64,000 bases of DNA from Nodosilinea sp. P-1105 (GCF_012911975.1 NZ_SMDQ01000004.1:62001-126000); one strand, 5' to 3'; positions 1-64,000 are shown, counted from the stretch's first letter. Made by a program: numbers and translations. The notes: generated from the letters alone by a model not told the origin.

Positions 1-5
1 TTATG

Positions 6-18
6 AATGATAATCATT
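6..18. promoter_or_regulatory. Fur-box-like palindrome
   Basis: AATGATAATCATT matches the core of the classical Fur consensus GATAATGATAATCATTATC, with 15 of 19 positions matching when the flanks are included. It lies 167 bp beyond the stop of the leftward Ntn hydrolase gene. It therefore more likely serves a gene left of the window, or is a relic. Confidence 0.45.
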
Positions 19-61
19 TTCAGATTATAAAGGAGGGAAGGGGGGTACGGTTTACGGTTCT

Positions 62-91
62 ACCTTATCCCCTCCTGGGAGGGGATAAGGT
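62..91. repeat. 14-bp perfect inverted repeat
   Basis: The arms ACCTTATCCCCTCC and GGAGGGGATAAGGT are separated by 2 bases. Similar 'TCCCCTCC-TGGGAGG' pieces occur near 51000 and 25505, so this is one member of a dispersed intergenic hairpin family rather than a gene-specific terminator. Confidence 0.6.
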
Positions 92-184
92 GGGGTATTG
101 CGGTTTGAGGTTCAGGGACATACCTTGCACCGCAAACCTTGCACCGTACACCTTTCCCCTTGCACCGCATACCCTCCGTCTCGG

Positions 185-1276
185 TCAACGAGCCGCCTCT
201 AAAAATTGCAGCGGTTCGCTGGGTTGAAACTGGTCGGCGGTATTACCGGCAAACACAGCGCCGTCGGTCAGGGTGAGTTTGCGTACTGGGGCTCCGGGAG
301 ACAAATCTAAATCATCCAGGTTGACCCAAAACACATTAGGACTGCGGGTTGACTCAAAAAAGTAGCGTCGGTTGGTTTGATCGGCAACTGTGCGCCAGAT
401 AGTGGACGAGATATCGGGGCGATCGGGCGTTGTAAACCCCAAGGGCACCGAGGCATTGCGAATTACAGAAAACACGCTGGCAGCGGCTTCTTTAGGATCT
501 GCCGTTTGTGGGATGGAATTGATATAAAACGACGCCCGCACAAACCGATCCGCTGCCCGATTTGTACCGGGTAGCATGGTTAAGCCGCCAATCTGCTCCC
601 AATATTGATTTAGGGCAAGCTGCTGGTCAAAGGTCGGTGAATTGGTCATCACCTGGTAGTCGCGGCTGTGGTGAATCATCAGTTCACCGTCCACATACTC
701 AAAGATAGCCGAATCGCCAGTGGCGTCGGAAATCGATAGGTGTACAGTCCCCGCCCTGCCATCGGGCGATTCTACCGGAATCACGTAGAACGGCTCCTGT
801 TCCATCGCCTCAACGGCTTCGGCAACGGTGGCAAAGTTATCTAGCATGTACTGGGGCCACAGGGTTAGCGACAGCGGTGCCCGGGGATCATTCGGGGCAG
901 GGGTGGGATATACGCTTTCAGTGAGATAGAGCATGTTGGCCACTAAGCCTTTCTCGTTCATGCCGTCGGCGATGCCAATATCCCAGACGCCAGTGCCGAC
1001 ACTGCCGTATTGCGAGGTCCACTCTATAGAGCCAGGGCCAGCGGCCCCGTGGCGCTCCATACCGCTCGGAAATGCCCACAGGTTAGATTCCATATCATTG
1101 ACCCAGTCCATACTGCGTCCTGTAATCACCAGGTTATCTGGCCCCAAGTAAACGGCACGGGTGCAGGCTAGCACCGTAGACATCGGTATCAGCCCCAAAA
1201 AGCTTAGGGGCAGGGCAAGCCACAGAGAATGGGTAAATCCCTGGGCTAGGCTAATCAGCTGATGAAAATTAAGCAC
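185..1276 (-). CDS. Secreted linear-amide C-N hydrolase (penicillin V acylase / choloylglycine hydrolase family)
   Basis: This is an Ntn-type amidase predicted to cleave linear amide bonds such as penicillin V, conjugated bile acids or N-acyl amides. The natural substrate cannot be read from sequence. A hydrophobic leader (about residues 1-37) ends in VLA, just before Cys38, the expected N-terminal nucleophile. The family block CTRAVYLGPD...TGRSMDW follows at residues 38-58. The length (363 aa) fits the secreted bacterial members. I chose the GTG at 1276 because GAGGAG lies 7 nt upstream and the leader then makes sense; an upstream ATG at 1402 lacks these signals. It is transcribed alone. A Fur-like palindrome lies about 360 bp upstream, too far to be a convincing operator. 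The family is clear; an acyl-homoserine-lactone or siderophore-maturation role is possible but speculative. Confidence 0.85.
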   Translation of the reverse strand: MLNFHQLISLAQGFTHSLWLALPLSFLGLIPMSTVLACTRAVYLGPDNLVITGRSMDWVNDMESNLWAFPSGMERHGAAGPGSIEWTSQYGSVGTGVWDIGIADGMNEKGLVANMLYLTESVYPTPAPNDPRAPLSLTLWPQYMLDNFATVAEAVEAMEQEPFYVIPVESPDGRAGTVHLSISDATGDSAIFEYVDGELMIHHSRDYQVMTNSPTFDQQLALNQYWEQIGGLTMLPGTNRAADRFVRASFYINSIPQTADPKEAAASVFSVIRNASVPLGFTTPDRPDISSTIWRTVADQTNRRYFFESTRSPNVFWVNLDDLDLSPGAPVRKLTLTDGAVFAGNTADQFQPSEPLQFLEAAR

Positions 1277-1632
1277 AGAACAACTCCTCAATATCGTCAA
1301 ACAACTGTAGCCTCTCATTTTTCGCATCCATTTCAATATCGGGCTGCGAACTGAGCCATCGACCAACCAACCCAGTACGTTAAAGCACTGGGTGCATCCC
1401 ACTTTTGCAACCCCCTCCCTAAATCCCTACGGTGCACACACATCTCATAAACCGTCCTAACTTGCCGATTTTGGCCCCCCTAGCCCCCCGATTTCGGGGG
1501 GGATCAGACTTCAAAGTCCCCCAGAAATATGCCCTCTGGGCACGCTGCGCGAGGGGGGCTTATAGCCTTACGGGTATACCAGGAAAGGGGGCCAAAGCGG
1601 AGGAGCTAAGGTCAAACAAGACTTATGTATAC

Positions 1633-1648
1633 AATGATAATTATCATT
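1633..1648. promoter_or_regulatory. Fur-box-like perfect palindrome
   Basis: AATGATAATTATCATT is a perfect 16-bp palindrome built from Fur half sites. No plus-strand gene starts nearby. The closest start served is the leftward hydrolase at 1276. It may be a relic of a lost iron-regulated gene. Confidence 0.5.
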
Positions 1649-1651
1649 AAA

Positions 1652-1706
1652 CTTAGGGCTCGGGGGGCATTACAGCACATTAGGGCTCGGGGGGCATTAC
1701 AGCACA
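1652..1706 (+). repeat. Tandem duplication of a 27-bp unit
   Basis: Two adjacent copies of a unit containing TTAGGGCTCGGGGGGCATTA and CAGCACA. The unit resembles other 'GGGTGCATTA' dispersed motifs in this window (2358, 18838, 18941). Confidence 0.7.
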
Positions 1707-1749
1707 ATCTGAACGCTCACCACAAGTTGCCCTCTGTCATCAGCCAGTG

Positions 1750-2298
1750 CTAGTCGGCAGTGGTTGATACTGATTCTGGCTCAACAGCCTCAACTGGTTT
1801 AGCTTTCGAGGGCCGATTCCATTCCAGCTGCTTTCGTCTTAGAAATAGAATAGTGACGGTACCTGTACCCCAAAGGGCCGCATGGGTGATTGGGCTGAAA
1901 TTTCCTGCCATGGTCTGATAAATATGCCAGGGAATGAGCACCATGAGGCCATAGGTTAAGCGATGAAGCTTGACCCAGAAACGCTTGAGTTTGCGGCGCA
2001 TCCAATCCAAGGAGGTGACGGATAAAACCGTCAAAATCAACAGCATGGCGAAGCCGGTAAAGTAGTTCCTATAGGTGCTGAGGCTGACTAGATCAAGCCC
2101 TTGCTGCCGAATCAGCAGCATGCCATGGGTGAGCCCTAAACCAAAGGCGCTGACGCCCACCAGCCGCCGGTGCTTAGTTAGCCAGATCACCAAAACGTTT
2201 CGCCGCACCCGGGGAAAAACAACTCTCAAAATGCTGGGTAGCAGCGTAGCCAGGTAGCCGATCACGGCTAGAAAACCGAGAATATTCGCTAAGTTCAC
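1750..2298 (-). CDS. Ferric-reductase-like transmembrane haem protein
   Basis: A 182-residue integral membrane protein with about five or six hydrophobic segments. It carries two pairs of histidines spaced as in the ferric-reductase/MsrQ/NOX transmembrane domain: His43 and His58 in one segment region, His112 and His125 in the next. In this family the pairs hold haem b and move electrons across the membrane. No flavin or NAD(P)H domain is fused, so an electron donor must be separate. I chose the GTG at 2298 because AGGAG lies 8 nt upstream; the longer frame to 2373 begins with a non-membrane stretch and no ribosome site. It sits among genes associated with Fur-like palindromes, which would suit iron reduction. 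No methionine-sulfoxide-reductase (MsrP) partner is nearby, so MsrQ is less likely. Confidence 0.75.
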   Translation of the reverse strand: MNLANILGFLAVIGYLATLLPSILRVVFPRVRRNVLVIWLTKHRRLVGVSAFGLGLTHGMLLIRQQGLDLVSLSTYRNYFTGFAMLLILTVLSVTSLDWMRRKLKRFWVKLHRLTYGLMVLIPWHIYQTMAGNFSPITHAALWGTGTVTILFLRRKQLEWNRPSKAKPVEAVEPESVSTTAD

Positions 2299-2357
2299 TG
2301 TTCTCACTCCTGTGAATGCACCCCATCTAGGAGTAGAGATACCCGGTATCGTAAGCG

Positions 2358-2426
2358 GTGCATTGCGGCCCAAAGGTAGGGTCTGGGAGGCTTTGTGCGA
2401 TCTGGTAAGCCGCTAATGCACCCTAC
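2358..2426. repeat. Hairpin of the GGTGCATTAGCGG dispersed family
   Basis: GGTGCATTGCGGC at the left and GCCGCTAATGCACC at the right form an imperfect inverted repeat. The same words recur at 18838-18895 and 18941-18954. Confidence 0.5.
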
Positions 2427-2533
2427 TCAGGTCAAAGCTCACCTTGACAGGGATGGCTGCCCCCTACATCCCCAGCCTTGGGGATGTAGGGGAATCGTTA
2501 GGGTAGGTTGGCCGTTCCCCGATGGCCTAGGAC

Positions 2534-4465
2534 CTATACAACCATGGCCCCAGCATTAGCCTCCGCCATCTGCGCTTGCAAGACATCCATGACAGCCATC
2601 CCATCAGTCCCTGACATCAAGCTATCAAAGCTGGGATTGCTAGCCATAGATAGTCCCATGGGCTGGAGCAGGCTTTGATCTAAAGTAGACAGGTCAAGCA
2701 TAGTTGCACTGTCAATTAGCTGGTTAAACAGAGTGTTGGTCTGGTTCAACGACATAACTAAGTCTCCTAGCAGAGTGTTAGTCTGACCAAACTGAGTCAC
2801 TAAATCGCCTAAAATATCGCCCAAATTAACCCCCATCATGGCGTCATCCATCATGGCGTCATCCATCGGGTGATGATGATCCATTCCTATATCAGGCATA
2901 TCGATCACCAAATCCTCACCCACGGCGGCAAAGCCGAGCAGGTTCATGACAGAACCATCGCCAATCATGCCCAGGTTGGTGGCGGCACCAGTGTCTAAAT
3001 CGATGGAATACAGCATGCCATCGGCAGCAGCAAAGCCCATATTTTCACCTTCTGCCGAGGACACAATGTCAAAGCCGCCAACGATACCAAAGTTGACCCC
3101 CAACTCACCAATGGTGACCAGGCCGCCATCATTGGGTGGGTTTTGCAGCACCAGGGTATTTAGCAGGGTGTCGATGTTGAACAGCTGGGTGCTGGTAGCG
3201 CCATCGAAGGAGTTGGTGTAAGCCGAGGCCGTAATGTTGGGATTAACGCCGAAGTTAACGTCACCCTCGACAAAGGCCAGGTCGCCATCGACAATCACCT
3301 CGCCCGTATCCACATTGATCCGGAAGTTTTGGTCATTGTCGCCCACCAGACGCAGGCGATCGGGCACTGGGTTGAAATCAAACCCAGAGACCACACCGCC
3401 GCCAAAGGGTTCGGATAGGGTGCTAACCAGGGTGGCCACCTCGTCCATAGCGGCCAAGTTGCGGATAATCGGGCCATTTTCGCCAGCGCGTCCCTGGTGC
3501 AGGTGCACGGCACTTTGGGGGTTGCCCTCCGCATCGACGGCCCCTACAGGTAGCAGCGGACTGGTGATGTCGGTAAACTCGCCGTCGATCAGCAGGCGAT
3601 TGGTGGAGTTGTCGTAAATCACGTCAAACATGCCCATGGCGGGGCCAACGGGGGGCGTCATATCGCCAACTTCTTGGGCCTCTTCGATGGGTACGCCCAG
3701 CACCACCACGTCGTTCTCGACCTCAACTGCTAGCTGTCCCCGCAGTTCCCCAGCTCCAAATTCATCGGTGTGAATGTTGACGTACAGGGCCTGGTCGAGC
3801 AGCAGCGCTTCTTCGGCATCGGTCAGGGTAAAGGTGCCTTCGAAGCTGCCGTCGTCGTTCACGGTCAAGTTACGCAGAATTGGGCCATTTTCCCCCACTG
3901 CGCCCTGGTGCAGGTGAATGGCGCTCTGGGGATTGCCCTCGGCATCTACATCCCCGACGGGCAGTAGCTCGCTGGTTAGATCCATAAAGGTGCCGGTAAC
4001 CCGCAGGGTGTTGGTGGCATCGTCGTAGATGACATTGAACGTGCCCATGGCTGGGGCATCGTCTGGGGGTGTCATATCCCCAACTTCTTGGGAGCCATCA
4101 ATCGGTAGACCAAAGGCCACGATATCATTTTCAAGTTCGACCTCAATTTGCCCCCGCAGTTCCCCACCGCCAAACTCAGTCGTGTGCAGATTGATATAGA
4201 GCGCGTCGTGCAGCAGCTGCCGCTCTTCGTGGTGATCGAGGGTAAAGTCGCCCATAAAGCTGCCCGTACCAAAACCGTTGGGGTCTAGGGTGTAGAGCTT
4301 ATTGGCGGTGGTTAGACCATAGAGTTTGCCGTCGGCCGGGCGCGTGTCGATGCCGATCAGCGTCCCTTCTATGCCCGTAACCGTAGTCGATGTCACCTCT
4401 TCAAGATTGCTAGAGGCAAAGGACAGCAACGTATTGTTGTCCGTTAAGGCGATAAAGTTTGCCAT
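2534..4465 (-). CDS. DUF4394 protein interrupted by a CHRD-domain array
   Basis: A 643-residue protein. Residues 1 to about 60 (FIALTDNNTLLSF..., GTLIGIDTRPADGKLYGLT) are the first part of a DUF4394 beta-propeller-like domain. Its continuation (VATLVSTLSEPFGGG, SGFDFNPVPDRLRLVGDN, NPNITASAYTNSF) resumes only about 260 residues later. The stretch between is two 137-residue units of CHRD type (AIHLHQGAVGENGP, ALYVNIHTDEFGAGELRGQ), a fold first noted in chordin and found in bacterial surface proteins. The tail is rich in Met, Asp and His (MDHHHPMDDAMMDDAMM), then helical with NTLLGDL / NTLFNQL repeats. There is no signal peptide, so export, if any, would use another route. The start is the second of two adjacent ATGs, 5 nt after AGAGGA. 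Function unknown; possibly an extracellular matrix or metal-binding protein. Confidence 0.8.
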   Translation of the reverse strand: MANFIALTDNNTLLSFASSNLEEVTSTTVTGIEGTLIGIDTRPADGKLYGLTTANKLYTLDPNGFGTGSFMGDFTLDHHEERQLLHDALYINLHTTEFGGGELRGQIEVELENDIVAFGLPIDGSQEVGDMTPPDDAPAMGTFNVIYDDATNTLRVTGTFMDLTSELLPVGDVDAEGNPQSAIHLHQGAVGENGPILRNLTVNDDGSFEGTFTLTDAEEALLLDQALYVNIHTDEFGAGELRGQLAVEVENDVVVLGVPIEEAQEVGDMTPPVGPAMGMFDVIYDNSTNRLLIDGEFTDITSPLLPVGAVDAEGNPQSAVHLHQGRAGENGPIIRNLAAMDEVATLVSTLSEPFGGGVVSGFDFNPVPDRLRLVGDNDQNFRINVDTGEVIVDGDLAFVEGDVNFGVNPNITASAYTNSFDGATSTQLFNIDTLLNTLVLQNPPNDGGLVTIGELGVNFGIVGGFDIVSSAEGENMGFAAADGMLYSIDLDTGAATNLGMIGDGSVMNLLGFAAVGEDLVIDMPDIGMDHHHPMDDAMMDDAMMGVNLGDILGDLVTQFGQTNTLLGDLVMSLNQTNTLFNQLIDSATMLDLSTLDQSLLQPMGLSMASNPSFDSLMSGTDGMAVMDVLQAQMAEANAGAMVV

Positions 4466-5104
4466 CATAATCCTCTGTTTAGCGTTTGAAAACAATTCAG
4501 GCTGTGAAAGCCCACTGGAAATGGGAACACTACCTAAATACGAAGAAGCGATGAAATCGGTTGCAGGATATTTGATAATTTTTCTGGATTTGTCAGAGCA
4601 AAGGCCTGAAATGCCCGTGACCAGGGCGATCGCACAAAAGGAGAAATATTAAGCTGAGATTGAGTTGTGCCCTAGCTCAAACAAACCCAAACCCTTTTTC
4701 ATAAGAACACCTATTCTGTCAACCCTTCAAAGGTGATAAATGGGCAGGTCTACTCACATCAAAAATGTGCTTAAGCCTGTCTAGGCGGGTGCATCCTAGT
4801 TATGCAAATTCGCCTACCCTTTTCTGCGGAACGCTTCGCGAACGGGAAGCGCAAGCTCTACCTCCCCCAGCCCCTTCCTCCCAGAACCTACTAAGTACAC
4901 ATAGGTCCTGAGACCCTTGTGGGCAGGGCTTTCCCTCCATCCCCCAGCCCCTTCCTCCCAGGGCGGGAGGAAGGGGAGCCGGAACGCGTTACTCTACCTT
5001 GGCGCAGCCGGTTATGGGAAACACAACTTTGCTCAACGCTCTGAAGTTGAGGGCGAAGCAGCATTAAATCAAAGTGATGGTCAGGTTATGGTTATGTAAA
5101 TTTC
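4466..5104. other. Long intergenic region with dispersed repeats
   Basis: No gene recognised. It contains a TGCGGAACGCTTCGCGAACG element (about 4834-4853), two copies of CCCCCAGCCCCTTCCTCCCA (starting at 4864 and 4941) and a strong hairpin at 4948-4976. Confidence 0.6.
4948..4976. repeat. 12-bp perfect inverted repeat
   Basis: The arms CCCCTTCCTCCC and GGGAGGAAGGGG flank a 5-nt loop. There is no T-run, so it is more likely a dispersed palindrome than a terminator. Confidence 0.65.
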
Positions 5105-6022
5105 TCAGGCCATCAAAGCCTGGTTTAGAAATGGCAGCAGCACCGCCAGAATCTGCTCAGGATATTCTTCTGCCATGCCTAGGGAACCGGGTACGGTGGC
5201 CCATTGCATCCCAGCTATAGCACTCAGCCTTTCCATTTCGGCTCCAGACTTGGGTGGGGTCTGCTGTCCGGCGATCGCCAGCTTAGGCACAGTTACCCTC
5301 TCAACCAAATCCAGCCAGTCGGTGCGCTGCTGCACCGGGTCTAGGCCGCCGGTGACAAAGGCGGCAGAGGCAAATCGGGCACCAGTGGCCTGGGTCGTTT
5401 GGTGTTTAGCCTGCATCAGCTCTGGGGTAATGAACGCCGCATCGCTATAGACATGGCGACCCATCATCCAGCGCAGGAAGGCAGGGTGGACATTGAGCGC
5501 ATACAGCCCCTGACCCAGCAGCGGCGACCACACTAGCCATCGCAGCAGGGCATAGACCCGTCGCCGTTCTCCCATGGCCGTGGGCAATGGCCCGCGCCAG
5601 GTGGGGGCTACCAATGCGATCGCCTCTAACCCCGTCAACTCCCCTGACCCCGCCAGTTCCAGGGCATAGCCCGCGCTGTGGCCACAGGCCACCACCCCAA
5701 CCACCTCCGGCACCACATCCCGCACAAAATCCTTGAGCATGGCCTGGTAGATCGATGGCCGACTGCAACCGGCTGGTCGCGCCGACTCCCCAAACCCCAG
5801 CCAGTCCAGGGTGATCACCCGGTAGTACTGAGCCAGTTCCACCGCCAGCCCATCCAACTCAGCCCGGGTGGAAATGCTGCTAAACGCCGGCAACAGCAGC
5901 AGCGATTGACCCTCGCCCCGCCCGTCGTAGGCAATGGCCACCGCCCTCCCCTGCCACTGCCATGAATAGTAGACAGTTTCAGGCTTAACCTCAGCCCGCC
6001 CTAGTTCCTGCGCCCCAGCCAT
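5105..6022 (-). CDS. Alpha/beta-hydrolase fold protein, catalytic His apparently absent
   Basis: A 305-residue alpha/beta-hydrolase. The oxyanion/strand region is LLLLPAFSSIS (residues 41-51), followed by LDWLGFGESARP. The nucleophile elbow is GHSAG with Ser116. In the C-terminal part the usual strand-8 histidine loop reads GSLGMAEEYPE (279-289), with Ala284 where relatives normally carry His. The expected acid position near LAIAGQQTPP has Gln rather than Asp. No other His lies after residue 207. The enzyme may therefore be inactive, use another base, or act as a binding protein. It is divergent from the FAD oxidoreductase gene. A perfect Fur-type palindrome sits 59-75 bp upstream of its ATG, so iron-dependent repression is likely. 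Substrate unknown. Confidence 0.8.
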   Translation of the reverse strand: MAGAQELGRAEVKPETVYYSWQWQGRAVAIAYDGRGEGQSLLLLPAFSSISTRAELDGLAVELAQYYRVITLDWLGFGESARPAGCSRPSIYQAMLKDFVRDVVPEVVGVVACGHSAGYALELAGSGELTGLEAIALVAPTWRGPLPTAMGERRRVYALLRWLVWSPLLGQGLYALNVHPAFLRWMMGRHVYSDAAFITPELMQAKHQTTQATGARFASAAFVTGGLDPVQQRTDWLDLVERVTVPKLAIAGQQTPPKSGAEMERLSAIAGMQWATVPGSLGMAEEYPEQILAVLLPFLNQALMA

Positions 6023-6080
6023 GCCAACCCCTCTTTTTCAATGCGAGTTCAAATACGAAAACCCTGCCCAAACTTACTTG

Positions 6081-6097
6081 ACAATGATTATCATTGT
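6081..6097. promoter_or_regulatory. Fur box between divergent genes
   Basis: ACAATGATTATCATTGT is a perfect 17-bp palindrome matching the Fur core AATGATTATCATT. It lies 59 bp upstream of the leftward hydrolase start and about 200 bp upstream of the rightward oxidoreductase start, placed to control one or both. Confidence 0.7.
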
Positions 6098-6213
6098 AGG
6101 CGGAATGGGAGGGGTATGCGGTCTACGGTGCAAGGTATAACGGTTCACGGTTTTGCCGCCAACCGCAAGCCCATCTCCCGTCAGCCCACCCATTGCGCCG
6201 CTATTCCTCGCAA

Positions 6214-6240
6214 GGGCAGACACTTGGGTCTGCCCCTACC
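6214..6240 (+). repeat. Dispersed GGGCAGAC...GTCTGCCC hairpin element
   Basis: GGGCAGAC and GTCTGCCC flank a 6-nt loop, followed by CCTAC. It is related to the GTAGGGGCGGACCCATG elements at 19051, 19102 and 61198. A pyrimidine tract of CCCATCCACC-like units follows (6236-6295) up to the next start codon. Confidence 0.55.
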
Positions 6241-6295
6241 CACCCATCCACCCCCTACCCATCTACCCATCCACCCGCCTACCCACCCACTCCCC

Positions 6296-7543
6296 ATGTC
6301 CCCCTCCACCGATATTGCCATCATCGGCGCTGGCCCCCAGGCTCTCACCCTAGTCACCCACCTGCTGCAAAAGAAGGCTGCCATGCGGAACCGCTTTGTG
6401 GTGATTGACCCGGCGGGGGAATGGCTGCACCAGTGGCACCACCAGTTTAGGGCACTGGAGATTCCCCACCTGCGATCGCCTGCGGTCCATCATCCCGACC
6501 CCAACCCCCACGCTCTGCGCACCTTTGCTGAAGGTCGTCCCGACGAGCTGTTTCCCCCCTATGCCCTGCCCAGTACAGCGCTGTTTCACGACTTTTGTGA
6601 TTCAGTGATTCAGCGGTGGAATTTGGCGGATCGGGTGCTGGCGGGGACGGTGCAGCACCTGGAGCTGTGTCAGGTTTTGGGTCGGCAGCGGTTTCGGCTC
6701 AGTTTAGCGGATGGTCGGCAGCTTTTGGCTCGGCGGGTGGTGCTGGCGATCGCAGGCGGCACTCCCCAAATTCCAAACTGGGCGCGGCAAATACCCCAGA
6801 CTTACCCCAGCCAGCGGCTACGGCACTCCAGCCAGATCGACCTGCGCGGGCTCTCCCTGGCGGGGGAGCGAATTTTGATTGTCGGCAGTGGCCTGACCAG
6901 CGGCCATCTGGCCCTGGGAGCGACGGCGCGCGGTGCCCAGGTGATCCTGATGGCGCGGCGACAGGTTTATGCCAAGCTGTTCGATGCCGAACCGGGCTGG
7001 CTAGGGCCAAAGTACCTGAAGGGGTTCCAGGCTGAACCCAGTTGGCTTCGGCGCTGGCAGATGATTCAGCAGGCCCGCAATGGCGGCTCGGTAACTCCAG
7101 CCATGCTGCTGCGTCTGCGGCGGCTAGAACGCCAGAGCCGGCTCACCTTTTATGAGCAGTGTCAGGTGCAGCGGTCAGAGTGGAAAGGAGACGCCTGGCG
7201 GGTTCACTGCAGCGCTGAGGCCGAGCATGACTGCATTGCCCATTTGCCCATTGATCGGATCTGGCTGGCCACTGGTAGCCAGATGAACATAGACCGCTGG
7301 CCCTTGCTGGCCGATGTGCGGGCCACCCATCCCATAGAGATCGTCCACGGGATGCCAGTGCTAGATCACCACCTGCGCTGGCCAGGGTGCAACCTGTTCA
7401 TCATGGGCGGGGCGGCGGCCCTGCAACTGGGACCCGTGGCGCGGAACTTGTTTGGGGGTCGGTTGGCGAGCGATCGCATTGTCCCCGCCCTAGTCAAACC
7501 GAGCCTTGGGCAATCTAGGCCCGCTGCCTCACTGACCGCATAG
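6296..7543 (+). CDS. FAD/NAD(P)-binding oxidoreductase, N-hydroxylase-like
   Basis: A 415-residue flavoprotein. The N-terminal Rossmann motif is IAIIGAGPQALTL (residues 7-19) and a second nucleotide-binding motif is ILIVGSGLTSGHLAL near residue 198. Between them is RALEIPHLRSPAVHHPDPNP, like the substrate region of lysine/ornithine N-monooxygenase and related enzymes. A late block IWLATGSQMNIDRWPLL fits the conserved ATG motif of two-dinucleotide-domain flavoproteins. I chose ATG 6296 because the upstream in-frame sequence is low-complexity repeat. No ribosome site is visible in the CCCACTCCCC leader. The Fur palindrome 200 bp upstream suggests iron control. A siderophore-type hydroxylation role is an inference; no NRPS or transport genes are adjacent. 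Confidence 0.7.
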   Translation: MSPSTDIAIIGAGPQALTLVTHLLQKKAAMRNRFVVIDPAGEWLHQWHHQFRALEIPHLRSPAVHHPDPNPHALRTFAEGRPDELFPPYALPSTALFHDFCDSVIQRWNLADRVLAGTVQHLELCQVLGRQRFRLSLADGRQLLARRVVLAIAGGTPQIPNWARQIPQTYPSQRLRHSSQIDLRGLSLAGERILIVGSGLTSGHLALGATARGAQVILMARRQVYAKLFDAEPGWLGPKYLKGFQAEPSWLRRWQMIQQARNGGSVTPAMLLRLRRLERQSRLTFYEQCQVQRSEWKGDAWRVHCSAEAEHDCIAHLPIDRIWLATGSQMNIDRWPLLADVRATHPIEIVHGMPVLDHHLRWPGCNLFIMGGAAALQLGPVARNLFGGRLASDRIVPALVKPSLGQSRPAASLTA

Positions 7544-7674
7544 GCTGGGGAATCTAGACCTCGACCAACTTGATTGTGCCCGGCGCTAACAGCCTAGGGT
7601 TCAGGGGCTACCGTACACCTTGAACCGTACACCTTGAACCCCCACTAACCCGTTACCGTTGGCTTGGCAGACGG

Positions 7675-7905
7675 CTAAAGTAGCGTTTGCCGCTGGCTGG
7701 TTTGGCAGGTGGCACAACCACAACCCAAGGCATCTCGCAGGGCGCTGCCCGACGTCTGGGTTGTCACCGTGACAGCCGCTTCCGATTGAAGCTGATCCGC
7801 TGCCGCTGGAGCTATCGGAGTCGCAGAGACAGGACTAGCGAATGCTAACGCTAGCGCCAACGAGCCTGAGCAGCCAAGGGTGGACAGCACATTCTTCTGA
7901 TTCAT
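7675..7905 (-). CDS. Small secreted cysteine-containing protein
   Basis: A 76-residue protein with a signal peptide (MNQKNVLSTLGCSGSLALAL...PVSA, cleavage probably after VSA near residue 28). The mature part is short and Ala/Thr-rich, ending in ALGCGCATCQTSQ. That C-x-C-x-x-C cluster could bind a metal or form disulfides. AGGA precedes the ATG at a good distance. The family is not recognised. It is divergent from the lipoprotein gene at 8085. It could also be a short precursor peptide. Confidence 0.6.
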   Translation of the reverse strand: MNQKNVLSTLGCSGSLALALAFASPVSATPIAPAAADQLQSEAAVTVTTQTSGSALRDALGCGCATCQTSQRQTLL

Positions 7906-8084
7906 AGCATTCCTAAGACAATGAATTAGCTAGAGCATAACCAAGAGAACGAACATTGGACAGCCCCAAGACGCTCTTTGGCGTTTCAAACAACCTCTGA
8001 GTGACCCAGAATTTACGAATTTCATATATTTTCTCTTTATTATCAGCGCTAACTGTGTTGTGAATTACATGTTAGGACATGCCG

Positions 8085-8492
8085 ATGAAACAAGTTATAT
8101 GGCTAGGATTAGCGCTACCTTTGCTGTTACTCGGCTGCGATCAGGGGCCCCCATCGGCCCAAGAGGCAGAAGCTGAGTTATGTACCAATCTGGTTCGGTT
8201 GGAAACTTCTCTGATCGAATTATCCCAAATAAACGCAGGCTCCCAGGTGAGTGAACTGCGCACTGCCCGTGAAAATGTCGCCAACGCTTACCGAGATGTC
8301 CAGAGCTCTGCTGAAGAGGTGCAAGAAGCCCGTACCGAGGAGCTAGAAGCCGCTTACAACGAATTTGACAATACCGTTGACAACATTTCAGGGCGTGAGA
8401 CTATCGGCGAAGCCGCAAATGACGTTACTGCTAGCCTGGCAAACATTCAATCCGCCCGGGCTCAACTAGATGCGGATGTGAACTGTATGTAG
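8085..8492 (+). CDS. Putative lipoprotein, helical
   Basis: A 135-residue protein with a lipoprotein signal (MKQVIWLGLALPLLLLGC; lipobox LLGC, Cys18). It would be lipid-anchored in the plasma or outer membrane. The rest is highly charged and helical, with long Glu/Ala-rich stretches (AEEVQEARTEELEAAYNEF) that could form a coiled coil. Cys residues near 34 and at the C-terminus (VNCM) may pair. I chose the ATG at 8085 because TAGGA lies 7 nt upstream; the ATG at 8079 is too close to it. No known family recognised. It precedes sodB by about 130 bp on the same strand. Confidence 0.65.
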   Translation: MKQVIWLGLALPLLLLGCDQGPPSAQEAEAELCTNLVRLETSLIELSQINAGSQVSELRTARENVANAYRDVQSSAEEVQEARTEELEAAYNEFDNTVDNISGRETIGEAANDVTASLANIQSARAQLDADVNCM

Positions 8493-8626
8493 TCAGAGTC
8501 ATTTGCTCTCTGGACTGCTAGTCACTCTTGGGCTGGCAGTCTTATCCCCCTCCTCCCCATAGGCATAGAAATGGATGGCAGGCAGCCCTTATGATGAGGC
8601 TGTTGCAAAACTTAATTGAGGAGCCC

Positions 8627-9226
8627 ATGGCTTACACATTACCTCCCCTTCCCTACGGCTATGATGCCCTGGAGCCCTATATTTCTAAGGCAACTCTAGA
8701 GTTTCACCACGATAAGCACCATGCATCCTATGTAAGCAAGTACAACGATGCGGTTCAAGGTACCGATCACGATAGCAAACCGATTGAAGATGTGATCAAA
8801 GCGATCGCAGGGGATAGCAGCAAGCAAGGCTTGTTTAACAATGCAGCTCAGGCTTGGAATCACACCTTTTACTGGAACTCCATGAAGCCCGGTGGTGGTG
8901 GTACCCCCTCTGGGGATTTGGCCCAAAAAATTGACGCTGACTTTGGCAGTTTTGATCAGTTTGTAGAAGCGTTTAAGTCGGCTGGGGCTACCCAGTTTGG
9001 TAGTGGCTGGGCCTGGTTAGTATTAGACGGCGGCACCCTCAAGGTAACCAAAACCCTGAACGCCGAAAACCCTCTTACCGCTGGCCAAGTTCCTTTATTA
9101 ACGATGGATGTGTGGGAACACGCCTACTACCTGGACTACCAGAATAAGCGTCCTGACTACATTGATACATTTCTTAAGAATGTCGTCAACTGGGACTTTG
9201 CTGCCCAGAACTTAGCTGCCGCCTAA
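8627..9226 (+). CDS. sodB: Iron superoxide dismutase
   Basis: SodB converts superoxide to oxygen and hydrogen peroxide in the cytosol. The 199-residue protein has the full metal-ligand set: His27 (EFHHDKHH), His79 (AAQAWNHTFYW), Asp161 and His165 (DVWEHAYYLDYQ). The AAQAWNHTFYW block with its Gln, and FGSGWAWLV, are typical of the iron rather than the manganese enzyme. The start follows GAGGAG by a few bases. A good intrinsic terminator follows at 9265-9298, so it is probably a single-gene unit. No Fur-type palindrome was found in its promoter. Confidence 0.96.
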   Translation: MAYTLPPLPYGYDALEPYISKATLEFHHDKHHASYVSKYNDAVQGTDHDSKPIEDVIKAIAGDSSKQGLFNNAAQAWNHTFYWNSMKPGGGGTPSGDLAQKIDADFGSFDQFVEAFKSAGATQFGSGWAWLVLDGGTLKVTKTLNAENPLTAGQVPLLTMDVWEHAYYLDYQNKRPDYIDTFLKNVVNWDFAAQNLAAA

Positions 9227-9264
9227 TCCACTGGTCATTCATGGTCGTGCTCCGCGACGTATGA

Positions 9265-9298
9265 CGGGGGTGATTTTCGATTCACTCCCGCTTTTTTT
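9265..9298 (+). terminator. Rho-independent terminator of sodB
   Basis: A nine-pair stem (CGGGGGTGA / TCACTCCCG, one G-T pair) with an 8-nt loop, followed by CTTTTTTT. It lies 39 bp after the sodB stop. Confidence 0.85.
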
Positions 9299-9338
9299 AA
9301 GTAGATTTGCTAGTGGTCTGTCAATTCTAAATGTGTAG

Positions 9339-9366
9339 GTTGGGTGGCGCGCCAGCAGAACCCAAC
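9339..9366 (+). repeat. Dispersed GGTTGGGT...ACCCAAC element
   Basis: A short inverted repeat with GGTTGGGT and ACCCAAC arms around a GC-rich loop, of a type common in cyanobacterial spacers. Confidence 0.4.
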
Positions 9367-9465
9367 AAAGCTGACTGCTGTGGGTGACCCTGCGTTTCAC
9401 CTAGCCTACGGGACCCTAAGTTTTAGCCGAGCTATGCTCATTTCTGGTGTATGGAGAGAAATTAG

Positions 9466-9520
9466 GAAAGGGCGTATCCTGCTGAATTAAGCAAAAAACC
9501 AGACGAGGATACACCCTTTC
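9466..9520. repeat. 15-bp inverted repeat abutting the 62-nt palindromic element
   Basis: GAAAGGGCGTATCCT and AGGATACACCCTTTC pair at 14 of 15 positions around a 25-nt loop. The right arm ends exactly where the 62-nt element begins. It may be a remnant of a mobile-element end. Confidence 0.55.
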
Positions 9521-9581
9521 AAGTCCAAACCTAAAGTTCTGCCTGTGGGGAAACTCCAGAGCTCAAGCTGGATTTGGTATA
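9520..9581 (+). repeat. 62-nt palindromic dispersed element, copy A (degenerate)
   Basis: Same element as at 11646-11707 and 42336-42397, with several substitutions in the outer and inner arms. It keeps the central AGTTCTGCCTGTGG and the end TTGGTATA. Confidence 0.75.
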
Positions 9582-9603
9582 TTACCGTTTTCCATGTTTT
9601 CCT

Positions 9604-9843
9604 ATGATCTTTTCAGATCCCGATTACCCCAATATTGTCTTGTCGTTTACCTACCGAGGGTTTCGACTTGATTTAGACCAGAGTGACCATGACGGATTAC
9701 CCATGTTTTCGGTATGGGCAAATCACGATTGGGGGAGTGCTGTGGCAGTACCTGGGGTGGTAAGCCGTTCAGAGGCGATTTACAAAGCTAAGCGATGGGT
9801 CGATCAGCGATTGAAGGATCCAGCTACAACTACTCGGGAGTAA
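9604..9843 (+). CDS. Hypothetical protein
   Basis: A 79-residue soluble protein (MIFSDPDYPNIVLSF..., WANHDWGSAVAVPG, SRSEAIYKAKRWVDQRL). The aromatic-rich first half and the amphipathic C-terminal helix look like a real small fold, but no family is recognised. I chose the ATG at 9604 over a TTG at 9574 because the latter lies inside the dispersed repeat. No clear ribosome site. It stands alone between sodB and the riboswitch. Confidence 0.55.
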   Translation: MIFSDPDYPNIVLSFTYRGFRLDLDQSDHDGLPMFSVWANHDWGSAVAVPGVVSRSEAIYKAKRWVDQRLKDPATTTRE

Positions 9844-10157
9844 GCTCCCTGGCTCATAGGGAAGCAACTGGGTTTCTAGGCGGCTCGGGCTCAAATGGAC
9901 GCAGCCGTAACTTGCAACTAATGTAGAAAGGCAGAAGTCAGTAGGGCTTTGCCTGTGCATGGCAGGCACTAAGGTGGCGGCAGTTCAATGGATCACTCCT
10001 TCAAATTGCCGCCGCCCTGACAGAGTTGTATGCACGCTGGCTATAGGTTTAAGTTAAGTTTCAAGTTAATTATTGATACCTGGATCAACGTAATGTAATC
10101 CTCAGCTTGACATTTTTCATCACCTGCATCTACCCTTTATAAGTAGAACAAGTCAGC
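9844..10157. other. Intergenic spacer before the c-di-AMP riboswitch
   Basis: No gene seen. A hairpin (GGCGGCAGTT / AATTGCCGCC, 9976-10013) could terminate upstream transcription. TATAAG at 10138-10143 is placed where a -10 element for the riboswitch transcript would be. A TTGACA at 10107-10112 is too far from it (25-nt spacer) to be its ordinary -35. Confidence 0.4.
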
Positions 10158-10311
10158 CTAGTCTACCGGCACCTTTTGGTGCTACTAGAGCGGGGGAACC
10201 GAAAAAGGGGCGTATTTCCGAGTTCTGAATACCCACAAGAGGGTAATCGGAAAAGGACATCTCTCAGTCCTAGCCCGTCAGCTAACCTCGTCGGCATTGA
10301 GGGGAGACTGA
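10158..10311 (+). ncRNA. c-di-AMP riboswitch (ydaO/yuaA type)
   Basis: The leader carries the conserved words of the ydaO c-di-AMP aptamer in the right order: a small hairpin (GCACC TTTT GGTGC), then AGAGCGGGGGAACC, then GAGGGTAATCGG, then a paired GGAC...GTCC arm with CTCTCA in its loop, then the highly conserved CCCGTCAGCTAACCTCGTCG, then a GGGGAGACT closing strand that can pair with AGTCTACC at the 5' side. The usp-usp-antiporter genes begin 95 nt downstream. In the known family, c-di-AMP binding usually lowers expression of potassium uptake, osmolyte and cell-wall genes. The expression platform is not obvious: a short T-run (ATTTTTT, 10320-10326) directly follows the aptamer. Confidence 0.87.
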
Positions 10312-10406
10312 ACCATCATCATTTTTTAATGACTGACTGTTTCAGTGTCTCGAGTCGTGTTAACACGGCTTGTTCGCTGTCCATGCATAGCCTCTAGGAG
10401 GGTTTT

Positions 10407-10994
10407 ATGCAACTTAAGTCACGCTCCTCCGTCTCTGCCCAGCCAGGGCAGTCATTTTGTGTTGACAGGGCTTTGTCTGTCTGGGATGGCAAGGCGTTGT
10501 TAAAACCGATGATTATGCGTTTAGAAGTCGCTTTAGGTCGCGACGGCCTGACCCAGAGCCTAGTGTTGGTGTCTAAGCCATCCTTACCTCCCTTAGGTGT
10601 TAACTCGGATCAAAAAAACATTGGTTTTGTTGTCGGCTACAGCGGTTCTGTACACAGCCAGGCTGCTCTAGATCTGGCCCTCTGCATGGCCCATCAGACC
10701 CGCTTGGTCAAGCCCAATCCAGTGGTCGTGCATGTGGTTTACGTGGTCGATCAAACCTGCCATGAAACCATTGCCAATGCCGATCGCGTTCTGTGGCAGG
10801 CTCGTTGTCTGGCTAGTGAGTGGCGGGGATCGCTGAACGCCCACCTGCGCATTGGTCAGGTGGCGACCCAATTAAGCCAGATAGCTGACGAGATGGATGC
10901 CGCTGTTTTGCTGTTGGGATGCCGCAGTAAAAGCCATAGGTTAGTAGAACAGCTAGCCCCTCAAATTTCCTGTTCTGTTCTGGGCTTGCCCTAA
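10407..10994 (+). CDS. Universal stress protein-like, degenerate nucleotide loop
   Basis: A 195-residue protein whose second half has the Usp alpha/beta fold: NIGFVVGYSGSVHSQAALDLAL begins the domain, VVVHVVYVVD is the next strand, and AAVLLLGCRSKSHRLVEQLA the last part. The G-x2-G-x9-G-(S/T) ATP loop is replaced by GCRSKSHRLVEQLAPQIS, so it probably does not bind ATP in the usual way. The first 65 residues are an unrecognised extension. AGGAGGG lies 5 nt before the ATG. It is the first gene after the c-di-AMP riboswitch, 15 bp ahead of the second Usp gene. Usp domains elsewhere (for example in KdpD) can bind c-di-AMP, so direct binding is conceivable but unproven. Confidence 0.8.
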   Translation: MQLKSRSSVSAQPGQSFCVDRALSVWDGKALLKPMIMRLEVALGRDGLTQSLVLVSKPSLPPLGVNSDQKNIGFVVGYSGSVHSQAALDLALCMAHQTRLVKPNPVVVHVVYVVDQTCHETIANADRVLWQARCLASEWRGSLNAHLRIGQVATQLSQIADEMDAAVLLLGCRSKSHRLVEQLAPQISCSVLGLP

Positions 10995-11009
10995 TAGGAG
11001 GAGATGGTC

Positions 11010-11528
11010 ATGGGCTTTAAAAAAATTCTCGTAGCCGTTGATGATCCGACAAAAGATGAGGTGGTCTTCAACCATGGCTTAAGCCTGGCGGTACCGAACC
11101 AAAGTCACCTTAGACTGGTTCACTGCCTAAGTTTAGACATTTACAGAAATCTGGGTTCCATGATGGACGCTGGGGTGGGGCTACACCCTCAATCTAAAGT
11201 GTTGGACGCTGGTGAAAAAGAGCATTTGGCCCGAACCCAGGCCGCAAAGTCCTGGCTAGAGACACTGCGTAGTCAGGCCGTAGCCCAGGGGATAGGGGCA
11301 GATTTTATCTGCGAAACCGGTGACCCAGGTCCGCTGATTTGTTACCTGGCTACCCTCTGGGAGGCCGAGGTAATTGTCGTGGGCAACAGCGGCAAAAAAG
11401 GTTTAAGACGACTGATTTTAGGCAGTGTGAGCCAGCACGTGGTGGATCACAGTTCCTGCCTGACGGTGGTTGTGCCCTGGGACGGCTCACCACCAGTAGA
11501 GTACCCTCCGGGCAAGACTGGTGGTTAG
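11010..11528 (+). CDS. Universal stress protein, UspA family
   Basis: A single-domain Usp of 172 residues. It begins FKKILVAVDDPTKDE, the first strand and nucleotide-contacting Asp. It has FICETGDPGPLICYLA in the middle and ends with an intact ATP motif VVGNSGKKGLRRLILGSVS (G-x2-G-x9-G-S). I prefer the ATG at 11010; the ATG at 11004 directly abuts the AGGAGGAG ribosome site. It is co-directional and almost contiguous with the preceding Usp gene, so both belong to the c-di-AMP-riboswitch transcript. The C-terminus (PPVEYPPGKTGG) is a short extension. Likely a nucleotide-dependent stress or transport regulator. Confidence 0.9.
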   Translation: MGFKKILVAVDDPTKDEVVFNHGLSLAVPNQSHLRLVHCLSLDIYRNLGSMMDAGVGLHPQSKVLDAGEKEHLARTQAAKSWLETLRSQAVAQGIGADFICETGDPGPLICYLATLWEAEVIVVGNSGKKGLRRLILGSVSQHVVDHSSCLTVVVPWDGSPPVEYPPGKTGG

Positions 11529-11645
11529 TTTGGTGATTAGCCTCAGGAGTTGAATTGATTGGCTACGTCTGACCAGATTGGAGCATCAATGTTGCTCTGA
11601 AATGTGGGTTCGAAGATTCCTCTCGCTGGTCGAAATGACATTGTT

Positions 11646-11707
11646 TATACCAAGTCCAGCTCGGGATCTGGAGTTTTCCCACAGGCAGAACTCCAGGTCT
11701 GGACTTG
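11646..11707 (-). repeat. 62-nt palindromic dispersed element, copy B
   Basis: Read on the minus strand it has outer arms CAAGTCCAG and CTGGACTTG, nested arms CTGGAGTT and AACTCCAG, then GTATA. It lies between the second Usp gene and the antiporter gene, where the hairpin could attenuate or stabilise the polycistronic RNA. Confidence 0.85.
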
Positions 11708-11766
11708 AATTTGGTTAGTTACGTTTCTCTGCTTACTAAGGGCTTACAGAAAATAAGGAGTCTTGC

Positions 11767-14277
11767 ATGGAGTCGATCTTGGGCCTACCGCTGCCGGTAG
11801 AAGATCCAATCTTGATCTTTGGCCTGTGTATGGTGGTGATCTTGGTGACGCCGCTGCTGTTTGAGCGGTTTAAGCTACCGGGGCTGATCGGCCCGATTGT
11901 GGCGGGGGTGGTGCTGGGCACCAGCATGCTCAACGTGCTGGAGCGGGGGCAGGCGATCGAGCTGCTGGGCAATGTGGGATTGCTCTACATCATGTTTTTG
12001 TCGGGGCTGGAGATCAACATGAACCAGTTTCGCAAAAACCGCGATCGCAGCTTTGTGTTTGGCGTCATCACCTTCACCATTCCCCAGCTAGCGGGCACGC
12101 TAATCTTCCACTACCTGCTAGGTTTTGATTGGCTGGCAGCGATTTTAATTGCCAGTATGTTTGCCTCCCACACCCTGGTGCCCTACCCGATCATCAGTCG
12201 CCTGGGCATCATGAAAAACGACGCGGTGGTCACCACCGTGGGGGGCACCATTCTCACTGACACCGTGGCCCTGCTGGTGCTGGTGGTGGTGGCCCGTGCC
12301 TTTGAGGGGGAACTGACCACCCTGTTTTGGGTGTCGCTGGCCCTGGCCATGGCCATCTACGTGACGGCGGTGCTGTATCTGCTACCGCCTTTGGCCCGCT
12401 GGTTCTTTCGCAATGTGGAAGATGGCGGTAAGAGTGAGTTTATCTTTGTGCTGGCAGTGGTGTTTATCGGCTCCTATCTGGCCCGGGCGGTGGGCACCGA
12501 GGCGATTTTGGGGGCGTTTTTGGTTGGTCTAACCCTGAATCGGCTGATTCCCGAACGCAGCCGGTTGATGACCCGCATCCAGTTCTTTGGCAACGCCTTC
12601 ATCATTCCCTTTTTTCTAATTTTTATCGGCCTTCTGGTAGACGTGTCAGTGCTGGCCAGTGGTATTACCGCCTGGGTGGTGATGATTGCCATGTTGACCA
12701 CCAACGTGGTGACAAAATTGATCGCGGCCAGCATAACGCGTCGCTTCTATCAATACACCCCTGCTGAGGGGTGGGTAATCTTTGGCCTCTCCACTTGTGA
12801 GGCGGCAGCTACCCTGGCAGCTACCCTGGTGGGCTACGAGTTGGGCATCATTGGGGATGATGTTTTGAACGGCGTTGTGCTGATGATTTTTGCCACCTGT
12901 GTCCTCGGACCCTGGGTGGTCGATCGCTTTGGTCGTCAGGTGGCCCGCGAACAAGACGAACAACATTACGAACCCCGTCAAGCTCCCCAGCGCATTCTAG
13001 TCCCCTTGGCCAACCCAGCCACAAGCGAGACCCTGGTGAATATGGCCGCTCTGCTGCGGGACCATAAGTCAGAGGAGGCGATCTATCCTTTGACGGTGAT
13101 TTCCGAAGCCATTGAGGCAGAAGATACGGAAAGTAATGTGGCTGCGGCCGAACGCCTGCTAGCCCATGCGGTTGTTCACGCTGTGGAGTTAGATGTGCCG
13201 GTTAACCCGGTGACGCGGGTGGCCCGTAATCCTGCCTCTGGCATGGTCGAAGCTGCCACAGAACGTCGCATTAGCGATATTGTGATTGGCTGGAATGGGG
13301 CCAGATCGGCTCAGCAGCGCATCTTTGGCTCTGTGATTGACCAAATGTTAGACCAATCTCCCCAGCAGGTGTGGGTCTGCAAGTTTGACCACTCAGTGAA
13401 TACCTTTCAACGCCTGGTTGTGATTCTGCCGCCAGTCATTGACCACAATCCTGGCTTTTATGAGGCTGTGCGATCGCTGAAACACCTGGCCGATCAACTG
13501 GGGGCTGCCTTGAAGGGGTTAGCCATCAGCGATGACGCTGTCTCCCATCGTCAGCATTTTGAGGCAGTGCCCATTGACGTGACTAGCGAATTTTTAGCGC
13601 TGGCCACCTGGGATGACGCCCATGGAATTCTGAGAACCGCATCCCCAGATCAAGATCTAATCGCCCTGGTGAGTGCCCGAGAGGGCACGGTTGCTTACGA
13701 TCGCACCCTAGAACGGTTACCCCAACTGCTGGCTGACTTGCAACTTAGCTTTTTAGTTCTTTACCCCTCAGAAAAGGACGCCCATTACCTGGGTGCAGCC
13801 CAGCCCCTTTTCCTCAGCCAGCTGTTAAGCCCAGAGCGAGTCATCCTCAATCTCACTACCTCCTCCTATGAGGAGACCGTGGATGTCTTACTCAGCCAGG
13901 TGATTGACTGCGACGACCCTCGCCATAGCCCTGTTCTAAAAGCGCTGGCGTTCGACGATGTGGGTTATGCCAGTGAGGTGCTGCCTAGGGTGATTATTTC
14001 CCATGCCCGGGTGCAAAAACTCAAAGGCCCAAGACTCTGCCTCGGGGTTCACCCACAGGGGATAGAGCGCGATCGCACGGAGCAACCCATCCATATCGTG
14101 GTCCTACTGCTTACCCCGGCCCGGGGCACCACCCCAGAGCACCTGGCCCAACTGGCGGAAGTCGCCCAGGCTTTCAGCCAGCCAGATCTACTGACCAAAC
14201 TGATGCAATGCACCCAACCGGAGCAACTGCAATCCTATCTGAGCCTCAGCGGCCAATGCGAGGGATCGCCCCCCTAA
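11767..14277 (+). CDS. CPA2-type cation/proton antiporter with Usp-like and EIIA-like C-terminal domains
   Basis: An 836-residue protein. Residues 1 to about 395 form a 12- to 13-helix CPA2 antiporter core (KLPGLIGPIVAGVVLG, GLLYIMFLSGLEIN, GGTILTDTVALLVLV with its TD pair, AILGAFLVGLTLNR). It would exchange Na+ or K+ for H+ at a membrane. The soluble tail starts at QRILVPLANPATSETL and continues as two Usp-like units (about 410-545 and 550-660). A last domain (about 690-830) resembles PTS EIIA: LLSPERVILNLTTSSYEETV, VIISHARV with the His, IHIVVLLLTPARG. AAGGAG precedes the ATG. It probably belongs to the riboswitch operon, 238 bp after the second Usp gene. c-di-AMP control of K+/Na+ transport is a known theme; ion preference cannot be told here. 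Confidence 0.9.
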   Translation: MESILGLPLPVEDPILIFGLCMVVILVTPLLFERFKLPGLIGPIVAGVVLGTSMLNVLERGQAIELLGNVGLLYIMFLSGLEINMNQFRKNRDRSFVFGVITFTIPQLAGTLIFHYLLGFDWLAAILIASMFASHTLVPYPIISRLGIMKNDAVVTTVGGTILTDTVALLVLVVVARAFEGELTTLFWVSLALAMAIYVTAVLYLLPPLARWFFRNVEDGGKSEFIFVLAVVFIGSYLARAVGTEAILGAFLVGLTLNRLIPERSRLMTRIQFFGNAFIIPFFLIFIGLLVDVSVLASGITAWVVMIAMLTTNVVTKLIAASITRRFYQYTPAEGWVIFGLSTCEAAATLAATLVGYELGIIGDDVLNGVVLMIFATCVLGPWVVDRFGRQVAREQDEQHYEPRQAPQRILVPLANPATSETLVNMAALLRDHKSEEAIYPLTVISEAIEAEDTESNVAAAERLLAHAVVHAVELDVPVNPVTRVARNPASGMVEAATERRISDIVIGWNGARSAQQRIFGSVIDQMLDQSPQQVWVCKFDHSVNTFQRLVVILPPVIDHNPGFYEAVRSLKHLADQLGAALKGLAISDDAVSHRQHFEAVPIDVTSEFLALATWDDAHGILRTASPDQDLIALVSAREGTVAYDRTLERLPQLLADLQLSFLVLYPSEKDAHYLGAAQPLFLSQLLSPERVILNLTTSSYEETVDVLLSQVIDCDDPRHSPVLKALAFDDVGYASEVLPRVIISHARVQKLKGPRLCLGVHPQGIERDRTEQPIHIVVLLLTPARGTTPEHLAQLAEVAQAFSQPDLLTKLMQCTQPEQLQSYLSLSGQCEGSPP

Positions 14278-14340
14278 ATCTGCTTCACCTTAACAGGGCT
14301 GGCGCAACCCACCCTACAGCGGCTGGCGTTTGAGGATACC

Positions 14341-17300
14341 TTAGGCCACAGAACCTGGTCGGTAGTGGGCCAAGGCTTTACCGATCCAAACCTCCATGTC
14401 GGCGGCGGGTTGGGGATGGCTAAACCAGTAGCCCTGGCCATAGTCGCACTGCAACATTTTTAAGGTGCTCACCTGATCTTGGGTTTCAATCCCTTCAGCG
14501 ATCGCCTGAAACCCTAGCTGGTGAGCGAGGGTAACGATGGTGGCAACAATTTTGCGATGGTGGGGGCTAGACTGCATCTGGCTAACAAAGGATCGGTCAA
14601 TTTTGAGATGGTCGATGGGAAATTTGTACAGATAGCTCAGGGATGAATAGCCCGTGCCAAAGTCGTCGATACTGATGGCAATGGAGCGCTTTTGCAGCGC
14701 TTGCAGCACAGCTAGAGTCTCGTCAACATTGCCGATCAACATGCCCTCGGTAATTTCTAGCACCAGACTTTTAGGCGGTAGGCCAGTGGTCTGCAGAATC
14801 CGATCCACATCCTCTAGCAGCCCCACATCGTGCAACTGCAAGGGAGACAGGTTGATGCTGACGGTTAGGTTTTGGGCCTGGGGGAACGTCGTTTGCCATT
14901 GCTTCAGTTGGTGGCAGGCCACTGCCATCAACGACTGGCTGAGGGGGACGATCAGCCCGGTTTCCTCTGCGATCGGGATAAACTCCGCCGGAGACACCAG
15001 GCCCCGCTGAGGGTGACGCCACCGCACCAGGGCTTCAAACCCCTGGATGGCTAAGGTTCGGAGGTCTATAATCGGCTGATAATAGACCTCGAAATTTTGG
15101 GGGTTGTCTAGTAAGGTCCGCCGCAGGTCGGTTTCTAAACTCATGCGGTCCATGGCCCGCTGATGCATGCTGCTATCGAACACGGCAAAGTTGTCGCGCC
15201 CGTTGGCCTTGGCCCGATACATGGCAATATCAGCATCGCGAACTAAGTCGTCTGCCGCCTGGTGCTCCGCAGTACCTAGCACCAGGCCAATACTAACGGT
15301 GATATAGATTTCGTGGCTGCTGAGCTGCAACGGTTGGCGCAGGGCAGCCAAGATGCGTTTAGTGTGCCGAATAGCTGCGTCTTTATCGCAGATGTCATCC
15401 AGCAACACGATAAACTCATCCCCTCCCAGACGCACCACCATATCGCTGGGGCGGACTGCTGATTGCAAACGGCTGGCCATTTCAATCAGCAGTTCATCCC
15501 CAATCAGGTGGCCCAGGCTGTCGTTGATCACTTTGAATCGATCTAGATCAATAAAAAGTAGCGCAAACTGATAGCTAGGATGAGCCCAGGTCCGGCGCAA
15601 TGACAGGTCTAGCCGTTGCTCTAGCAGTTTGCGATTGGGTAGCCCCGTAAGGCTATCGTGAAAGGCGTCGTGCTCTAGCTGGCGACGCATACGCATGGTT
15701 TCTGTGACATCACGAGCGGCGGTTTGGAGTTGGAGGACGGTACCGTTATCGTCCAGAATGGGGCGGGTAAAGGTTTCCACCCAAATGTAGTGACCCAACT
15801 GGTGACGCATGCGGTAAGTGACAACGGAGGTGACACCAGCAAGTACCTGGGGCGATTGCTCTGGGTGGCAGAGTGATTGATCGGCAGGATGCACCAGCTC
15901 GCAGGGGTGTTTCCCAAACAGCGCCCTGGGGGGGTACCCCAGCAGCCATTCTGCCGAAGGGCTGACATAAACATACTCGCCAGTGGCAGTGTGCAAGCAC
16001 ACTAAATCACTCATGTTTTCAGCAATCAGCCGAAATACCTCAGCCTGCTGGTTAATTTCGGCATTGGCAATTTCTAGCTCGACCTTAGACCTTCTCAGAG
16101 CATTAAACGAAGACTCTAATCGGACGGCCATGGTGTTAAATGCTAGGGCCAGCCCTTCTAGTTCTTTTAGCCCCGTATGGCTAACTTGCTGATCCAGATC
16201 ACCGCGAGCGATCGCCTGGGAGGCTTGGCTAAAGGCTTGAATGGGGCCAACAATCCAGCGGCTGGTGACCAAACCCGATGCGATCGCCACCGCCAGTGCC
16301 AGCGCACACAGGGCAATGGTATTGCGCTTGTTGGCCTCAATTTGGGCCATAAAGTCGCTCTCGGGCATCACCACCACAATCAGCCAATCCAGCCCCTGCG
16401 GGTCCTGAAACGGTACCACCTGCATAAACTGCCGCTGGCCATCCAGAGGGAACTCAAACTGGGTGGAGGTGTGAACATCCTCAAACATGCCGCCGTAGGC
16501 GCGCATCAAAAACTGACTACTGGCCTTAATCAAGGGATCAGGGCTGGTGATGGAATAGAGTCGTCGGGGCTGGCCGTCGACGATCTCATAGGGTTGAGGC
16601 AGGGTGGAACTAGCCACCAATAGCCCTGAGCGTTCGATAATGTAAGCCTGACCGCGATCGCTGACCTGAATATCAGCCAGAAAATCACTAATTTGCGGCA
16701 GAAAGAAGTTGTTGCCAAACACGCCGATCAGCTCTCTGTTCTCACCATAGACCGGCATCGAGGTGGGCACCGCCAGCATGGGGAACGCATGGTACGGGAA
16801 AATCTCGCCCCACACTGGCTGCCCAGCCTGTTCTGCGGCCAGATACCAAGGGCGCGTCTGGGTGACCCACCCTGGAGCGACGTTGGTTACCCCTAGGCCT
16901 TGGCCGTCGTGGTCAACCACGGTAAACCGAATGTCTCCTCCCAGGGATGGGCCTCCCCGCATGTGCTGATGCTGATCGCTCCCCAGATAGCCGTGGCCAA
17001 TAAACTCACCATTGGCGTGGCCAAAAAAGATTGAGGCCACCGACTCAAAGGTGTGAGCTTGTTGCAAGAAATGGCGAAAGAGAGCATCTGGATCATCTGG
17101 GTCCAACTGTCCCAGCACCATCGCATCGTGATTCAGCTGGTTCACCAGGTGAGGTACGGTCACAAAATCCTCTAACTGATACTGAATGCGATGAGACACC
17201 GAGTCCCGCAGCTGGCTGGCCACATCATTGACGGCCTGCTGACCATGGCGAATCGATACCCACCCCGTTAGCCCTACAGCCGCTGTGACTTGCAGCACGA

Positions 17301-17379
17301 AGGGCACCACCAGCAGCAGCCGCAGCGGCAAGTGTCTAAAGGTTGACCGAAACATGGACTTCGGCAGGCGCGTACCCAT
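14341..17379 (-). CDS. Membrane-bound diguanylate cyclase/phosphodiesterase (Cache-HAMP-PAS-GGDEF-EAL)
   Basis: A 1012-residue c-di-GMP enzyme. A transmembrane helix (about 20-45) leads into a large periplasmic dCache-like sensor with VTQTRPWYLAAEQ and AVPTSMPVYG. A second helix (about 352-372) is followed by HAMP, a coiled segment and a PAS domain (VFRLIAENMSDLVCLHTATG). The cyclase motif is intact (RLGGDEFIVLL), with an RPSD product-inhibition site five residues upstream. The EAL domain is also complete: EALVRW, SINLSPLQL, LEITEG, DDFGTGYSSLSYL, LKIDRSF, AEGIET. Both activities are therefore possible, and the sensor or PAS domain may choose between them. It is convergent with the c-di-AMP-controlled operon. 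Confidence 0.93.
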   Translation of the reverse strand: MGTRLPKSMFRSTFRHLPLRLLLVVPFVLQVTAAVGLTGWVSIRHGQQAVNDVASQLRDSVSHRIQYQLEDFVTVPHLVNQLNHDAMVLGQLDPDDPDALFRHFLQQAHTFESVASIFFGHANGEFIGHGYLGSDQHQHMRGGPSLGGDIRFTVVDHDGQGLGVTNVAPGWVTQTRPWYLAAEQAGQPVWGEIFPYHAFPMLAVPTSMPVYGENRELIGVFGNNFFLPQISDFLADIQVSDRGQAYIIERSGLLVASSTLPQPYEIVDGQPRRLYSITSPDPLIKASSQFLMRAYGGMFEDVHTSTQFEFPLDGQRQFMQVVPFQDPQGLDWLIVVVMPESDFMAQIEANKRNTIALCALALAVAIASGLVTSRWIVGPIQAFSQASQAIARGDLDQQVSHTGLKELEGLALAFNTMAVRLESSFNALRRSKVELEIANAEINQQAEVFRLIAENMSDLVCLHTATGEYVYVSPSAEWLLGYPPRALFGKHPCELVHPADQSLCHPEQSPQVLAGVTSVVTYRMRHQLGHYIWVETFTRPILDDNGTVLQLQTAARDVTETMRMRRQLEHDAFHDSLTGLPNRKLLEQRLDLSLRRTWAHPSYQFALLFIDLDRFKVINDSLGHLIGDELLIEMASRLQSAVRPSDMVVRLGGDEFIVLLDDICDKDAAIRHTKRILAALRQPLQLSSHEIYITVSIGLVLGTAEHQAADDLVRDADIAMYRAKANGRDNFAVFDSSMHQRAMDRMSLETDLRRTLLDNPQNFEVYYQPIIDLRTLAIQGFEALVRWRHPQRGLVSPAEFIPIAEETGLIVPLSQSLMAVACHQLKQWQTTFPQAQNLTVSINLSPLQLHDVGLLEDVDRILQTTGLPPKSLVLEITEGMLIGNVDETLAVLQALQKRSIAISIDDFGTGYSSLSYLYKFPIDHLKIDRSFVSQMQSSPHHRKIVATIVTLAHQLGFQAIAEGIETQDQVSTLKMLQCDYGQGYWFSHPQPAADMEVWIGKALAHYRPGSVA

Positions 17380-17476
17380 GGACCAGAAATGTCAGTAGTT
17401 ATTGTCTAGTATTCCTGTTTTCGGCCAAAACTAAAGAAGGCGACACCAGTCGTCATGTAAATCGCAGGGTCCAGAC

Positions 17477-18655
17477 TTAGCCGAGTCGGTCTTTGACAAA
17501 TGCTTCCAGGCGATCCATCCCGGCCAAAATTGTTTCCATATCCGTGGCGTAGGAGATGCGAATTGTACCTTCGGAACCAAAGGCGCTGCCGGGAATGGTG
17601 GCCACGTAGTGTTCGTCCAGCAGCTGGGTACAAAAGTCCAGGGAGGAAAGACCTACGGGCTGGATATCCACATACAGGTAAAAGGCTCCCTGAGGCGCCC
17701 CACAGCTGAGCCCAGGAATACTACGACAGCGCTGAATAATGGCCTGGCGGCGCTCGGCAAAGGCCTGCCCCATAGTTGCTACACAGTCTTGGGGACCTTC
17801 TAAGGCAGCGATCGCCCCGTATTGGGCAAAGGTACAGACATTCGAGGTGCTGTGGCTTTGCAGGGTACTCACCGCTTTAATCAATTCCGCTGGCCCGGCC
17901 AGGTAGCCTACCCGCCAGCCGGTCATGGAATAGGCCTTGGCAAAGCCATTGCTAATGATGGTGTGCTCAAAGGCGGCGGGGGAAACAGCCCCAATACTCA
18001 GGTGGGTGGCCCCATCGTAGAGAATTTTTTCGTAGATTTCGTCGGACACCACCCAAATGTCAGCCTTGACCACCACATCCGCCAGCGCTTTAATTTCTTC
18101 TGGGGCGTACACCATGCCGGTGGGGTTCGAGGGAGAGTTGAGCACAAACAGCTTGGTTTTGGGGGTAATCGCCTGGCGCAGCTGTTCCGGAGTAATGCGA
18201 TAGCCCTGATCAGCAGTGGTGGGCACAATTACCGGGATGCCCCCCGCTAAGGTCACCATTTCTGGGTAGCTGACCCAGTAGGGGGCCGGAATAATCACCT
18301 CATCGCCGGGCTCAATCAGGGCCATGATCAAACCATAGAGGGAATGCTTGCCGCCGTTGGTGACAATGATGTTCTCGGGGCCATAGCAGAGGTCGTTGTC
18401 CGTTTGCAGCTTGTTGGCAATGGCTTGCCGCAGGGCCGGTTCCCCGGCCGCAGGGCCATAGCGGGTTTTTCCCTGGTCCAATGCCGCCTTGGCTGCCGCT
18501 TTGATATGGTCAGGGGTGTCAAAGTCCGGTTCCCCAGCGCTAAAACTGCACACCGGCAAACCGTCCGCCTTCATGACTTTGGCCTTAGCAGAAATCGCCA
18601 GGGTCATGGACGGCGTCACCTGGGTAACGCGGTTTGCCAAAGCTAATGGGGGCAT
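17477..18655 (-). CDS. aspC: Aspartate aminotransferase (class I PLP enzyme)
   Basis: Transfers the amino group between aspartate and 2-oxoglutarate. The 392-residue chain has the AspAT subgroup I features: [18 protein letters not shown] near the N-terminus, [45 protein letters not shown], and the PLP lysine in [21 protein letters not shown] chose the ATG at 18655 because GAGG lies 7 nt upstream; an upstream GTG is too close. It is probably monocistronic. Members of this subgroup sometimes also act on prephenate, which cannot be excluded. Confidence 0.9.
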
Positions 18656-18800
18656 AGCCACACCTCAACCAGAACTAGACAACGGGGGATAGGGGATATC
18701 TCACCTAGGGTAGATCGTTCTGGGGCGTTCTATTGTGGTTTTTCTCTGACATAGGGGAGTGGGGGAGATGGGGAGATGGGGGGATGGGGAGATGGGGAGG

Positions 18801-18857
18801 TTTTGGATTTTGGATTTTGAATTGTTGAAATCGTAGGGTGCATTAGCGGTCGGGGTC
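18801..18857 (+). repeat. 57-bp direct repeat, copy 1
   Basis: Identical to 18906-18962. It begins TTTTGGATTTTGGATTTTGA and ends AGGGTGCATTAGCGGTCGGG plus GTC. Confidence 0.95.
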
Positions 18858-18905
18858 GGGGCCTTGGTGGTCAACCTGGGGCCGCAATGCACCGGTCGGG
18901 GGAGA

Positions 18906-18962
18906 TTTTGGATTTTGGATTTTGAATTGTTGAAATCGTAGGGTGCATTAGCGGTCGGGGTC
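18906..18962 (+). repeat. 57-bp direct repeat, copy 2
   Basis: Exact second copy, offset 105 bp. Perfect identity points to a recent local duplication. Confidence 0.95.
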
Positions 18963-19050
18963 TGGGGCGATCGCAGGTCATTCAGCCCACCGCCGTACCC
19001 ACGGCTGGCGGTCGTTTGACGCAGATGGATTCCTCAAAGGTAAGGATGAC

Positions 19051-19139
19051 GTAGGGGCGGACCCATGTGTCCGCCCTGGCGAGCAATTTGGCAATCCGTA
19101 AGTGGACCCATGTGTCCGCCCTGACGAGGAATTGGGCGA
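19051..19139 (+). repeat. Two direct copies of the GGACCCATGTGTCCGCCC element
   Basis: GGACCCATGTGTCCGCCCTG starts at 19059 and again at 19104, each followed by a near-identical CGAG(C/G)AATTTGGGC tail. In the first copy GGGCGGA and TCCGCCC form a hairpin. Related single copies lie at 6214 and 61198. Confidence 0.75.
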
Positions 19140-19144
19140 TGGCT

Positions 19145-20059
19145 TCATTGCAAAGCATGGTGCTGGTGCCAATGGCGAGCAATGTCCACCCGGCGGCAGA
19201 TCCAAACGCGATCGTGCCCCTGCACATAGTCCAAAAACCGGGCCAACGCCGCTGTGCGACCGGGCCGCCCGGCAAGGCGACAGTGCAGGCCAATACTCAT
19301 CATTTTGGGAGCCTCCTGACCTTCGCCATAAAGGGTGTCAAAGGCATCCCGCAGATAGGTAAAAAACTGGTCCCCCGAGTTGAACCCAGCGTAGGTGGCG
19401 AAGCGCATGTCGTTGTTGTCGAGGGTGTAGGGAATCACCAGGTGTGGCTTACCGTAGTCGGTGACCCAGTAGGGCAGGTCATCGGCATAGCTATCGGCAT
19501 CGTAGAGAAAGCCTCCTTCTGCTACTACCAGGGCCCGGGTGTTGGGGCTGTTGCGCCCCTGGTAAAACCCTAGGGGACGAGTACCCGCCACCTGGGTGTG
19601 AATGTTAATGGCTTGGCGAATGTGCTCCCGCTCGGTGTCAGCCCCGACATATTGATAATCAATCCAGCGGTAGCCGTGACTGGCGATTTCCCAGTCAGCG
19701 TCTACCATGGCGGCCACAGCCTCGGGGTTGCGGGCCATGGCCATGGCCACAGCATAGACGGTGACGGGTAGCCCCCGGCTGGTGAACAGCCGGTGTAGTC
19801 GCCAGAACCCAGCCCGACTGCCGTATTCGTACATCGACTCCATGTTCATGTTGCGCACCCCCGGCAGGGGGGCCGCCCCCACGGTTTCAGATAAAAAGGC
19901 TTCGGAAGCGCGATCGCCATGCAGGATGCAGTTTTCCCCCCCTTCTTCGTAGTTGATTACAAACTGTACGGCAATGCGGGCATCCCCAGGCCACTGGGGC
20001 TGGGGCGGGTGGGCACCGTAGCCGATCAGGTCACGGGGGTAAGCGGGGTCTAAGGTCAT
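19145..20059 (-). CDS. puuE: Allantoinase of the PuuE (polysaccharide-deacetylase-like) family
   Basis: Predicted to hydrolyse allantoin to allantoate in purine degradation. The 304-residue chain has the family N-terminus (PRDLIGYGAHPPQPQWPGDA), VQFVINYEEGGENCILHGD, YEYGSRAGFWRLHRLF, ASHGYRWIDYQYV with the His, TRPLGFYQGRNSPNT, LPYWVTDYGKPHLVIPYT, and a late MMSIGLHCRLAGRPGR. These are the signature blocks of the PuuE group rather than of the classical zinc amidohydrolase allantoinase. No urate-oxidation or ureidoglycolate genes are next to it. A HIP1 site lies just upstream of the ATG. Confidence 0.88.
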   Translation of the reverse strand: MTLDPAYPRDLIGYGAHPPQPQWPGDARIAVQFVINYEEGGENCILHGDRASEAFLSETVGAAPLPGVRNMNMESMYEYGSRAGFWRLHRLFTSRGLPVTVYAVAMAMARNPEAVAAMVDADWEIASHGYRWIDYQYVGADTEREHIRQAINIHTQVAGTRPLGFYQGRNSPNTRALVVAEGGFLYDADSYADDLPYWVTDYGKPHLVIPYTLDNNDMRFATYAGFNSGDQFFTYLRDAFDTLYGEGQEAPKMMSIGLHCRLAGRPGRTAALARFLDYVQGHDRVWICRRVDIARHWHQHHALQ

Positions 20060-20185
20060 GGCGATCGCCTTTAGTTGGCCAGGAAAAAATCACAATGGAG
20101 GCCATTTTACGGGGGATTTGGGGTCAGGTCTATGGGCAAACTATGGATCCCCTCAGGTCGGTTTACCGGAAATAACTGGTTTTTT

Positions 20186-20191
20186 TTGACA
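20186..20191 (+). promoter_or_regulatory. Possible -35 element of cysH
   Basis: TTGACA after a T-tract, with TATGAT at 20214-20219. The 22-nt spacing is longer than usual and a HIP1-like site lies between, so the assignment is weak. Confidence 0.25.
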
Positions 20192-20302
20192 AAATTGTGC
20201 GATCGCAGTCATCTATGATCTAAAGATGGTCTACTGTCGGACTATGGGGGATGATGTATGTCATCCCGTCGTCCCGTTGCCCAGGTTCAAAGGAGTAACC
20301 CC

Positions 20303-21079
20303 ATGTCACATGCCGCCCTACTGCACGGCAAGAGGCAGGTGAGTCCTGTGCTCGATTTAAAATCGATTAATCGAGACTTGGGGGATGCCGATGCCACCAG
20401 TCTGGTGCGCTGGGGCTACGACACCTTTGGTGAGGGCCTGGTGATGAGCACCAGCTTCGGCATTCAGTCGGCGGTGATGCTGCACCTAGTCACCCAAGTG
20501 GTGCCCCAAATCCCGGTGATCTGGGTTGATACCGGTTACCTGCCGGTGGAGACCTATCGCTTCGCCGATGACCTGACCCAGCGGCTGAACCTCAACCTCA
20601 AGGTCTATCAATCTGCCCTCAGCCCGGCCCGCATGGAAGCCCTCTACGGCAAGCTGTGGGAACAGCATGACGTGGAGGCCCTCAACCGCTATGACCAAAT
20701 CCGCAAGGTAGAACCCATGCAGCGGGCCCTGGCAGAACTGGGGGCTACCGCCTGGTTGACGGGTCTGCGGGCCGACCAAACCGACCACCGCAAATCCCTG
20801 GACCGCATTGGCCAGCAGGGGGGGCTGTATAAGTTGCTGCCGATCCTGCGCTGGTCCTCGAAAGACGTGTATCAGTATCTGACGGCCCACGATTTGCCTT
20901 ACCACCCCCTGTTTGACCAGGGCTATGTATCCGTGGGTGACTGGCACTCCAGCCGCCCGATTACCGCCGATGATGACAATGAACGGGATACCCGCTTCAA
21001 GGGGTTAAAGCAGGAATGTGGTCTGCACCTGCCCCAGTCCCCCGAAGAAGCCGCCAGTTTGGACTCCAGTTCGCTTTAG
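20303..21079 (+). CDS. cysH: Phosphoadenylyl-sulfate reductase
   Basis: Reduces PAPS to sulfite with thioredoxin in assimilatory sulfate reduction. The 258-residue protein has the expected order: [14 protein letters not shown] (PP-loop region), [48 protein letters not shown], and the catalytic C-terminal ECGLH. There are no additional Cys-Cys pairs for an iron-sulfur cluster, so this is the PAPS rather than the APS form. AAGGAG lies 7 nt before the ATG at 20303. Its stop overlaps the end of convergent murJ by 4 bp. Confidence 0.93.
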
Positions 21080-22683
21080 CGGCGTAAAAACCGCTGCTTG
21101 AGGCGATCGGCTAATTGGTTGGCTTCAGGGATGGGTAAGGCCAGCGCCCCGGCCACAAACACCAGTAGCCCCAAGCTGCCAGGGACGATCAGTTGCAGCA
21201 ACAATATCCCCAGTCCTTCGGTACCGAGCCAAGTCTCTAGCCCTTGCAGGGTGGCCCAGGCGGCGGTACCGGCGATCGCGCTTAAACCGGCCAGAGTGGC
21301 GATCGCGCCCCCCCAGTTCACCAGGGGCAGCCCCCCCAGCCGCCGGTGCAAAATCGCCACCAGCGCCAGGGTAGAAAACACATTCACCCCCACCGTAGCC
21401 AGCACCAGGCCTGGGGCGCCCAGCCAGCGGATAAAGATAAAATCCAGTCCCCCATTCAGCACAATGTTGACCAGGCTGATGCGAAAGGGGGTCTGGCCAT
21501 CGCCGATCGCATAGAACACCCGCACCAGCACATCCCGGGCCAGGTAGACAAACATGCCAATGCCATAGACCATCAGCAGCGAGGTCACCAGAATCGAGGC
21601 GTCCTGGTCAAAGGCCCCCCGTTCATAAATGATCCGCACGATGGGCAGGGCCAGCACCACAAACATCGCCCCCAGGGGCAGCATGGTCAGGGCAGTAAAT
21701 AACAGGCTTTGGCGGATGCGGGTCTTGAGTTCGGGCCAATGCTCAGGGGCGGCCAGGCGAGCAAATATCGGTAAAAACGGTACCAAAATCACATTGGAAA
21801 TAATGCCCAGGGGGGTTTGGACCAGCAGGTTGGCATAGTTTAGCCCCGCCGCCGTGCCCGGAATAAACGAGGCAAAAAACAGATCGGTAAACAGGTTAAT
21901 TTGCAGCATCCCCGAGGCCAGGGTCGCCGGTATCAGCACCCGAAACACCGCTTTCACCCCCGGAATGGACCAGTCAAACCGCAGCCGCAGCCGCCCCAGC
22001 CCCGATCGCCACAGGGCCGGAATTTGCGCCAGCCACTGTAAAAAAGCACCGCTGAGGGTACTGGCCGCCAGCACCGCCCCCCCTAGTAGATAGAACTCGG
22101 GACTGGTGATGTCTCCGCCAATCACGGCATAGAGCAGCCCCAACCCCAGCAGCACCGCCCCGCTGGAAAAGATCGGGCTAATGGACGGTAGCCAAAACTG
22201 ACTGTCAGCGTTGAGCGCCCCAAAGCCAATGCCAATTAGCCCCGCCAGCATCGCCATGGGGGACATAATCCGCAGCTGCAATACGGCAATGTCCCGGGCC
22301 ACCGGTTCTAGCTGACCCAGGCCAGGGGCAATGGTGTCGATGATTGGCCCCGCCAGGGCAAACAGCAGCAGCGACACCCCCAGCAGCAGCAGCCCCACCA
22401 GGGTATTGATCGCCTCGATCAGCTTAGCGGTGTCCTTGCGGTCCTGGCGCGCCACCACACTAACGATCGCACTGTGGAAAGGACCATTGATGCCCCCCAG
22501 CAAGATCAACAAAAATCCAGGAATAATGTAGGCAAAACTATAGGCATCGGCCACCGGCCCCACCGCAAAGGCCGCCCCGATCGCCTGCTGGCGAAACAGC
22601 CCAAAGAATTTGCTGATCAGGGTGGCGATCGCCACAATGCCAGCGATATTGGCCAATGAACGGGTTGGTTTAGAATCTGACAC
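21076..22683 (-). CDS. murJ: Lipid II flippase MurJ (MviN family)
   Basis: Flips the peptidoglycan precursor lipid II across the plasma membrane. The 535-residue protein has about 14 hydrophobic segments and the family N-terminus [30 protein letters not shown], then [16 protein letters not shown] and [19 protein letters not shown]. The predicted start is GTG at 22683, preceded by GAGG. It overlaps convergent cysH by 4 bp. Confidence 0.93.
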
Positions 22684-22794
22684 AGGGCCTCACACCATTC
22701 GGGCTGCACTCAAACCATTCCCCATTTAACTGCATAACGGCAGCAGCACTGGCGATCGCCGTCATAGAATAATGCTGTTGCAGTGGGTACCACC

Positions 22795-23271
22795 ATGACG
22801 GCCCCCGACGCCACCCCCCCATCAGCCAATCTTTACGAGCAAGACTTTTATGCCTGGAGTCAGCACCAGGCTGATTTACTCCGCCGTCAGCAGTGGCACC
22901 ACATTGACCTGCCCAATTTAATTGAGGAGATTGAATCGTTGGGGAAGCAGCAGCGCCAGGAGCTTCGCAACCGACTCAGCGTCTTGATCGGGCATCTGCT
23001 GAAATGGGAATACCAACCCCATCGGCGCAGCCGCAGTTGGCTAGCGACCCTACGAGTGCAGCGCCGCGACATCCTCCGCCTGCTTAACGACAATCCCAGC
23101 CTGAAAGCCTACCTGGAGCAGGCGTTGACTGAAGCCTATGCCAATGCCCGAGATTTAGCCATGGGGGACACAGACTTACCCGCCTCAACCTTTCCAGCAG
23201 AGTGCCCCTATGCCTTAACACAGGTGTTAGCCGACAGTTTTTTCCCTGGGGAACCCAGCGATTTAAGTTAG
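22795..23271 (+). CDS. DUF29 family protein
   Basis: A 158-residue protein of the DUF29 family, abundant in cyanobacteria. It has LYEQDFYAWSQHQADLLRRQ, then LPNLIEEIESLGKQQRQELRNRLSVLIGHLLKWEYQP, then RSRSWLATLRVQR, and a C-terminal FPAECPYALTQVLADSFFPG. It is soluble and helical. The biological function of the family is not known; some members neighbour mobile or toxin-like genes, but no partner is seen here. The ATG at 22795 is preferred over the GTG at 22783. Confidence 0.85.
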   Translation: MTAPDATPPSANLYEQDFYAWSQHQADLLRRQQWHHIDLPNLIEEIESLGKQQRQELRNRLSVLIGHLLKWEYQPHRRSRSWLATLRVQRRDILRLLNDNPSLKAYLEQALTEAYANARDLAMGDTDLPASTFPAECPYALTQVLADSFFPGEPSDLS

Positions 23272-23483
23272 GACACATCCGATAAAGGGCGCCCCTGCTT
23301 CAAGTCAGCCAGTATTGCCCCCGTAGGGCATTGTCCACCGCTGGAGAGTAGGTAGCCCGAGATGTCGCATTCCTGAAGACCTTTGGGAGCACATTTCTAT
23401 TAACACAGCGCAATGGTTAGGTTCCAGAGGCCGGGGTTTGCTAGGCTTAATGGTGTACTTGTCCCCATTGCCCGTCGTTACCC

Positions 23484-24005
23484 ATGCCAAGAACCCAACG
23501 CAACGACAACTTCATCGACAAATCCTTCACCGTCATGGCCGACATGATCCTCAAGATGATGCCAGCCAAAAAGAACGAAAAGGAAGCCTTTGCCTACTAC
23601 CGAGATGGCATGTCAGCCCAGGCGGATGGGGAATATGCCGAGGCCATGGAAAATTACCGCGAAGCCCTAACCCTAGAAGAAGACCCCTACGACAAAAGCT
23701 TTATTCTCTACAATATGGGGCTGATCCACGCCAGCAATGGGGAACACGAGGTGGCCCTAGAAAAGTACCAAGCTGCCTTAGAGCTCAACCCCCGCATGTG
23801 TCAGGCGTTGAACAACATTGCCGTGATTTACCACTACAAGGGTGAGCAGGCCGAAGCCAGCGGCGACAACGACGCCGCCGAAACCTGGTTTGACGAAGCG
23901 GCCCGCTACTGGTTGGAAGCGGTTAGCATCGCTCCGAACAACTACATTGAGGCCCAAAACTGGATGAAGAACACTGGCCGCATGAAGAACGACGTGTTCT
24001 TCTAG
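23484..24005 (+). CDS. ycf3: Photosystem I assembly protein Ycf3
   Basis: A TPR protein needed to assemble photosystem I at the thylakoid surface. The 173-residue chain opens with [20 protein letters not shown], the conserved Ycf3 start, followed by three TPR units ([56 protein letters not shown]). It ends [15 protein letters not shown]. The length equals the family norm. It is convergent with nadK, 6 bp apart. This gene is diagnostic of oxygenic phototrophs. Confidence 0.97.
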
Positions 24006-24011
24006 GGCGGC

Positions 24012-24929
24012 TCAGGGCAGTTCCACCGAGGTGGGTTTGGCAATATGGGGGAGCCCCCAGCCCAGCTTTTCCCGCAGCACTTTGAAAAACTCAGGCGATC
24101 GCAGTCGAATGAACCGAGCACTGTAGGGGGCACGACAGGTGCTGACCCAGTCCTCTGGCATCACATAGCAGCCTGCATTGCCATCCACAATCATCACCAA
24201 CGGGTCCGTGTTGGCCGAATGAATACTCACGGGTTCGTGGTCAGGAAACACCAGCCCCCGCGAGGCCAGGGAGTGGGGGCAAATGGGAATTAGCTGGGTC
24301 ACAGATACCCCCGGGGTAATCACCGGCCCCCCCGCAGACAGGGAGTAGGCCGTAGAACCGGTGGGGGTAGAAATAATAATGCCGTCAGCCGCGATATCCA
24401 CTGGCGAGTGATGACCAATGCCCACCTCAAAGTGGCACATGCTGGTCAGGGGCTCTCGGTGCAGCACCATTTCATTCAAGCACAGGGCTTCCCAAATCAG
24501 GGTTTGATGGTGAAACAGCTTGACCGCCAGCATGGCCCGCTCTTCGACCTGGAAATCTCCTGCTAAAACCTGGTCAAGGGCCTGGGGCAGCTGGTTGAGA
24601 TAGGTTTCTGTCAAAAAGCCCATGTGGCCGGTGTTGACCGTGAGCAGGGGAACCCCAATCGGGGCAATCTGGCGAAACGCCGAGAGCACGGTGCCATCGC
24701 CCCCCAGCACCAGGGCAAACAGCATATCCTCGTCAAATTCTGGGGGCACCAGGCTGTCTAAAGGGGTATGACACAGGGGGCGCTCGGGGCTAGAGTAGCC
24801 CAAAATACCACCTACACCGGTAGCCAAGCTGACATCATAGCCAAGGGCGGTCAGCTTGTCTTGCCATTCAAGGGCAGCCTGCTGAGCCACTGGCTTAATG
24901 TCGTTGTAGATAATGCCGACCTTGGGCAC
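24012..24929 (-). CDS. nadK: NAD(+) kinase
   Basis: Phosphorylates NAD to NADP. The 305-residue protein has the invariant [11 protein letters not shown] motif, [10 protein letters not shown], the NE pair in [11 protein letters not shown], and the DG...[16 protein letters not shown] block that forms the NAD site. The start is GTG at 24929 ([10 protein letters not shown]). Cyanobacteria usually have two nadK paralogues; which one this is cannot be told. Confidence 0.95.
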
Positions 24930-25161
24930 AGGCGGTTTCCAATTGCTAATCGAGGGCAGGAGGTGTAGATAAAAAGGTGTCCCACACCTGTCAAGATACC
25001 GAACACACAGGGACAGATAACATTTGATGTCTCCTTAGGCTACCGTTTTTTCGCCTTGGGTTGAATAGTTGCCTAATGAAATTCTACCGATTGGTTACAA
25101 GCAAGTCTCTGCCCAACCCTTGATTCAGGATCAGGGGTAGACCAATTCTGACGGTACAGTT

Positions 25162-25494
25162 ATGGTACCTAGTAAGGTGCCGTTGTGTCGCCGTTTCGAG
25201 TTAACCCTAGACCTAGACCATTTCCTTGCATCCGTGACCATCCATCGACCTCAAACCACCGCCTATGTTCGCATTACCCATCAGTCTTGGACTCAGGGTC
25301 GGATTGAGGGAGAAGTGCGAGCAAATGCTTACGAATGGCAGTTTCAGTGGCGCTTTCGTCAAGGACACCTGCAAGTTGAACCATCCCTGGGCCGGGCGCT
25401 GATTCGCGAGCCCCTGAGCCGGTTTCTGGAACGGTTTGACTACCAGTTGGAACCAGGGGGAGATTATTCGTTTACGATTCGGGCCAAGCTGTAG
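25162..25494 (+). CDS. Conserved cyanobacterial protein, DUF3146-like
   Basis: A 110-residue soluble protein. The core TTAYVRITHQSWTQGRIEGE followed by WQFQWRFRQGHLQVEPSLGRAL and a final YQLEPGGDYSFTIRAKL matches my recollection of the cyanobacterial DUF3146 family; no function is known. The first 30 residues are more variable, so an internal start is possible. It is co-directional with nothing nearby. Confidence 0.7.
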   Translation: MVPSKVPLCRRFELTLDLDHFLASVTIHRPQTTAYVRITHQSWTQGRIEGEVRANAYEWQFQWRFRQGHLQVEPSLGRALIREPLSRFLERFDYQLEPGGDYSFTIRAKL

Positions 25495-25544
25495 GCGGGT
25501 TTGATCCCCTCCTAACCCACTCCACCCTCCCGGTACCCCTCCCA

Positions 25545-25617
25545 AGAGGGGACCCACCCCGCCCTCCGGGCATCCGGCACCCAACACCCGACACCCGGCA
25601 CCCAGCACCTATTCAAT
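25545..25617 (+). repeat. Short tandem CACCCGGCACCCAACAC-like repeat
   Basis: Several imperfect units such as GGCACCCAACACCCGACACC follow the DUF3146-like gene. Related words occur at 50976-50995 and 58853-58878. Confidence 0.6.
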
Positions 25618-25623
25618 AACGCC

Positions 25624-26337
25624 CTAGGCCCCAGCCTGCTGCAAGGGAAGTTGGTCAAACTGCTTCACTACTCGCCGTTCTGGGGCAAAGCCTGGGGTGC
25701 CGGGGCGCTGGATAGCACACACCTGCCAGCCCGCCTGTGCAGCGGCATCCAGTTCGCCAGGGTGGTCTGACAGAAACAGCAGTTCCTGGGGGGGAATGGC
25801 CAAGGTCCTGGCGATAATGCGGTAGGAATCGGGGTCTAGCTTGGGGCCGGTGGTGGTATCGAAATAGCCCTGCAGGCAAGGGGTAAGGTCACCAGCGGTG
25901 GTGTGGGCAAATAGGAGTTTTTGGGCCGCAATAGACCCCGATGAGTAGATGTAAATCGGGATGCTTTGCTGATGCCAACGGCTTAAGTAGTCGGCGGCAT
26001 CGTCATAGATGTGGCTGGTGTAAGCCCCAGTGCGGTAGCCCTCTGCCCAGATGATGCCTTGCAGGGTTTTCAGGGGAGTGACTTTTTGATCGGCTTTGGC
26101 CCAGGAGAGCAATTGGGCGATCGCATCGTCTAGCCCCAAATCAGGCTCCCCTACTTCATCCCGGACCTGGGCTAAAATGTCTTGCCCTGCTTTGGTTTCA
26201 GCAATTTGCCCCATCACCGCTGCAATCCGGGCTGTGGCATAGGGAAACAGGACGTTTTTGACAAAAGCGATATCGCTGGTGGTGCCCTCAATATCGCAAA
26301 CAATAGCTTGAATTGGGTGGCGATCGAATAGCAGCAT
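25624..26337 (-). CDS. mtnC: Enolase-phosphatase E1 (methionine salvage)
   Basis: A HAD-superfamily enzyme that enolises and dephosphorylates 2,3-diketo-5-methylthiopentyl-1-phosphate. The 237-residue chain has motif I in the MtnC form (VCDIEGTTSDIAFVKNVLFPY), the motif II serine in IYIYSSGSIAAQKLLF, and LLFLSDHPGELDAA for the last motif. I chose the ATG at 26337 because the longer frame only adds repeat-derived residues. It lies downstream of mtnB on the same strand, making a methionine-salvage unit. No mtnD or mtnA is visible in this window. Confidence 0.93.
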   Translation of the reverse strand: MLLFDRHPIQAIVCDIEGTTSDIAFVKNVLFPYATARIAAVMGQIAETKAGQDILAQVRDEVGEPDLGLDDAIAQLLSWAKADQKVTPLKTLQGIIWAEGYRTGAYTSHIYDDAADYLSRWHQQSIPIYIYSSGSIAAQKLLFAHTTAGDLTPCLQGYFDTTTGPKLDPDSYRIIARTLAIPPQELLFLSDHPGELDAAAQAGWQVCAIQRPGTPGFAPERRVVKQFDQLPLQQAGA

Positions 26338-26340
26338 AGG

Positions 26341-26395
26341 ACAGAAGGCAGAAGGCAAAAGGCAGAAGGCAAAAGGCAGAAGGCAAAAGGCAGAA
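26341..26395. repeat. Tandem GGCAGAAGGCAAAA repeat
   Basis: About four imperfect units of a 14-bp repeat lie directly upstream of the mtnC start, where they separate it from mtnB. The complement (CTGCCTTCTGCCTT) recurs at 47549-47565. Confidence 0.8.
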
Positions 26396-26585
26396 AATGA
26401 ATTCCCTGTCTTCCAAGGGTTCTAGTGTCAATAGGCTATGTGGGTTATGTCGGTTCTAATGTTCAGTCAAAACAATGACGGGAGATGTGATTTAGGGTTC
26501 ATGGTAAGCGGTTTAAGGCGAGCTGTGTACCGTAGACCGTGCACCGCAGACCCTGTTGCCCCATCACTTCTAGCTTGACAGACCC

Positions 26586-27203
26586 CTAGGGCAGCCGTGT
26601 CTCCCGCAGGGCGCAGCTGACGAGTACCTCCAGGGCTTCCGTGGCGATCAGCGCCTGGGCAACCGTTGCCCCCCAGCTATACAGGCCATGGCCAGCAATC
26701 ATATAGCCGACTGGGTAGGGCACATGGGCTAACTGGGTTAACACCTCATCCGCCAGAGCGGGCATATCTTGGCTGTTGGCCACAATTGGAATCACTACCT
26801 CCATGGCATGACTGGTAATGCCTGGAAAGGCCTTCAGTAGCTCGTAATTCGTCAGTATCAGGCTATCTTGGCCCTGCCTCTGGTACCAGCGGGACAGGGC
26901 AACACACTCCACAGAGTGGGTATGGAGGACCGCCCCTACCGCTGGGAACTGTTGGTACAACCTCGTGTGCAGTTGGGTTTCAGCCGAGGAACGCTGTCCA
27001 GGGGTAAGCGGTTGCCCCGCTCCATCAACCACCATAATGTCATCGGTGGTGAGGCGTCCCTTAGGTCGGCCTGACCGGGTAATGGCCACCTGGTTGTCGG
27101 CTAACCGGGCTGAATAGTTGCCACTGGTGGCTGGGGCCCACCCCTGGCTGGACAAGAATCGCCCGGCGTCGACTAGGGCCTGGGCTAAGGTTGGAAAGTC
27201 CAT
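26586..27203 (-). CDS. mtnB: Methylthioribulose-1-phosphate dehydratase
   Basis: A class II aldolase-fold zinc enzyme that dehydrates methylthioribulose 1-phosphate in methionine salvage. The 205-residue protein shows GWAPATSGNYSARL, ITRSGRPKGRLTTDD, SSAETQLHTRLYQ, the zinc ligands in VLHTHSVECVALS, and the third His in MIAGHGLYSWGATVAQAL. It is upstream of mtnC with a 248-bp gap containing repeats. It is 42 bp downstream of a small conserved gene and probably in the same transcript. Confidence 0.93.
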   Translation of the reverse strand: MDFPTLAQALVDAGRFLSSQGWAPATSGNYSARLADNQVAITRSGRPKGRLTTDDIMVVDGAGQPLTPGQRSSAETQLHTRLYQQFPAVGAVLHTHSVECVALSRWYQRQGQDSLILTNYELLKAFPGITSHAMEVVIPIVANSQDMPALADEVLTQLAHVPYPVGYMIAGHGLYSWGATVAQALIATEALEVLVSCALRETRLP

Positions 27204-27245
27204 CGCGATCGCCTACCGTTGCGTAAAGCCAGACACTGCATCGAA

Positions 27246-27548
27246 TCAAACACCAGCATTGTCCAGGAAGGTGAGCATTTGTGACCACGATAGCCCCTGA
27301 TGTAAGTAGCGAGGGCTCTCAGGGGTATAGGGGCCAGCCAAAATATCCACCGCCTGAATAGCCGCCGTCGCTGGCAGTACTGGTACGTCTGGATCGAAGG
27401 CTGTGGGGCGCACCAGGGAACTTGAGAACCCCTTGAAGATCAACACCTGATCCATCTCGCCCTCGACCAGGGCCTGCACCAACAGCACCACCTGGGGATG
27501 TTTGAGGCTGTATTGTTCTAACCGATAGCCGGGGGTCGTGGTTGACAT
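27246..27548 (-). CDS. Small conserved cyanobacterial protein of unknown function
   Basis: A 100-residue soluble protein with EGEMDQVLIFKGFSSSLVRP, TAFDPDVPVLPATAAI and LAGPYTPESPRYLHQGL. The pattern resembles small proteins shared by cyanobacteria and chloroplasts (possibly DUF7734), but I cannot confirm the family. It begins 2 bp after the stop of the DUF3177 gene and precedes mtnB, so all three are probably co-transcribed. Confidence 0.75.
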   Translation of the reverse strand: MSTTTPGYRLEQYSLKHPQVVLLVQALVEGEMDQVLIFKGFSSSLVRPTAFDPDVPVLPATAAIQAVDILAGPYTPESPRYLHQGLSWSQMLTFLDNAGV

Positions 27549-27550
27549 GG

Positions 27551-28144
27551 TTAATTCATGGCTTGGCGGCCTTGCTTACCCAGGCGCACAAACACAAACC
27601 AGGCCAGTGACGCCACATAGATCACCAGACCGACAATGCCAAAAAAGCCCAGAAATCCATAGGTGTACCCGGCATGGAAATATTCCCGGTACAACAACGG
27701 TGGATCGAGCCACAGTTGACAGTCAGCGGCCGCAAAGCGTGTGGCCGAAAACGCACAGGGCAAAAACGGCAGCAAGATGGCTGCCCCCAGAATGTTGTAA
27801 ATGGTGACAGCCCAGCGCCACGAATTAAAGCTGAGCTTCAGCACTGAGTCAGGTTGTTCACGAATTTCTTCATTAAGGTCAAGCCAAAACCAGAGGCCAA
27901 TGGGAATCAACACCCGCGCCATCAGGGCGGCCAAAAAACTAATGTTAAACCCGCCAATCATCAGATAAACCGTGATCATCAGCAGACTGGCCACCTTCCA
28001 GTAAATGGTCAGCAAATGTTGGACCGCTTCGTTTTTTTGGACAAAGGCCCAAATCAGCAGCACCAGCGGCAAAAGCACCGTAAACAAAACCGCTAACCGA
28101 TAGTCTGTCCAGACTAAGGAACGCAGGAAAGCAGGGTCAACCAT
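27551..28144 (-). CDS. DUF3177 integral membrane protein
   Basis: A 197-residue protein with about five transmembrane segments (LAVLFTVLLPLVLLIWAFV; VASLLMITVYLMIGGFNISF; IPIGLWFWLDL; ILGAAILLPFL; GFFGIVGLVIYVASLAWFVF). The pattern is that of the cyanobacterial DUF3177 family. Function unknown. It leads a tight gene string into the 27246 gene and mtnB. Confidence 0.8.
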   Translation of the reverse strand: MVDPAFLRSLVWTDYRLAVLFTVLLPLVLLIWAFVQKNEAVQHLLTIYWKVASLLMITVYLMIGGFNISFLAALMARVLIPIGLWFWLDLNEEIREQPDSVLKLSFNSWRWAVTIYNILGAAILLPFLPCAFSATRFAAADCQLWLDPPLLYREYFHAGYTYGFLGFFGIVGLVIYVASLAWFVFVRLGKQGRQAMN

Positions 28145-28195
28145 TAGAGAACGACGAATTTACAGCAAACCACACTACAGATTAACACTTGGATC

Positions 28196-28471
28196 TCAAC
28201 TCTCTAATATTTGCTGGCGAATCTGATCCACATAGGCCGTACTGGTCCGCAAGTCCCAACCGGTGACGCGGCGCACCTGCTTAATCGCCTCAATGGTCTT
28301 CCCCTCTGCTAACCGCTCTTTGACCTGACGAGCTAGTTCTGGCGGCGGCGAGGGTAACGGGGAGCGCCCCGGACTGGATCGGCGGCCCAGTTGGCGCTGT
28401 AGTCGCTGGGTCAGCCAAAACCCCAGACCACAGGCTACTACGGCTGATACTAAAAATAGAATCTTGCTCAT
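28196..28471 (-). CDS. Membrane-anchored protein with an L7/L12 C-terminal-like domain
   Basis: A 91-residue protein. An N-terminal helix (ILFLVSAVVACGLGFWLTQRL) anchors it. A basic Pro-rich linker (GRRSSPGRSPLPSPPPE) leads to a short domain, LAEGKTIEAIKQVRRVTGWDLRTSTAYVDQI. That pattern (IEAIK-VR-VTG-...-VD) is that of the ribosomal protein L7/L12 C-terminal domain, the part that contacts translation factors. Not ribosomal itself; related small bacterial membrane proteins exist but have no known role. Confidence 0.7.
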   Translation of the reverse strand: MSKILFLVSAVVACGLGFWLTQRLQRQLGRRSSPGRSPLPSPPPELARQVKERLAEGKTIEAIKQVRRVTGWDLRTSTAYVDQIRQQILES

Positions 28472-28612
28472 GACCTGTTCCTGCGCCGCTGCTCACTCTC
28501 CCCAATGTAGCCCCAATGTAGCCATAGATCTGGCTGTAACCCGTCAGTCCCGATGACCCGACAACGGACGCGATCGCGGCAAAACCAGAGATAAACGTTG
28601 ATCTGGCACAGG

Positions 28613-29515
28613 CTACCGCCAGTTATGCCGTCGTTGTAAAGGGTTCATCAGTTCATTCAACCCTTCACCCACCAGGGATAATCCAGTCACCATCAGGGTA
28701 AGGGCCAGCCCAGGGAATAGGGCCGTCCACCAAATGCCCGTGGGTAGAGCATCTAACGCCTGGCGAATATCAGCCCCCCATTCAGGCACCTGTTCGGGTA
28801 AACCCAACCCCAGAAAACCCAGCCCCCCCAGCACCAAAATGGCATCGGCCGCATTCAGGGTAAACAGCACAGGCACACTTTGAATTACATTCAAAAACAG
28901 GTAGCGGCTGAGAACAGTCCAGGTATCGGCCCCCATCGCCTGGGCCGCTTCGATGTAGAGTTCGGTTTTGATGCTGACCGTGTGGTTGCGCACCACCCGA
29001 TAATATTGAGGGATGTAGGCAATGCTGAGGGCGATCGCGGCATTTAGCACCCCCCGCCCCACTACAAAAGCCAGGGTCACCGATAGCAGTAACCCGGGTA
29101 GCGTATAGATGGTGTCCATAAAAAACAACAGCGCCCGATCAAGCCAGCCCCCCAGGTAGCCACTGACCATGCCCAGGGGGACGCCGATGATCACGCTCAT
29201 CAGGGTGGCTAAAATCACCACCTGCCAGGCAGCTCGACTGCCAAACAAGGTGCGAGAAAACACATCGTAGCCCTGGCGGGTGGTGCCAAACCAATGCGCT
29301 GCTGAAGGCGGTTGGTGAATCGGGTTTTGCAGGGCTGTAATTGGGTTTTGCAAGAGTCCCCAGGTTTGTAGGGTGGGAGATAACAGGGCGATCGCCACAA
29401 ACCCCAGGGTAATTACCAGGCCAATACCCATCAGCAGTACCGACACATTCGCCCCCTGGCGGGAGATCACAGCTCGAAACAGGAGGGGAAAGCGCTGGCG
29501 AGGAGTTGTGGCCAT
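28613..29515 (-). CDS. ABC transporter permease, dipeptide/oligopeptide/nickel type (DppC-like)
   Basis: A 300-residue inner-membrane permease. It has an N-terminal cytoplasmic segment and first helix (VLLMGIGLVITLGFVAIAL), a HWFGTTRQGYDVFSRTLFGSR block typical of DppC/OppC, five further helices, and the EAA loop (IEAAQAMGADTWTVLSRYLF). I chose the ATG at 29515. No partner permease, solute-binding protein or ATPase is adjacent, so it is an orphan component, as is common in cyanobacteria. Confidence 0.9.
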   Translation of the reverse strand: MATTPRQRFPLLFRAVISRQGANVSVLLMGIGLVITLGFVAIALLSPTLQTWGLLQNPITALQNPIHQPPSAAHWFGTTRQGYDVFSRTLFGSRAAWQVVILATLMSVIIGVPLGMVSGYLGGWLDRALLFFMDTIYTLPGLLLSVTLAFVVGRGVLNAAIALSIAYIPQYYRVVRNHTVSIKTELYIEAAQAMGADTWTVLSRYLFLNVIQSVPVLFTLNAADAILVLGGLGFLGLGLPEQVPEWGADIRQALDALPTGIWWTALFPGLALTLMVTGLSLVGEGLNELMNPLQRRHNWR

Positions 29516-29612
29516 GGGCAACCAGAAACGATGGGCATTGAGCCCTCATTATGCCAGAGCCCCGAGAGCTCCTTGGCATAATAGAAGAAAGACTCTTGGG
29601 GAGAAGCACACT

Positions 29613-30260
29613 ATGGCAGCTCAAAATTTGGCGGTTTCAGGGCCAGATGCAGCGGCTGACCAGGCCGCTGTGACTCTGGCTCAGGCGGCTGGAGAGGGTA
29701 GTCGTCCCCCTGGTCATACTGTGCTCGCGGCGCTGCTAGCTCTAGAGCGACAAACCAAGCAGCAGCATCAAATCTTTTCGGGAGAGGCACTTTTAGGCAC
29801 CTGGCGACTGCAATTTACAGCCCCTAAAAAACCTGCCTATAAAGCAGGGGAGCCTGTGGGAAAAGGATTTTATCTGCCTCGGTTAGCGGTGGCCACCATT
29901 GCCTTTGGCCGAGAGGCCGACAATACAGGCGACCTGACAGTACAAAATCAGTTGCGGGTGGGGCCGCTGAAGCTACGGTTCACAGGACCGGCGAAATGGC
30001 AGTCTAAAAAGAACTTGCTGGCCTTTGACTTTGCGCGGCTCCAGGTTTTTCTGGGACGCCTTAAGGTGCTAAATCTAGCCCTGGGCAGTGGCCAAGCTCA
30101 GGCCGAAACGTTTTCCCAAACCCCCATCGGTAAGTTACCCTTCTTTGCTTTTTTTGCCGTTACTTCAGACTACATGGCCGCCCGAGGACGAGGCGGCGGG
30201 TTGGCCCTCTGGGTTAAGGAGAACCATGGTTCAGAGACTCCGACATTGAGCCACACCTAA
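29613..30260 (+). CDS. PAP/fibrillin-like protein
   Basis: A 215-residue protein resembling plastid-lipid-associated proteins (fibrillins) of plastoglobules and thylakoids: HTVLAALLALERQTKQQHQIF, then LLGTWRLQFTAPKKPAYKAG, and a late PIGKLPFFAFFAVTSDYMAARGRGGGLALW. Such proteins bind lipids or quinones. The ATG at 29613 is used; upstream in-frame sequence overlaps the divergent permease gene. Family assignment is moderate. Confidence 0.65.
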   Translation: MAAQNLAVSGPDAAADQAAVTLAQAAGEGSRPPGHTVLAALLALERQTKQQHQIFSGEALLGTWRLQFTAPKKPAYKAGEPVGKGFYLPRLAVATIAFGREADNTGDLTVQNQLRVGPLKLRFTGPAKWQSKKNLLAFDFARLQVFLGRLKVLNLALGSGQAQAETFSQTPIGKLPFFAFFAVTSDYMAARGRGGGLALWVKENHGSETPTLSHT

Positions 30261-30339
30261 GCCAACAGTCAGTCCAAAGGCCGAGATCCCCTGTCCTTTA
30301 TTTCTTTCTTTCAGTTCGCCGAGCTCCCTATCACGAGCG

Positions 30340-30669
30340 ATGAAGCTCCCGCCATTTAATGGAGCCTATTTACTGACCTTACAGGGAGACAACCAGGCGA
30401 TGATGCAGGCGGCATCTACCCTAGACAGATGGGGCATGCGCGACTGGGGTATCTATGACATGAGCAATGATGGGCTCAGTAGGTGAGGTAATGGCCCTAT
30501 CCAATAGGGGGCGCTTATTCGGATTTAGTATTACCCGTAGACAACGCCAGATCTTACGCTGGCCGTGATGTGGCCTGGACATCCTGTTTCCCAGGGACTG
30601 TTAGATGCAGCTCTGGGAAATAGTCTATGGGCGAACTCTACTGAGCAAAAGCTACAAATCGCGGCTTAG
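30340..30669 (+). pseudogene. Decayed small gene (frameshifted pieces)
   Basis: An ATG at 30340 opens a 48-codon frame (MKLPPFNGAYLLTLQGDNQA...DRWGMRDWGIYDMSN) ending at TGA 30484. The +1 frame continues with GEVMALSNRGRLFGFSITRR. From 30541 the original frame resumes as DLTLAVMWPGHPVSQGLLDA...EQKLQIAA and ends at TAG 30667. The pieces look coding (no low complexity, plausible amphipathic helices) and together would make a protein of about 110 aa broken by two frameshifts. The gene is not recognised. Alternatively only the 48-codon frame is real. Confidence 0.4.
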
Positions 30670-32274
30670 GGCAGGCGATTGATCGCGTTCTTCAACTTCG
30701 GCTTCAAACACCTCTGGGATGCCGCCATTCAGCACAGTGACCACCTGGGGCGGGGTAGCGTCAGGGGGATAGATAAAGTCCAACTCTAAATCTTGGCGAG
30801 CTTCGGCTGGAATTTTGAGCTGTAGCAAGGGGTCTCCCTCTTGCCCCCGGCGCTGCACCAGATGCACATAATGGGTGCGCTCTAGCCCCAGATGGTTCTT
30901 GAACTTCATGCGCACGGTGCCCCGAAAGAAAACTCGGTTCTCGGGGGGGCGACGAAACCGCAGTCCATTAGTCAATTGTTCGTCACCCATGGGGGTTTGA
31001 AATTTAACCGTGATGGTCTGATCTTCCCCCCGGTTGTTGTAGAGTGGCAGCTTGAGGCTATAGCGAATGCCATAATTCCCATGGGCCCGGTAGGCCGTGT
31101 CAGGGTAGCGGGCCAGCATCGGGGCACTCTGAATTTGGCCGGTACCAAAGGTATTGCGGTCAACCGAGCTAATCACATAGGAAAAGGCATTACCTGGGGC
31201 GGGAATGGTGAGCACATCACTGTCAGCATTGTCAGTTAAGATGCTACGCCAGGTTGACCCCTTAGCCACCCCGGCTACCCGGCCATAGTAAAACCGACCA
31301 AATCGATAGGTTTCTGGGTTAGAGGGGGGGATATCCCGAGGCCCAGCCAGTTGGCCTTCTTTTAGCACCCGCAACCAGTCCCGCAGAGTAGGCACCCGTT
31401 CGTTGCCGTTGGGCATGGTATCAGCATATTTGGCTAGGCTGGCCACATGCACCGGCCCGTTGCTGGTCAGGTACATCATGGCTGTCCGGCCGTTGCTAGG
31501 CAACTCCCCCTGGGGAACCGGTCGGGGAACAGCTTGATCACCATTGTCACCAATGTTGATTTGAGCTTGGGCGGCGGTCAGGGTGGCTGGCCGCTGGGAA
31601 GGCTTGGGAATAGCTTCCCCCTGGGGATGACTGCCGTTGACGGGTACCGTTAACTGCCGTAAGGGAATTGGAGTGTTCATCAACAAATGAACATGCCCTG
31701 GGGGAATGGTGACACTTTTTGGCCAGTGATCCTGACTGGCTCCCCGCAGCATATCAGTGGTGGTGCGGCTGCCAGGCCCGGCATAGACATTACCGTTGGT
31801 ACTGAGGCGAGCCGCTGGCAAATCCCGGAACGGGGCTTCTTGACTTAAATAGGTCACCCCTTGGTGTACAGCCACCTCTACCGGCTCATCCCCTGGGTTG
31901 TAGAGCACGACCCCCAGGAACAACGTACGCCGGTCGTTGGGGTTGGTACCCCGGGCAATGTGGTGGGCAAAAATATCAAACCGCCCATTAAAGGCGTAAT
32001 TCAAGTGGGCATCGGGGTGACTCATGCCGTCTTTGGGAAACGTAGACAGCAAAACCCCTTCCCGTTGGACCACCTCCGGGCTGTTGCTGTTAAACACGGG
32101 GATGTCATCTAATGCGCCGGGTAGAGGCCGTACATCCTGGTAACGAATCACTTCGGCGTAGGCATCATCCCGAGGAATGACGACAGTTTTGGTCTCGGTG
32201 GGCTCTGTTATTTCTCCCTGGGGTAGTTGAGCAAAAAGGGGGGAAACGGTTAAAGCAACTAGAGCACTCAGCAT
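30652..32274 (-). CDS. DUF3370 family exported protein
   Basis: A 540-residue protein of the cyanobacterial DUF3370 type. A hydrophobic leader (MLSALVALTVSPLFAQ) suggests export; in-frame TTG/GTG codons up to 33 bp upstream would add a basic n-region and may be the true start. Conserved stretches are VIRYQDVRPLPGALDDIPVF, GMSHPDAHLNYAFNGRFDIF, NDRRTLFLGVVLYNP, and a late GNYGIRYSLKLPLYNNRGE. The fold is probably beta-rich and periplasmic or surface-located. It follows the metalloprotease gene on the same strand (193 bp gap). The pair may act at the cell envelope; no function is known. Confidence 0.8.
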   Translation of the reverse strand: MLSALVALTVSPLFAQLPQGEITEPTETKTVVIPRDDAYAEVIRYQDVRPLPGALDDIPVFNSNSPEVVQREGVLLSTFPKDGMSHPDAHLNYAFNGRFDIFAHHIARGTNPNDRRTLFLGVVLYNPGDEPVEVAVHQGVTYLSQEAPFRDLPAARLSTNGNVYAGPGSRTTTDMLRGASQDHWPKSVTIPPGHVHLLMNTPIPLRQLTVPVNGSHPQGEAIPKPSQRPATLTAAQAQINIGDNGDQAVPRPVPQGELPSNGRTAMMYLTSNGPVHVASLAKYADTMPNGNERVPTLRDWLRVLKEGQLAGPRDIPPSNPETYRFGRFYYGRVAGVAKGSTWRSILTDNADSDVLTIPAPGNAFSYVISSVDRNTFGTGQIQSAPMLARYPDTAYRAHGNYGIRYSLKLPLYNNRGEDQTITVKFQTPMGDEQLTNGLRFRRPPENRVFFRGTVRMKFKNHLGLERTHYVHLVQRRGQEGDPLLQLKIPAEARQDLELDFIYPPDATPPQVVTVLNGGIPEVFEAEVEERDQSPALSRDL

Positions 32275-32467
32275 GGATAACCTGTGGAAACACCAAAACA
32301 CCAGCAATTTAGTTTGCCCAGCTGGGTATAAACCTTGCGTGGTAGACGAGAACCCTTATGGTAATGACATCTCGGTGAGATTGACCCGATCTACAATACC
32401 ATCTTGATGCCTAAGGTGTTTCACAACACCTGGGGGAAAATCACGAAATCTTTATAGGAGAGGACTT

Positions 32468-35323
32468 CTATTGCCGAATTAGGGGAGCATTCAGTACAGC
32501 GGTGATGCGATCGCTGACATCCTCGAGATAAGCCTGGGTGGTGACATCTAACCGCTGACCATGGCGCCTCAAGTAGTTGGCAACAGCCCCTTGTAGTTGG
32601 CGCAAGTGGTAGCGAGCCAGGAGCCGGGCATCTTCGGGGGCCCCATAGGTGGTATCGATCGCGATCGCCTCAAGTAAGCTCGGGGCATTGGCCGCAGCAT
32701 CGGGGTTGCGTAAAAACAGGCTGGTCAAAATGTTCAAGTGGTGGCGCTGCAAGCCACGGCGCAGGCTAGACATCGGGGTCGGATCTGGCCCTGGGGTCAG
32801 CACTTCGGCCCAGATGGTCTGGCTGAGGGTGTCAAACAACTCGGCTAGGGTGAAAGGTTCGGCCTCAATGGTGCGCAGTTCGGCATCTCGCAGGCGAATC
32901 AGACGCTCCCCGTAGAGCACGTCACTCAGGGCGATCGCCTGCACAAACAAAATCCGATTATAGATCGGGTAGTCCAGGGGATAAACGGTTAGCGGTTTAC
33001 CCCAGTGCCACCAGCGATCGGGCGCTAGCAAATTCAGAAACTCTGGCGAGAATTGCAGGGCATCAGCAGCAAACACCTCTGCCCGTAGCGTCTCCAGAGC
33101 GCGACGCTGCTCTGTTCCTGATAGGGGCTCAAAGGGTCGTTGGCCCCGAGAGGCCCAGGGATCGGTGCGGTTAAATCGCTGCCCACCAATGTAGTTAGAA
33201 ATGGTCATCGCCTGGTGCAAATAGTATTCAAACACCAGGTCCACCCGGCGGCGCAGTTGGCCATAGCTTTCCCCAGGGTTGAGCGAAAACCAGTTAAGTC
33301 TGTCCCAAATGGCATGGGCGTTAGCCAGTTGGCCTTGGGCGTAGCCCAGGGGGTCACTGCTCAGATCCCAGGCGGCGGCTTTGGGGTCAATAAAGTCCCA
33401 GATATCTTCGTCGGCGGCATAGGCCAGATCAGAACCACCGGATCGGGCTGCAATCTGTTGTAGCTGCCGCTGAGCCGTCCCTGGGCCACTCACGGGTTTA
33501 TACCCATACTCAATCGCCCACCGGTCGTAGGGGCCTAGGGTGGTGGGGAAATAGTCCCCTTGGGGCTGGCCGGGAAGGGCTAGGTTCGGGGGCAGATAGT
33601 CCATCACCGAGCTGACCATACCCATGGTACGGGTCTTATCTACGTCATTGAGGTGGTCGGGGGCCAGTAGGGTGCTACCTAGAAAGTTGTGTCGCAGTCC
33701 TAAAACATGGCCGATTTCGTGGGCCGTCAGCGATCGCAAAAACTGTTGAATATACTTCTCCCGAGCCGCCTGGGTCTCAAAGGGAGGCGCCAGGGTATTC
33801 AGCGCCAGAGCCCCAAAGGCCATTTGTTGAGACGCCTTAAACCCGGCACAATAGTCCACCTGGTTGGCTAACATACCGGGGGGACTCGCAGCGGCGGGGT
33901 CACCGCCTAACCGCTGAATCAGGCGACCCTCTAAGGGATGACCGCACAACTGCAACATCGCCGTTTCAGCCTCAGAACCCAGGATCGCCTCAAAAGTGCG
34001 GTATTGCTGGTTCAGGTAGCCAATCACACCGGCATCCAACACCACATCGGCATCCAGAATTTCCCCGGTAAGGGGGTTGACGCGGGAGGGACCCAGGCCC
34101 AAAATACCTGAGAAAAACGAGTCAGACCAGCGAACCACGTTATAGCGCACATCCGCCGGATCCCAGTCAGCATTGGCAGGCATTTGCCGCACCTGAACAG
34201 CATCCTTAAACCCAGCCTGCTCAAAGGCGATGTTCCACAACTCAATGCCCTCGCGAATCACCCCCCGATACTGGTCCGGCACAGTATTTTCAATCCAAAA
34301 GACAATCGGTTGCTTGACTGGGGAGATGGCGGCGCTCGGGTCTTGCTTTTCTAAATGCCAGCGGTGGATATAGCGTACAAACGGGTCAGAGGTTTGTTGC
34401 CGCACGGGTGCCCGGTAGGCGGTAATAAAATAGCCCACCCGCTCATCGGCGGCCCGGGGCTGATAGGCAGGGTTATTAGGCAACGGCGATAGACTATACC
34501 GCACCCGCAGGCTAAATCCCCGCGCATCTGGGAGCGTCGTCAATCCCCGAAAAAATAGCGCCATGGCGCCACCGCCACCGCCGCCGCCGCTATAGCCCAG
34601 CACTGTTTCCAGTTCCAGGTTGTTGGGAAAAGCCTTGATCTCCCCTAAGTAAGACGCTTCAGGGTTCAGGGAGTAGCCGCCCAACGCCCAAGAGAAAGCT
34701 GCCGTCAGGTTAGCGGGGTCGCGGTCAATTAAGAAGTTCCCTAGATCAATGAGCATTTCCCCGGTGTCGGGATGGATGCTGATCACGTTGAGCACAAACA
34801 GCATTGAGTCGCTAAAGGACTCTTGCAGCAATTGGCGGTCTTGGGGCCGACTGTGGGGATGGCGGAAATAGACATTGGGCACCACCACGTGCAGCTTGTT
34901 ATCGGGGGCCTGGCGAAATTGAATCATCAAATCGTTGATCGGCCAGCCCCGAAACAGTCCGGCCTCCCCCAGTCCCGATTCCAGGGTGGCAATCAACAGC
35001 AAATTTTGGTTGAGCTGCTGGGGTTTGATCCCCAATAGCGCTCGGGGTCGCTCGGGATCGCGGTATAGGTTGAAGTATCCCTCCGAGACCTCTAAATCTT
35101 TAACCACCTCGTCAAAGGGCTTGAGGGTGGCACCATTAGCCGCGTTTCCCTGGGTCTGGGGCGGTTCTGACTCATCGGGGGGCGACTCTGTCATGGGTGG
35201 GGTTTGACCAATCCTGACCCCGGGCTCTGTCGCCTGAACCAGGGCATCTGGCTGTAGGGCCAGCCACAAGCTGACAACTAGCCCGATCAATACAAGCAAC
35301 CCGAGTCGAATGCGCTGTCTCAA
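32468..35323 (-). CDS. Exported zinc metalloprotease (metzincin-type HEXXHXXGXXH)
   Basis: A 951-residue protease. A signal anchor (RLGLLVLIGLVVSLWLAL) is followed by a Pro/Ser/Glu-rich linker. The catalytic site is SLTAHEIGHVLGLRHNF, with three His ligands and the Glu, and a Met-turn candidate SSVMDYLPPN about 35 residues later. This fits the large bacterial zinc-dependent metalloprotease family with DUF5117/DUF4953-type flanks. A poly-Gly run (YSGGGGGGGAM) is present near residue 250. I chose the TTG at 35323 because AGGAAGG lies upstream; an ATG at 35371 would leave only 13 bp to divergent queG. Probably periplasmic or secreted; substrate unknown. Confidence 0.87.
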   Translation of the reverse strand: MRQRIRLGLLVLIGLVVSLWLALQPDALVQATEPGVRIGQTPPMTESPPDESEPPQTQGNAANGATLKPFDEVVKDLEVSEGYFNLYRDPERPRALLGIKPQQLNQNLLLIATLESGLGEAGLFRGWPINDLMIQFRQAPDNKLHVVVPNVYFRHPHSRPQDRQLLQESFSDSMLFVLNVISIHPDTGEMLIDLGNFLIDRDPANLTAAFSWALGGYSLNPEASYLGEIKAFPNNLELETVLGYSGGGGGGGAMALFFRGLTTLPDARGFSLRVRYSLSPLPNNPAYQPRAADERVGYFITAYRAPVRQQTSDPFVRYIHRWHLEKQDPSAAISPVKQPIVFWIENTVPDQYRGVIREGIELWNIAFEQAGFKDAVQVRQMPANADWDPADVRYNVVRWSDSFFSGILGLGPSRVNPLTGEILDADVVLDAGVIGYLNQQYRTFEAILGSEAETAMLQLCGHPLEGRLIQRLGGDPAAASPPGMLANQVDYCAGFKASQQMAFGALALNTLAPPFETQAAREKYIQQFLRSLTAHEIGHVLGLRHNFLGSTLLAPDHLNDVDKTRTMGMVSSVMDYLPPNLALPGQPQGDYFPTTLGPYDRWAIEYGYKPVSGPGTAQRQLQQIAARSGGSDLAYAADEDIWDFIDPKAAAWDLSSDPLGYAQGQLANAHAIWDRLNWFSLNPGESYGQLRRRVDLVFEYYLHQAMTISNYIGGQRFNRTDPWASRGQRPFEPLSGTEQRRALETLRAEVFAADALQFSPEFLNLLAPDRWWHWGKPLTVYPLDYPIYNRILFVQAIALSDVLYGERLIRLRDAELRTIEAEPFTLAELFDTLSQTIWAEVLTPGPDPTPMSSLRRGLQRHHLNILTSLFLRNPDAAANAPSLLEAIAIDTTYGAPEDARLLARYHLRQLQGAVANYLRRHGQRLDVTTQAYLEDVSDRITAVLNAPLIRQ

Positions 35324-35384
35324 AACTGCTGCCCTTCCTATATTCAGATAGGCTACCCATAGTGTTGTCATACTCTAGCGCCTT

Positions 35385-36344
35385 ATGCCGCCTTCTTCCC
35401 TAACTCGCCAGGCCATTGTCGATCAAGCCCTACATCTGGGATTTCACTTGGTGGGGGTGGCGGCGGTGGACGATGCCCCTGATGGCGCTGAACAAGCGGC
35501 GACAGATCATCTACAACGCTGGCTTGCCCAGGGGTATCAGGCGGATATGGGCTGGATGGAAACCCCTAAACGGCAGGATATTCGACAGGTGCTGCCGGGG
35601 GCGCGATCGCTGATTTGTGTGGCCCTCAACTACTACACCCCCCATCCCCATTCCCAGGACAGCCGCCACGGCAAAATTTCCCGCTATGCCTGGGGGCGCG
35701 ACTATCATCGGATTTTGCATAAGCGGCTGAAGGCGCTAAGCCAGTGGATTGAGCAGCAGGCGTCGGGCGACGTGGCGGCTCGTTACTATGCGGATACTGG
35801 CCCGGTGCAGGATAAGTTTTGGGCCCAGCGGGCGGGGCTGGGCTGGGTGGCAAAGAATGGCAATTTAATCACCCGACAATACGGGTCTTGGGTGTTTTTA
35901 GGGGAAATCGTCACCACCTTAGCGCTACCCGCTGACCGGCCCCATACCGCCCACTGCGGCACCTGCACCCGTTGCCTGGAGGCTTGCCCCACTGGGGCCA
36001 TTACCCAGCCCTACGTGGTGGATGCTAACCGCTGTATTGCCTATCACACCATTGAAAATCGGGCTGAACGCCTGCCTGATGCGATCGCGTCCCACTTGCA
36101 TAACTGGGTGGCGGGGTGTGATATTTGCCAGGATGTGTGCCCCTGGAATCAGCGCTTTGCCCAACCTACGACGATTGAGGCCTTTCACCCCTACCCCGAC
36201 AATCAAGCCCCGGCCTTAGCTGAGTTAGCCGCCCTATCAGAGACTGATTGGGATCAACGGTTTCGAGCGTCAGCCCTGCGGCGGATTAAGCCCGCCATGT
36301 GGCGACGCAATGCGCAGGCGGCCCAGAGTTCCCATTCCCCATGA
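35385..36344 (+). CDS. queG: Epoxyqueuosine reductase
   Basis: Performs the last step of queuosine tRNA modification, using cobalamin and two [4Fe-4S] clusters. The 319-residue chain has [25 protein letters not shown], the first cluster motif [16 protein letters not shown], and the second set in [13 protein letters not shown] and [12 protein letters not shown]. Length and motif order equal those of the characterised family. It is divergent from the metalloprotease gene. Confidence 0.96.
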
Positions 36345-36432
36345 AGATGGTCTAAGCTGGCTTCAGGCTAGGTCAACCCCTGGTAGACATCTGTTTCAAA
36401 TTCCTGTTTCAATTTACTGAGTTAAAACTGCT

Positions 36433-37317
36433 GTGCTAAAACGGATTTCCCTACTCCCCCTTTGTGCCGCGCTGGGTTTGATGGGTACGGCTACTCCAGC
36501 CCTGTCCCAGGCCTTGACCCCCTATGTCCTGCCCCTTGACTATGACCTGATGGCTGAGCAAGGGCTGTTTTTAGCCAGTGAAGCTCAGCAGTTGGCGGAA
36601 TTCCGCCAATTTAACCAAGCACTGGCCCTGGCCCAGTTGGCCGCCCAGTTGGCCCCTGATAATGGTCAAGTGTTGGCGCTACTAGGGAGCCTATACCTGC
36701 AAACAGGCGAGGTGGAACAGGCCATTCCCCTGCTGGAACAGGCCGATACAATCCTTTCTGATGAGCCTCGGGTGCTGTTTGCCTTGGGGTCGGCCTATTT
36801 ACAACAACAAGATTACCGTCGGGCTGCCTCTTATCTAGAGCAGGGATTGGCCCTAGATGCCGACAATGCCAATGCCCTGTTTGACTTGGGCAATGTCTAC
36901 TTTTTGCTAGATCGCTATGGAGACGCGATCGCCAGCTATGAAAAGTCTGTGGCGGTCGAGCCTGAGTTTTGGCCATCGGTCAACAACATTGGTCTGGTGT
37001 TGTATGAACAGGGGCAGGCAGACCAAGCCATACAACACTGGCGAGATAGTCTGGAGTTAGCTCCCGAAGAACCTGAGCCCAAGCTGGCAATTGCCGTGGC
37101 TTTATATAACCGAGAGAACTGCAACATACCGGCCGTACGCACTACCACCCGGGCCTGCCAAGAGGCGATTAGCCTGGGGGTAGAAGCCCTGGAGCAGGAC
37201 AGTCGCTATAGTGAAATTGACTTTTTGCAGTTCAACCTCTGGGGCGATCGCCTGATTGACTCTACTCAACGCTTTTTTGAAGTGCCTGACATTCGGCAAT
37301 TGCTAGCTGAACTATAG
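36433..37317 (+). CDS. Exported TPR-repeat protein
   Basis: A 294-residue protein with a signal peptide (MLKRISLLPLCAALGLMGTA...ALS) and about five TPR units between residues 45 and 220 (ALLGSLYLQTGEVEQAIPLL; FALGSAYLQQQDYRRAASYL; FDLGNVYFLLDRYGDAIASY; NNIGLVLYEQGQADQAIQHW). TPRs are protein-binding scaffolds. The start is GTG at 36433. It lies 88 bp after queG and ends 27 bp before convergent holB. Partner unknown. Confidence 0.85.
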   Translation: MLKRISLLPLCAALGLMGTATPALSQALTPYVLPLDYDLMAEQGLFLASEAQQLAEFRQFNQALALAQLAAQLAPDNGQVLALLGSLYLQTGEVEQAIPLLEQADTILSDEPRVLFALGSAYLQQQDYRRAASYLEQGLALDADNANALFDLGNVYFLLDRYGDAIASYEKSVAVEPEFWPSVNNIGLVLYEQGQADQAIQHWRDSLELAPEEPEPKLAIAVALYNRENCNIPAVRTTTRACQEAISLGVEALEQDSRYSEIDFLQFNLWGDRLIDSTQRFFEVPDIRQLLAEL

Positions 37318-37344
37318 GCACAGCCCTTACCCCAGACACAGCCC

Positions 37345-38301
37345 CTAAACCCCTTGGCTACTGGTCCAGAGTGCCATCATCGTCACCTCCCACACCAGCC
37401 GAGGTTGGACGAAACGACGCAGGTACTGTTTAGCCTGCTCTAGATGGGGCAACCAGGCACCGCTGTGCTGGGGATAGGTTTGCCAGTACCACTGCTGTAG
37501 ATAATCCAGCAGCCACAGCTGAGCTTCAGTGTCAAGGGCTTTCGTCACTTGGCGGCCCCGTTCCAGGGCTTCCCTTAGGTTGTGGGGCAGGGTATGGAGC
37601 GACCCGAGCAAATCGGCGGGAATAGCTTGTAATTGTTGATAAGCGGCGATCGCGGTACCAGGACTACCCTGGGCCAAAGCCAGCACCTGGGGTTGGCTCA
37701 ACACCTGCCCCTGCCCTAGCTGCTCCAGCACCCTGGTCATGTCTGTAATGTTGAGACGTAAAAATGGAATGGTTTGACACCGCGACACCAGCGTTGGCAG
37801 CAGAGCCTGAGCCCCTGGGGCTAATAGGATGAGGGTGGCCTGCCCCGGCTCTTCCAGGGTTTTCAGCAAGCCATTGGCCGCCGCCTCGGCCATGGTTTCC
37901 GCCGCCTCGACCACGACCACAGCCTGGGGAGCTTCCAGGGGAGGGCGGCTAAGGAACTGGGCAATCTGACGAATTTGTTCTAGCCGAATTTGGGGTGGGC
38001 TTTTGCGCTTGAGCGCTTGAGCCTGGGAGACAGGCACCAGTCGCCCCTGGTGTAGATAGGTGGGTTCAACCCACAGCAGATCAGGGTGGTTGCGCTGGTG
38101 AATGCGCCGCCGCAGATACGGGTCAGATGCGGTGCCTCGGGTCAACAAGATTTCCGTAAAGCGCTCAGCGCCCAGCCGTCGTCCCACCCCCTCTGGCCCA
38201 GCAAATAAATAAGCTGGGGCCACCCGCTGCTGCTGTACCGCTCGGCACAACAGCGCTATGGCGGTCTGTTGCCCCACTAGGTCTGCAAACGGTTCGGCCA
38301 T
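37345..38301 (-). CDS. holB: DNA polymerase III delta prime subunit
   Basis: A clamp-loader subunit. The 318-residue chain starts FADLVGQQTAIALLCRAVQQ, has the AAA+ core YLFAGPEGVGRRL and EAAETMAEAAANGLLKTLEEPGQATLILL with the sensor region LVSRCQTIPF. It overlaps the end of tmk by 25 bp, the classic tmk-holB arrangement. The four-Cys zinc module of E. coli delta prime is absent. Confidence 0.92.
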   Translation of the reverse strand: MAEPFADLVGQQTAIALLCRAVQQQRVAPAYLFAGPEGVGRRLGAERFTEILLTRGTASDPYLRRRIHQRNHPDLLWVEPTYLHQGRLVPVSQAQALKRKSPPQIRLEQIRQIAQFLSRPPLEAPQAVVVVEAAETMAEAAANGLLKTLEEPGQATLILLAPGAQALLPTLVSRCQTIPFLRLNITDMTRVLEQLGQGQVLSQPQVLALAQGSPGTAIAAYQQLQAIPADLLGSLHTLPHNLREALERGRQVTKALDTEAQLWLLDYLQQWYWQTYPQHSGAWLPHLEQAKQYLRRFVQPRLVWEVTMMALWTSSQGV

Positions 38302-38945
38302 GGCTGGAGATGTTGTTCAACGACGGTAAAAATGGCGGCGGTCACAGCCGCAGGAGGGTGAGCGGCATCAATCGGCACAATCCGCTCTGGGTGCTGCTGG
38401 GCCAAGGTTTCAAACCCCAGTTGCACCCGCTGGTGAAAGGCTAAATCGGCCTGCTCGATGCGATCGTTATCCCCCCGCTGACGGGTGCGGGATAGGCCCA
38501 TGGCGACATCCAATTGCAACCACAGGGTGAGATCAGGGGTTAACCCGCCTGTGGCCACCTGGTTCAGCAGCTGAATTAAGGCCAAGTCTAGCCCGCGCCC
38601 ATAGCCCTGGTAGGCCACCGTGGAGTCAATAAAGCGATCGCAGAGCACCCAGTGCCCCGCCGCTAGGGCAGGTCGAATCACCTCTTCCACGTGCTGGGCG
38701 CGATCGGCGGCATACAGTAGCAGTTCGGTGGGGCTGGCCATGGCTCGCCCCAGCAATAGCTGCCGTAATTCTCCACCAAGGAGGGTTCCACCGGGTTCAC
38801 GGGTGGTGATTATTGGCACACCCTCGGGGTACCCTGGGGTGGTTATCCTCCCCTCTGGCGCTGTCAACTGTTTGGCCAATGCCTGAAGTTGGGTCGATTT
38901 GCCACAGCCCTCTACCCCCTCAAAGACAATCAATTTGCCCTGCAT
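38277..38945 (-). CDS. tmk: Thymidylate kinase
   Basis: Phosphorylates dTMP to dTDP. The 222-residue protein has the P-loop FEGVEGCGKSTQLQALA, ITTREPGG, RAQHVEEVIRPAL, and LCDRFIDSTVAYQGYGRGLD. It carries a small insertion (PEGRITTPGYPEGV) after the P-loop helix relative to short bacterial forms. It is translationally coupled to holB. Confidence 0.95.
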   Translation of the reverse strand: MQGKLIVFEGVEGCGKSTQLQALAKQLTAPEGRITTPGYPEGVPIITTREPGGTLLGGELRQLLLGRAMASPTELLLYAADRAQHVEEVIRPALAAGHWVLCDRFIDSTVAYQGYGRGLDLALIQLLNQVATGGLTPDLTLWLQLDVAMGLSRTRQRGDNDRIEQADLAFHQRVQLGFETLAQQHPERIVPIDAAHPPAAVTAAIFTVVEQHLQPWPNRLQT

Positions 38946-39411
38946 AGCTCACCGCTAAGGTTGTCCTAATTACCCTACCAGGCCATGGGGTAGAGCCCGA
39001 GGCTCTTGGGGAAAAGCCACCTGATACTATAGGAAAGCAGGTTGTTCCAGACCATGCTGTAGGGAACCCCCCTCAGCCGGTATCGTCTTAATGTAAACGT
39101 GCAGCTAGTGTGAAACCACCGACCACCGGATTGACATTGGCTCAATCAAGGCTAGTTAGCTGCTGATGAGGCCTAGTTACGATGAAAGATGAATTGTGGT
39201 CAAAGCTGAATAAAGTCTATGACCAACTTTGCTGTTACAGATCTTTGCTTTATATTGAGTGGAACTGTGGTAACAGCTTTTGGCAACGTAGCTAAAGTGC
39301 TGTGGCAGGCTTTAAGGTCGTTCACACATAATTCCAAGGGTCTCTTTCAACCCTTGGCTTATTAGAGGGCTAGCCTTGACGAAAGGTTGTGTAGTCTCAG
39401 TAGAGGGTTTT
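38946..39411. other. Intergenic region upstream of the 39412 gene
   Basis: No gene found. A 7-bp hairpin (CCAAGGG / CCCTTGG, 39334-39357) sits 55 bp before the next start; no clear promoter. Confidence 0.5.
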
Positions 39412-39729
39412 ATGGCTCGTTATACTAATCTCCTGACTGTTCCTAAAACGCCACCCAGTTTGAGAGATTCAATTATCAGTTCTCTCAAGTCCTGTGGTCT
39501 AAACATGGTTTACGAGACTGGCGACTATTTAGTGGCCAAGGAAATTCCTGGTCAAGTTTCCCTGGCTCAGCTCACAACCATTGAAGTATTAATTAATCCG
39601 CCCTCTGGCTCCCTGGGTCCTGCCAAAGTCAACTTGGTGGTCAAAAACGAAGAACTGCCCTTGAGGCAAAAGAACCACTGCCAGCAAGTGTTTGAGACAG
39701 TCAACCAGGCTCTGGTTGCACTGGCTTAG
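39412..39729 (+). CDS. Conserved hypothetical protein
   Basis: A 105-residue protein (MARYTNLLTVPKTPPSLRD..., CGLNMVYETGDYLVAKEIPG, TTIEVLINPPSG, KVNLVVKNEELPL, CQQVFETVNQALVALA). The alternation of strands and helices suggests a compact alpha/beta fold and the pattern looks well conserved, but I do not recognise the family. AGAGGG precedes the ATG at 39412; an upstream TTG at 39376 is less likely. Confidence 0.75.
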   Translation: MARYTNLLTVPKTPPSLRDSIISSLKSCGLNMVYETGDYLVAKEIPGQVSLAQLTTIEVLINPPSGSLGPAKVNLVVKNEELPLRQKNHCQQVFETVNQALVALA

Positions 39730-39949
39730 TCCGCGCTAGCAGCAATCCCCACCTATTTGACACAGTAGCAGCCCTGCGCCACCGGGAGTTCCTACCTTAT
39801 CCGATACCAAGCTAACGGATTCAGCCATGACTCCATCGCCATGATACTATCAGGGCTGAATACTCAGTGGATGCAGGGCTTTGAGGACTTTCTTTCGTGG
39901 GGTGTTGCCCCCGCAGGAGGCAATGGCCAGCGCCTTTTACCGCCCTGTC

Positions 39950-40408
39950 CTAGGGGTCATAATCTTCCGACAAATCCTGACTCTCACCTTCTTCGCCCTC
40001 TTCAATCATATTGGGGCTAATCAGGGTAATGTCAAATTCATCGGGGGGTAAGGTTGACTGACTGTCCCGCTTGAGTTGGTAGTAAATGGCGCGAGCTTGG
40101 GGACCAAAGACGATCTCGTCCTCATTTTTAAGATCGTGGGCCTGTAGCTTGCGCCCATTGATTAACATGCCGTTGGCGCTAGGCTTACCTTTGAGGTTGC
40201 CATCTACAATGCGGTAATAAAACGTGTCGTCGTCCTTAGGAAGCTGGACTAACGTGGCATGATGTCGCGATACAAACTGGGACGACAACCGAATATCACA
40301 TTTTGGATCCCTACCAATGGAGTATACGGATCCATCCAGGACGATTTCTCGGCGACCTTTACTGTCTTCAACGATCAGGATGTTACTTAACTTGGTATGT
40401 AGTGGCAT
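39950..40408 (-). CDS. FHA-domain protein
   Basis: A 152-residue cytosolic protein with one forkhead-associated domain, which binds phosphothreonine peptides. The core motifs are YSIGRDPKCDIRL (GR), SRHHATLV (S-x-x-H) and NGMLINGRKL (NG). A short acidic tail (EEGEEGESQDLSEDYDP) follows. No kinase or phosphatase is adjacent. About 330 bp separate it from the cyclic-nucleotide-domain gene on the same strand. Confidence 0.9.
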   Translation of the reverse strand: MPLHTKLSNILIVEDSKGRREIVLDGSVYSIGRDPKCDIRLSSQFVSRHHATLVQLPKDDDTFYYRIVDGNLKGKPSANGMLINGRKLQAHDLKNEDEIVFGPQARAIYYQLKRDSQSTLPPDEFDITLISPNMIEEGEEGESQDLSEDYDP

Positions 40409-40735
40409 GCTTGAAACTTAGCAAACATTGGCATTGCATGAGCTAAATAGCCCAGGCAGGGCAAATTGACCCAACCTAGCCCTAAGCTCTGAATTAAGGG
40501 AGTCGTGGCTGAAGTCTACCCAAGAAACCGGGAGACGTTAGCCACCTAACCCGCTAAGGACGCACAAAGGAACGCACAATGCTAGATGCCTAGAATGGTG
40601 AATCACTATCCTGAGGCTAGATCGAACCTAAACTAGCTTGAACACTGAAGCATCGAGAACACACCCTAGTTTACCTCTACTTGCGGATGGCCGCCGTAAG
40701 TTAGTAGAAACCTTACGGTACCCCTTGCTGCCAAG
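40409..40735. other. Intergenic region
   Basis: Nothing recognisable: no repeats of the dispersed families, no terminator with a T-run and no open frame of note. Confidence 0.5.
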
Positions 40736-41314
40736 CTATTCCGTAGCTTCGTTATCTAAATCTTCCCAAGGGCTAGCCCTAATATGACGCAGGCGTTTTA
40801 ACATCCAATCAAACCGAATACTACCCATTGAGAGCATATCGTTCATCTCATCGAGGCCGCTGATATCGGCATTGATGGCCACAGGTCGCCAATGTTCCCC
40901 TTGTAGATGTTTAACGGTACTGCGCAACCGGCTAGAGAGTAAGATGGCCAAAGCTCGGTAAAATCGAGAGGCAAACCAAATATCTTGGATTAGCTTTTGA
41001 CGCACCTGGACACAGGGAACCGCTAGCACAATGGTGGGTTCTAGGGCTGATACAGTGGCGGAGGCAGGTTGGCCATCCACAAAAGACATTTCGCCAACCA
41101 CCTCGCCGCTAGCGAGTTGGGCAATGGGTTGCTCATCAAGGGCGAACACCGACACCTGTAAGCTACCATCCAAAATCAGATAGATCGCCTCGCAGGGTTT
41201 GCCTTCGTGAATCAGGACATCACCGGGAGCCAGCTCCCGGCGCAAACCAGCGGAAATCAACCAATCCACATCCTCGTCTTCCAATACCCCTAAAATAAAT
41301 ACCACCCGCTTCAT
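40736..41314 (-). CDS. Cyclic-nucleotide-binding-domain protein, no DNA-binding domain
   Basis: A 192-residue protein with a CAP-family beta-roll (about 10-125): LAPGDVLIHEGKPCEAIYLILDG, then the phosphate-binding cassette GEVVGEMSFVDGQPASATVSA. The Arg that normally contacts the cyclic phosphate (P-R-A-A-T) is replaced (P-A-S-A-T), as in a subgroup that does not bind cAMP. There is no helix-turn-helix. The C-terminal 65 residues (LDEMNDMLSMGSIRFDWMLKRLRHIRASPWEDL) are unassigned. It is divergent from the thioredoxin-TPR gene. Confidence 0.88.
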   Translation of the reverse strand: MKRVVFILGVLEDEDVDWLISAGLRRELAPGDVLIHEGKPCEAIYLILDGSLQVSVFALDEQPIAQLASGEVVGEMSFVDGQPASATVSALEPTIVLAVPCVQVRQKLIQDIWFASRFYRALAILLSSRLRSTVKHLQGEHWRPVAINADISGLDEMNDMLSMGSIRFDWMLKRLRHIRASPWEDLDNEATE

Positions 41315-41409
41315 AAGCCTTTGCTCTCACCGTAAGTGACTGATGCCGCGTTAACCTCTGCACTTTTACATTGTATGTCTTGTTTATTAATCCCTTAGGA
41401 GGCTACCTT

Positions 41410-42246
41410 GTGGGCAAATCGATTATGGTCACTCAAGCTGAGTTTGAAGCAGCGGTTCTGATGCCGTCATTCCAGCATCCAGTGTTAGTGGATTTTTATG
41501 CGACTTGGTGTGGCCCTTGTCAGATCCTGAAACCCATGCTCGAAAATTTAGCCAAAGAGTATGACTTTATCCTAGCCAAGGTGGATATTGATCAAAATTC
41601 AGACCTGGCTAATACCTATGGTGTAGAAGGGGTACCCGATGTCCGGATCGTATCCCAAGGCCAGGTTCAGGAAGGGTTTGTAGGGGTGCTGCCAGAGGCC
41701 CAAATTCGGGAGATGTTAGCTAAGCTGGGACTACAATCTAAGCTCGAACAAGCGTTAGCCACTTTTGCCACGATTCGTGCAACCCAGGAAGGTGCCAAGA
41801 TCCAAACCGCGTTGACCGCCTTATTAACCCAGTATCCCGAAACCCCCCAGGTGCTGCTGTTGGCCGCACAGATCTATGTCCAACGGGGTGAGGTTGATGT
41901 GGCTGGCCAATACTTAGACTTAATTTCATCTACCGATCGCGGCATCGCTAGCCAGGGGGATGGTCTACGGGAACTGCTGGCCTTGAGCGCTGCGATCGCC
42001 GCACCGATCGACAACCCTGATGTCGATACCCCTGATATTGAGCAGATGTTTCGAGGGGGCTGTCAGGCCGCCCTGGCAGGTAGCTACGAATTGGCCCTAG
42101 AGCAGTTCTTAAGGGTCGCAAAGCGCGATCGCCAATACCGTCGAGATGGTGGCCGCAAAGCCATGGTGACCGTCTTTAAAGTGCTGGGAGACGATCATCC
42201 CCTGACGGTCACCTACCGTAAACAGCTGATGCAAACGCTTTATTAA
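41410..42246 (+). CDS. Thioredoxin-TPR protein, CnoX/YbbN-like
   Basis: A 278-residue protein. Residues 10-110 form a thioredoxin domain with an intact WCGPC site (VDFYATWCGPCQILKPM) and the cis-Pro loop GVEGVPDVRIV. The rest is a TPR-like region (LLTQYPETPQVLLLAAQIYV, a second unit near 215-240 and a final EAL-type helix run) as in CnoX/YbbN, a chaperone-redox protein that hands substrates to GroEL. The GTG at 41410 is preceded by TAGGAGG at 7 nt; this start removes an odd 13-residue leader. Confidence 0.88.
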   Translation: MGKSIMVTQAEFEAAVLMPSFQHPVLVDFYATWCGPCQILKPMLENLAKEYDFILAKVDIDQNSDLANTYGVEGVPDVRIVSQGQVQEGFVGVLPEAQIREMLAKLGLQSKLEQALATFATIRATQEGAKIQTALTALLTQYPETPQVLLLAAQIYVQRGEVDVAGQYLDLISSTDRGIASQGDGLRELLALSAAIAAPIDNPDVDTPDIEQMFRGGCQAALAGSYELALEQFLRVAKRDRQYRRDGGRKAMVTVFKVLGDDHPLTVTYRKQLMQTLY

Positions 42247-42335
42247 CAGGACACAAGAAGGGGGTAATGAAAGGGACGCAGGGCCTACGGCGTCAGGTCT
42301 CAGGGTAGTCCTCTCAACGATAACTAAACCAGATC

Positions 42336-42397
42336 CAAGTCCAGACCTGGAGTTCTGCCTGTGGAAAAACTCCAGATCTCGAGTTGGACTTGGTATA
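42336..42397 (+). repeat. 62-nt palindromic dispersed element, copy C
   Basis: It has outer arms CAAGTCCAG and (T)TGGACTTG, inner arms CTGGAGTT and AACTCCAG, a loop with CTGCCTGTGG, and a terminal GTATA. It is almost identical to copy B at 11646-11707 in the opposite orientation. Confidence 0.87.
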
Positions 42398-42501
42398 AAA
42401 TCTGAAAAATTTTCGGAAGGAAAGGTTTGGTTATCAAAGTGACAGCTATCCTAGAAGTAGCTGTATAGATTGTGGCTATCCTGACAGGTTAACCCCTGAT
42501 T

Positions 42502-42756
42502 GTGATCGGTGTTTCGTTTGCACTGAAGCTTTTTGTCATGGCATTGCTGGCGCGGTTGCTGCAATTTTTGCGATTTTTGGAAGGACTGCTGAGCTTCCTT
42601 GATTTTTTGGCGACGCCGCCTGGGGTAGTAGCAGTGGCGGGTCTGTCACTGTATGGTGTGTTGCTGAGCTTGGGTTTGGACGCCGCAACCGCAGCAACAA
42701 TGGCTGGTTCCGTAGCTCTGGGGCTAAGCTGCATTATCACTCGCCCCAACTTTTAG
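42502..42756 (+). CDS. Small hydrophobic membrane protein
   Basis: An 84-residue protein starting at GTG. It has two or three hydrophobic stretches (FALKLFVMALLARLLQFLRFL; GVVAVAGLSLYGVLLSLGL; ATMAGSVALGLSCII). It ends 20 bp before the moeA ATG on the same strand. No family recognised. It is short and leucine-rich, but the consistent amphipathic pattern and the spacing to moeA support a real gene. Confidence 0.5.
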   Translation: MIGVSFALKLFVMALLARLLQFLRFLEGLLSFLDFLATPPGVVAVAGLSLYGVLLSLGLDAATAATMAGSVALGLSCIITRPNF

Positions 42757-42776
42757 CAGTCACGGGTTTGTTCCAT

Positions 42777-44036
42777 ATGCTGTCTGTCCTAGACGCCGAA
42801 GCCAAGATCCTTGATTTAGCAACTCTACCCCAGGCGTCTGAGCAGATCGAAAGGCTCGATCTACACCTTGCCCAGGGGCGGGTGTTGGCTGAGACGGTGG
42901 TCAGTCCGCTGGATGTGCCCCACTGGGATAATTCAGCCATGGATGGCTATGCGGTGCGCTACGCCGACGTTCAAGCCGCCACCGCTGGTCCATCGGCGAC
43001 ACTGACGGTGATCGAAACCATTCCGGCGGGGCAATCCCCTACCCAGGCCGTGGGGCCAGGTCAGGCGGCCCGTATTTTCACCGGGTCGATGATGCCGATG
43101 GGGGCTGATACGGTGGTCATGCAGGAAATGACCGAACGTCAAGCCGCCCAGGTGAGGATTCTGGAGACACCGGAACCCGGGCAGTTTGTTCGCCGCCAGG
43201 GCAGCTTTTATCAGGCGGGGCATCCCCTCCTATTCCCGGGGATTAGCCTGAATGGGCCAGAAATAGCAGTTTTGGCCTCGGCTCAGTACGCTCAAGTGCG
43301 GGTTTACCGCCAGCCCCGGGTGGCTATTTTATCCACTGGCAACGAACTGGTGCAGCCTGGTACCCCTTTGCAACCGGGACAACTGGTGGACTCAAACCAG
43401 TATGCCCTGGCTGCCCTGGTGCATCGAGCCGGAGGCATCCCCATGCCCCTGGGGATTATTCCAGACCAGCCCCAGGTTCTGCGAGACGCGATCGCCACAG
43501 CCCTATCTCAAGCCGACCTGATCCTCTCCTCTGGAGGGGTGTCGGTGGGCGATTACGATTATGTCGATCAAATTTTGGCTGACCTGGGGGCCACCCTGCA
43601 TATTCGGGCTGTGGCAGTCAAGCCAGGCAAGCCCCTGACTGTAGCGACCTTTCCATCGGGGACGGCGGGGGCGACCTCCCTGTACTTTGGCCTGCCAGGG
43701 AACCCGGTATCGGCCCTGGTTTGTTTTTGGCGGTTTGTGGAACCGGCCCTGCGTAAGCAGTCGGGGTTGGGGCAGGGTTGGGCTCCAGGGTTTGTGCCAG
43801 CCACCACCAGTCAGCCCCTGCGGGCGGGCGGGCGCCGTGAAACCTATGTGTGGGGGCACCTGAGGATGACACCCCAGGGATATTCCTTTGAGCAGGCTGG
43901 GGGTAGCCATAGCTCGGGTAATTTAGTCAATCTGGCCGGCACTAATGGTTTGGCGGTGGTGCCGGTGGGGACCACCCTCATTCCAGCCCACGAGCCAGTA
44001 CAGGTGATGATGGTGGGCGATCTGAGGTCGGCTTAA
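42777..44036 (+). CDS. moeA: Molybdopterin molybdotransferase
   Basis: Inserts molybdenum into molybdopterin. The 419-residue protein has PHWDNSAMDGYAVRYAD, GQAARIFTGSMMPMGADTVVMQE, the MoeA/MogA-type core LSSGGVSVGDYDYVDQIL, and GLPGNPVSALVCFWRFV. The ATG at 42777 is chosen over a TTG nine bases upstream. No other molybdenum-cofactor gene is adjacent. It would support nitrate reductase or similar enzymes. Confidence 0.95.
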   Translation: MLSVLDAEAKILDLATLPQASEQIERLDLHLAQGRVLAETVVSPLDVPHWDNSAMDGYAVRYADVQAATAGPSATLTVIETIPAGQSPTQAVGPGQAARIFTGSMMPMGADTVVMQEMTERQAAQVRILETPEPGQFVRRQGSFYQAGHPLLFPGISLNGPEIAVLASAQYAQVRVYRQPRVAILSTGNELVQPGTPLQPGQLVDSNQYALAALVHRAGGIPMPLGIIPDQPQVLRDAIATALSQADLILSSGGVSVGDYDYVDQILADLGATLHIRAVAVKPGKPLTVATFPSGTAGATSLYFGLPGNPVSALVCFWRFVEPALRKQSGLGQGWAPGFVPATTSQPLRAGGRRETYVWGHLRMTPQGYSFEQAGGSHSSGNLVNLAGTNGLAVVPVGTTLIPAHEPVQVMMVGDLRSA

Positions 44037-44051
44037 CGGGGTAGGGGCCCG

Positions 44052-44450
44052 CTATGGCTGACTGGTCTGGGCGATCGCACAGGCAAAATCCATCGCCGCC
44101 CTATTCAGCGGATCGGGGTCTACGGGCTGCCACTGGGCACTACCCACAGGACCATCAAAGACCACATCCCGAAACCGTCGCCCCTGGCAGTCGTACTCGG
44201 TCAGATAGGTGGTGCGCTGGGGGCTGCCAGCACGGCGGTCCACATAGTAGCTGCTGACCTGCACCTGTCCTGGCCCCAGGACAGTGATGGAGTCCACATC
44301 TACAAACTGCTGTTGTTGTCCCTGGCTGGCCTCAGCTACAGGAATCCAGGTGGCGGCCAAGACGATCGTAGGGTGGCCTAAAAGCACGATCGCCCCCAGC
44401 CAAACGACGCCGAATACCCACATCCCTCGAGTCCGCCAATAGTGCTGCAA
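44052..44450 (-). CDS. Exported protein, surface-adhesin protein E-like
   Basis: A 132-residue protein with a signal peptide ending near VLAA. The mature part follows the pattern of surface-adhesin protein E domains: WIPVAEASQGQQQQFVDVDSI, a VSSYYVDRRAG hairpin, TTYLTEYDCQGRRFRDV, and a final AMDFACAIAQ. Two Cys residues probably pair. Probably periplasmic. Despite the family name, adhesion is not implied. Convergent with moeA. Confidence 0.65.
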   Translation of the reverse strand: MQHYWRTRGMWVFGVVWLGAIVLLGHPTIVLAATWIPVAEASQGQQQQFVDVDSITVLGPGQVQVSSYYVDRRAGSPQRTTYLTEYDCQGRRFRDVVFDGPVGSAQWQPVDPDPLNRAAMDFACAIAQTSQP

Positions 44451-44619
44451 GCTGTTGAGTCCTATGGCTATGGCTACAGTTAGATTCTATACAACCTTGG
44501 GAAAGTGGGGAGATGAGAGGATGGGGAGGTGGGGAAATAGCTGAGGGAGCCAAATATGGGCTATGGTTGCCTCAGGCCCAATCCCCCAGGCCATTCCCCC
44601 TCAAGAGGATAGACCAACC

Positions 44620-44916
44620 ATGACTGGCGTGGTGCGCACCATTGGAAAAGTGATCGCTAAACCAGGCAAAGCCGATGCCCTGAAGTCCCTCCTGATGGAG
44701 GTGGCCGAACTGGCCCGCGAGAACCCAGGCTGTTTGCGGTTTGAGCTGCTGCAGGGCCACGCCAACCCTGGTGAATTCGTTACCCTGGGAACCTGGCAAG
44801 ATGATGCGGCGTTTCAGTCTCACTTTCGCTCGGGGTACATTGACGAGTTCATGCGCGAAATTCCTGACCTGGTGGATCATCCCCCAGATATTCAGTGGTA
44901 TTCCCTGGTGATGTAA
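44620..44916 (+). CDS. Antibiotic biosynthesis monooxygenase (ABM) domain protein
   Basis: A 98-residue ferredoxin-like dimeric alpha-beta-barrel protein. It begins VVRTIGKVIAKPGKADALKSLL and continues LARENPGCLRFELLQGHANP, FVTLGTWQDDAAFQSHF. The family includes cofactor-free quinol oxygenases and LsrG-like enzymes. The exact reaction is unknown. AAGAGGA lies upstream of the ATG. The 3' end overlaps a degenerate gene on the other strand. Confidence 0.85.
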   Translation: MTGVVRTIGKVIAKPGKADALKSLLMEVAELARENPGCLRFELLQGHANPGEFVTLGTWQDDAAFQSHFRSGYIDEFMREIPDLVDHPPDIQWYSLVM

Positions 44917-45157
44917 GCGCCAGTGGATCGTAAACGCCAGCCAGGGTCAATAGAGGAGAGGCAAACAAAAGCAATACTGTACTTTCGAGCCGGTGTCCTT
45001 GAGCACGTTGGTATAGATAGCGGCGGCGTAGGTCGCTCAGGCCTACGCTTTCGCTTTCGCTCAGACTGGGCAGGTCCCTGTGCCATTCTGCAAAAAACGA
45101 CTCATCTTCTGTACGGCTCAGGTGCAAGCGATGCTCGGCCTCAGCCAGGGTGGTCAT
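44849..45157 (-). pseudogene. Truncated N-terminal fragment of a cyanobacterial protein family
   Basis: MTTLAEAEHRLHLSRTEDES...WHRDLPSLSESESVGLSDLR followed by RRRYLYQRAQGHRLESTVLLL and FASPLLTLAGVYDPL resembles the first 80 residues of a larger cyanobacterial protein group, often annotated near restriction-endonuclease-like proteins. Shortly after LAGVYDP the reading frame runs into the antisense of the ABM gene, giving an unrelated tail. It is therefore most likely a gene remnant whose 3' part was lost. Family identity is from memory. Confidence 0.5.
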
Positions 45158-45228
45158 AGCCTCGGTTATAACAATGGCCATGGGGACTACTCACTGCGAT
45201 GTACTGTTTATTGTAGATGGGTCCAGAA

Positions 45229-46047
45229 TTACAGCGTCGGGAAAAACACAGCACGGTAGGCCCCAATCAGGGCTTCTCCCCAGAACATGGCGATCACCGC
45301 CCCGATCGCTAAAAAGGGGCCAAAGGGCATAGGCTGGCGACGGCTAATCAGCTGTAGGGCCATGGCCCCACCTCCCACCAGGGCTCCCACCACACAGGCT
45401 AAAAAGCCGCTGAGCAGTACCCCCTGCCACCCCAGCCAGGCCCCCAACATCGCCGCTAATTTGGCATCGCCGCCCCCCATGGCCGTCTGCCCCAGGGCGG
45501 CGGAGGCAAACAGGGTGATCAGGTCAAACAGCCAGATGCCCAAGACGGCCCCAAAAATTCCCCCCATCAGTCCTTGGATAGCGTTGGTCCAAGCGCCCGT
45601 TTGCAGCAGCGGCAGGGCAAACTGCATCCCTAACCCCAACACCAGCCCCGACTGGGTCAAGGCATTGGGCAGGGTCAGGGTATCGAGGTCAATAAACGCC
45701 AGGGCTATCAGCCAACTCAACAGGACCCAGTAGCTTACCGTCAGCCACGACAGACCAAACAGCCCAAAGGTGGCCAGAAACAGCCCGCCAGTAAAGGCTT
45801 CAATCAGGGGATAGCGAATGGCGATCGGGGCTCGGCAGTAGCGGCAGCGACCCCGCAACCAGAGCCAGCCCAGCACCGGTACATTGTCGTAGGGGCGCAG
45901 GCGGGTGTGGCAGTGGGGACAGCGGGAGGGGGGATGCAGCAGCGACAGCCCCGCTGGCAGCCGATAGATCACCACGTTTAAGAAGCTGCCCACGGCAGCC
46001 CCAAAGAGAAAGACGAGGGCAGATGTAATCAGGGTGTCCATGGGCAT
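45229..46047 (-). CDS. pilD: Prepilin peptidase / N-methyltransferase
   Basis: A membrane aspartyl protease that cleaves and methylates type IV prepilins and related pseudopilins. The 272-residue protein has the N-terminal GSFLNVVIYRLP block, the four-Cys cytoplasmic domain (CPHC ... CRYC), the first catalytic Asp in ALAFIDLDTLTLPN and the second in AMGGGDAKLAAMLGAWLG. About eight transmembrane helices. It implies type IV pili (motility, DNA uptake) in this organism. Confidence 0.94.
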   Translation of the reverse strand: MPMDTLITSALVFLFGAAVGSFLNVVIYRLPAGLSLLHPPSRCPHCHTRLRPYDNVPVLGWLWLRGRCRYCRAPIAIRYPLIEAFTGGLFLATFGLFGLSWLTVSYWVLLSWLIALAFIDLDTLTLPNALTQSGLVLGLGMQFALPLLQTGAWTNAIQGLMGGIFGAVLGIWLFDLITLFASAALGQTAMGGGDAKLAAMLGAWLGWQGVLLSGFLACVVGALVGGGAMALQLISRRQPMPFGPFLAIGAVIAMFWGEALIGAYRAVFFPTL

Positions 46048-46250
46048 AGGGGAGAAGGGGTGGGGTTAGGGTACCCAACTGGCGACAAAAGGACGGGGTT
46101 AGTACAGAAAGGCAGACAGGAAATCCCGCTCTATGCAAAAGTTTGCGCTGACGAAAATAGATAGATTATTTCTGTCTCAGAGTATTAGGGGGGCGATCGC
46201 GGCAGACAAGCAGACCATAGTTAGCCAAAATCGCCCCTACAATCAGGGGC

Positions 46251-47426
46251 ATGTCGCTTTTCCACCATTCTATGTCCCCTGATGCCTCTTCCTTTTTGCC
46301 CGAAACCCAGGCCATTCACAGCGGCAGAGGCATCGACCCTGCCACGGGTGCTCTAACGCCCCCGATCTACCTCTCCACCACCTTTGAGCGCGGTGAAGAT
46401 GGGACTTACCCCAGCGGTTATATCTATGGTCGTAGCGGTAACCCCAACCGCAACGCCCTGGCAGCGGCCCTAGCCACCCTAGAACAGGGCACCGCTGCTG
46501 CCGTCTTTGGTTCTGGGTCCGCTGCCACCTTTACCCTGCTACAAGCTTTGACCCCAAGAGATCATGTGATTGCCCCCCGCAATGTTTACTTTGGGGTGCA
46601 GGAGATGCTGGCTAAAATCTTTGCCCCCTGGGGTTTGCTTTACACCCTGGTGGATACCACTGACCTGGCGGCCCTGGCGGCGGCCCTCCGCTCCAACACT
46701 CGGCTGATCTTGATTGAAACCCCTTCAAACCCCCAGCTGGCCATTACTGATATTGGGGCCGTAGCCACATTAGCCCACCAAGCGGGGGCCTACCTGGCCT
46801 GTGACAACACCATTCCCTCGCCGGTGCTGCAAACCCCTCTTAGCCTGGGAGCTGACGTTGTGATCCATGCCACCACTAAATACCTGGCTGGGCACAGCGA
46901 TGTCATCGGCGGGGCCGTGGTCACCAAAACGGCCAATCCCCTCTTTGACCAACTGCGGTTGATTCAAACCATGGGTGGAGCCATTCCATCCCCGTTTGAC
47001 TGCTGGCTGACCTTGCGGGGGCTACAAACCTTGCCGCTGCGGGTACGAGCCCAGTCCCAAACGGCGCTAACCTTAGCCCAGTGGCTGGCCCAGCATCCGG
47101 CGGTAGAGCGGGTACTCTATCCGGGGTTACCAGAGCACGATGGCCATGGGATCGCGCAACAGCAAATGCAGGGCTATGGTGGTCTGCTGTCCATCTTGGT
47201 GAAAGGAGACCAGGACGCGGCGTTGGCGGTCACCACCAGAACTCAACTGTTTACCCGCGCCACCAGCTTCGGCGGCCCCCACAGTACCATCGAACATCGG
47301 GCCTCGATCGAAGCCCCTGGCTCCGAGACCCCGGCCAACCTGCTGCGCCTTTCCGTTGGGCTAGAGCATGTAGAGGATTTAATCGCTGATTTGGATCGAG
47401 CTTTGGGGGGAAAGAACGAAAAATGA
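46251..47426 (+). CDS. metB: Cystathionine gamma-synthase-type PLP enzyme
   Basis: A Cys/Met-metabolism PLP enzyme of 391 residues. It has THAIHSGRGID-like start (ETQAIHSGRGIDPATG), YIYGRSGNPNRNALAAALA, GSGSAATFTLLQAL, the PLP lysine in VIHATTKYLAGHSDVIGG, and a late SFGGPHSTIEHRAS. The start could be the ATG at 46251 or 46272; neither has a clear ribosome site. Gamma-synthase, gamma-lyase and sulfhydrylase activities cannot be separated from sequence alone, so the symbol is provisional. Confidence 0.85.
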   Translation: MSLFHHSMSPDASSFLPETQAIHSGRGIDPATGALTPPIYLSTTFERGEDGTYPSGYIYGRSGNPNRNALAAALATLEQGTAAAVFGSGSAATFTLLQALTPRDHVIAPRNVYFGVQEMLAKIFAPWGLLYTLVDTTDLAALAAALRSNTRLILIETPSNPQLAITDIGAVATLAHQAGAYLACDNTIPSPVLQTPLSLGADVVIHATTKYLAGHSDVIGGAVVTKTANPLFDQLRLIQTMGGAIPSPFDCWLTLRGLQTLPLRVRAQSQTALTLAQWLAQHPAVERVLYPGLPEHDGHGIAQQQMQGYGGLLSILVKGDQDAALAVTTRTQLFTRATSFGGPHSTIEHRASIEAPGSETPANLLRLSVGLEHVEDLIADLDRALGGKNEK

Positions 47427-47807
47427 AAAACGAAAAACGAAAAACGAAGATGGAAGATGGAAGACTGAGCCGAGGGGTGGCGTTTATGGTAGAGACAGCC
47501 CACCCACCTGCTGACACTGAAACCCTTGTGAGACAGGGAATTTATTTTCTGCCTTCTGCCTTCTCCTAAGAAACAAAACCTAATCGATGCCAAAACACCC
47601 TGATTGTCGCCAAACTGGAAACAGTTTTGTTTCTTCCACTTTGTGCTCGCCCCAGCGGGGTTAGTGGGAAGCTGCCTTCTCCTAAGAAACAAAACCTAAT
47701 CGATGCCAAAACACCCTGATTGTCGCCAAACTGGAAACAGTTTTGTTTCTTCCACTTTGTGCTCACCCCAGCGGGGTCAGTGGGAAGCTGCCTTCTGCCT
47801 TTCCATC
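47427..47807. other. Intergenic region with tandem 116-bp duplication
   Basis: No gene. It holds an AACGAAAA-type short repeat after metB (47415-47450), then two 116-bp copies of a unit with a 12-bp inverted-repeat core. Confidence 0.75.
47556..47787 (+). repeat. Two tandem copies of a 116-bp unit
   Basis: Positions 47556-47671 and 47672-47787 differ at only two visible places (GCTCGCCCC versus GCTCACCCC; GGGGTTAG versus GGGGTCAG). Each copy contains a 68-bp core bounded by AAGAAACAAAAC and GTTTTGTTTCTT, perfect 12-bp inverted repeats (47568-47635 and 47684-47751). A partial third start (CTGCCTTCTGCC) follows. Confidence 0.93.
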
Positions 47808-50108
47808 CTAAGACGACAGCTTAAACCGCTTTAACCGCAGGGCATTAGTCACCACCGACACCGAGCTAAAGGCCATGGCGGCCCCAGCCACGATCGGGTT
47901 CAGCAGCAGCCCCAGCCAGGGATACAGCACCCCCGCGGCCACTGGAATGCCAATGGTGTTGTAGATAAAGGCGAAGAACAGGTTCTGGCGAATGTTGCCC
48001 ATGGTGGCCCGGCTCAGTTGAATGGCAGCAACAATGCCCTGTAGATCACCAGACACCAGGGTAATGTCGCTGGCGGCCATGGCAATGTCGGTGCCCGTGC
48101 CAATGGCAATGCCCACATCGGACTGGGCCAGGGCCGGAGCATCGTTAATCCCATCGCCTACCATGGCCACAAACTTACCCTGCATCTGGAGCGCCTTGAT
48201 TTCCTCGGCTTTGCGATCGGGCCGCACCCCAGCAATCACCTGTTGGATGCCGGCTTGATCGGCGATCGCCCTAGCGGTTTGAGCGTTATCTCCAGTCAGC
48301 ATCATCACCTCTAGGCCCATCCGTTGGAGCCGTTGCACTGCCGCTGTGGATGAGGGCTTCAAGGCATCGGCAATACCAAAAACCGCTGCCACCTGGCCAT
48401 CAATCGCCATCCAGGCCGTGGTTTTAGCCTGCTGCGCCCAAGCTTCAGCGGTTTTCGCCAGGGGCGACAGATCGATCCCCTGCTCCTGCAGCCAGCGACC
48501 AGTGCCAACCCGAATAGTCCGAACCGGCCCGGAAGGGCCATCGCTCACCTGGCCTTCCACTCCAGCCCCAACTACCGCCTGAAACTGGTTCACCACAATC
48601 GATTCTAAGACTTTAGCCCCAATCCCCTGGCGATGGGCATAGGCCACCACCGCTTCCCCCAGGGGGTGCTCCGAATGTTGCTCCACCGCTGCCGCCAGCT
48701 TGAGTAGCTCCAGTTCCCTGGCGGTACCTTGGACAGTGCAGTAGTCAGACACAGCTGGCTTTCCTGCGGTTAGGGTGCCGGTCTTGTCTAACACCAAGGT
48801 AGTAATTTTGTGGGCATTTTCTAGGCTTTCGGCATCTTTAATCAGAATGCCGTTTTCTGCCCCCTTGCCAGTCCCCACCATGATCGAGGTAGGCGTCGCC
48901 AACCCCAGGGCACAGGGACAGGCAATAATTAGCACACTAATGGTGGTAAACAGGGCCATGACCAGATTACCGGTCAGGGTCAACCACAGGATGAACGTCA
49001 CCCCGGCTACAGCCATCACCACCGGCACAAACCAGCCAGTAACTCGGTCCGCCAACTGCTGAATCGGGGCTTTTGAACCTTGGGCCTGCTGCACCAGCTG
49101 CACAATCTGAGCCAGTACCGTGTCGCGCCCGACCCGCTCGGCCTTAAACGTAAACTGTCCGGTTTTATTCAGGGTTGCCCCAATCACCTCGTCCCCTGGG
49201 CCTTTGGTCACCGGCAGGGGCTCTCCAGAAATCATCGACTCGTCCACTACCGACTCCCCGGCGAGCACCACCCCGTCCACTGGCACCTTCTCGCCGGGGC
49301 GCACCACCACCGTATCCCCCACCAGCACCTGCTCTAGGGGAATATCCATGGTTTCCCCATGACGCCGCACCCGAGCGGTCTTGACCTGAAGGCCAATCAA
49401 CTTGCGAATGGCTTCTGAGGTTTGGCCCCGGGCCCGACTTTCCAGCAGTCGCCCTAGCATCACCAGGGTAATCACCACGGCAGATACTTCGTAATACACG
49501 TCGGGTTCTAGTCCCTGATCGGTCAGAATGGCTGGAAACACCGTCACCACCAGGGAATACACAAAGGCCGCTCCAGTTCCCATGGCCACCAGGGTATTCA
49601 TATCGGCTCGCCGATGGCGGGCTGCCTGCCAAGCCCCGACAAAAAACGACTGACCACACCACACCATGACGGGAATGGTCAGCACCAGCTGCATCCAGGG
49701 GTTATGGAGCACCGGAGGGATGCCAGGAATGTGATGACGGCCTAGCATCATAGGGGTGTGGCCAATCACCAGCAAAGTACTACACACCACCCCTAAAACC
49801 ACCCGATAGGAGAGCTGCCGCTGGTGCCGCTGTCGCTGCCGTTGTTCAGCCTCCACTTGGTCATCCATCTGGGCGTCCTCCTGGAGGGGAGTGGCCCCAT
49901 AGCCAGCAGCCATTACCGCCTGCTGAATCGTGGTGATATCCGTCCTTTCGGGATCAAAGTGGACGGTGGCCTGTTCTGCCGCAAAGTTGACGGTACAGGT
50001 TTCCACTCCGTCAACGCCGCGAATACTCTTTTCCACCGCCCCAGCACAGGCGGCACAGCTCATGCCCGTCAGCTGCACTTGTTGTGTGGCCAGTTGTTGC
50101 GTTGCCAT
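47808..50108 (-). CDS. copA: Copper(I)-transporting P-type ATPase
   Basis: A P1B-type ATPase that moves Cu+ out of the cytosol, or into the thylakoid if it is the PacS/CtaA type. The 766-residue protein has an N-terminal HMA domain with [13 protein letters not shown], eight helices, the copper-binding [10 protein letters not shown] in helix 6, the phosphorylated DKTGTLTAG, the [10 protein letters not shown] motif, and [20 protein letters not shown]. Which of the two cyanobacterial copper ATPases it is cannot be decided. No copper-sensor gene is adjacent. Confidence 0.94.
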
Positions 50109-50163
50109 AGCTGCTCTCGACGATAGATGTAGCCTAGGCTAACTTCTCCAGTCGCCTGGAGAG

Positions 50164-50973
50164 TCAAGGGCCAGCTGTGCGAGGCTGACGAAAGCGATAA
50201 ATATCTTCAAGGGTTCTGACCCAGCCGACCACCAGGGAATCCAGCAGTTGCTGGCCCTTGGCGGGGGTGGCCAGGGTGGGATCACCCAAAACACCACTGG
50301 CACTCAAATCCCTTGTCACCCAGGCAAAGGGCAAGGCTCCTTCCATGGTCAACCAACTATCGGTGGGTAGGTCTTGGGGAAACTCTGCCTGACACCGATC
50401 CTGGCGGACCTGATCGGGCATAATCACCTGCATCAGGCTAGTTTCGGCATCGCCAGCATGGATCCCCAATTCCAGTTCGTGGGGGGTTAATAATTCTCCG
50501 GCACAGTTGGGCACCGCCCAGACAAACAGCGGAAATACCATTAAGTCTGGATAGGTTTGGTGTAAGTCCCGGGCCGCAATGTCTAGCACCTGGGGCTGGC
50601 CGCCGTGGGCATTCAGCAGCACTAGCTTGCGGAACCCAGCTCGGTAGAGGCTTTCTGCCACGTCATGGATCACCCGCAGCAGGGTTTCGGCGGACAGGGT
50701 AATGGTACCCGGGAAATGCCAGTGCTCGTTAGATTTACCGTAGTACAGGGGCGGCAGGCTATAGGCGGGCACTTCAGGATCCAATTGGGCCAGAGCTTTT
50801 CCTAGGACAGTAGTGCTGATAGCGCTGTCGACGATCAGAGGCAAATGGGGGCCATGCTGCTCGATCGCCCCCATCGGCTGCACAATCACCACGTCCTGCT
50901 TGTGGGCCATGGCCTCGATTTCGGTCCAAGTCAGGTAGGGAAAGTAGCGATGGGAAGGGATAGGAGCGTGCAT
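50164..50973 (-). CDS. Creatininase-family amidohydrolase
   Basis: A 269-residue metal-dependent hydrolase. It has the family sites QPMGAIEQHGPHLPL (Glu and His ligands), VDSAIST with Asp, YGKSNEHWHFPGTITLS, and VLLNAHGGQPQVLDIAARDL. Relatives act on creatinine, on formamide intermediates or on mycofactocin precursors; the substrate here is unknown. It precedes copA on the same strand with a 55-bp gap, so they may be co-transcribed, though no functional link is evident. Confidence 0.9.
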   Translation of the reverse strand: MHAPIPSHRYFPYLTWTEIEAMAHKQDVVIVQPMGAIEQHGPHLPLIVDSAISTTVLGKALAQLDPEVPAYSLPPLYYGKSNEHWHFPGTITLSAETLLRVIHDVAESLYRAGFRKLVLLNAHGGQPQVLDIAARDLHQTYPDLMVFPLFVWAVPNCAGELLTPHELELGIHAGDAETSLMQVIMPDQVRQDRCQAEFPQDLPTDSWLTMEGALPFAWVTRDLSASGVLGDPTLATPAKGQQLLDSLVVGWVRTLEDIYRFRQPRTAGP

Positions 50974-51261
50974 AGGAGTGGTGTTGGGTGTCGGGTATCA
51001 GCATCCCCTCCTGGGAGGGACAGGGGTGGGGTACTCGGGGGTCAGCTCATGGGTGTACCGTCAGGCGATAAGTTTGCTAGGGCATAAGCATAGTTAGAGA
51101 GACTTAATTATTTATAGGTTATGTATAGTCTGCGTTACGGCTGCCCCTAACAGCACCCTACGACACAGTTTATTGATGCTTACCTATTATTTTTTATGTC
51201 TTAAACCGTAAACGGTTACCCGTAATTTGGGCCAGGGTTCAGAAAACACTGACATTTAGCC

Positions 51262-51290
51262 TTGACAGACTTTGGGGAAACAGTAACAAT
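51262..51290 (+). promoter_or_regulatory. Promoter of the glutamine-riboswitch transcript
   Basis: TTGACA (51262-51267), then 17 nt, then AACAAT (51285-51290, four of six -10 positions). Transcription would start near 51297, just ahead of the aptamer. The upstream GTAAACGGTTAC near 51208 is a GTA-N6-TAC, one turn short of the NtcA spacing (N8). Confidence 0.5.
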
Positions 51291-51303
51291 GAATACAGAA
51301 ACA

Positions 51304-51363
51304 AATCGTTCATCTCTCCTGTGAGAGACGGAAGTAGGGGAAGATCCCGAAGGAACGCGCCTC
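51304..51363 (+). ncRNA. Glutamine riboswitch (glnA type)
   Basis: The leader carries the glnA-motif words in order: ATCGTTCATC, a TCTCTC/GAGAGA stem, ACGGAAGTAGG, a GGG/CCC stem, and CGAAGGAACGCGCC. CGTTC (51306-51310) pairs with GAACG (51353-51357) as the closing helix. In cyanobacteria this aptamer binds glutamine and controls nitrogen genes such as gifB. The DUF4278 start is 38 nt downstream. Confidence 0.87.
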
Positions 51364-51401
51364 TGTTCTTACACACCTTCACCATTAAGGAGAGGCGGAT
51401 T

Positions 51402-51572
51402 ATGTCCCTGAAGTATCGCGGCGTTGATTACGAAGCTACCAATCCTCAAGTAGCTGTATCCGAAGAAGTGATTGGTCGCTATCGTGGCGCTCAAGTTAGC
51501 CGCCATGTGCCTAAGCAAGTTAAGGTTCAGCACCCCCAAGGTCTAAAGTATCGGGGTGCAGTGGTGCGGTAA
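51402..51572 (+). CDS. DUF4278 small protein, PirA-like candidate
   Basis: A 56-residue basic protein (MSLKYRGVDYEATNPQVAVS ... LKYRGAVVR) with the (L/K)-Y-R-G motif of DUF4278 near both ends. AAGGAGAGG precedes the ATG. As I recall, the Synechocystis PII-interacting regulator of arginine synthesis, PirA, is a small protein of this family and is nitrogen-regulated. The glutamine riboswitch in the leader makes a nitrogen-signalling role, possibly with PII, likely here. Direct homology to PirA cannot be shown from this window. A strong terminator follows, so it is a single-gene unit. Confidence 0.85.
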   Translation: MSLKYRGVDYEATNPQVAVSEEVIGRYRGAQVSRHVPKQVKVQHPQGLKYRGAVVR

Positions 51573-51628
51573 GCCACGCTTACGATTTTGATGTTTGCCC
51601 GGTTTAGCTGACATCACTGATTCATCAA

Positions 51629-51654
51629 GCATCCCTGCGGGGGTGCTTTTTTTT
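51629..51654 (+). terminator. Rho-independent terminator
   Basis: GCATCCC / GGGGTGC stem (one G-T pair), 3-4-nt loop, followed by eight T residues. It closes the DUF4278 transcript. Confidence 0.85.
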
Positions 51655-51703
51655 GCGATAGTCTTGTGGCGATAGTCTTTACTCAACTGACGTTGAGAAT
51701 CCT

Positions 51704-53047
51704 TTGGCAATTTTTGGGTATTTGATTGGATTGATTACTGGAGGGGCGCTGTGGCTAGGTTGGCAGCGGCGATATCGGCGGCAGGAACAAACCTTGCTGA
51801 CCCTGTTGCAGGCTAACACCTGGGCTGATGCCCTGCAGCGGATGGAGCAACTGGTGCACACACAACCGCAGCAGCAGCGCCAGTTACGATACTTAGGCAC
51901 CAGCCGCGATAGCCTGGAGCGGGTTCTGCTGATGGCTCCTGTGGGCTACTTGCAGGTGGACGACGAAAATCAATTGATCTGGTGCAATGATGAAGCCAAC
52001 CGGCTGTTGAGAATTAATCAACCCATGGCTGGATCGGCGCAACGGAGACGGCTGCTGTTGGAAGTGGCGCGCTCCTACGAGTTAGATGCGCTGATTGAAG
52101 AGGCGCGCGAGTCCCAAGCCTGCTGTCAGCGCGATTGGATGCTCTATCAGATTTCACCGGATCCGTTTCACCCCAAGGAAGAACCCACCTATCCCCTGCG
52201 CGGCTATGCTGTTCCCCTAGACAACGGCGAGGTAGGGGTGTTTCTCGAAAACCGTCAGGAGGAGGCACTATTGGTGCAACAGCGCGATCGCTGGACCTCT
52301 GATGTTGCCCACGAACTGAAAACTCCCCTCACCTCGATTCGACTGGTGGCTGAAACCCTACAGCCTCGCATTGATCCCAGTCTTCGTAGCTGGCTCGATC
52401 GCCTAGTCAACGAAACTATCCGGCTTAGCAATCTGGTGGAGGATCTGCTGAATCTCAGTCGCCTCCAAGGGGATCAAGCCCAAGGGCTGAACCGCCAGCC
52501 TGTGGATTTACCCCAACTGGTCTATCGGGCCTGGCAAAGTTTGGAACCCCTGGCCCAGGTGAAACACCTCACCCTCGACTATGACGGTCCTGACCGTTAC
52601 CTCACCCAGTTGGATGAGACCCTCTTTCATCGAGTGCTGCTGAACTTGATCGATAATGCGATTAAACATAGTCCGTCTAAAGCAGCGATCTATGTGCGCT
52701 TACAACCCGGCACCGAAGGCTCAACGGCTCAGGCCTTGCCCTTGGCAGCAACCCAGGACCGCCTCTGCCTAGAGGTGATTGACTTAGGGCCAGGGTTCGA
52801 TCCCAAAGACCTGCCGTATATTTTCGATCGCTTCTACCGGGCCGATCCATCCCGCCATCGAGAGGCCGCCCCATTTAACCCTGATACGGCACTCACCTCC
52901 CCTGGGGGAAGTCGGGGCAGTGGACTGGGTCTGGCCATTGTCAGCCAAATTGTTGAAGCCCATGGCGGCACCATTGAGGCCACCAATCATCCCGAGGTGG
53001 GGGGAGCCTGGCTACGGCTTTACCTACCTCAAGCAGAGCTATCTTAA
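51704..53047 (+). CDS. sphS: Histidine kinase, phosphate-sensor (SphS/PhoR) type
   Basis: A 447-residue kinase. It has a single N-terminal hydrophobic helix (FGYLIGLITGGALWLGW), a PAS-like region (VLLMAPVGYLQVDDENQLIWCND), the dimerisation/H-box WTSDVAHELKTPLTSIRL, N box LLNLIDNAIKHS, DLGPGFDPKDLPYIFDRFYR, and GSGLGLAIVSQIVEAHGG. The layout is that of SphS, the Synechocystis phosphate sensor. The start is TTG at 51704, like other short-leader forms. No response regulator is adjacent, so the symbol is provisional. It leads a same-strand set with the pseudouridine synthase and rodZ-like genes. Confidence 0.85.
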   Translation: MAIFGYLIGLITGGALWLGWQRRYRRQEQTLLTLLQANTWADALQRMEQLVHTQPQQQRQLRYLGTSRDSLERVLLMAPVGYLQVDDENQLIWCNDEANRLLRINQPMAGSAQRRRLLLEVARSYELDALIEEARESQACCQRDWMLYQISPDPFHPKEEPTYPLRGYAVPLDNGEVGVFLENRQEEALLVQQRDRWTSDVAHELKTPLTSIRLVAETLQPRIDPSLRSWLDRLVNETIRLSNLVEDLLNLSRLQGDQAQGLNRQPVDLPQLVYRAWQSLEPLAQVKHLTLDYDGPDRYLTQLDETLFHRVLLNLIDNAIKHSPSKAAIYVRLQPGTEGSTAQALPLAATQDRLCLEVIDLGPGFDPKDLPYIFDRFYRADPSRHREAAPFNPDTALTSPGGSRGSGLGLAIVSQIVEAHGGTIEATNHPEVGGAWLRLYLPQAELS

Positions 53048-53184
53048 GAACTTATACTTAGTGTTCTGCCATAACTTCAGCTCAGACCTGCCATAATGGA
53101 GTATTCAGAGGGTCCTTAGACCTTAAGGATTCAGCTAGATGGCTCACTAAGCCAGTACTGCTCACTAGGCCAGCATCGCTAACT

Positions 53185-53982
53185 ATGACCGAGACCGAGC
53201 GACTCCAAAAAATCTTGTCCCAATATGGGATCGCCTCTCGCCGCAAGGCCGAGCAGTTGATTGAGGCTGGCCGGGTGGCGGTGAATGGTGAGGTGGCCCA
53301 CCTGGGACAAAAGGCTAATCCTGACAGCGATCGCATTACCGTTGACAATCAACCCCTGCGGCCAGACCAGCGGCCCCAGGGCCACTACCTGCTGCTGCAC
53401 AAGCCCCTGGGGATGGTCTCCACCTGTGCCGACCCCGACGGTAGGCCCACCGTCTTAGACATTTTGCCAACGGCTCTACAACCAGTAGGCATTCACCCGG
53501 TAGGGCGGCTCGACGCCTACTCCTCTGGGGCTCTACTGCTGACCAACGATGGAGACTTTACCTATCGGCTAACCCATCCCAAGCACGATGTCGCCAAAAC
53601 CTACCAGGTGCGGATCGAAGGCCAAATCGCCAATCAGACCCTTGATCTATGGCGCCAGGGCATTGATTTAGATGGCTACCAAACCCGACCAGCCCAGGTG
53701 CGACGGCTAGGATCATCATCCCCAGAAAGCACCTTACTGGAGGTGGTGTTATGGGAAGGACGTAACCGCCAAATCCGGCGTGTGGCAGAGGCTCTGGGCC
53801 ATCGGGTTATAAGTTTACATCGCACTGCGATCGGGCCTGTTTCTGTGGGAATTTTAAAAAGTGGGGCTTACCGCTCTTTATCATCGAGCGAAATTAAGGC
53901 ATTATTAGCTGAGTCAGAGGCAAAGTCTGCCACTTTCCACAACCGGTTCCCAGCATCTACTGGCGTTTCTCAGTCTTGTTAA
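53185..53982 (+). CDS. rRNA pseudouridine synthase (RsuA/RluB family)
   Basis: A 265-residue enzyme: an N-terminal S4 RNA-binding domain (RLQKILSQYGIASRRKAEQL), then the catalytic domain with HKPLGMVSTCADPDGRPTV, the active-site Asp in VGRLDAYSSGALLLTNDG, and LLEVVLWEGRNRQIRRVAEALGH. It modifies 16S or 23S rRNA; RluB and RsuA cannot be separated with confidence. It is followed 10 bp later by the rodZ-like gene. Confidence 0.93.
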   Translation: MTETERLQKILSQYGIASRRKAEQLIEAGRVAVNGEVAHLGQKANPDSDRITVDNQPLRPDQRPQGHYLLLHKPLGMVSTCADPDGRPTVLDILPTALQPVGIHPVGRLDAYSSGALLLTNDGDFTYRLTHPKHDVAKTYQVRIEGQIANQTLDLWRQGIDLDGYQTRPAQVRRLGSSSPESTLLEVVLWEGRNRQIRRVAEALGHRVISLHRTAIGPVSVGILKSGAYRSLSSSEIKALLAESEAKSATFHNRFPASTGVSQSC

Positions 53983-53992
53983 TGCTCCCTGT

Positions 53993-54781
53993 ATGAAAAC
54001 AAAAGCATTGGTTGATCCAAATTCCGTTTACCGAGAGCAGCTGCTAGAGTTGGGCACGCTGCTACAAACCGCCCGCGAGCAGCAAGGTCATAATCTCGAG
54101 GCCATGGCCGGCCAAATCTTGATTCGCCCTAGTTTACTCGCCGCGATCGAGCAGGGAGACTTAGACAACCTGCCAGAACCGGTCTACATTCGCGGATTAA
54201 TTCGTCGATACGGTGACGCCTTGGGGCTGGATGGCGAAACCTTAGCCAGTCAGTTCTTTACCCCACCGCGTATTCAGCGTTCTTCCTGGAAAGATTCTCC
54301 AGCGGCCCAGCTACGGCCTTTACACCTGTATGGGGCCTATTTTGTGGTGTTGATGATGGCCATTGGTGGCCTGTCTTACTTACTTCGGCAAACCGCTCCG
54401 GAAACCACTATTTTGCCTCCCCTTGAGCCGCTGAATCAGGTGGAAACGGAAACGGCTACCCCTCGGGATGACGATCCCCCAGAGGTGCCAGTGGCTGAAA
54501 ACGACCTACCCGAGTCTGACGCTCCAATCAAGGTCACCACAACGTTGACAGCCCAGTCCTGGCTACGGATTACCGCCGACGGTAGCACTGAATTTGAAGG
54601 CATTCTACAGCCGGGGGATAGTCGTCTGTGGACGGCTGACCAAGCACTCACCATTCGAGCTGGCAATGCTGGCGGGGTGATTATCAGCGTCAATGACAGC
54701 CAGTCAGAAACCTTGGGCCAACCAGGCACTGTCAGAGAGGTCACCTACTCTCCCGATCGCATGGTCAGCCTGATTCAATAG
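53993..54781 (+). CDS. rodZ: RodZ-like helix-turn-helix membrane protein
   Basis: A 262-residue protein with a cytoplasmic HTH (LGTLLQTAREQQGHNLEAMAGQILIRPSLLAAIEQGD), a single transmembrane helix (GAYFVVLMMAIGGLSYLL), a Pro/Glu-rich linker, and a periplasmic DUF4115-like beta domain (LTAQSWLRITADGSTEFEGIL ... VREVTYSP). RodZ links MreB filaments to the wall machinery. It is in an operon with the pseudouridine synthase. Confidence 0.88.
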   Translation: MKTKALVDPNSVYREQLLELGTLLQTAREQQGHNLEAMAGQILIRPSLLAAIEQGDLDNLPEPVYIRGLIRRYGDALGLDGETLASQFFTPPRIQRSSWKDSPAAQLRPLHLYGAYFVVLMMAIGGLSYLLRQTAPETTILPPLEPLNQVETETATPRDDDPPEVPVAENDLPESDAPIKVTTTLTAQSWLRITADGSTEFEGILQPGDSRLWTADQALTIRAGNAGGVIISVNDSQSETLGQPGTVREVTYSPDRMVSLIQ

Positions 54782-54813
54782 GGGCAAGCTTTGGCCTCGG
54801 CAAAATATAACGT

Positions 54814-54884
54814 GAAGCCGAGTTTCTTGTGGCTATCGATCACCGTGTTCGGTGTATGCGACAGCAGCGAGGAAACCCGGCTTC
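54814..54884. ncRNA. Structured intergenic element (long hairpin)
   Basis: GAAGCCGAGTTTCTT and AGGAAACCCGGCTTC pair almost fully (one mismatch, one G-U). The loop contains a second hairpin (CACCG TGTT CGGTG). There is no T-run on either strand, so it is not a standard terminator. It lies between convergent rodZ and the prohibitin-like gene. It could be a bidirectional terminator, a REP-like element or a small RNA. Confidence 0.45.
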
Positions 54885-54894
54885 TATCTACCCC

Positions 54895-55767
54895 CTAGCT
54901 GGCCTTAGATAGGGCCCCGTCTGCTGGGTCATCCTGCTCCACCTGGTCTAGGTTCAAGATAAACGGTAAACTCCCCTGACCCTGACCCATGACCAGTACC
55001 CTGGGCACCTGGGCACCGCCTTCTTTCCAGGCCTCGATCGCTTCTTTTTGCAGCACCAGCCTACCCCCCTGAGCCTTCAAGGTTTCGGCAATTAGGCGCT
55101 GGGACTCGGCTCGACCTTTGGCTCGGTTAATTTCGGCCTGGGCAGATTGTTCAGCTTCCTGAGCAACATAGACCGCTCGCCGGGCTCGCTGCTCGGCAAT
55201 TTGCTTATCTTCTACTGCCTTGGCAAACTCGGGGGAGAAGTTCAAATCAACCACGCTGGTGTCTAGGACCAAAATGCCGTACTTGTCTAAACGAGAGGTG
55301 AGGGCATCGTCAAAGTCCTTTTTCAAATCAGCCCGCTGGGTAATCGCCTCTTCGACCGTGCGCAAGGCGGCAGCAATTTTGAATGACTCCTGGGTTTGGG
55401 GAGCCACAATTTTAGAAACCAGGTTTTCTAATGTGCCCTGGGTGCGGCGAATATTGACGACTTCAGTGGGATCGAGGCGAAAGTTAATGGCAAACCGACC
55501 GGACAAATCTTGCAGATCCTTGGTGGAACTTTGGGCGGGTACCTCAAACTTCTGCACTGTAACGTCGTAGACGTCTACATTGGACACTAACGGAGGCTTA
55601 AAGTGAATACCCTCTAACAAAGCACCATCTTGGGACTTGCCTAAAATACTGAGTACCCCAGCCTGGCCAGGGTTAACAATGACGAAACTACTGGTCAGCA
55701 GTGCCAAGCCGATGATGGCGAGAAAGCTTAGCACCACTGGCTGCCAGTTGAGAGACGAAGATTTCAA
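54895..55767 (-). CDS. Prohibitin-like SPFH/band-7 protein
   Basis: A 290-residue membrane-anchored protein. The N-terminal helix (VVLSFLAIIGLALLTSSFVIV) is followed by VNPGQAGVLSILGKSQDGALLEGIHFKPPLV, the SPFH start, and RLDKYGILVLDTSVVDLNFSPEF with a long coiled coil (KAVEDKQIAEQRARRAVYVAQEAEQ). It matches the cyanobacterial prohibitin type (Synechocystis Slr1106). It probably forms large rings at the plasma or thylakoid membrane. Confidence 0.93.
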   Translation of the reverse strand: MKSSSLNWQPVVLSFLAIIGLALLTSSFVIVNPGQAGVLSILGKSQDGALLEGIHFKPPLVSNVDVYDVTVQKFEVPAQSSTKDLQDLSGRFAINFRLDPTEVVNIRRTQGTLENLVSKIVAPQTQESFKIAAALRTVEEAITQRADLKKDFDDALTSRLDKYGILVLDTSVVDLNFSPEFAKAVEDKQIAEQRARRAVYVAQEAEQSAQAEINRAKGRAESQRLIAETLKAQGGRLVLQKEAIEAWKEGGAQVPRVLVMGQGQGSLPFILNLDQVEQDDPADGALSKAS

Positions 55768-56101
55768 AAGAATTGCCTACACTATCTGCTCTTCTAAGGT
55801 ATCGGTTTTAAAGGTTGTTTGGAAAGCCAAAGAGCGTCTCAGGCTATCCCTGTGGAGTAGGCCCATGTCCTCAAGCTTTAGCAGTTTTACGGCCTCTTGG
55901 CGGCAAACTATACCTAGCAATAGTCCGAATACTGTTCTGGGCAAGGGCTGAAACTACAGATTTCTCGTTGACCAAGTCATTGGGTAAGAGGTCTGAAACC
56001 CTAGTTCTACCGATGGTCATCCAAAACAGTCTAGAGTGTTGTCTGGGATGACCTTTTTCAAGCAACCTCCTGGGCCGAGGTCGGGGGAATTTTTATAGAT
56101 T
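55768..56101. other. Intergenic region with an orphan plus-strand terminator
   Basis: No open frame looks coding. A terminator-like hairpin at 56015-56058 is oriented for plus-strand transcription, although no plus-strand gene lies within 1.2 kb upstream. This raises the possibility of an unannotated RNA. Confidence 0.45.
56015..56058 (+). terminator. Terminator-like hairpin with T-run, no assigned gene
   Basis: GGTCATCC and GGATGACC flank a partly paired internal stretch and are followed by TTTTT. On the minus strand there is no T-run after the stem. Confidence 0.55.
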
Positions 56102-57145
56102 TTACAACCCTAAGATCTGGCCAGAGCCCTCGACCACCTCACCAATGGCATAGGCGGCTATCTGACGCTGTTGAAACCAACGTAAAGTCTGGTTGACCTG
56201 GTCTGCGGGCACCACTAGGGCAAAACCAATGCCCATATTAAAGGTGTTATACATATCGACCAGAGGTACTGCCCCAGCTTCGGCCAACCAGGCGAAGCTG
56301 GAGGGAACCGGCCAGGCTGCTGGATTTAACCGCAGACTTTGCCCCGCACCAAGACAACGGGGCAGGTTTTCGGGTAAACCACCGCCGGTAATATGGGCCA
56401 TGCCGTGAAGGGCCAACCCTTCACGGCGGGCGCTGAGCACTGGATCAACGTAAATCCGAGTAGGCGTTAAAAATATCTCCCCTAGGCTGGCGGTGCCAAC
56501 CGCTGCCACTGACTCCGACCAGGTGTAACCCACGCTGCCATCGGGACGCTGTGCCTGGTCCACAATTTTGCGCACCAGGCTAAGACCGTTGCTGTGAATG
56601 CCGCTGCTGGCTAGCCCAATGACGCGATCGCCCACCTGAACCTGGCTACCGTCTAAGATGTGCGCCTTTTCCACAACACCGACACAAAACCCCGCCAGGT
56701 CATACTCCCCAGGACCATAAAAACCAGGCATTTCAGCGGTTTCCCCTCCCAGTAGGGCGCAGCCAGCTTGCCGACAGCCCTGGGTAATCCCCTCTACCAC
56801 CTGGGCCAGGGTGGTAGGTTCTAGCTTGCCAGTAGCCAGATAGTCAAGGAAAAACAGGGGCTCGGCCCCACTGGTAAGAATGTCGTTGACACACATGGCC
56901 ACCAGGTCAATGCCAACGGTGCTATGGCGATTTGTGACCTGGGCAATCTTTAGCTTCGTCCCAACGCCATCAGTCCCTGAGACCAGCACTGGCTGTTGAT
57001 AACCAGCGGGGATTTCACAGAGACCGCTAAAGCCGCCCAGAGCCCCCAAAACTTCAGGGCGACGGGTGCTGTCCACCATTGACCGAATCCGCTGCACAAA
57101 GTCACGTCCGGCCTCTACATCTACACCTGCATCCCGGTAGTCCAT
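56102..57145 (-). CDS. purM: Phosphoribosylformylglycinamidine cyclo-ligase (AIR synthetase)
   Basis: Makes aminoimidazole ribotide in purine synthesis. The 347-residue protein has [70 protein letters not shown], and [14 protein letters not shown] chose the ATG at 57145; the longer frame begins with TTG and no ribosome site. Confidence 0.95.
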
Positions 57146-57793
57146 GGGGTCTGAATCCTGAATTAAATGGGCCAATCCTTTACCTTAAAATATTCCAGCT
57201 CCAAAATACCTTTGGGATTGTGGCTGGCTTCTAACGCCTGACGCCTGAATTCCTCCCACTCAATATCGTGGCCAATATTACTCCAGCTGACCTTGATGCT
57301 CAGCTCCAGGCCAGTTCGGATCCAAAATCACTCTTTTTACTGGTCAGGAGCGATCGCAGACTCGCCTCGCAGCGTGTAGTTTTTTTAAATTTTGAGATGC
57401 ATTTTTCTGGGCGATCGCCCCTCAGTCTTTGACGAAAGTTCCCCCAAACCCGAGTCAGACTGATTATTTTTTTGCAGCATTGTTGGCTCGACTCATAAAG
57501 AAAGCTAAACATTTTATTGGGTTGGACGGTGGCAACAACCCTAGTTATGTCAGTTGGTTGCGCCATTGCTGGCAAGGGTGACCCAACTTTATTTTTTCCA
57601 CAGATTTTAAGCCAAGGGAATTTCCCCGGATTCGCAACCCAGCCTCTTCGTGTTAGGTTACATTTCGACAAAAAACCGAGAGCAAATTTTTAATGGGTAT
57701 GAGATTTAAGACCGCCAACTCGCAGTCTGTTCTGAACCAACTGATGGTTTCAGGATCGATCTCAGCCCCTCCTGTTGATTTCTTTTGGTGTAC
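57146..57793. other. Long intergenic region, possible short coding remnant
   Basis: No firm gene. On the minus strand (about 57160-57324) a startless frame reads LELSIKVSWSNIGHDIEWEE and [18 protein letters not shown] and stops just before purM; it looks like a gene remnant. A separate minus frame at 57300-57671 has no family features and I do not call it. Confidence 0.35.
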
Positions 57794-58813
57794 ATGAAAC
57801 ATCGCGTAATAGGCGGGCTGACTGTTGCAGTCGCCATGTCCGTCTTAGGAGCACCGTTGCCCAGCCAAGCCCAGGATTCTGGCGAAAGCCGCCTGGATAC
57901 TCAAACTCAACACAATCTCGATATTCTCTCCCTTTCTGATTCTGAAATTTCTGAAACAGGTTTGTCAGCTATCTCTGACGCCTCATCCATTGAGCCAGCC
58001 GACCCTGAATCAGCGACCCTAGCAACGTCGCCAGTCCAAGAATTTGAATCCGCCACTGTGTTTGCCCATGCCCTCGATGCCCGGCAGGCAGCCACCATCT
58101 ATATCCGCTCTATTCCCGTCGTCACCTTGATTGGTGGGGAATTAGAGACCCTCAGCAGCACTAAGTCTGACGCCGATTTGCAGGCTACCACTGGCACCGA
58201 TGTTGCAGATGCTGGTCCTGTGGCTCAAGCAAATCTGATTCTGGCCCGGCTGGAAGGCTTAGCGGCGGATAGCGAGGTGGAAGCGATTAAAGCTCGGTGG
58301 GACGATGATGACGAGGCTTTTGTCGTCAGCTGGCAAGACGAGGATCTGCTGACGGTCAATAGTCGAATCATTCTGCCCGATACTACGGAAGATCCGGCGG
58401 AAGATGCCCTACACATTGCCAATCGGTTGCGACGTCTACTGGGGGATGCCCCACCGCTGGAACAGGTGGAAGGCATGCCTGAACCGCCCCAACCTCAAGA
58501 GGTAGCTGTGGTCGCGTCCACCCTCACGGGTATGGCGTCCTGGTATGGTCCTGGTTTCCATGGTCGACGTAGCGCCAGTGGCGAGGTATTTGACCAAAAC
58601 GCCCTAACGGCAGCCCATCGTACGCTACCATTTGGCACCCAGGTGCGCGTCACTAATCTCAATAATGGGCGTCAAGTGGTGGTCCGGATTAACGATCGCG
58701 GCCCCTTCAGTGGCGGTCGAGTGATTGACCTCTCGGCGGCGGCGGCCTCTAGCATTGGTCTGCGATCCAGTGGGGTTGGTCGGGTGCGGTTAGAGGTTCT
58801 GTCAGCTCCCTAG
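57794..58813 (+). CDS. rlpA: RlpA-like double-psi beta-barrel protein (septal-ring lytic transglycosylase type)
   Basis: A 339-residue exported protein. It has a signal peptide ([20 protein letters not shown]), a long acidic Ser/Thr/Asp-rich middle region (about 30-230), and a C-terminal DPBB domain: [57 protein letters not shown]. RlpA cleaves peptidoglycan strands lacking stem peptides or helps septum formation. No SPOR domain is present. The ATG at 57794 is chosen over upstream TTG/GTG. Confidence 0.9.
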
Positions 58814-59578
58814 TACTGCCTGGCAAGGGTATTACCAGTGCTGTTGAAGGTGTCAGGTGCTAGGTGTCAGGTATTAGGCATGGTTGGCCGACTTATGCTG
58901 GACCATGCTAGGGCGCGCCATCACGGCCACCTGATTACGCCTGAATCATGAGGTCTAACCATAACTAAGCTGTGGCCTTTCCACTAATGCTCAGTCAAGC
59001 CAGAAGTGACAGGTCAACAGGGTCTGCAGTGCAAGGTTTTCAGCCTGTCATCTTTAACTTGATAGACCAACTAGCCTCTCAGCCAAAATTCGATTCTGGA
59101 CTTGTACCTTCCCAATGGCTTCGTTGGGGAGGTATTTTTGTAAAAGGGGTTACATTCAGGTATCGGTAGCCGTCTTGGTGGGGCCACCACGGGCGTCAGG
59201 GATGACTCTCAAAATAAAGTACCTGTTAGAGCCGTTACCCCATAGTGGGCTCCCGCCTGCAAAAGAATGACGTTGGGACTTGATTAACTGGCAATTCCCT
59301 TAGTTGAATCTTGATGGTACCTCCAGAAAAACAAACCTCCTGTTAATGAGATTAGTTTAGGCCTCGACTAGCGTAGAAAAATAATCAGGCATTGAGCTGA
59401 CTGTTCGTATCCATAAGGGCACTGGTAGGTAGGGTGCTGCCGCAGGAAGTAGCCTGCTAGTGATCGATTCACCACAACACGATTGAGTGCCAGTTTAATC
59501 TGGTAGGGTAGTAACTTTGGAAACCGAGGGCCGGAATTTCAGCTGTCACAAGCGGTCACGCAGCAAAGGTAGGGGATT
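58814..59578. other. Long intergenic region before panC-cmk
   Basis: 765 bp with no convincing gene. It contains a GGTGTCAGGTGCTAGG-type short repeat (58849-58878). A frame of 65 codons near 58972 has no family features. No tRNA or known RNA was recognised. Confidence 0.5.
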
Positions 59579-61150
59579 GTGCGAGTACTTAAGACGGTTG
59601 AAGGATTAAAGCGTTATTTGGCGCAACAGCGGGGACAGGCGACTGACCAGGGGCAGCCGCCTCAGGTGGGGTTGGTGCCAACCATGGGGGGGCTACATCG
59701 GGGACATCTTAGTCTGATCCAGCGGGCTCGGCGGGAAAATGAGGTCGTGGTCGTCAGTATGTTTCTGAATTCCCTACAATTTGGTCCAGGGGAGGACTTG
59801 GCCACCTACCCCCAGACCCATAGCCAAGATCTGCAGCTGTGTGCCCAGGCGGCTGTGGATATCGTCTTTATGCCGACTCCCCAGACCCTATATGGCACGT
59901 CAAATCCCATTGCCGGGAATTTGACCCAGGTGATTCCGCCCAAGGATATGATGGCAGTTCTATGTGGCCCCTACCGGCCGGGTCACTTTGAGGGAGTCGC
60001 CACCGTGGTCACAAAGCTACTGAGCCTTGTGGCCCCCGATCGCGCCTACTTTGGCCGCAAAGATGCCCAGCAACTGGCGATTATTAAACGGCTAAGCCAG
60101 GATCTAAACTTGCCAGGGCAGCTGATTGGGTGCCCCACCGTCCGGGAGCCGAGTGGTTTGGCCCTCAGTTCTCGCAATACTTACCTCAGCCCAGTGGAGC
60201 GCCAGCAGGCGACTATTCTCCATGATGGATTGATGGCAGCTAAAACCTTGTTTCGATCTGGTGAGCGCTCTAGCTCGGCCCTGATTGAAGCGGTGCGGCA
60301 GCCTATTGCCCAGGTGACTGCGGTCGATTTGCAGTATGTGGAGCTAGTGCACCCAGACACGCTGGAGCCCCTGGAAACGTTGACATCTATAGGCCTGTTG
60401 GCCTTGGCGGCCCATCTGGGTACAACCCGCTTGATTGACAACCTACTGCTGCGCCACCGTCAACCGATTGTGGCCATTGATGGCCCAGCAGGGGCGGGTA
60501 AGTCGACGGTAGCTCGGCAGGTGGCTGAGCGGTTACATTTACTCTACCTGGATAGTGGGGCCATGTACCGGGCTGTTACCTGGTTGGCCCTAGAACAAGG
60601 GGTGGATCTCCAGGATGAGGTGGCCCTGGCAGAGTTATTACCCGACTGTGACCTGCAGCTAGCCCCGTCTGGGGATGACCCAAAGTTTGCCGCTTACCCC
60701 AGCCGCATTTGGTTGAGTGGGCGAGAGGTGACGGCCTTAATTCGCAGTCCAGAGGTAACGGCGCAAGTGTCAGTAGTGGCTGCCCAGCCTGCGGTGCGGG
60801 AAACCCTACTGCGCCAGCAGCAGCAGTACGGCATTAGCGGCGGCGTAGTGATGGAAGGTCGCGATATTGGCACCCAGGTGTTTCCCCAGGCGGAACTAAA
60901 AATTTTCTTGACTGCCTCTGTAGCTGAACGAGCCCGCCGCCGCCAGCGAGACCTGGCAGCGCAGCAGCAGCCCAATGCCAGCCTGGAAGACCTAGAGCGG
61001 GCAATTGACGATCGCGATCGCAAAGACAGTACACGCCGGGTGGCTCCGCTCAGGAAGGCCGATGATGCGATCGAGCTGAATACCGATGGCCTATCTATCG
61101 AAGATGTGGTGGAGAGGATTGTGGGGTTGTTTGAGCAACGGGTGAGGTAG
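59579..61150 (+). CDS. panC-cmk: Bifunctional pantoate-beta-alanine ligase / cytidylate kinase
   Basis: A 523-residue fusion. Residues 1 to about 290 are PanC, which makes pantothenate: VPTMGGLHRGHLSLIQRAR, GHFEGVATVVTKLL, YFGRKDAQQLAIIKRL. From about 296, IVAIDGPAGAGKSTVARQVA starts the CMP kinase, with YLDSGAMYRAVTWLAL, GRDIGTQVFPQAELKIFL and IDDRDRKDSTR. This fusion is typical of cyanobacteria. The start is GTG at 59579 after AGGGG. It is followed 93 bp later by aroE. Confidence 0.96.
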   Translation: MRVLKTVEGLKRYLAQQRGQATDQGQPPQVGLVPTMGGLHRGHLSLIQRARRENEVVVVSMFLNSLQFGPGEDLATYPQTHSQDLQLCAQAAVDIVFMPTPQTLYGTSNPIAGNLTQVIPPKDMMAVLCGPYRPGHFEGVATVVTKLLSLVAPDRAYFGRKDAQQLAIIKRLSQDLNLPGQLIGCPTVREPSGLALSSRNTYLSPVERQQATILHDGLMAAKTLFRSGERSSSALIEAVRQPIAQVTAVDLQYVELVHPDTLEPLETLTSIGLLALAAHLGTTRLIDNLLLRHRQPIVAIDGPAGAGKSTVARQVAERLHLLYLDSGAMYRAVTWLALEQGVDLQDEVALAELLPDCDLQLAPSGDDPKFAAYPSRIWLSGREVTALIRSPEVTAQVSVVAAQPAVRETLLRQQQQYGISGGVVMEGRDIGTQVFPQAELKIFLTASVAERARRRQRDLAAQQQPNASLEDLERAIDDRDRKDSTRRVAPLRKADDAIELNTDGLSIEDVVERIVGLFEQRVR

Positions 61151-61227
61151 GGGAATGAAGAGGTGGGGAAGATGAGGAAGGTGGGGGAGGTGGGGAGGTA
61201 GGGGCGGACCCATGGGTTCGTTCTGGG
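61143..61227 (+). repeat. Purine tract plus dispersed GTAGGGGCGGACCCATGGG element
   Basis: A G/A-rich tract (GAGGTGGGGAAGATGAGGAA...) ends in GGTAGGGGCGGACCCATGGG, related to the elements at 19051 and 6214. It lies between panC-cmk and aroE. Confidence 0.6.
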
Positions 61228-61243
61228 GGGAATATCAAACAAA

Positions 61244-62125
61244 ATGATGGACAAGGCGATGGTGATTACGGGTAAAACTAAACTCCTAGGGGTCATCGGT
61301 GACCCGGTGGTGCATTCACTGTCGCCGGTGATGCACAATGCGGCTCTGGAGGCCCTGGGGGTTGACTATGTATATGTGGCACTGCCAGTAAAAACAGGGG
61401 ATTTGGCCAGGGCGATCGCTGGCTTTACCGCCATTGGCTTGCAAGGGTTCAACCTCACTATTCCCCACAAGCAAGCCATCTTGCCGCTACTCACGGATAT
61501 CACTGCCGAAGCCCAGGCGGTGGGGGCGGTGAATACCGTATGGCGCACTGATCAGGGCTGGAGCGGGACAAACACTGACGTGGCTGGGTTCATCGCTCCC
61601 CTTCAGGCATTACAGGATTGGCGTCAAAGGACTGTTGTGGTGCTGGGCAACGGCGGGGCCGCCCGAGCCGTAGTGGCAGGCTGCGGGCAGCTGGGGTTTG
61701 GGCAGATCTACGTGGTGGGCCGTAACTCGCAAAAGCTGGCCGCCTTTCAGACCAGCTGGGTAGACTCTCCCCTAAAGCCGCCGCTGATCGTGCAACCATG
61801 GGAAGCTTTGCCGACCCTATTACCGGAGGCCGACCTGATTGTGAATACGACCCCGGTGGGCATGCATACCACCGCTGACCAAACTCCCTTAGACGCGATC
61901 GCCCTGGCCCTGGCTCCCTCCAGCGCTGTGGTGTATGACCTGATTTACACGCCGCGGCCCACCCAATTACTCACCCTAGCGGCCCAGCGGGGGCTGGTCA
62001 CCCTAGACGGCCTGGAGATGCTAGTGCAGCAGGGGGCGGCAGCCCTGGAACTTTGGCTGCAGCAGCCCGCCCCTGTGGACACCATGCGAGTTGCCCTAGA
62101 CACCTGGCTAGCGCCAACTTCCTAG
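61244..62125 (+). CDS. aroE: Shikimate dehydrogenase
   Basis: Reduces 3-dehydroshikimate with NADPH in aromatic amino-acid synthesis. The 293-residue protein has GVIGDPVVHSLSPVMHNAAL, FNLTIPHKQAILPLL with the catalytic Lys, AVNTVWRTDQGWSGTNTDVAGF, the Rossmann motif VVLGNGGAARAVVAG, and DLIVNTTPVGMH. The exact start is uncertain: the two adjacent ATGs at 61244 and an ATG at 61259 all lack a strong ribosome site. Confidence 0.93.
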   Translation: MMDKAMVITGKTKLLGVIGDPVVHSLSPVMHNAALEALGVDYVYVALPVKTGDLARAIAGFTAIGLQGFNLTIPHKQAILPLLTDITAEAQAVGAVNTVWRTDQGWSGTNTDVAGFIAPLQALQDWRQRTVVVLGNGGAARAVVAGCGQLGFGQIYVVGRNSQKLAAFQTSWVDSPLKPPLIVQPWEALPTLLPEADLIVNTTPVGMHTTADQTPLDAIALALAPSSAVVYDLIYTPRPTQLLTLAAQRGLVTLDGLEMLVQQGAAALELWLQQPAPVDTMRVALDTWLAPTS

Positions 62126-62201
62126 CCATGCCCCCGACTCACCCCATGGCCAAACCACGATAAACTGAGACAGACAACTATCAGCTGCCCCGAGGAGACC
62201 C

Positions 62202-62630
62202 ATGATACGGCGTGGACTAATAACCGGCATCTTAGTGGCTATTTTGTGGTTGGTCAGTGGTCTACAGCTAACGGCTCAGGCACTGACGCCCATCGAGCTA
62301 ACGGATCTGAGCTATCAGGCTTGCCCCGCCGAAATGGCCGATGGCATGGTAGTGTCTGGCTCCATCCAAGAGGCTAATTGCTATCTAATTACCGGCAAAG
62401 CCATCAACCGCTCGGGTAAACCGGTGGTCAATGCTGATATTTTTGGCCGCATCTACGATGCCAATGCCAACCCTGTGATGCAAAACCGGACTCGCTTGGG
62501 CTCCATTGATCAAGTACCCCCTGGGGAAAGCGATTTTCAGCTGCGGGTCTCCGTGGCCGCCAACCAGCCAGAACCCCTCAGGCTTGAGCAATTTAAGGCC
62601 TCTGGTTTTTCGGGCAAGGTGCGCCGATAG
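62202..62630 (+). CDS. Small exported protein of unknown function
   Basis: A 142-residue protein with a signal peptide (MIRRGLITGILVAILWLVSG..., cleavage near AQA). The mature part has two Cys (CPAEMADG, EANCYLITG) that could pair and a beta-rich pattern (CYLITGKAINRSGKPVVNAD, FGRIYDANANPV) like FxLYD-type extracellular domains. The ATG is preceded by GAGGAG. Probably periplasmic. Co-directional with aroE; no known role. Confidence 0.75.
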   Translation: MIRRGLITGILVAILWLVSGLQLTAQALTPIELTDLSYQACPAEMADGMVVSGSIQEANCYLITGKAINRSGKPVVNADIFGRIYDANANPVMQNRTRLGSIDQVPPGESDFQLRVSVAANQPEPLRLEQFKASGFSGKVRR

Positions 62631-62707
62631 GTGTAGTCTCTGGCGATCATGCCGATGGTGGGCACCCCCCCTTTTCATAGACCCCATGGTTCAATGGATA
62701 GCTGAGA

Positions 62708-63517
62708 TTAGCGAGGGGCATAGTAGGTGCCGCGAATGCCTGTGGGAGAGAGAAGAATCTGCCACAGTTGGTTTTTACGGGCTCTGAACCCACCGGCACA
62801 ACTGAGTAGGTAATACTTCCATAACCGATAAAACGACTCATCGTAAATTTGCTTTAATTCAGGCCAGTGCCGATTGAAGTTATAGAACCAGGCCATTAAA
62901 GTTTTGTCGTAGTCGGGCCCGAAACTATGCCAGTCTTCAAGGATAAACAGGTCCTCAATTGCAGCTGTAATTTGTTTGGCCGACGGCAGCATGGAATTTG
63001 GGAAAATATAGGTTTCAATCCAGGGTTCTGTTCGCACCTGGCTCTGGTTAGAGCCGATAGTGTGTAACAGGAACCGACCTGTATCTTTTAGGCAACGGCG
63101 CACTGTTTCAAGGTAGGTGCGGTAATTTTTCTGGCCTACATGTTCAAACATACCGACCGAGAAAATTCGATCAAAGGATTCTCTGATGTCCCGATAATCT
63201 TGCAGGCGAATGTCCACTGGCAAAGCTCGACAGCGCTCACGAGCCAGTTCAGCTTGCTGCTTTGACACCGTGAGCCCAACGACTTCCACCCCATAATGTT
63301 CGGCAATATACTGGGCCATACCGCCCCAGCCGCAGCCAATATCTAAGATTCGCATACCTGGCTGAATATCAAGTTTGCGGCAAATGAGCTCAATTTTGGC
63401 CTGCTGGGCTGCGTCTAAATCGGGAGCATTTTTCCAGTAAGCACAACTATAAATCATCCGCTGGTCGAGCATCGCCTGATACAGTTGGTTGCCGCGATCG
63501 TAGTGAACCTGGCCCAC
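62708..63517 (-). CDS. Cyclopropane-fatty-acid-synthase-like SAM methyltransferase, short form
   Basis: A 269-residue CFA-type methyltransferase. It starts with VGQVHYDRGNQLYQAMLDQ and continues YSCAYWKNAPDLDAAQQAKI, the SAM site MRILDIGCGWGGMAQYIAE, VGLTVSKQQAELARERC, SVGMFEHVGQKNY, FLLHTIGS, and a C-terminal YYLLSCAGGFRARKNQLWQI. Compared with E. coli Cfa it begins at about residue 115, lacking the N-terminal lipid-binding domain. The start is GTG at 63517 with no clear ribosome site. Either a genuine short enzyme or an N-terminally truncated gene. It could methylate unsaturated lipids or another substrate. Confidence 0.8.
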   Translation of the reverse strand: MGQVHYDRGNQLYQAMLDQRMIYSCAYWKNAPDLDAAQQAKIELICRKLDIQPGMRILDIGCGWGGMAQYIAEHYGVEVVGLTVSKQQAELARERCRALPVDIRLQDYRDIRESFDRIFSVGMFEHVGQKNYRTYLETVRRCLKDTGRFLLHTIGSNQSQVRTEPWIETYIFPNSMLPSAKQITAAIEDLFILEDWHSFGPDYDKTLMAWFYNFNRHWPELKQIYDESFYRLWKYYLLSCAGGFRARKNQLWQILLSPTGIRGTYYAPR

Positions 63518-63875
63518 TTCAAAACCATAGGTAACACTCCCTAATGTCGTGGAACCTGGACACTTATTTGTATTTGACGGGCTTGTTTAATTGATACCGC
63601 TACCTGTAAAAATCCTGAGGGACTTGTGAAACCCTATAGGGTGGGTGTGACGCCTGCACAGGTAAGATGTCCGCCTTAATGGCATGAGTCAATTTGGATT
63701 GCTATATATGCCATTACTAACTCAGTATGGGGCAGGGTGCCTCCGACCCGGGAGAACTGAATAAGGTTTGTATATTTTTGCAAATAAAACTGTATGGATA
63801 GGCTATCAACCACAAGGATCATGGCTTAGTAAAAAGCTGATGGGTGAGCAGGTCCACAGATGAGTAGCCCCTTCA
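63518..63875. other. Intergenic region between the CFA-like gene and the right-edge gene
   Basis: No gene or recognisable N-terminal CFA domain was found in any frame. No repeat of the dispersed families. Confidence 0.5.
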
Positions 63876-64000
63876 CTACCTCAGTAAGGGCGCTAAATCG
63901 AGGTGTTCCCCTACAGATTCAGCCAGGGAATTGAGTAAGGCTTCTCGCTGCTCCCGATAGTTGGGAATACCTGTTGGTAATGATCCCAAGCCTCGCTGTT
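63876..64000 (-). CDS. C-terminal end of a gene cut by the window edge
   Basis: The last 40 codons of a minus-strand frame read LGSLPTGIPNYREQREALLN and SLAESVGEHLDLAPLLR, ending at TAG (63876-63878). The regular helical pattern and the absence of stops suggest coding. Family unknown. Confidence 0.5.
   Translation of the reverse strand, partial: QRGLGSLPTGIPNYREQREALLNSLAESVGEHLDLAPLLR

Follow-up and report, generated by a model that had tools for sequence, protein, structure and literature searches.

The window, i.e., the whole 64,000-nucleotide stretch of Nodosilinea sp. P-1105 DNA analysed here, carries a c-di-AMP riboswitch, as assigned by covariance model, ahead of two genes for universal stress protein (Usp) domains and a gene for a CPA2-type antiporter. 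In the reading that we favour, with a probability of about 0.65, Usp1-Usp2 are expressed under the control of the switch and so, most probably through read-through, is the antiporter, whose cytoplasmic tail would be regulated by other signals. The features on which this reading is built are the following, in window coordinates:

10107..10136, plus strand: likely promoter (TTGACA, 18 bases, TACCCT), proposed by eye from an alignment of 18 leaders
10145..10311, plus strand: c-di-AMP riboswitch aptamer, ydaO type (RF00379 69.9 bits; R1 118.8 bits)
10302..10351, plus strand: expression platform hairpin 1 (predicted fold, z -4.56 for 10299-10375)
10352..10371, plus strand: expression platform hairpin 2 (stem nearly invariant, loop variable)
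10388..10409, plus strand: predicted hairpin over the Shine-Dalgarno sequence (AGGAGG) and the Usp1 start codon (fold of the window leader)
10407..10994, plus strand: Usp1, lone degenerate Usp, 195 aa (open reading frame; Pfam, family alignment, AlphaFold2)
11004..11528, plus strand: Usp2, ATP-motif Usp, 174 aa (Pfam Usp E 2.4e-24; motif GNSGKKGLRRLILGS)
11646..11716, no strand assigned: palindromic repeat of about 71 bases between Usp2 and the antiporter (at least 42 genome copies; strong hairpin)
11767..14277, plus strand: CPA2-type cation/proton antiporter with cytoplasmic tail, 836 aa (Na_H_Exchanger E 6.6e-55)
12988..13383, plus strand: antiporter tail Usp unit 1, ATP motif GWNGARSAQQRIFGS (Pfam Usp E 1.8e-12)
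13411..13782, plus strand: antiporter tail Usp unit 2, degenerate (predicted fold)
13807..14250, plus strand: antiporter tail PTS EIIA-Ntr-like domain (PTS_EIIA_2 E 1.1e-9; Z 17.1 to 1a6j)

A covariance model places a c-di-AMP riboswitch in the leader

The original prediction, made from the sequence alone, had recognised a c-di-AMP riboswitch in the leader and proposed the RF00379 covariance model as a check; the model gave a clear match with cmscan on the plus strand (69.9 bits, E 3.7e-14; curated gathering cut-off, 38 bits), and moved the start of the aptamer to 10145, 13 bases upstream of the 10158 given earlier. The same aptamer reached 118.8 bits with R1, our own cyanobacterial covariance model. 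It occupies the 5' leader, 95 bases upstream of Usp1, and is the only RF00379 copy in the 6.0 Mb assembly, in a genome with one diadenylate cyclase gene. By these criteria the leader at 10145-10311 is a genuine c-di-AMP riboswitch, and its RNA would be expected to bind c-di-AMP. Riboswitches of class RF00379 have been reported as verified in cyanobacteria (PMC10117731). The window leader belongs to the same covariance family (ydaO/yuaA) as the Synechocystis slr0753 switch, scoring well above its cut-off; however, a putative chloride exporter lies downstream of the latter, whereas Usp1, Usp2 and the antiporter follow here, and the aptamers of the window's genus differ from the class by an insertion in one loop.

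Promoter, expression platform and direction of control

Promoter-like boxes just upstream of the aptamer, the aptamer itself and a hairpin platform are common to 18 leaders of the genus. The second box reads TACCCT in the window and TACAAT in most relatives of this alignment, and since it matches the consensus at only 3/6 positions, a consensus promoter scan of the leader did not report the pair at 10107..10136. Among the 16 distinct leader sequences, most outer pairs of hairpin 1 are kept in 15-16, with a variable inner part whose pairs are mostly kept, and several pairs of hairpins 1 and 2 are kept with one-sided changes. The tail of hairpin 2, UUGUUCG, falls short of a classical U tract, and the leader yielded no classical terminator. 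We weighed a terminator/antiterminator switch and set it aside: five invariant pairs could lengthen hairpin 2 and break hairpin 1, with no U tract behind, and these pairs are uninformative for or against an antiterminator.

Control would act at least partly on Usp1 translation, because a predicted hairpin takes in both the Shine-Dalgarno sequence and the start codon, and because the leader is devoid of a classical terminator. Similar hairpins, with differing pairs, appear in single folds of most relatives; three inner pairs of the Shine-Dalgarno hairpin are kept in 16/16 leaders, and the pairs at the start codon shift in register among the leaders, which makes this hairpin weaker evidence. A compensatory change suspected there by eye was not borne out by a register-wise comparison of the 16 leaders. 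As for the direction of control, the tested examples of this riboswitch class that are described in PMC6488665 and PMC7288161 are OFF switches, and on these grounds we assume that c-di-AMP binding lowers expression here as well. This direction is uncertain, since in an unconstrained fold of the whole leader the Shine-Dalgarno hairpin forms without pairing to the aptamer, and since it is not obvious why an efflux system would be placed under an OFF switch if it is K+ that is exported.

Usp1 and Usp2

The first gene had been described as a lone degenerate Usp, which agrees with our results: Usp1 scores below threshold against Pfam Usp (PF00582; 22.4 bits, cut-off 24), a homologue (L033) reaches 32.6 bits, and the AlphaFold2 model of Usp1, made with 44 family members, shows a beta-alpha Usp fold (pLDDT 79) with a best Z of 15.5 to a solved Usp. 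A PDB sequence search with Usp1 or the family profile gave no significant match, fold comparison alone yielding matches; by its predicted structure, Usp1 has a Usp fold. The alignment of its 44 members defines a cyanobacterial family with the signature LWQARCLAxEW. Usp2 follows after 9 bases and is a clear Pfam Usp (86.9 bits) carrying the motif GNSGKKGLRRLILGS, as anticipated for an ATP-motif Usp.

The original prediction further proposed that c-di-AMP acts a second time, on the proteins, so that after acting on RNA it would bind Usp1, Usp2 or the Usp units of the antiporter. The c-di-AMP-binding USP domains known from KdpD combine the motif (A/G/C)XSXSX2N(Y/F) with loss of Walker A (PMC8214093), and c-di-AMP pulldowns in Synechocystis enriched the antiporters NhaS5 and NhaS2 (PMC10117731). 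Consistent with such binding, the Walker A motif, tested as G-X2-G-X9-G-(S/T), is absent from 44/44 members of the Usp1 family, and the GxSxS core is present in 27/44. Conversely, N(Y/F) and with it the full KdpD motif were found in 0/44 of them, and the full motif is likewise absent from Usp2 and from all antiporter tails tested, while Walker A is present in Usp2 and in antiporter Usp unit 1 (in the window, as G-X2-G-X9-G-S). The comparison of Usp1 with the c-di-AMP-bound KdpD USP (7ji4), by sequence and fold, points the same two ways: the fold is shared (Z 11.8, a lower value than for many Usps that bind ATP or AMP), both are without the ATP motif, and the GxSxS part of the loop is common to both; however, Usp1 has GYSGS, a partial match in which Ser and Gln replace the Asn and Tyr/Phe of the motif, and it is not embedded in a histidine kinase. 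Because the full motif is absent and Usp2 and the antiporter Usp carry Walker A, the dual action is not supported, and we regard it as improbable, if still conceivable for Usp1. A long shot is also the broader idea that Usp1 founds a cyanobacterial family of standalone, non-ATP, switch-controlled Usps that bind c-di-AMP and tune co-regulated transporters, including the PTS-reading EIIA antiporter.

The antiporter and its tail

The third gene product combines the Pfam domains Na_H_Exchanger, Usp and PTS_EIIA_2. Its transmembrane domain is common to NapA/KefC-type CPA2 antiporters, its nearest solved relative being the Na(+)/H(+) antiporter 4bwz (E 1.6e-19), with KefC (8bxg) at E 9e-7. Its score against the NCBIfam CPA2 model TIGR00932 (113.9 bits, E 9.5e-33) is below the cut-off of 238.3, and thus the protein is CPA2-like by similarity, outside TIGR00932; cation/proton exchange is assigned to it from domain and similarity, and Na+ and K+, the ions named in the original prediction, are candidate substrates.

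KefC ends in a KTN/RCK domain, whereas the tail here is arranged as Usp-Usp-EIIA-Ntr. In its AlphaFold2 model (pLDDT 79, pTM 0.60), residues 18-277 align to the tandem Usp 3ab7 with a Z of 19.1, so the two Usp-like units described earlier stand in the predicted structure; that description was nevertheless incomplete, as it had missed the EIIA-Ntr-like domain (PTS_EIIA_2 38.9 bits, cut-off 27). The latter shares the fold of EIIA-Ntr (PtsN) and its active-site-like histidine, and differs in being fused to an antiporter. The histidine codon lies at 14002-14004, and ISHAR is found in 12/12 antiporter orthologues, 10/12 of which carry the ATP motif in their Usp. The genome encodes a protein with an HPr domain (Pfam), whose translation we read as an EIIA-HPr-EI fusion, the non-HPr domains by eye; a phosphate donor is therefore probably at hand, and the EIIA domain may be phosphorylated by the PTS. 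Literature searches on c-di-AMP control of Usp or EIIA antiporters in cyanobacteria turned up nothing pertinent.

Recurrence in relatives

The pairing of switch and genes recurs in other cyanobacteria, a comparison of gene order that had been suggested at the outset. Among 28 genomes of the window's genus (Nodosilinea-like, with relatives named Nodosilinea, Leptolyngbya and Phormidium tenue), each of the 21 that bear Usp1 has the switch immediately ahead of this gene; Usp2 is found downstream in 15 of the 20 genus loci retrieved, and the antiporter in 6. Across several orders, 55 of 70 named Usp1 loci have the switch (14 genus loci, counted by their counterparts, plus 41/56 others). Beyond the genus, Microcoleus, Oscillatoria and Fischerella are among the cyanobacteria that have Usp1 homologues, and a frequent order is the switch, NrtBAD-like ABC genes and Usp1. 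We also tallied by hand the first recognised target of 62 class-wide switches, chosen regardless of Usp but drawn from higher-scoring matches and hence not a random sample of cyanobacterial switches: CitMHS in 24, NrtB in 16, Usp1 in 15, a CPA2 antiporter in 1 and others in 6 (a glycosyltransferase, a P-type ATPase, ExoD before a P-type ATPase, two M23 peptidases and one unassigned). One of the CitMHS cases has ExoD between the switch and CitMHS.

The antiporter is rare: of 390 class genomes, only 12, counting that of the window, encode a full-length orthologue (E up to 1e-150). Eight of these 12, from 5 genera, have a full switch of their own within about 0.75 kb upstream (L172, L175-L180, L182), and in L174 the upstream match is degenerate, at 36 bits; L173 and the window antiporter have the Usp1 switch only, and L181 has none. 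Four orthologues show the order switch, standalone Usp, antiporter. As most orthologues have their own upstream switch, the antiporter is tied to the switch independently of the window, and the relatives show that Usp1 and the antiporter are both genuine partners of the c-di-AMP switch. A chance neighbourhood, in which the switch is unrelated to Usp or antiporter function, has next to no likelihood given 21/21 genus genomes with Usp1, 15/62 class-wide switches and 8/12 antiporter orthologues; for Usp1, these comparative counts already refute it.

Does the switch reach the antiporter?

The original prediction placed the three genes in one operon under the switch. The gene set under the switch and the recurrence of the pairing in relatives are supported, whereas a plain tight operon does not fit the spacing, which is 9 bases between Usp1 and Usp2 but 238 bases between Usp2 and the antiporter. 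Since a second switch is absent and the 238-base gap holds the multicopy palindromic repeat, co-transcription of leader and antiporter in this genome is plausible but unproven, and for the same reasons, the repeat folding strongly, a separate promoter may serve the antiporter in this genome. The switch could then control Usp1-Usp2 only, with the antiporter as an independently transcribed neighbour that has lost its own riboswitch, a possibility we hold to be rather unlikely yet of real weight. Consistent with it, most orthologues have their own switch, whereas no remnant above 7 bits was found in the gap, where RF00379 gave nothing and R1, run unfiltered, gave 6.9 bits at best. On the other hand, Usp2 and the antiporter are on the same strand and no classical terminator was called in the gap, and in one relative (locus L051, genome G304) Usp1, Usp2 and the antiporter come in the same order behind a single switch; the gap there measures 76 bases and contains no further switch.

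Discussion

We favour control by the switch of Usp1-Usp2, extending probably to the antiporter, because several lines converge on it: the RF00379 match together with one diadenylate cyclase gene in the genome; the recurrent pairs of switch with Usp1 (21/21 in the genus, 55/70 loci) and with the antiporter (8/12); the L051 arrangement behind a single switch; the promoter-like boxes and platform hairpins that the 18 leaders share; and, for the tail, the EIIA histidine in 12/12 orthologues, the EIIA-HPr-EI fusion and the antiporter ATP motif in 10/12. It is weakened by the strongly folding repeat in the gap and by the fact that the window is without the second switch of most orthologues. In the favoured mechanism, the riboswitch would set Usp1-Usp2 expression, and antiporter expression would probably be reached by read-through from the leader; in the antiporter tail, the Usp unit most likely senses ATP or energy state and the EIIA domain most likely reads the phosphorylation state of the PTS.

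TeaD, the small standalone Usp of TeaABC, a transporter of the osmolyte ectoine in Halomonas elongata, offers an analogy: Usp1 and Usp2 may in turn tune transporters that belong to their own regulon. TeaD (3hgm) has the same fold as Usp1 (Z 15.1); TeaABC is a transporter of another type than the one found here, and the functional link to Usp1 is one of analogy only.

These findings tie a conserved, functionally uncharacterised Usp family of cyanobacteria testably to c-di-AMP signalling. Furthermore, they bring out three recurrent targets of the switch in the phylum, namely Usp1 and two that are absent from the original prediction, the CitMHS exporter and the NrtBAD-like importer, and point to an antiporter at which c-di-AMP (through expression), ATP (through Usp) and PTS state (through EIIA) could meet.

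Repeats and a glutamine riboswitch within the window

Two further elements were located within the window:

11646-11716, palindromic repeat of approximately 71 bases
51305-51361, + strand, glutamine riboswitch RF01739 (61.1 bits; cut-off 35)

The genome carries at least 42 copies of the palindromic repeat, which occurs in either orientation, and a stretch resembling it was found by eye at approximately 9505-9578 of the window and subsequently folded. The RF01739 match stands just ahead of a short ORF at 51321-51572, with MSLKYRGVDYEA... in the C-terminal part of the reading frame.

Switch-associated genes in other genomes

Riboswitch matches in comparison loci from other genomes include:

L204, 4001-4067, DNA match to the c-di-AMP riboswitch of the window, on plasmid pAQ7 of Picosynechococcus sp. 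PCC 7002, a laboratory strain amenable to testing the switch
L034, 8804-8904, - strand, degenerate match to the riboswitch (36.4 bits), located between the Usp2 and antiporter genes

The pAQ7 match is placed directly 5' of a gene group made up of ntrB and genes for a binding protein of the CmpA/NrtA family, an ATPase and exopolysaccharide. P-type cation ATPases, ExoD proteins and M23 peptidases follow cyanobacterial c-di-AMP switches in L139, L168, L006, L142, L141 and L157. The switch-Usp1 unit occurs twice per genome in G343 (L034 and L050) and in G304 (L045 and L051). The degenerate match of L034 may be an intermediate stage on the way to an antiporter without a switch of its own.
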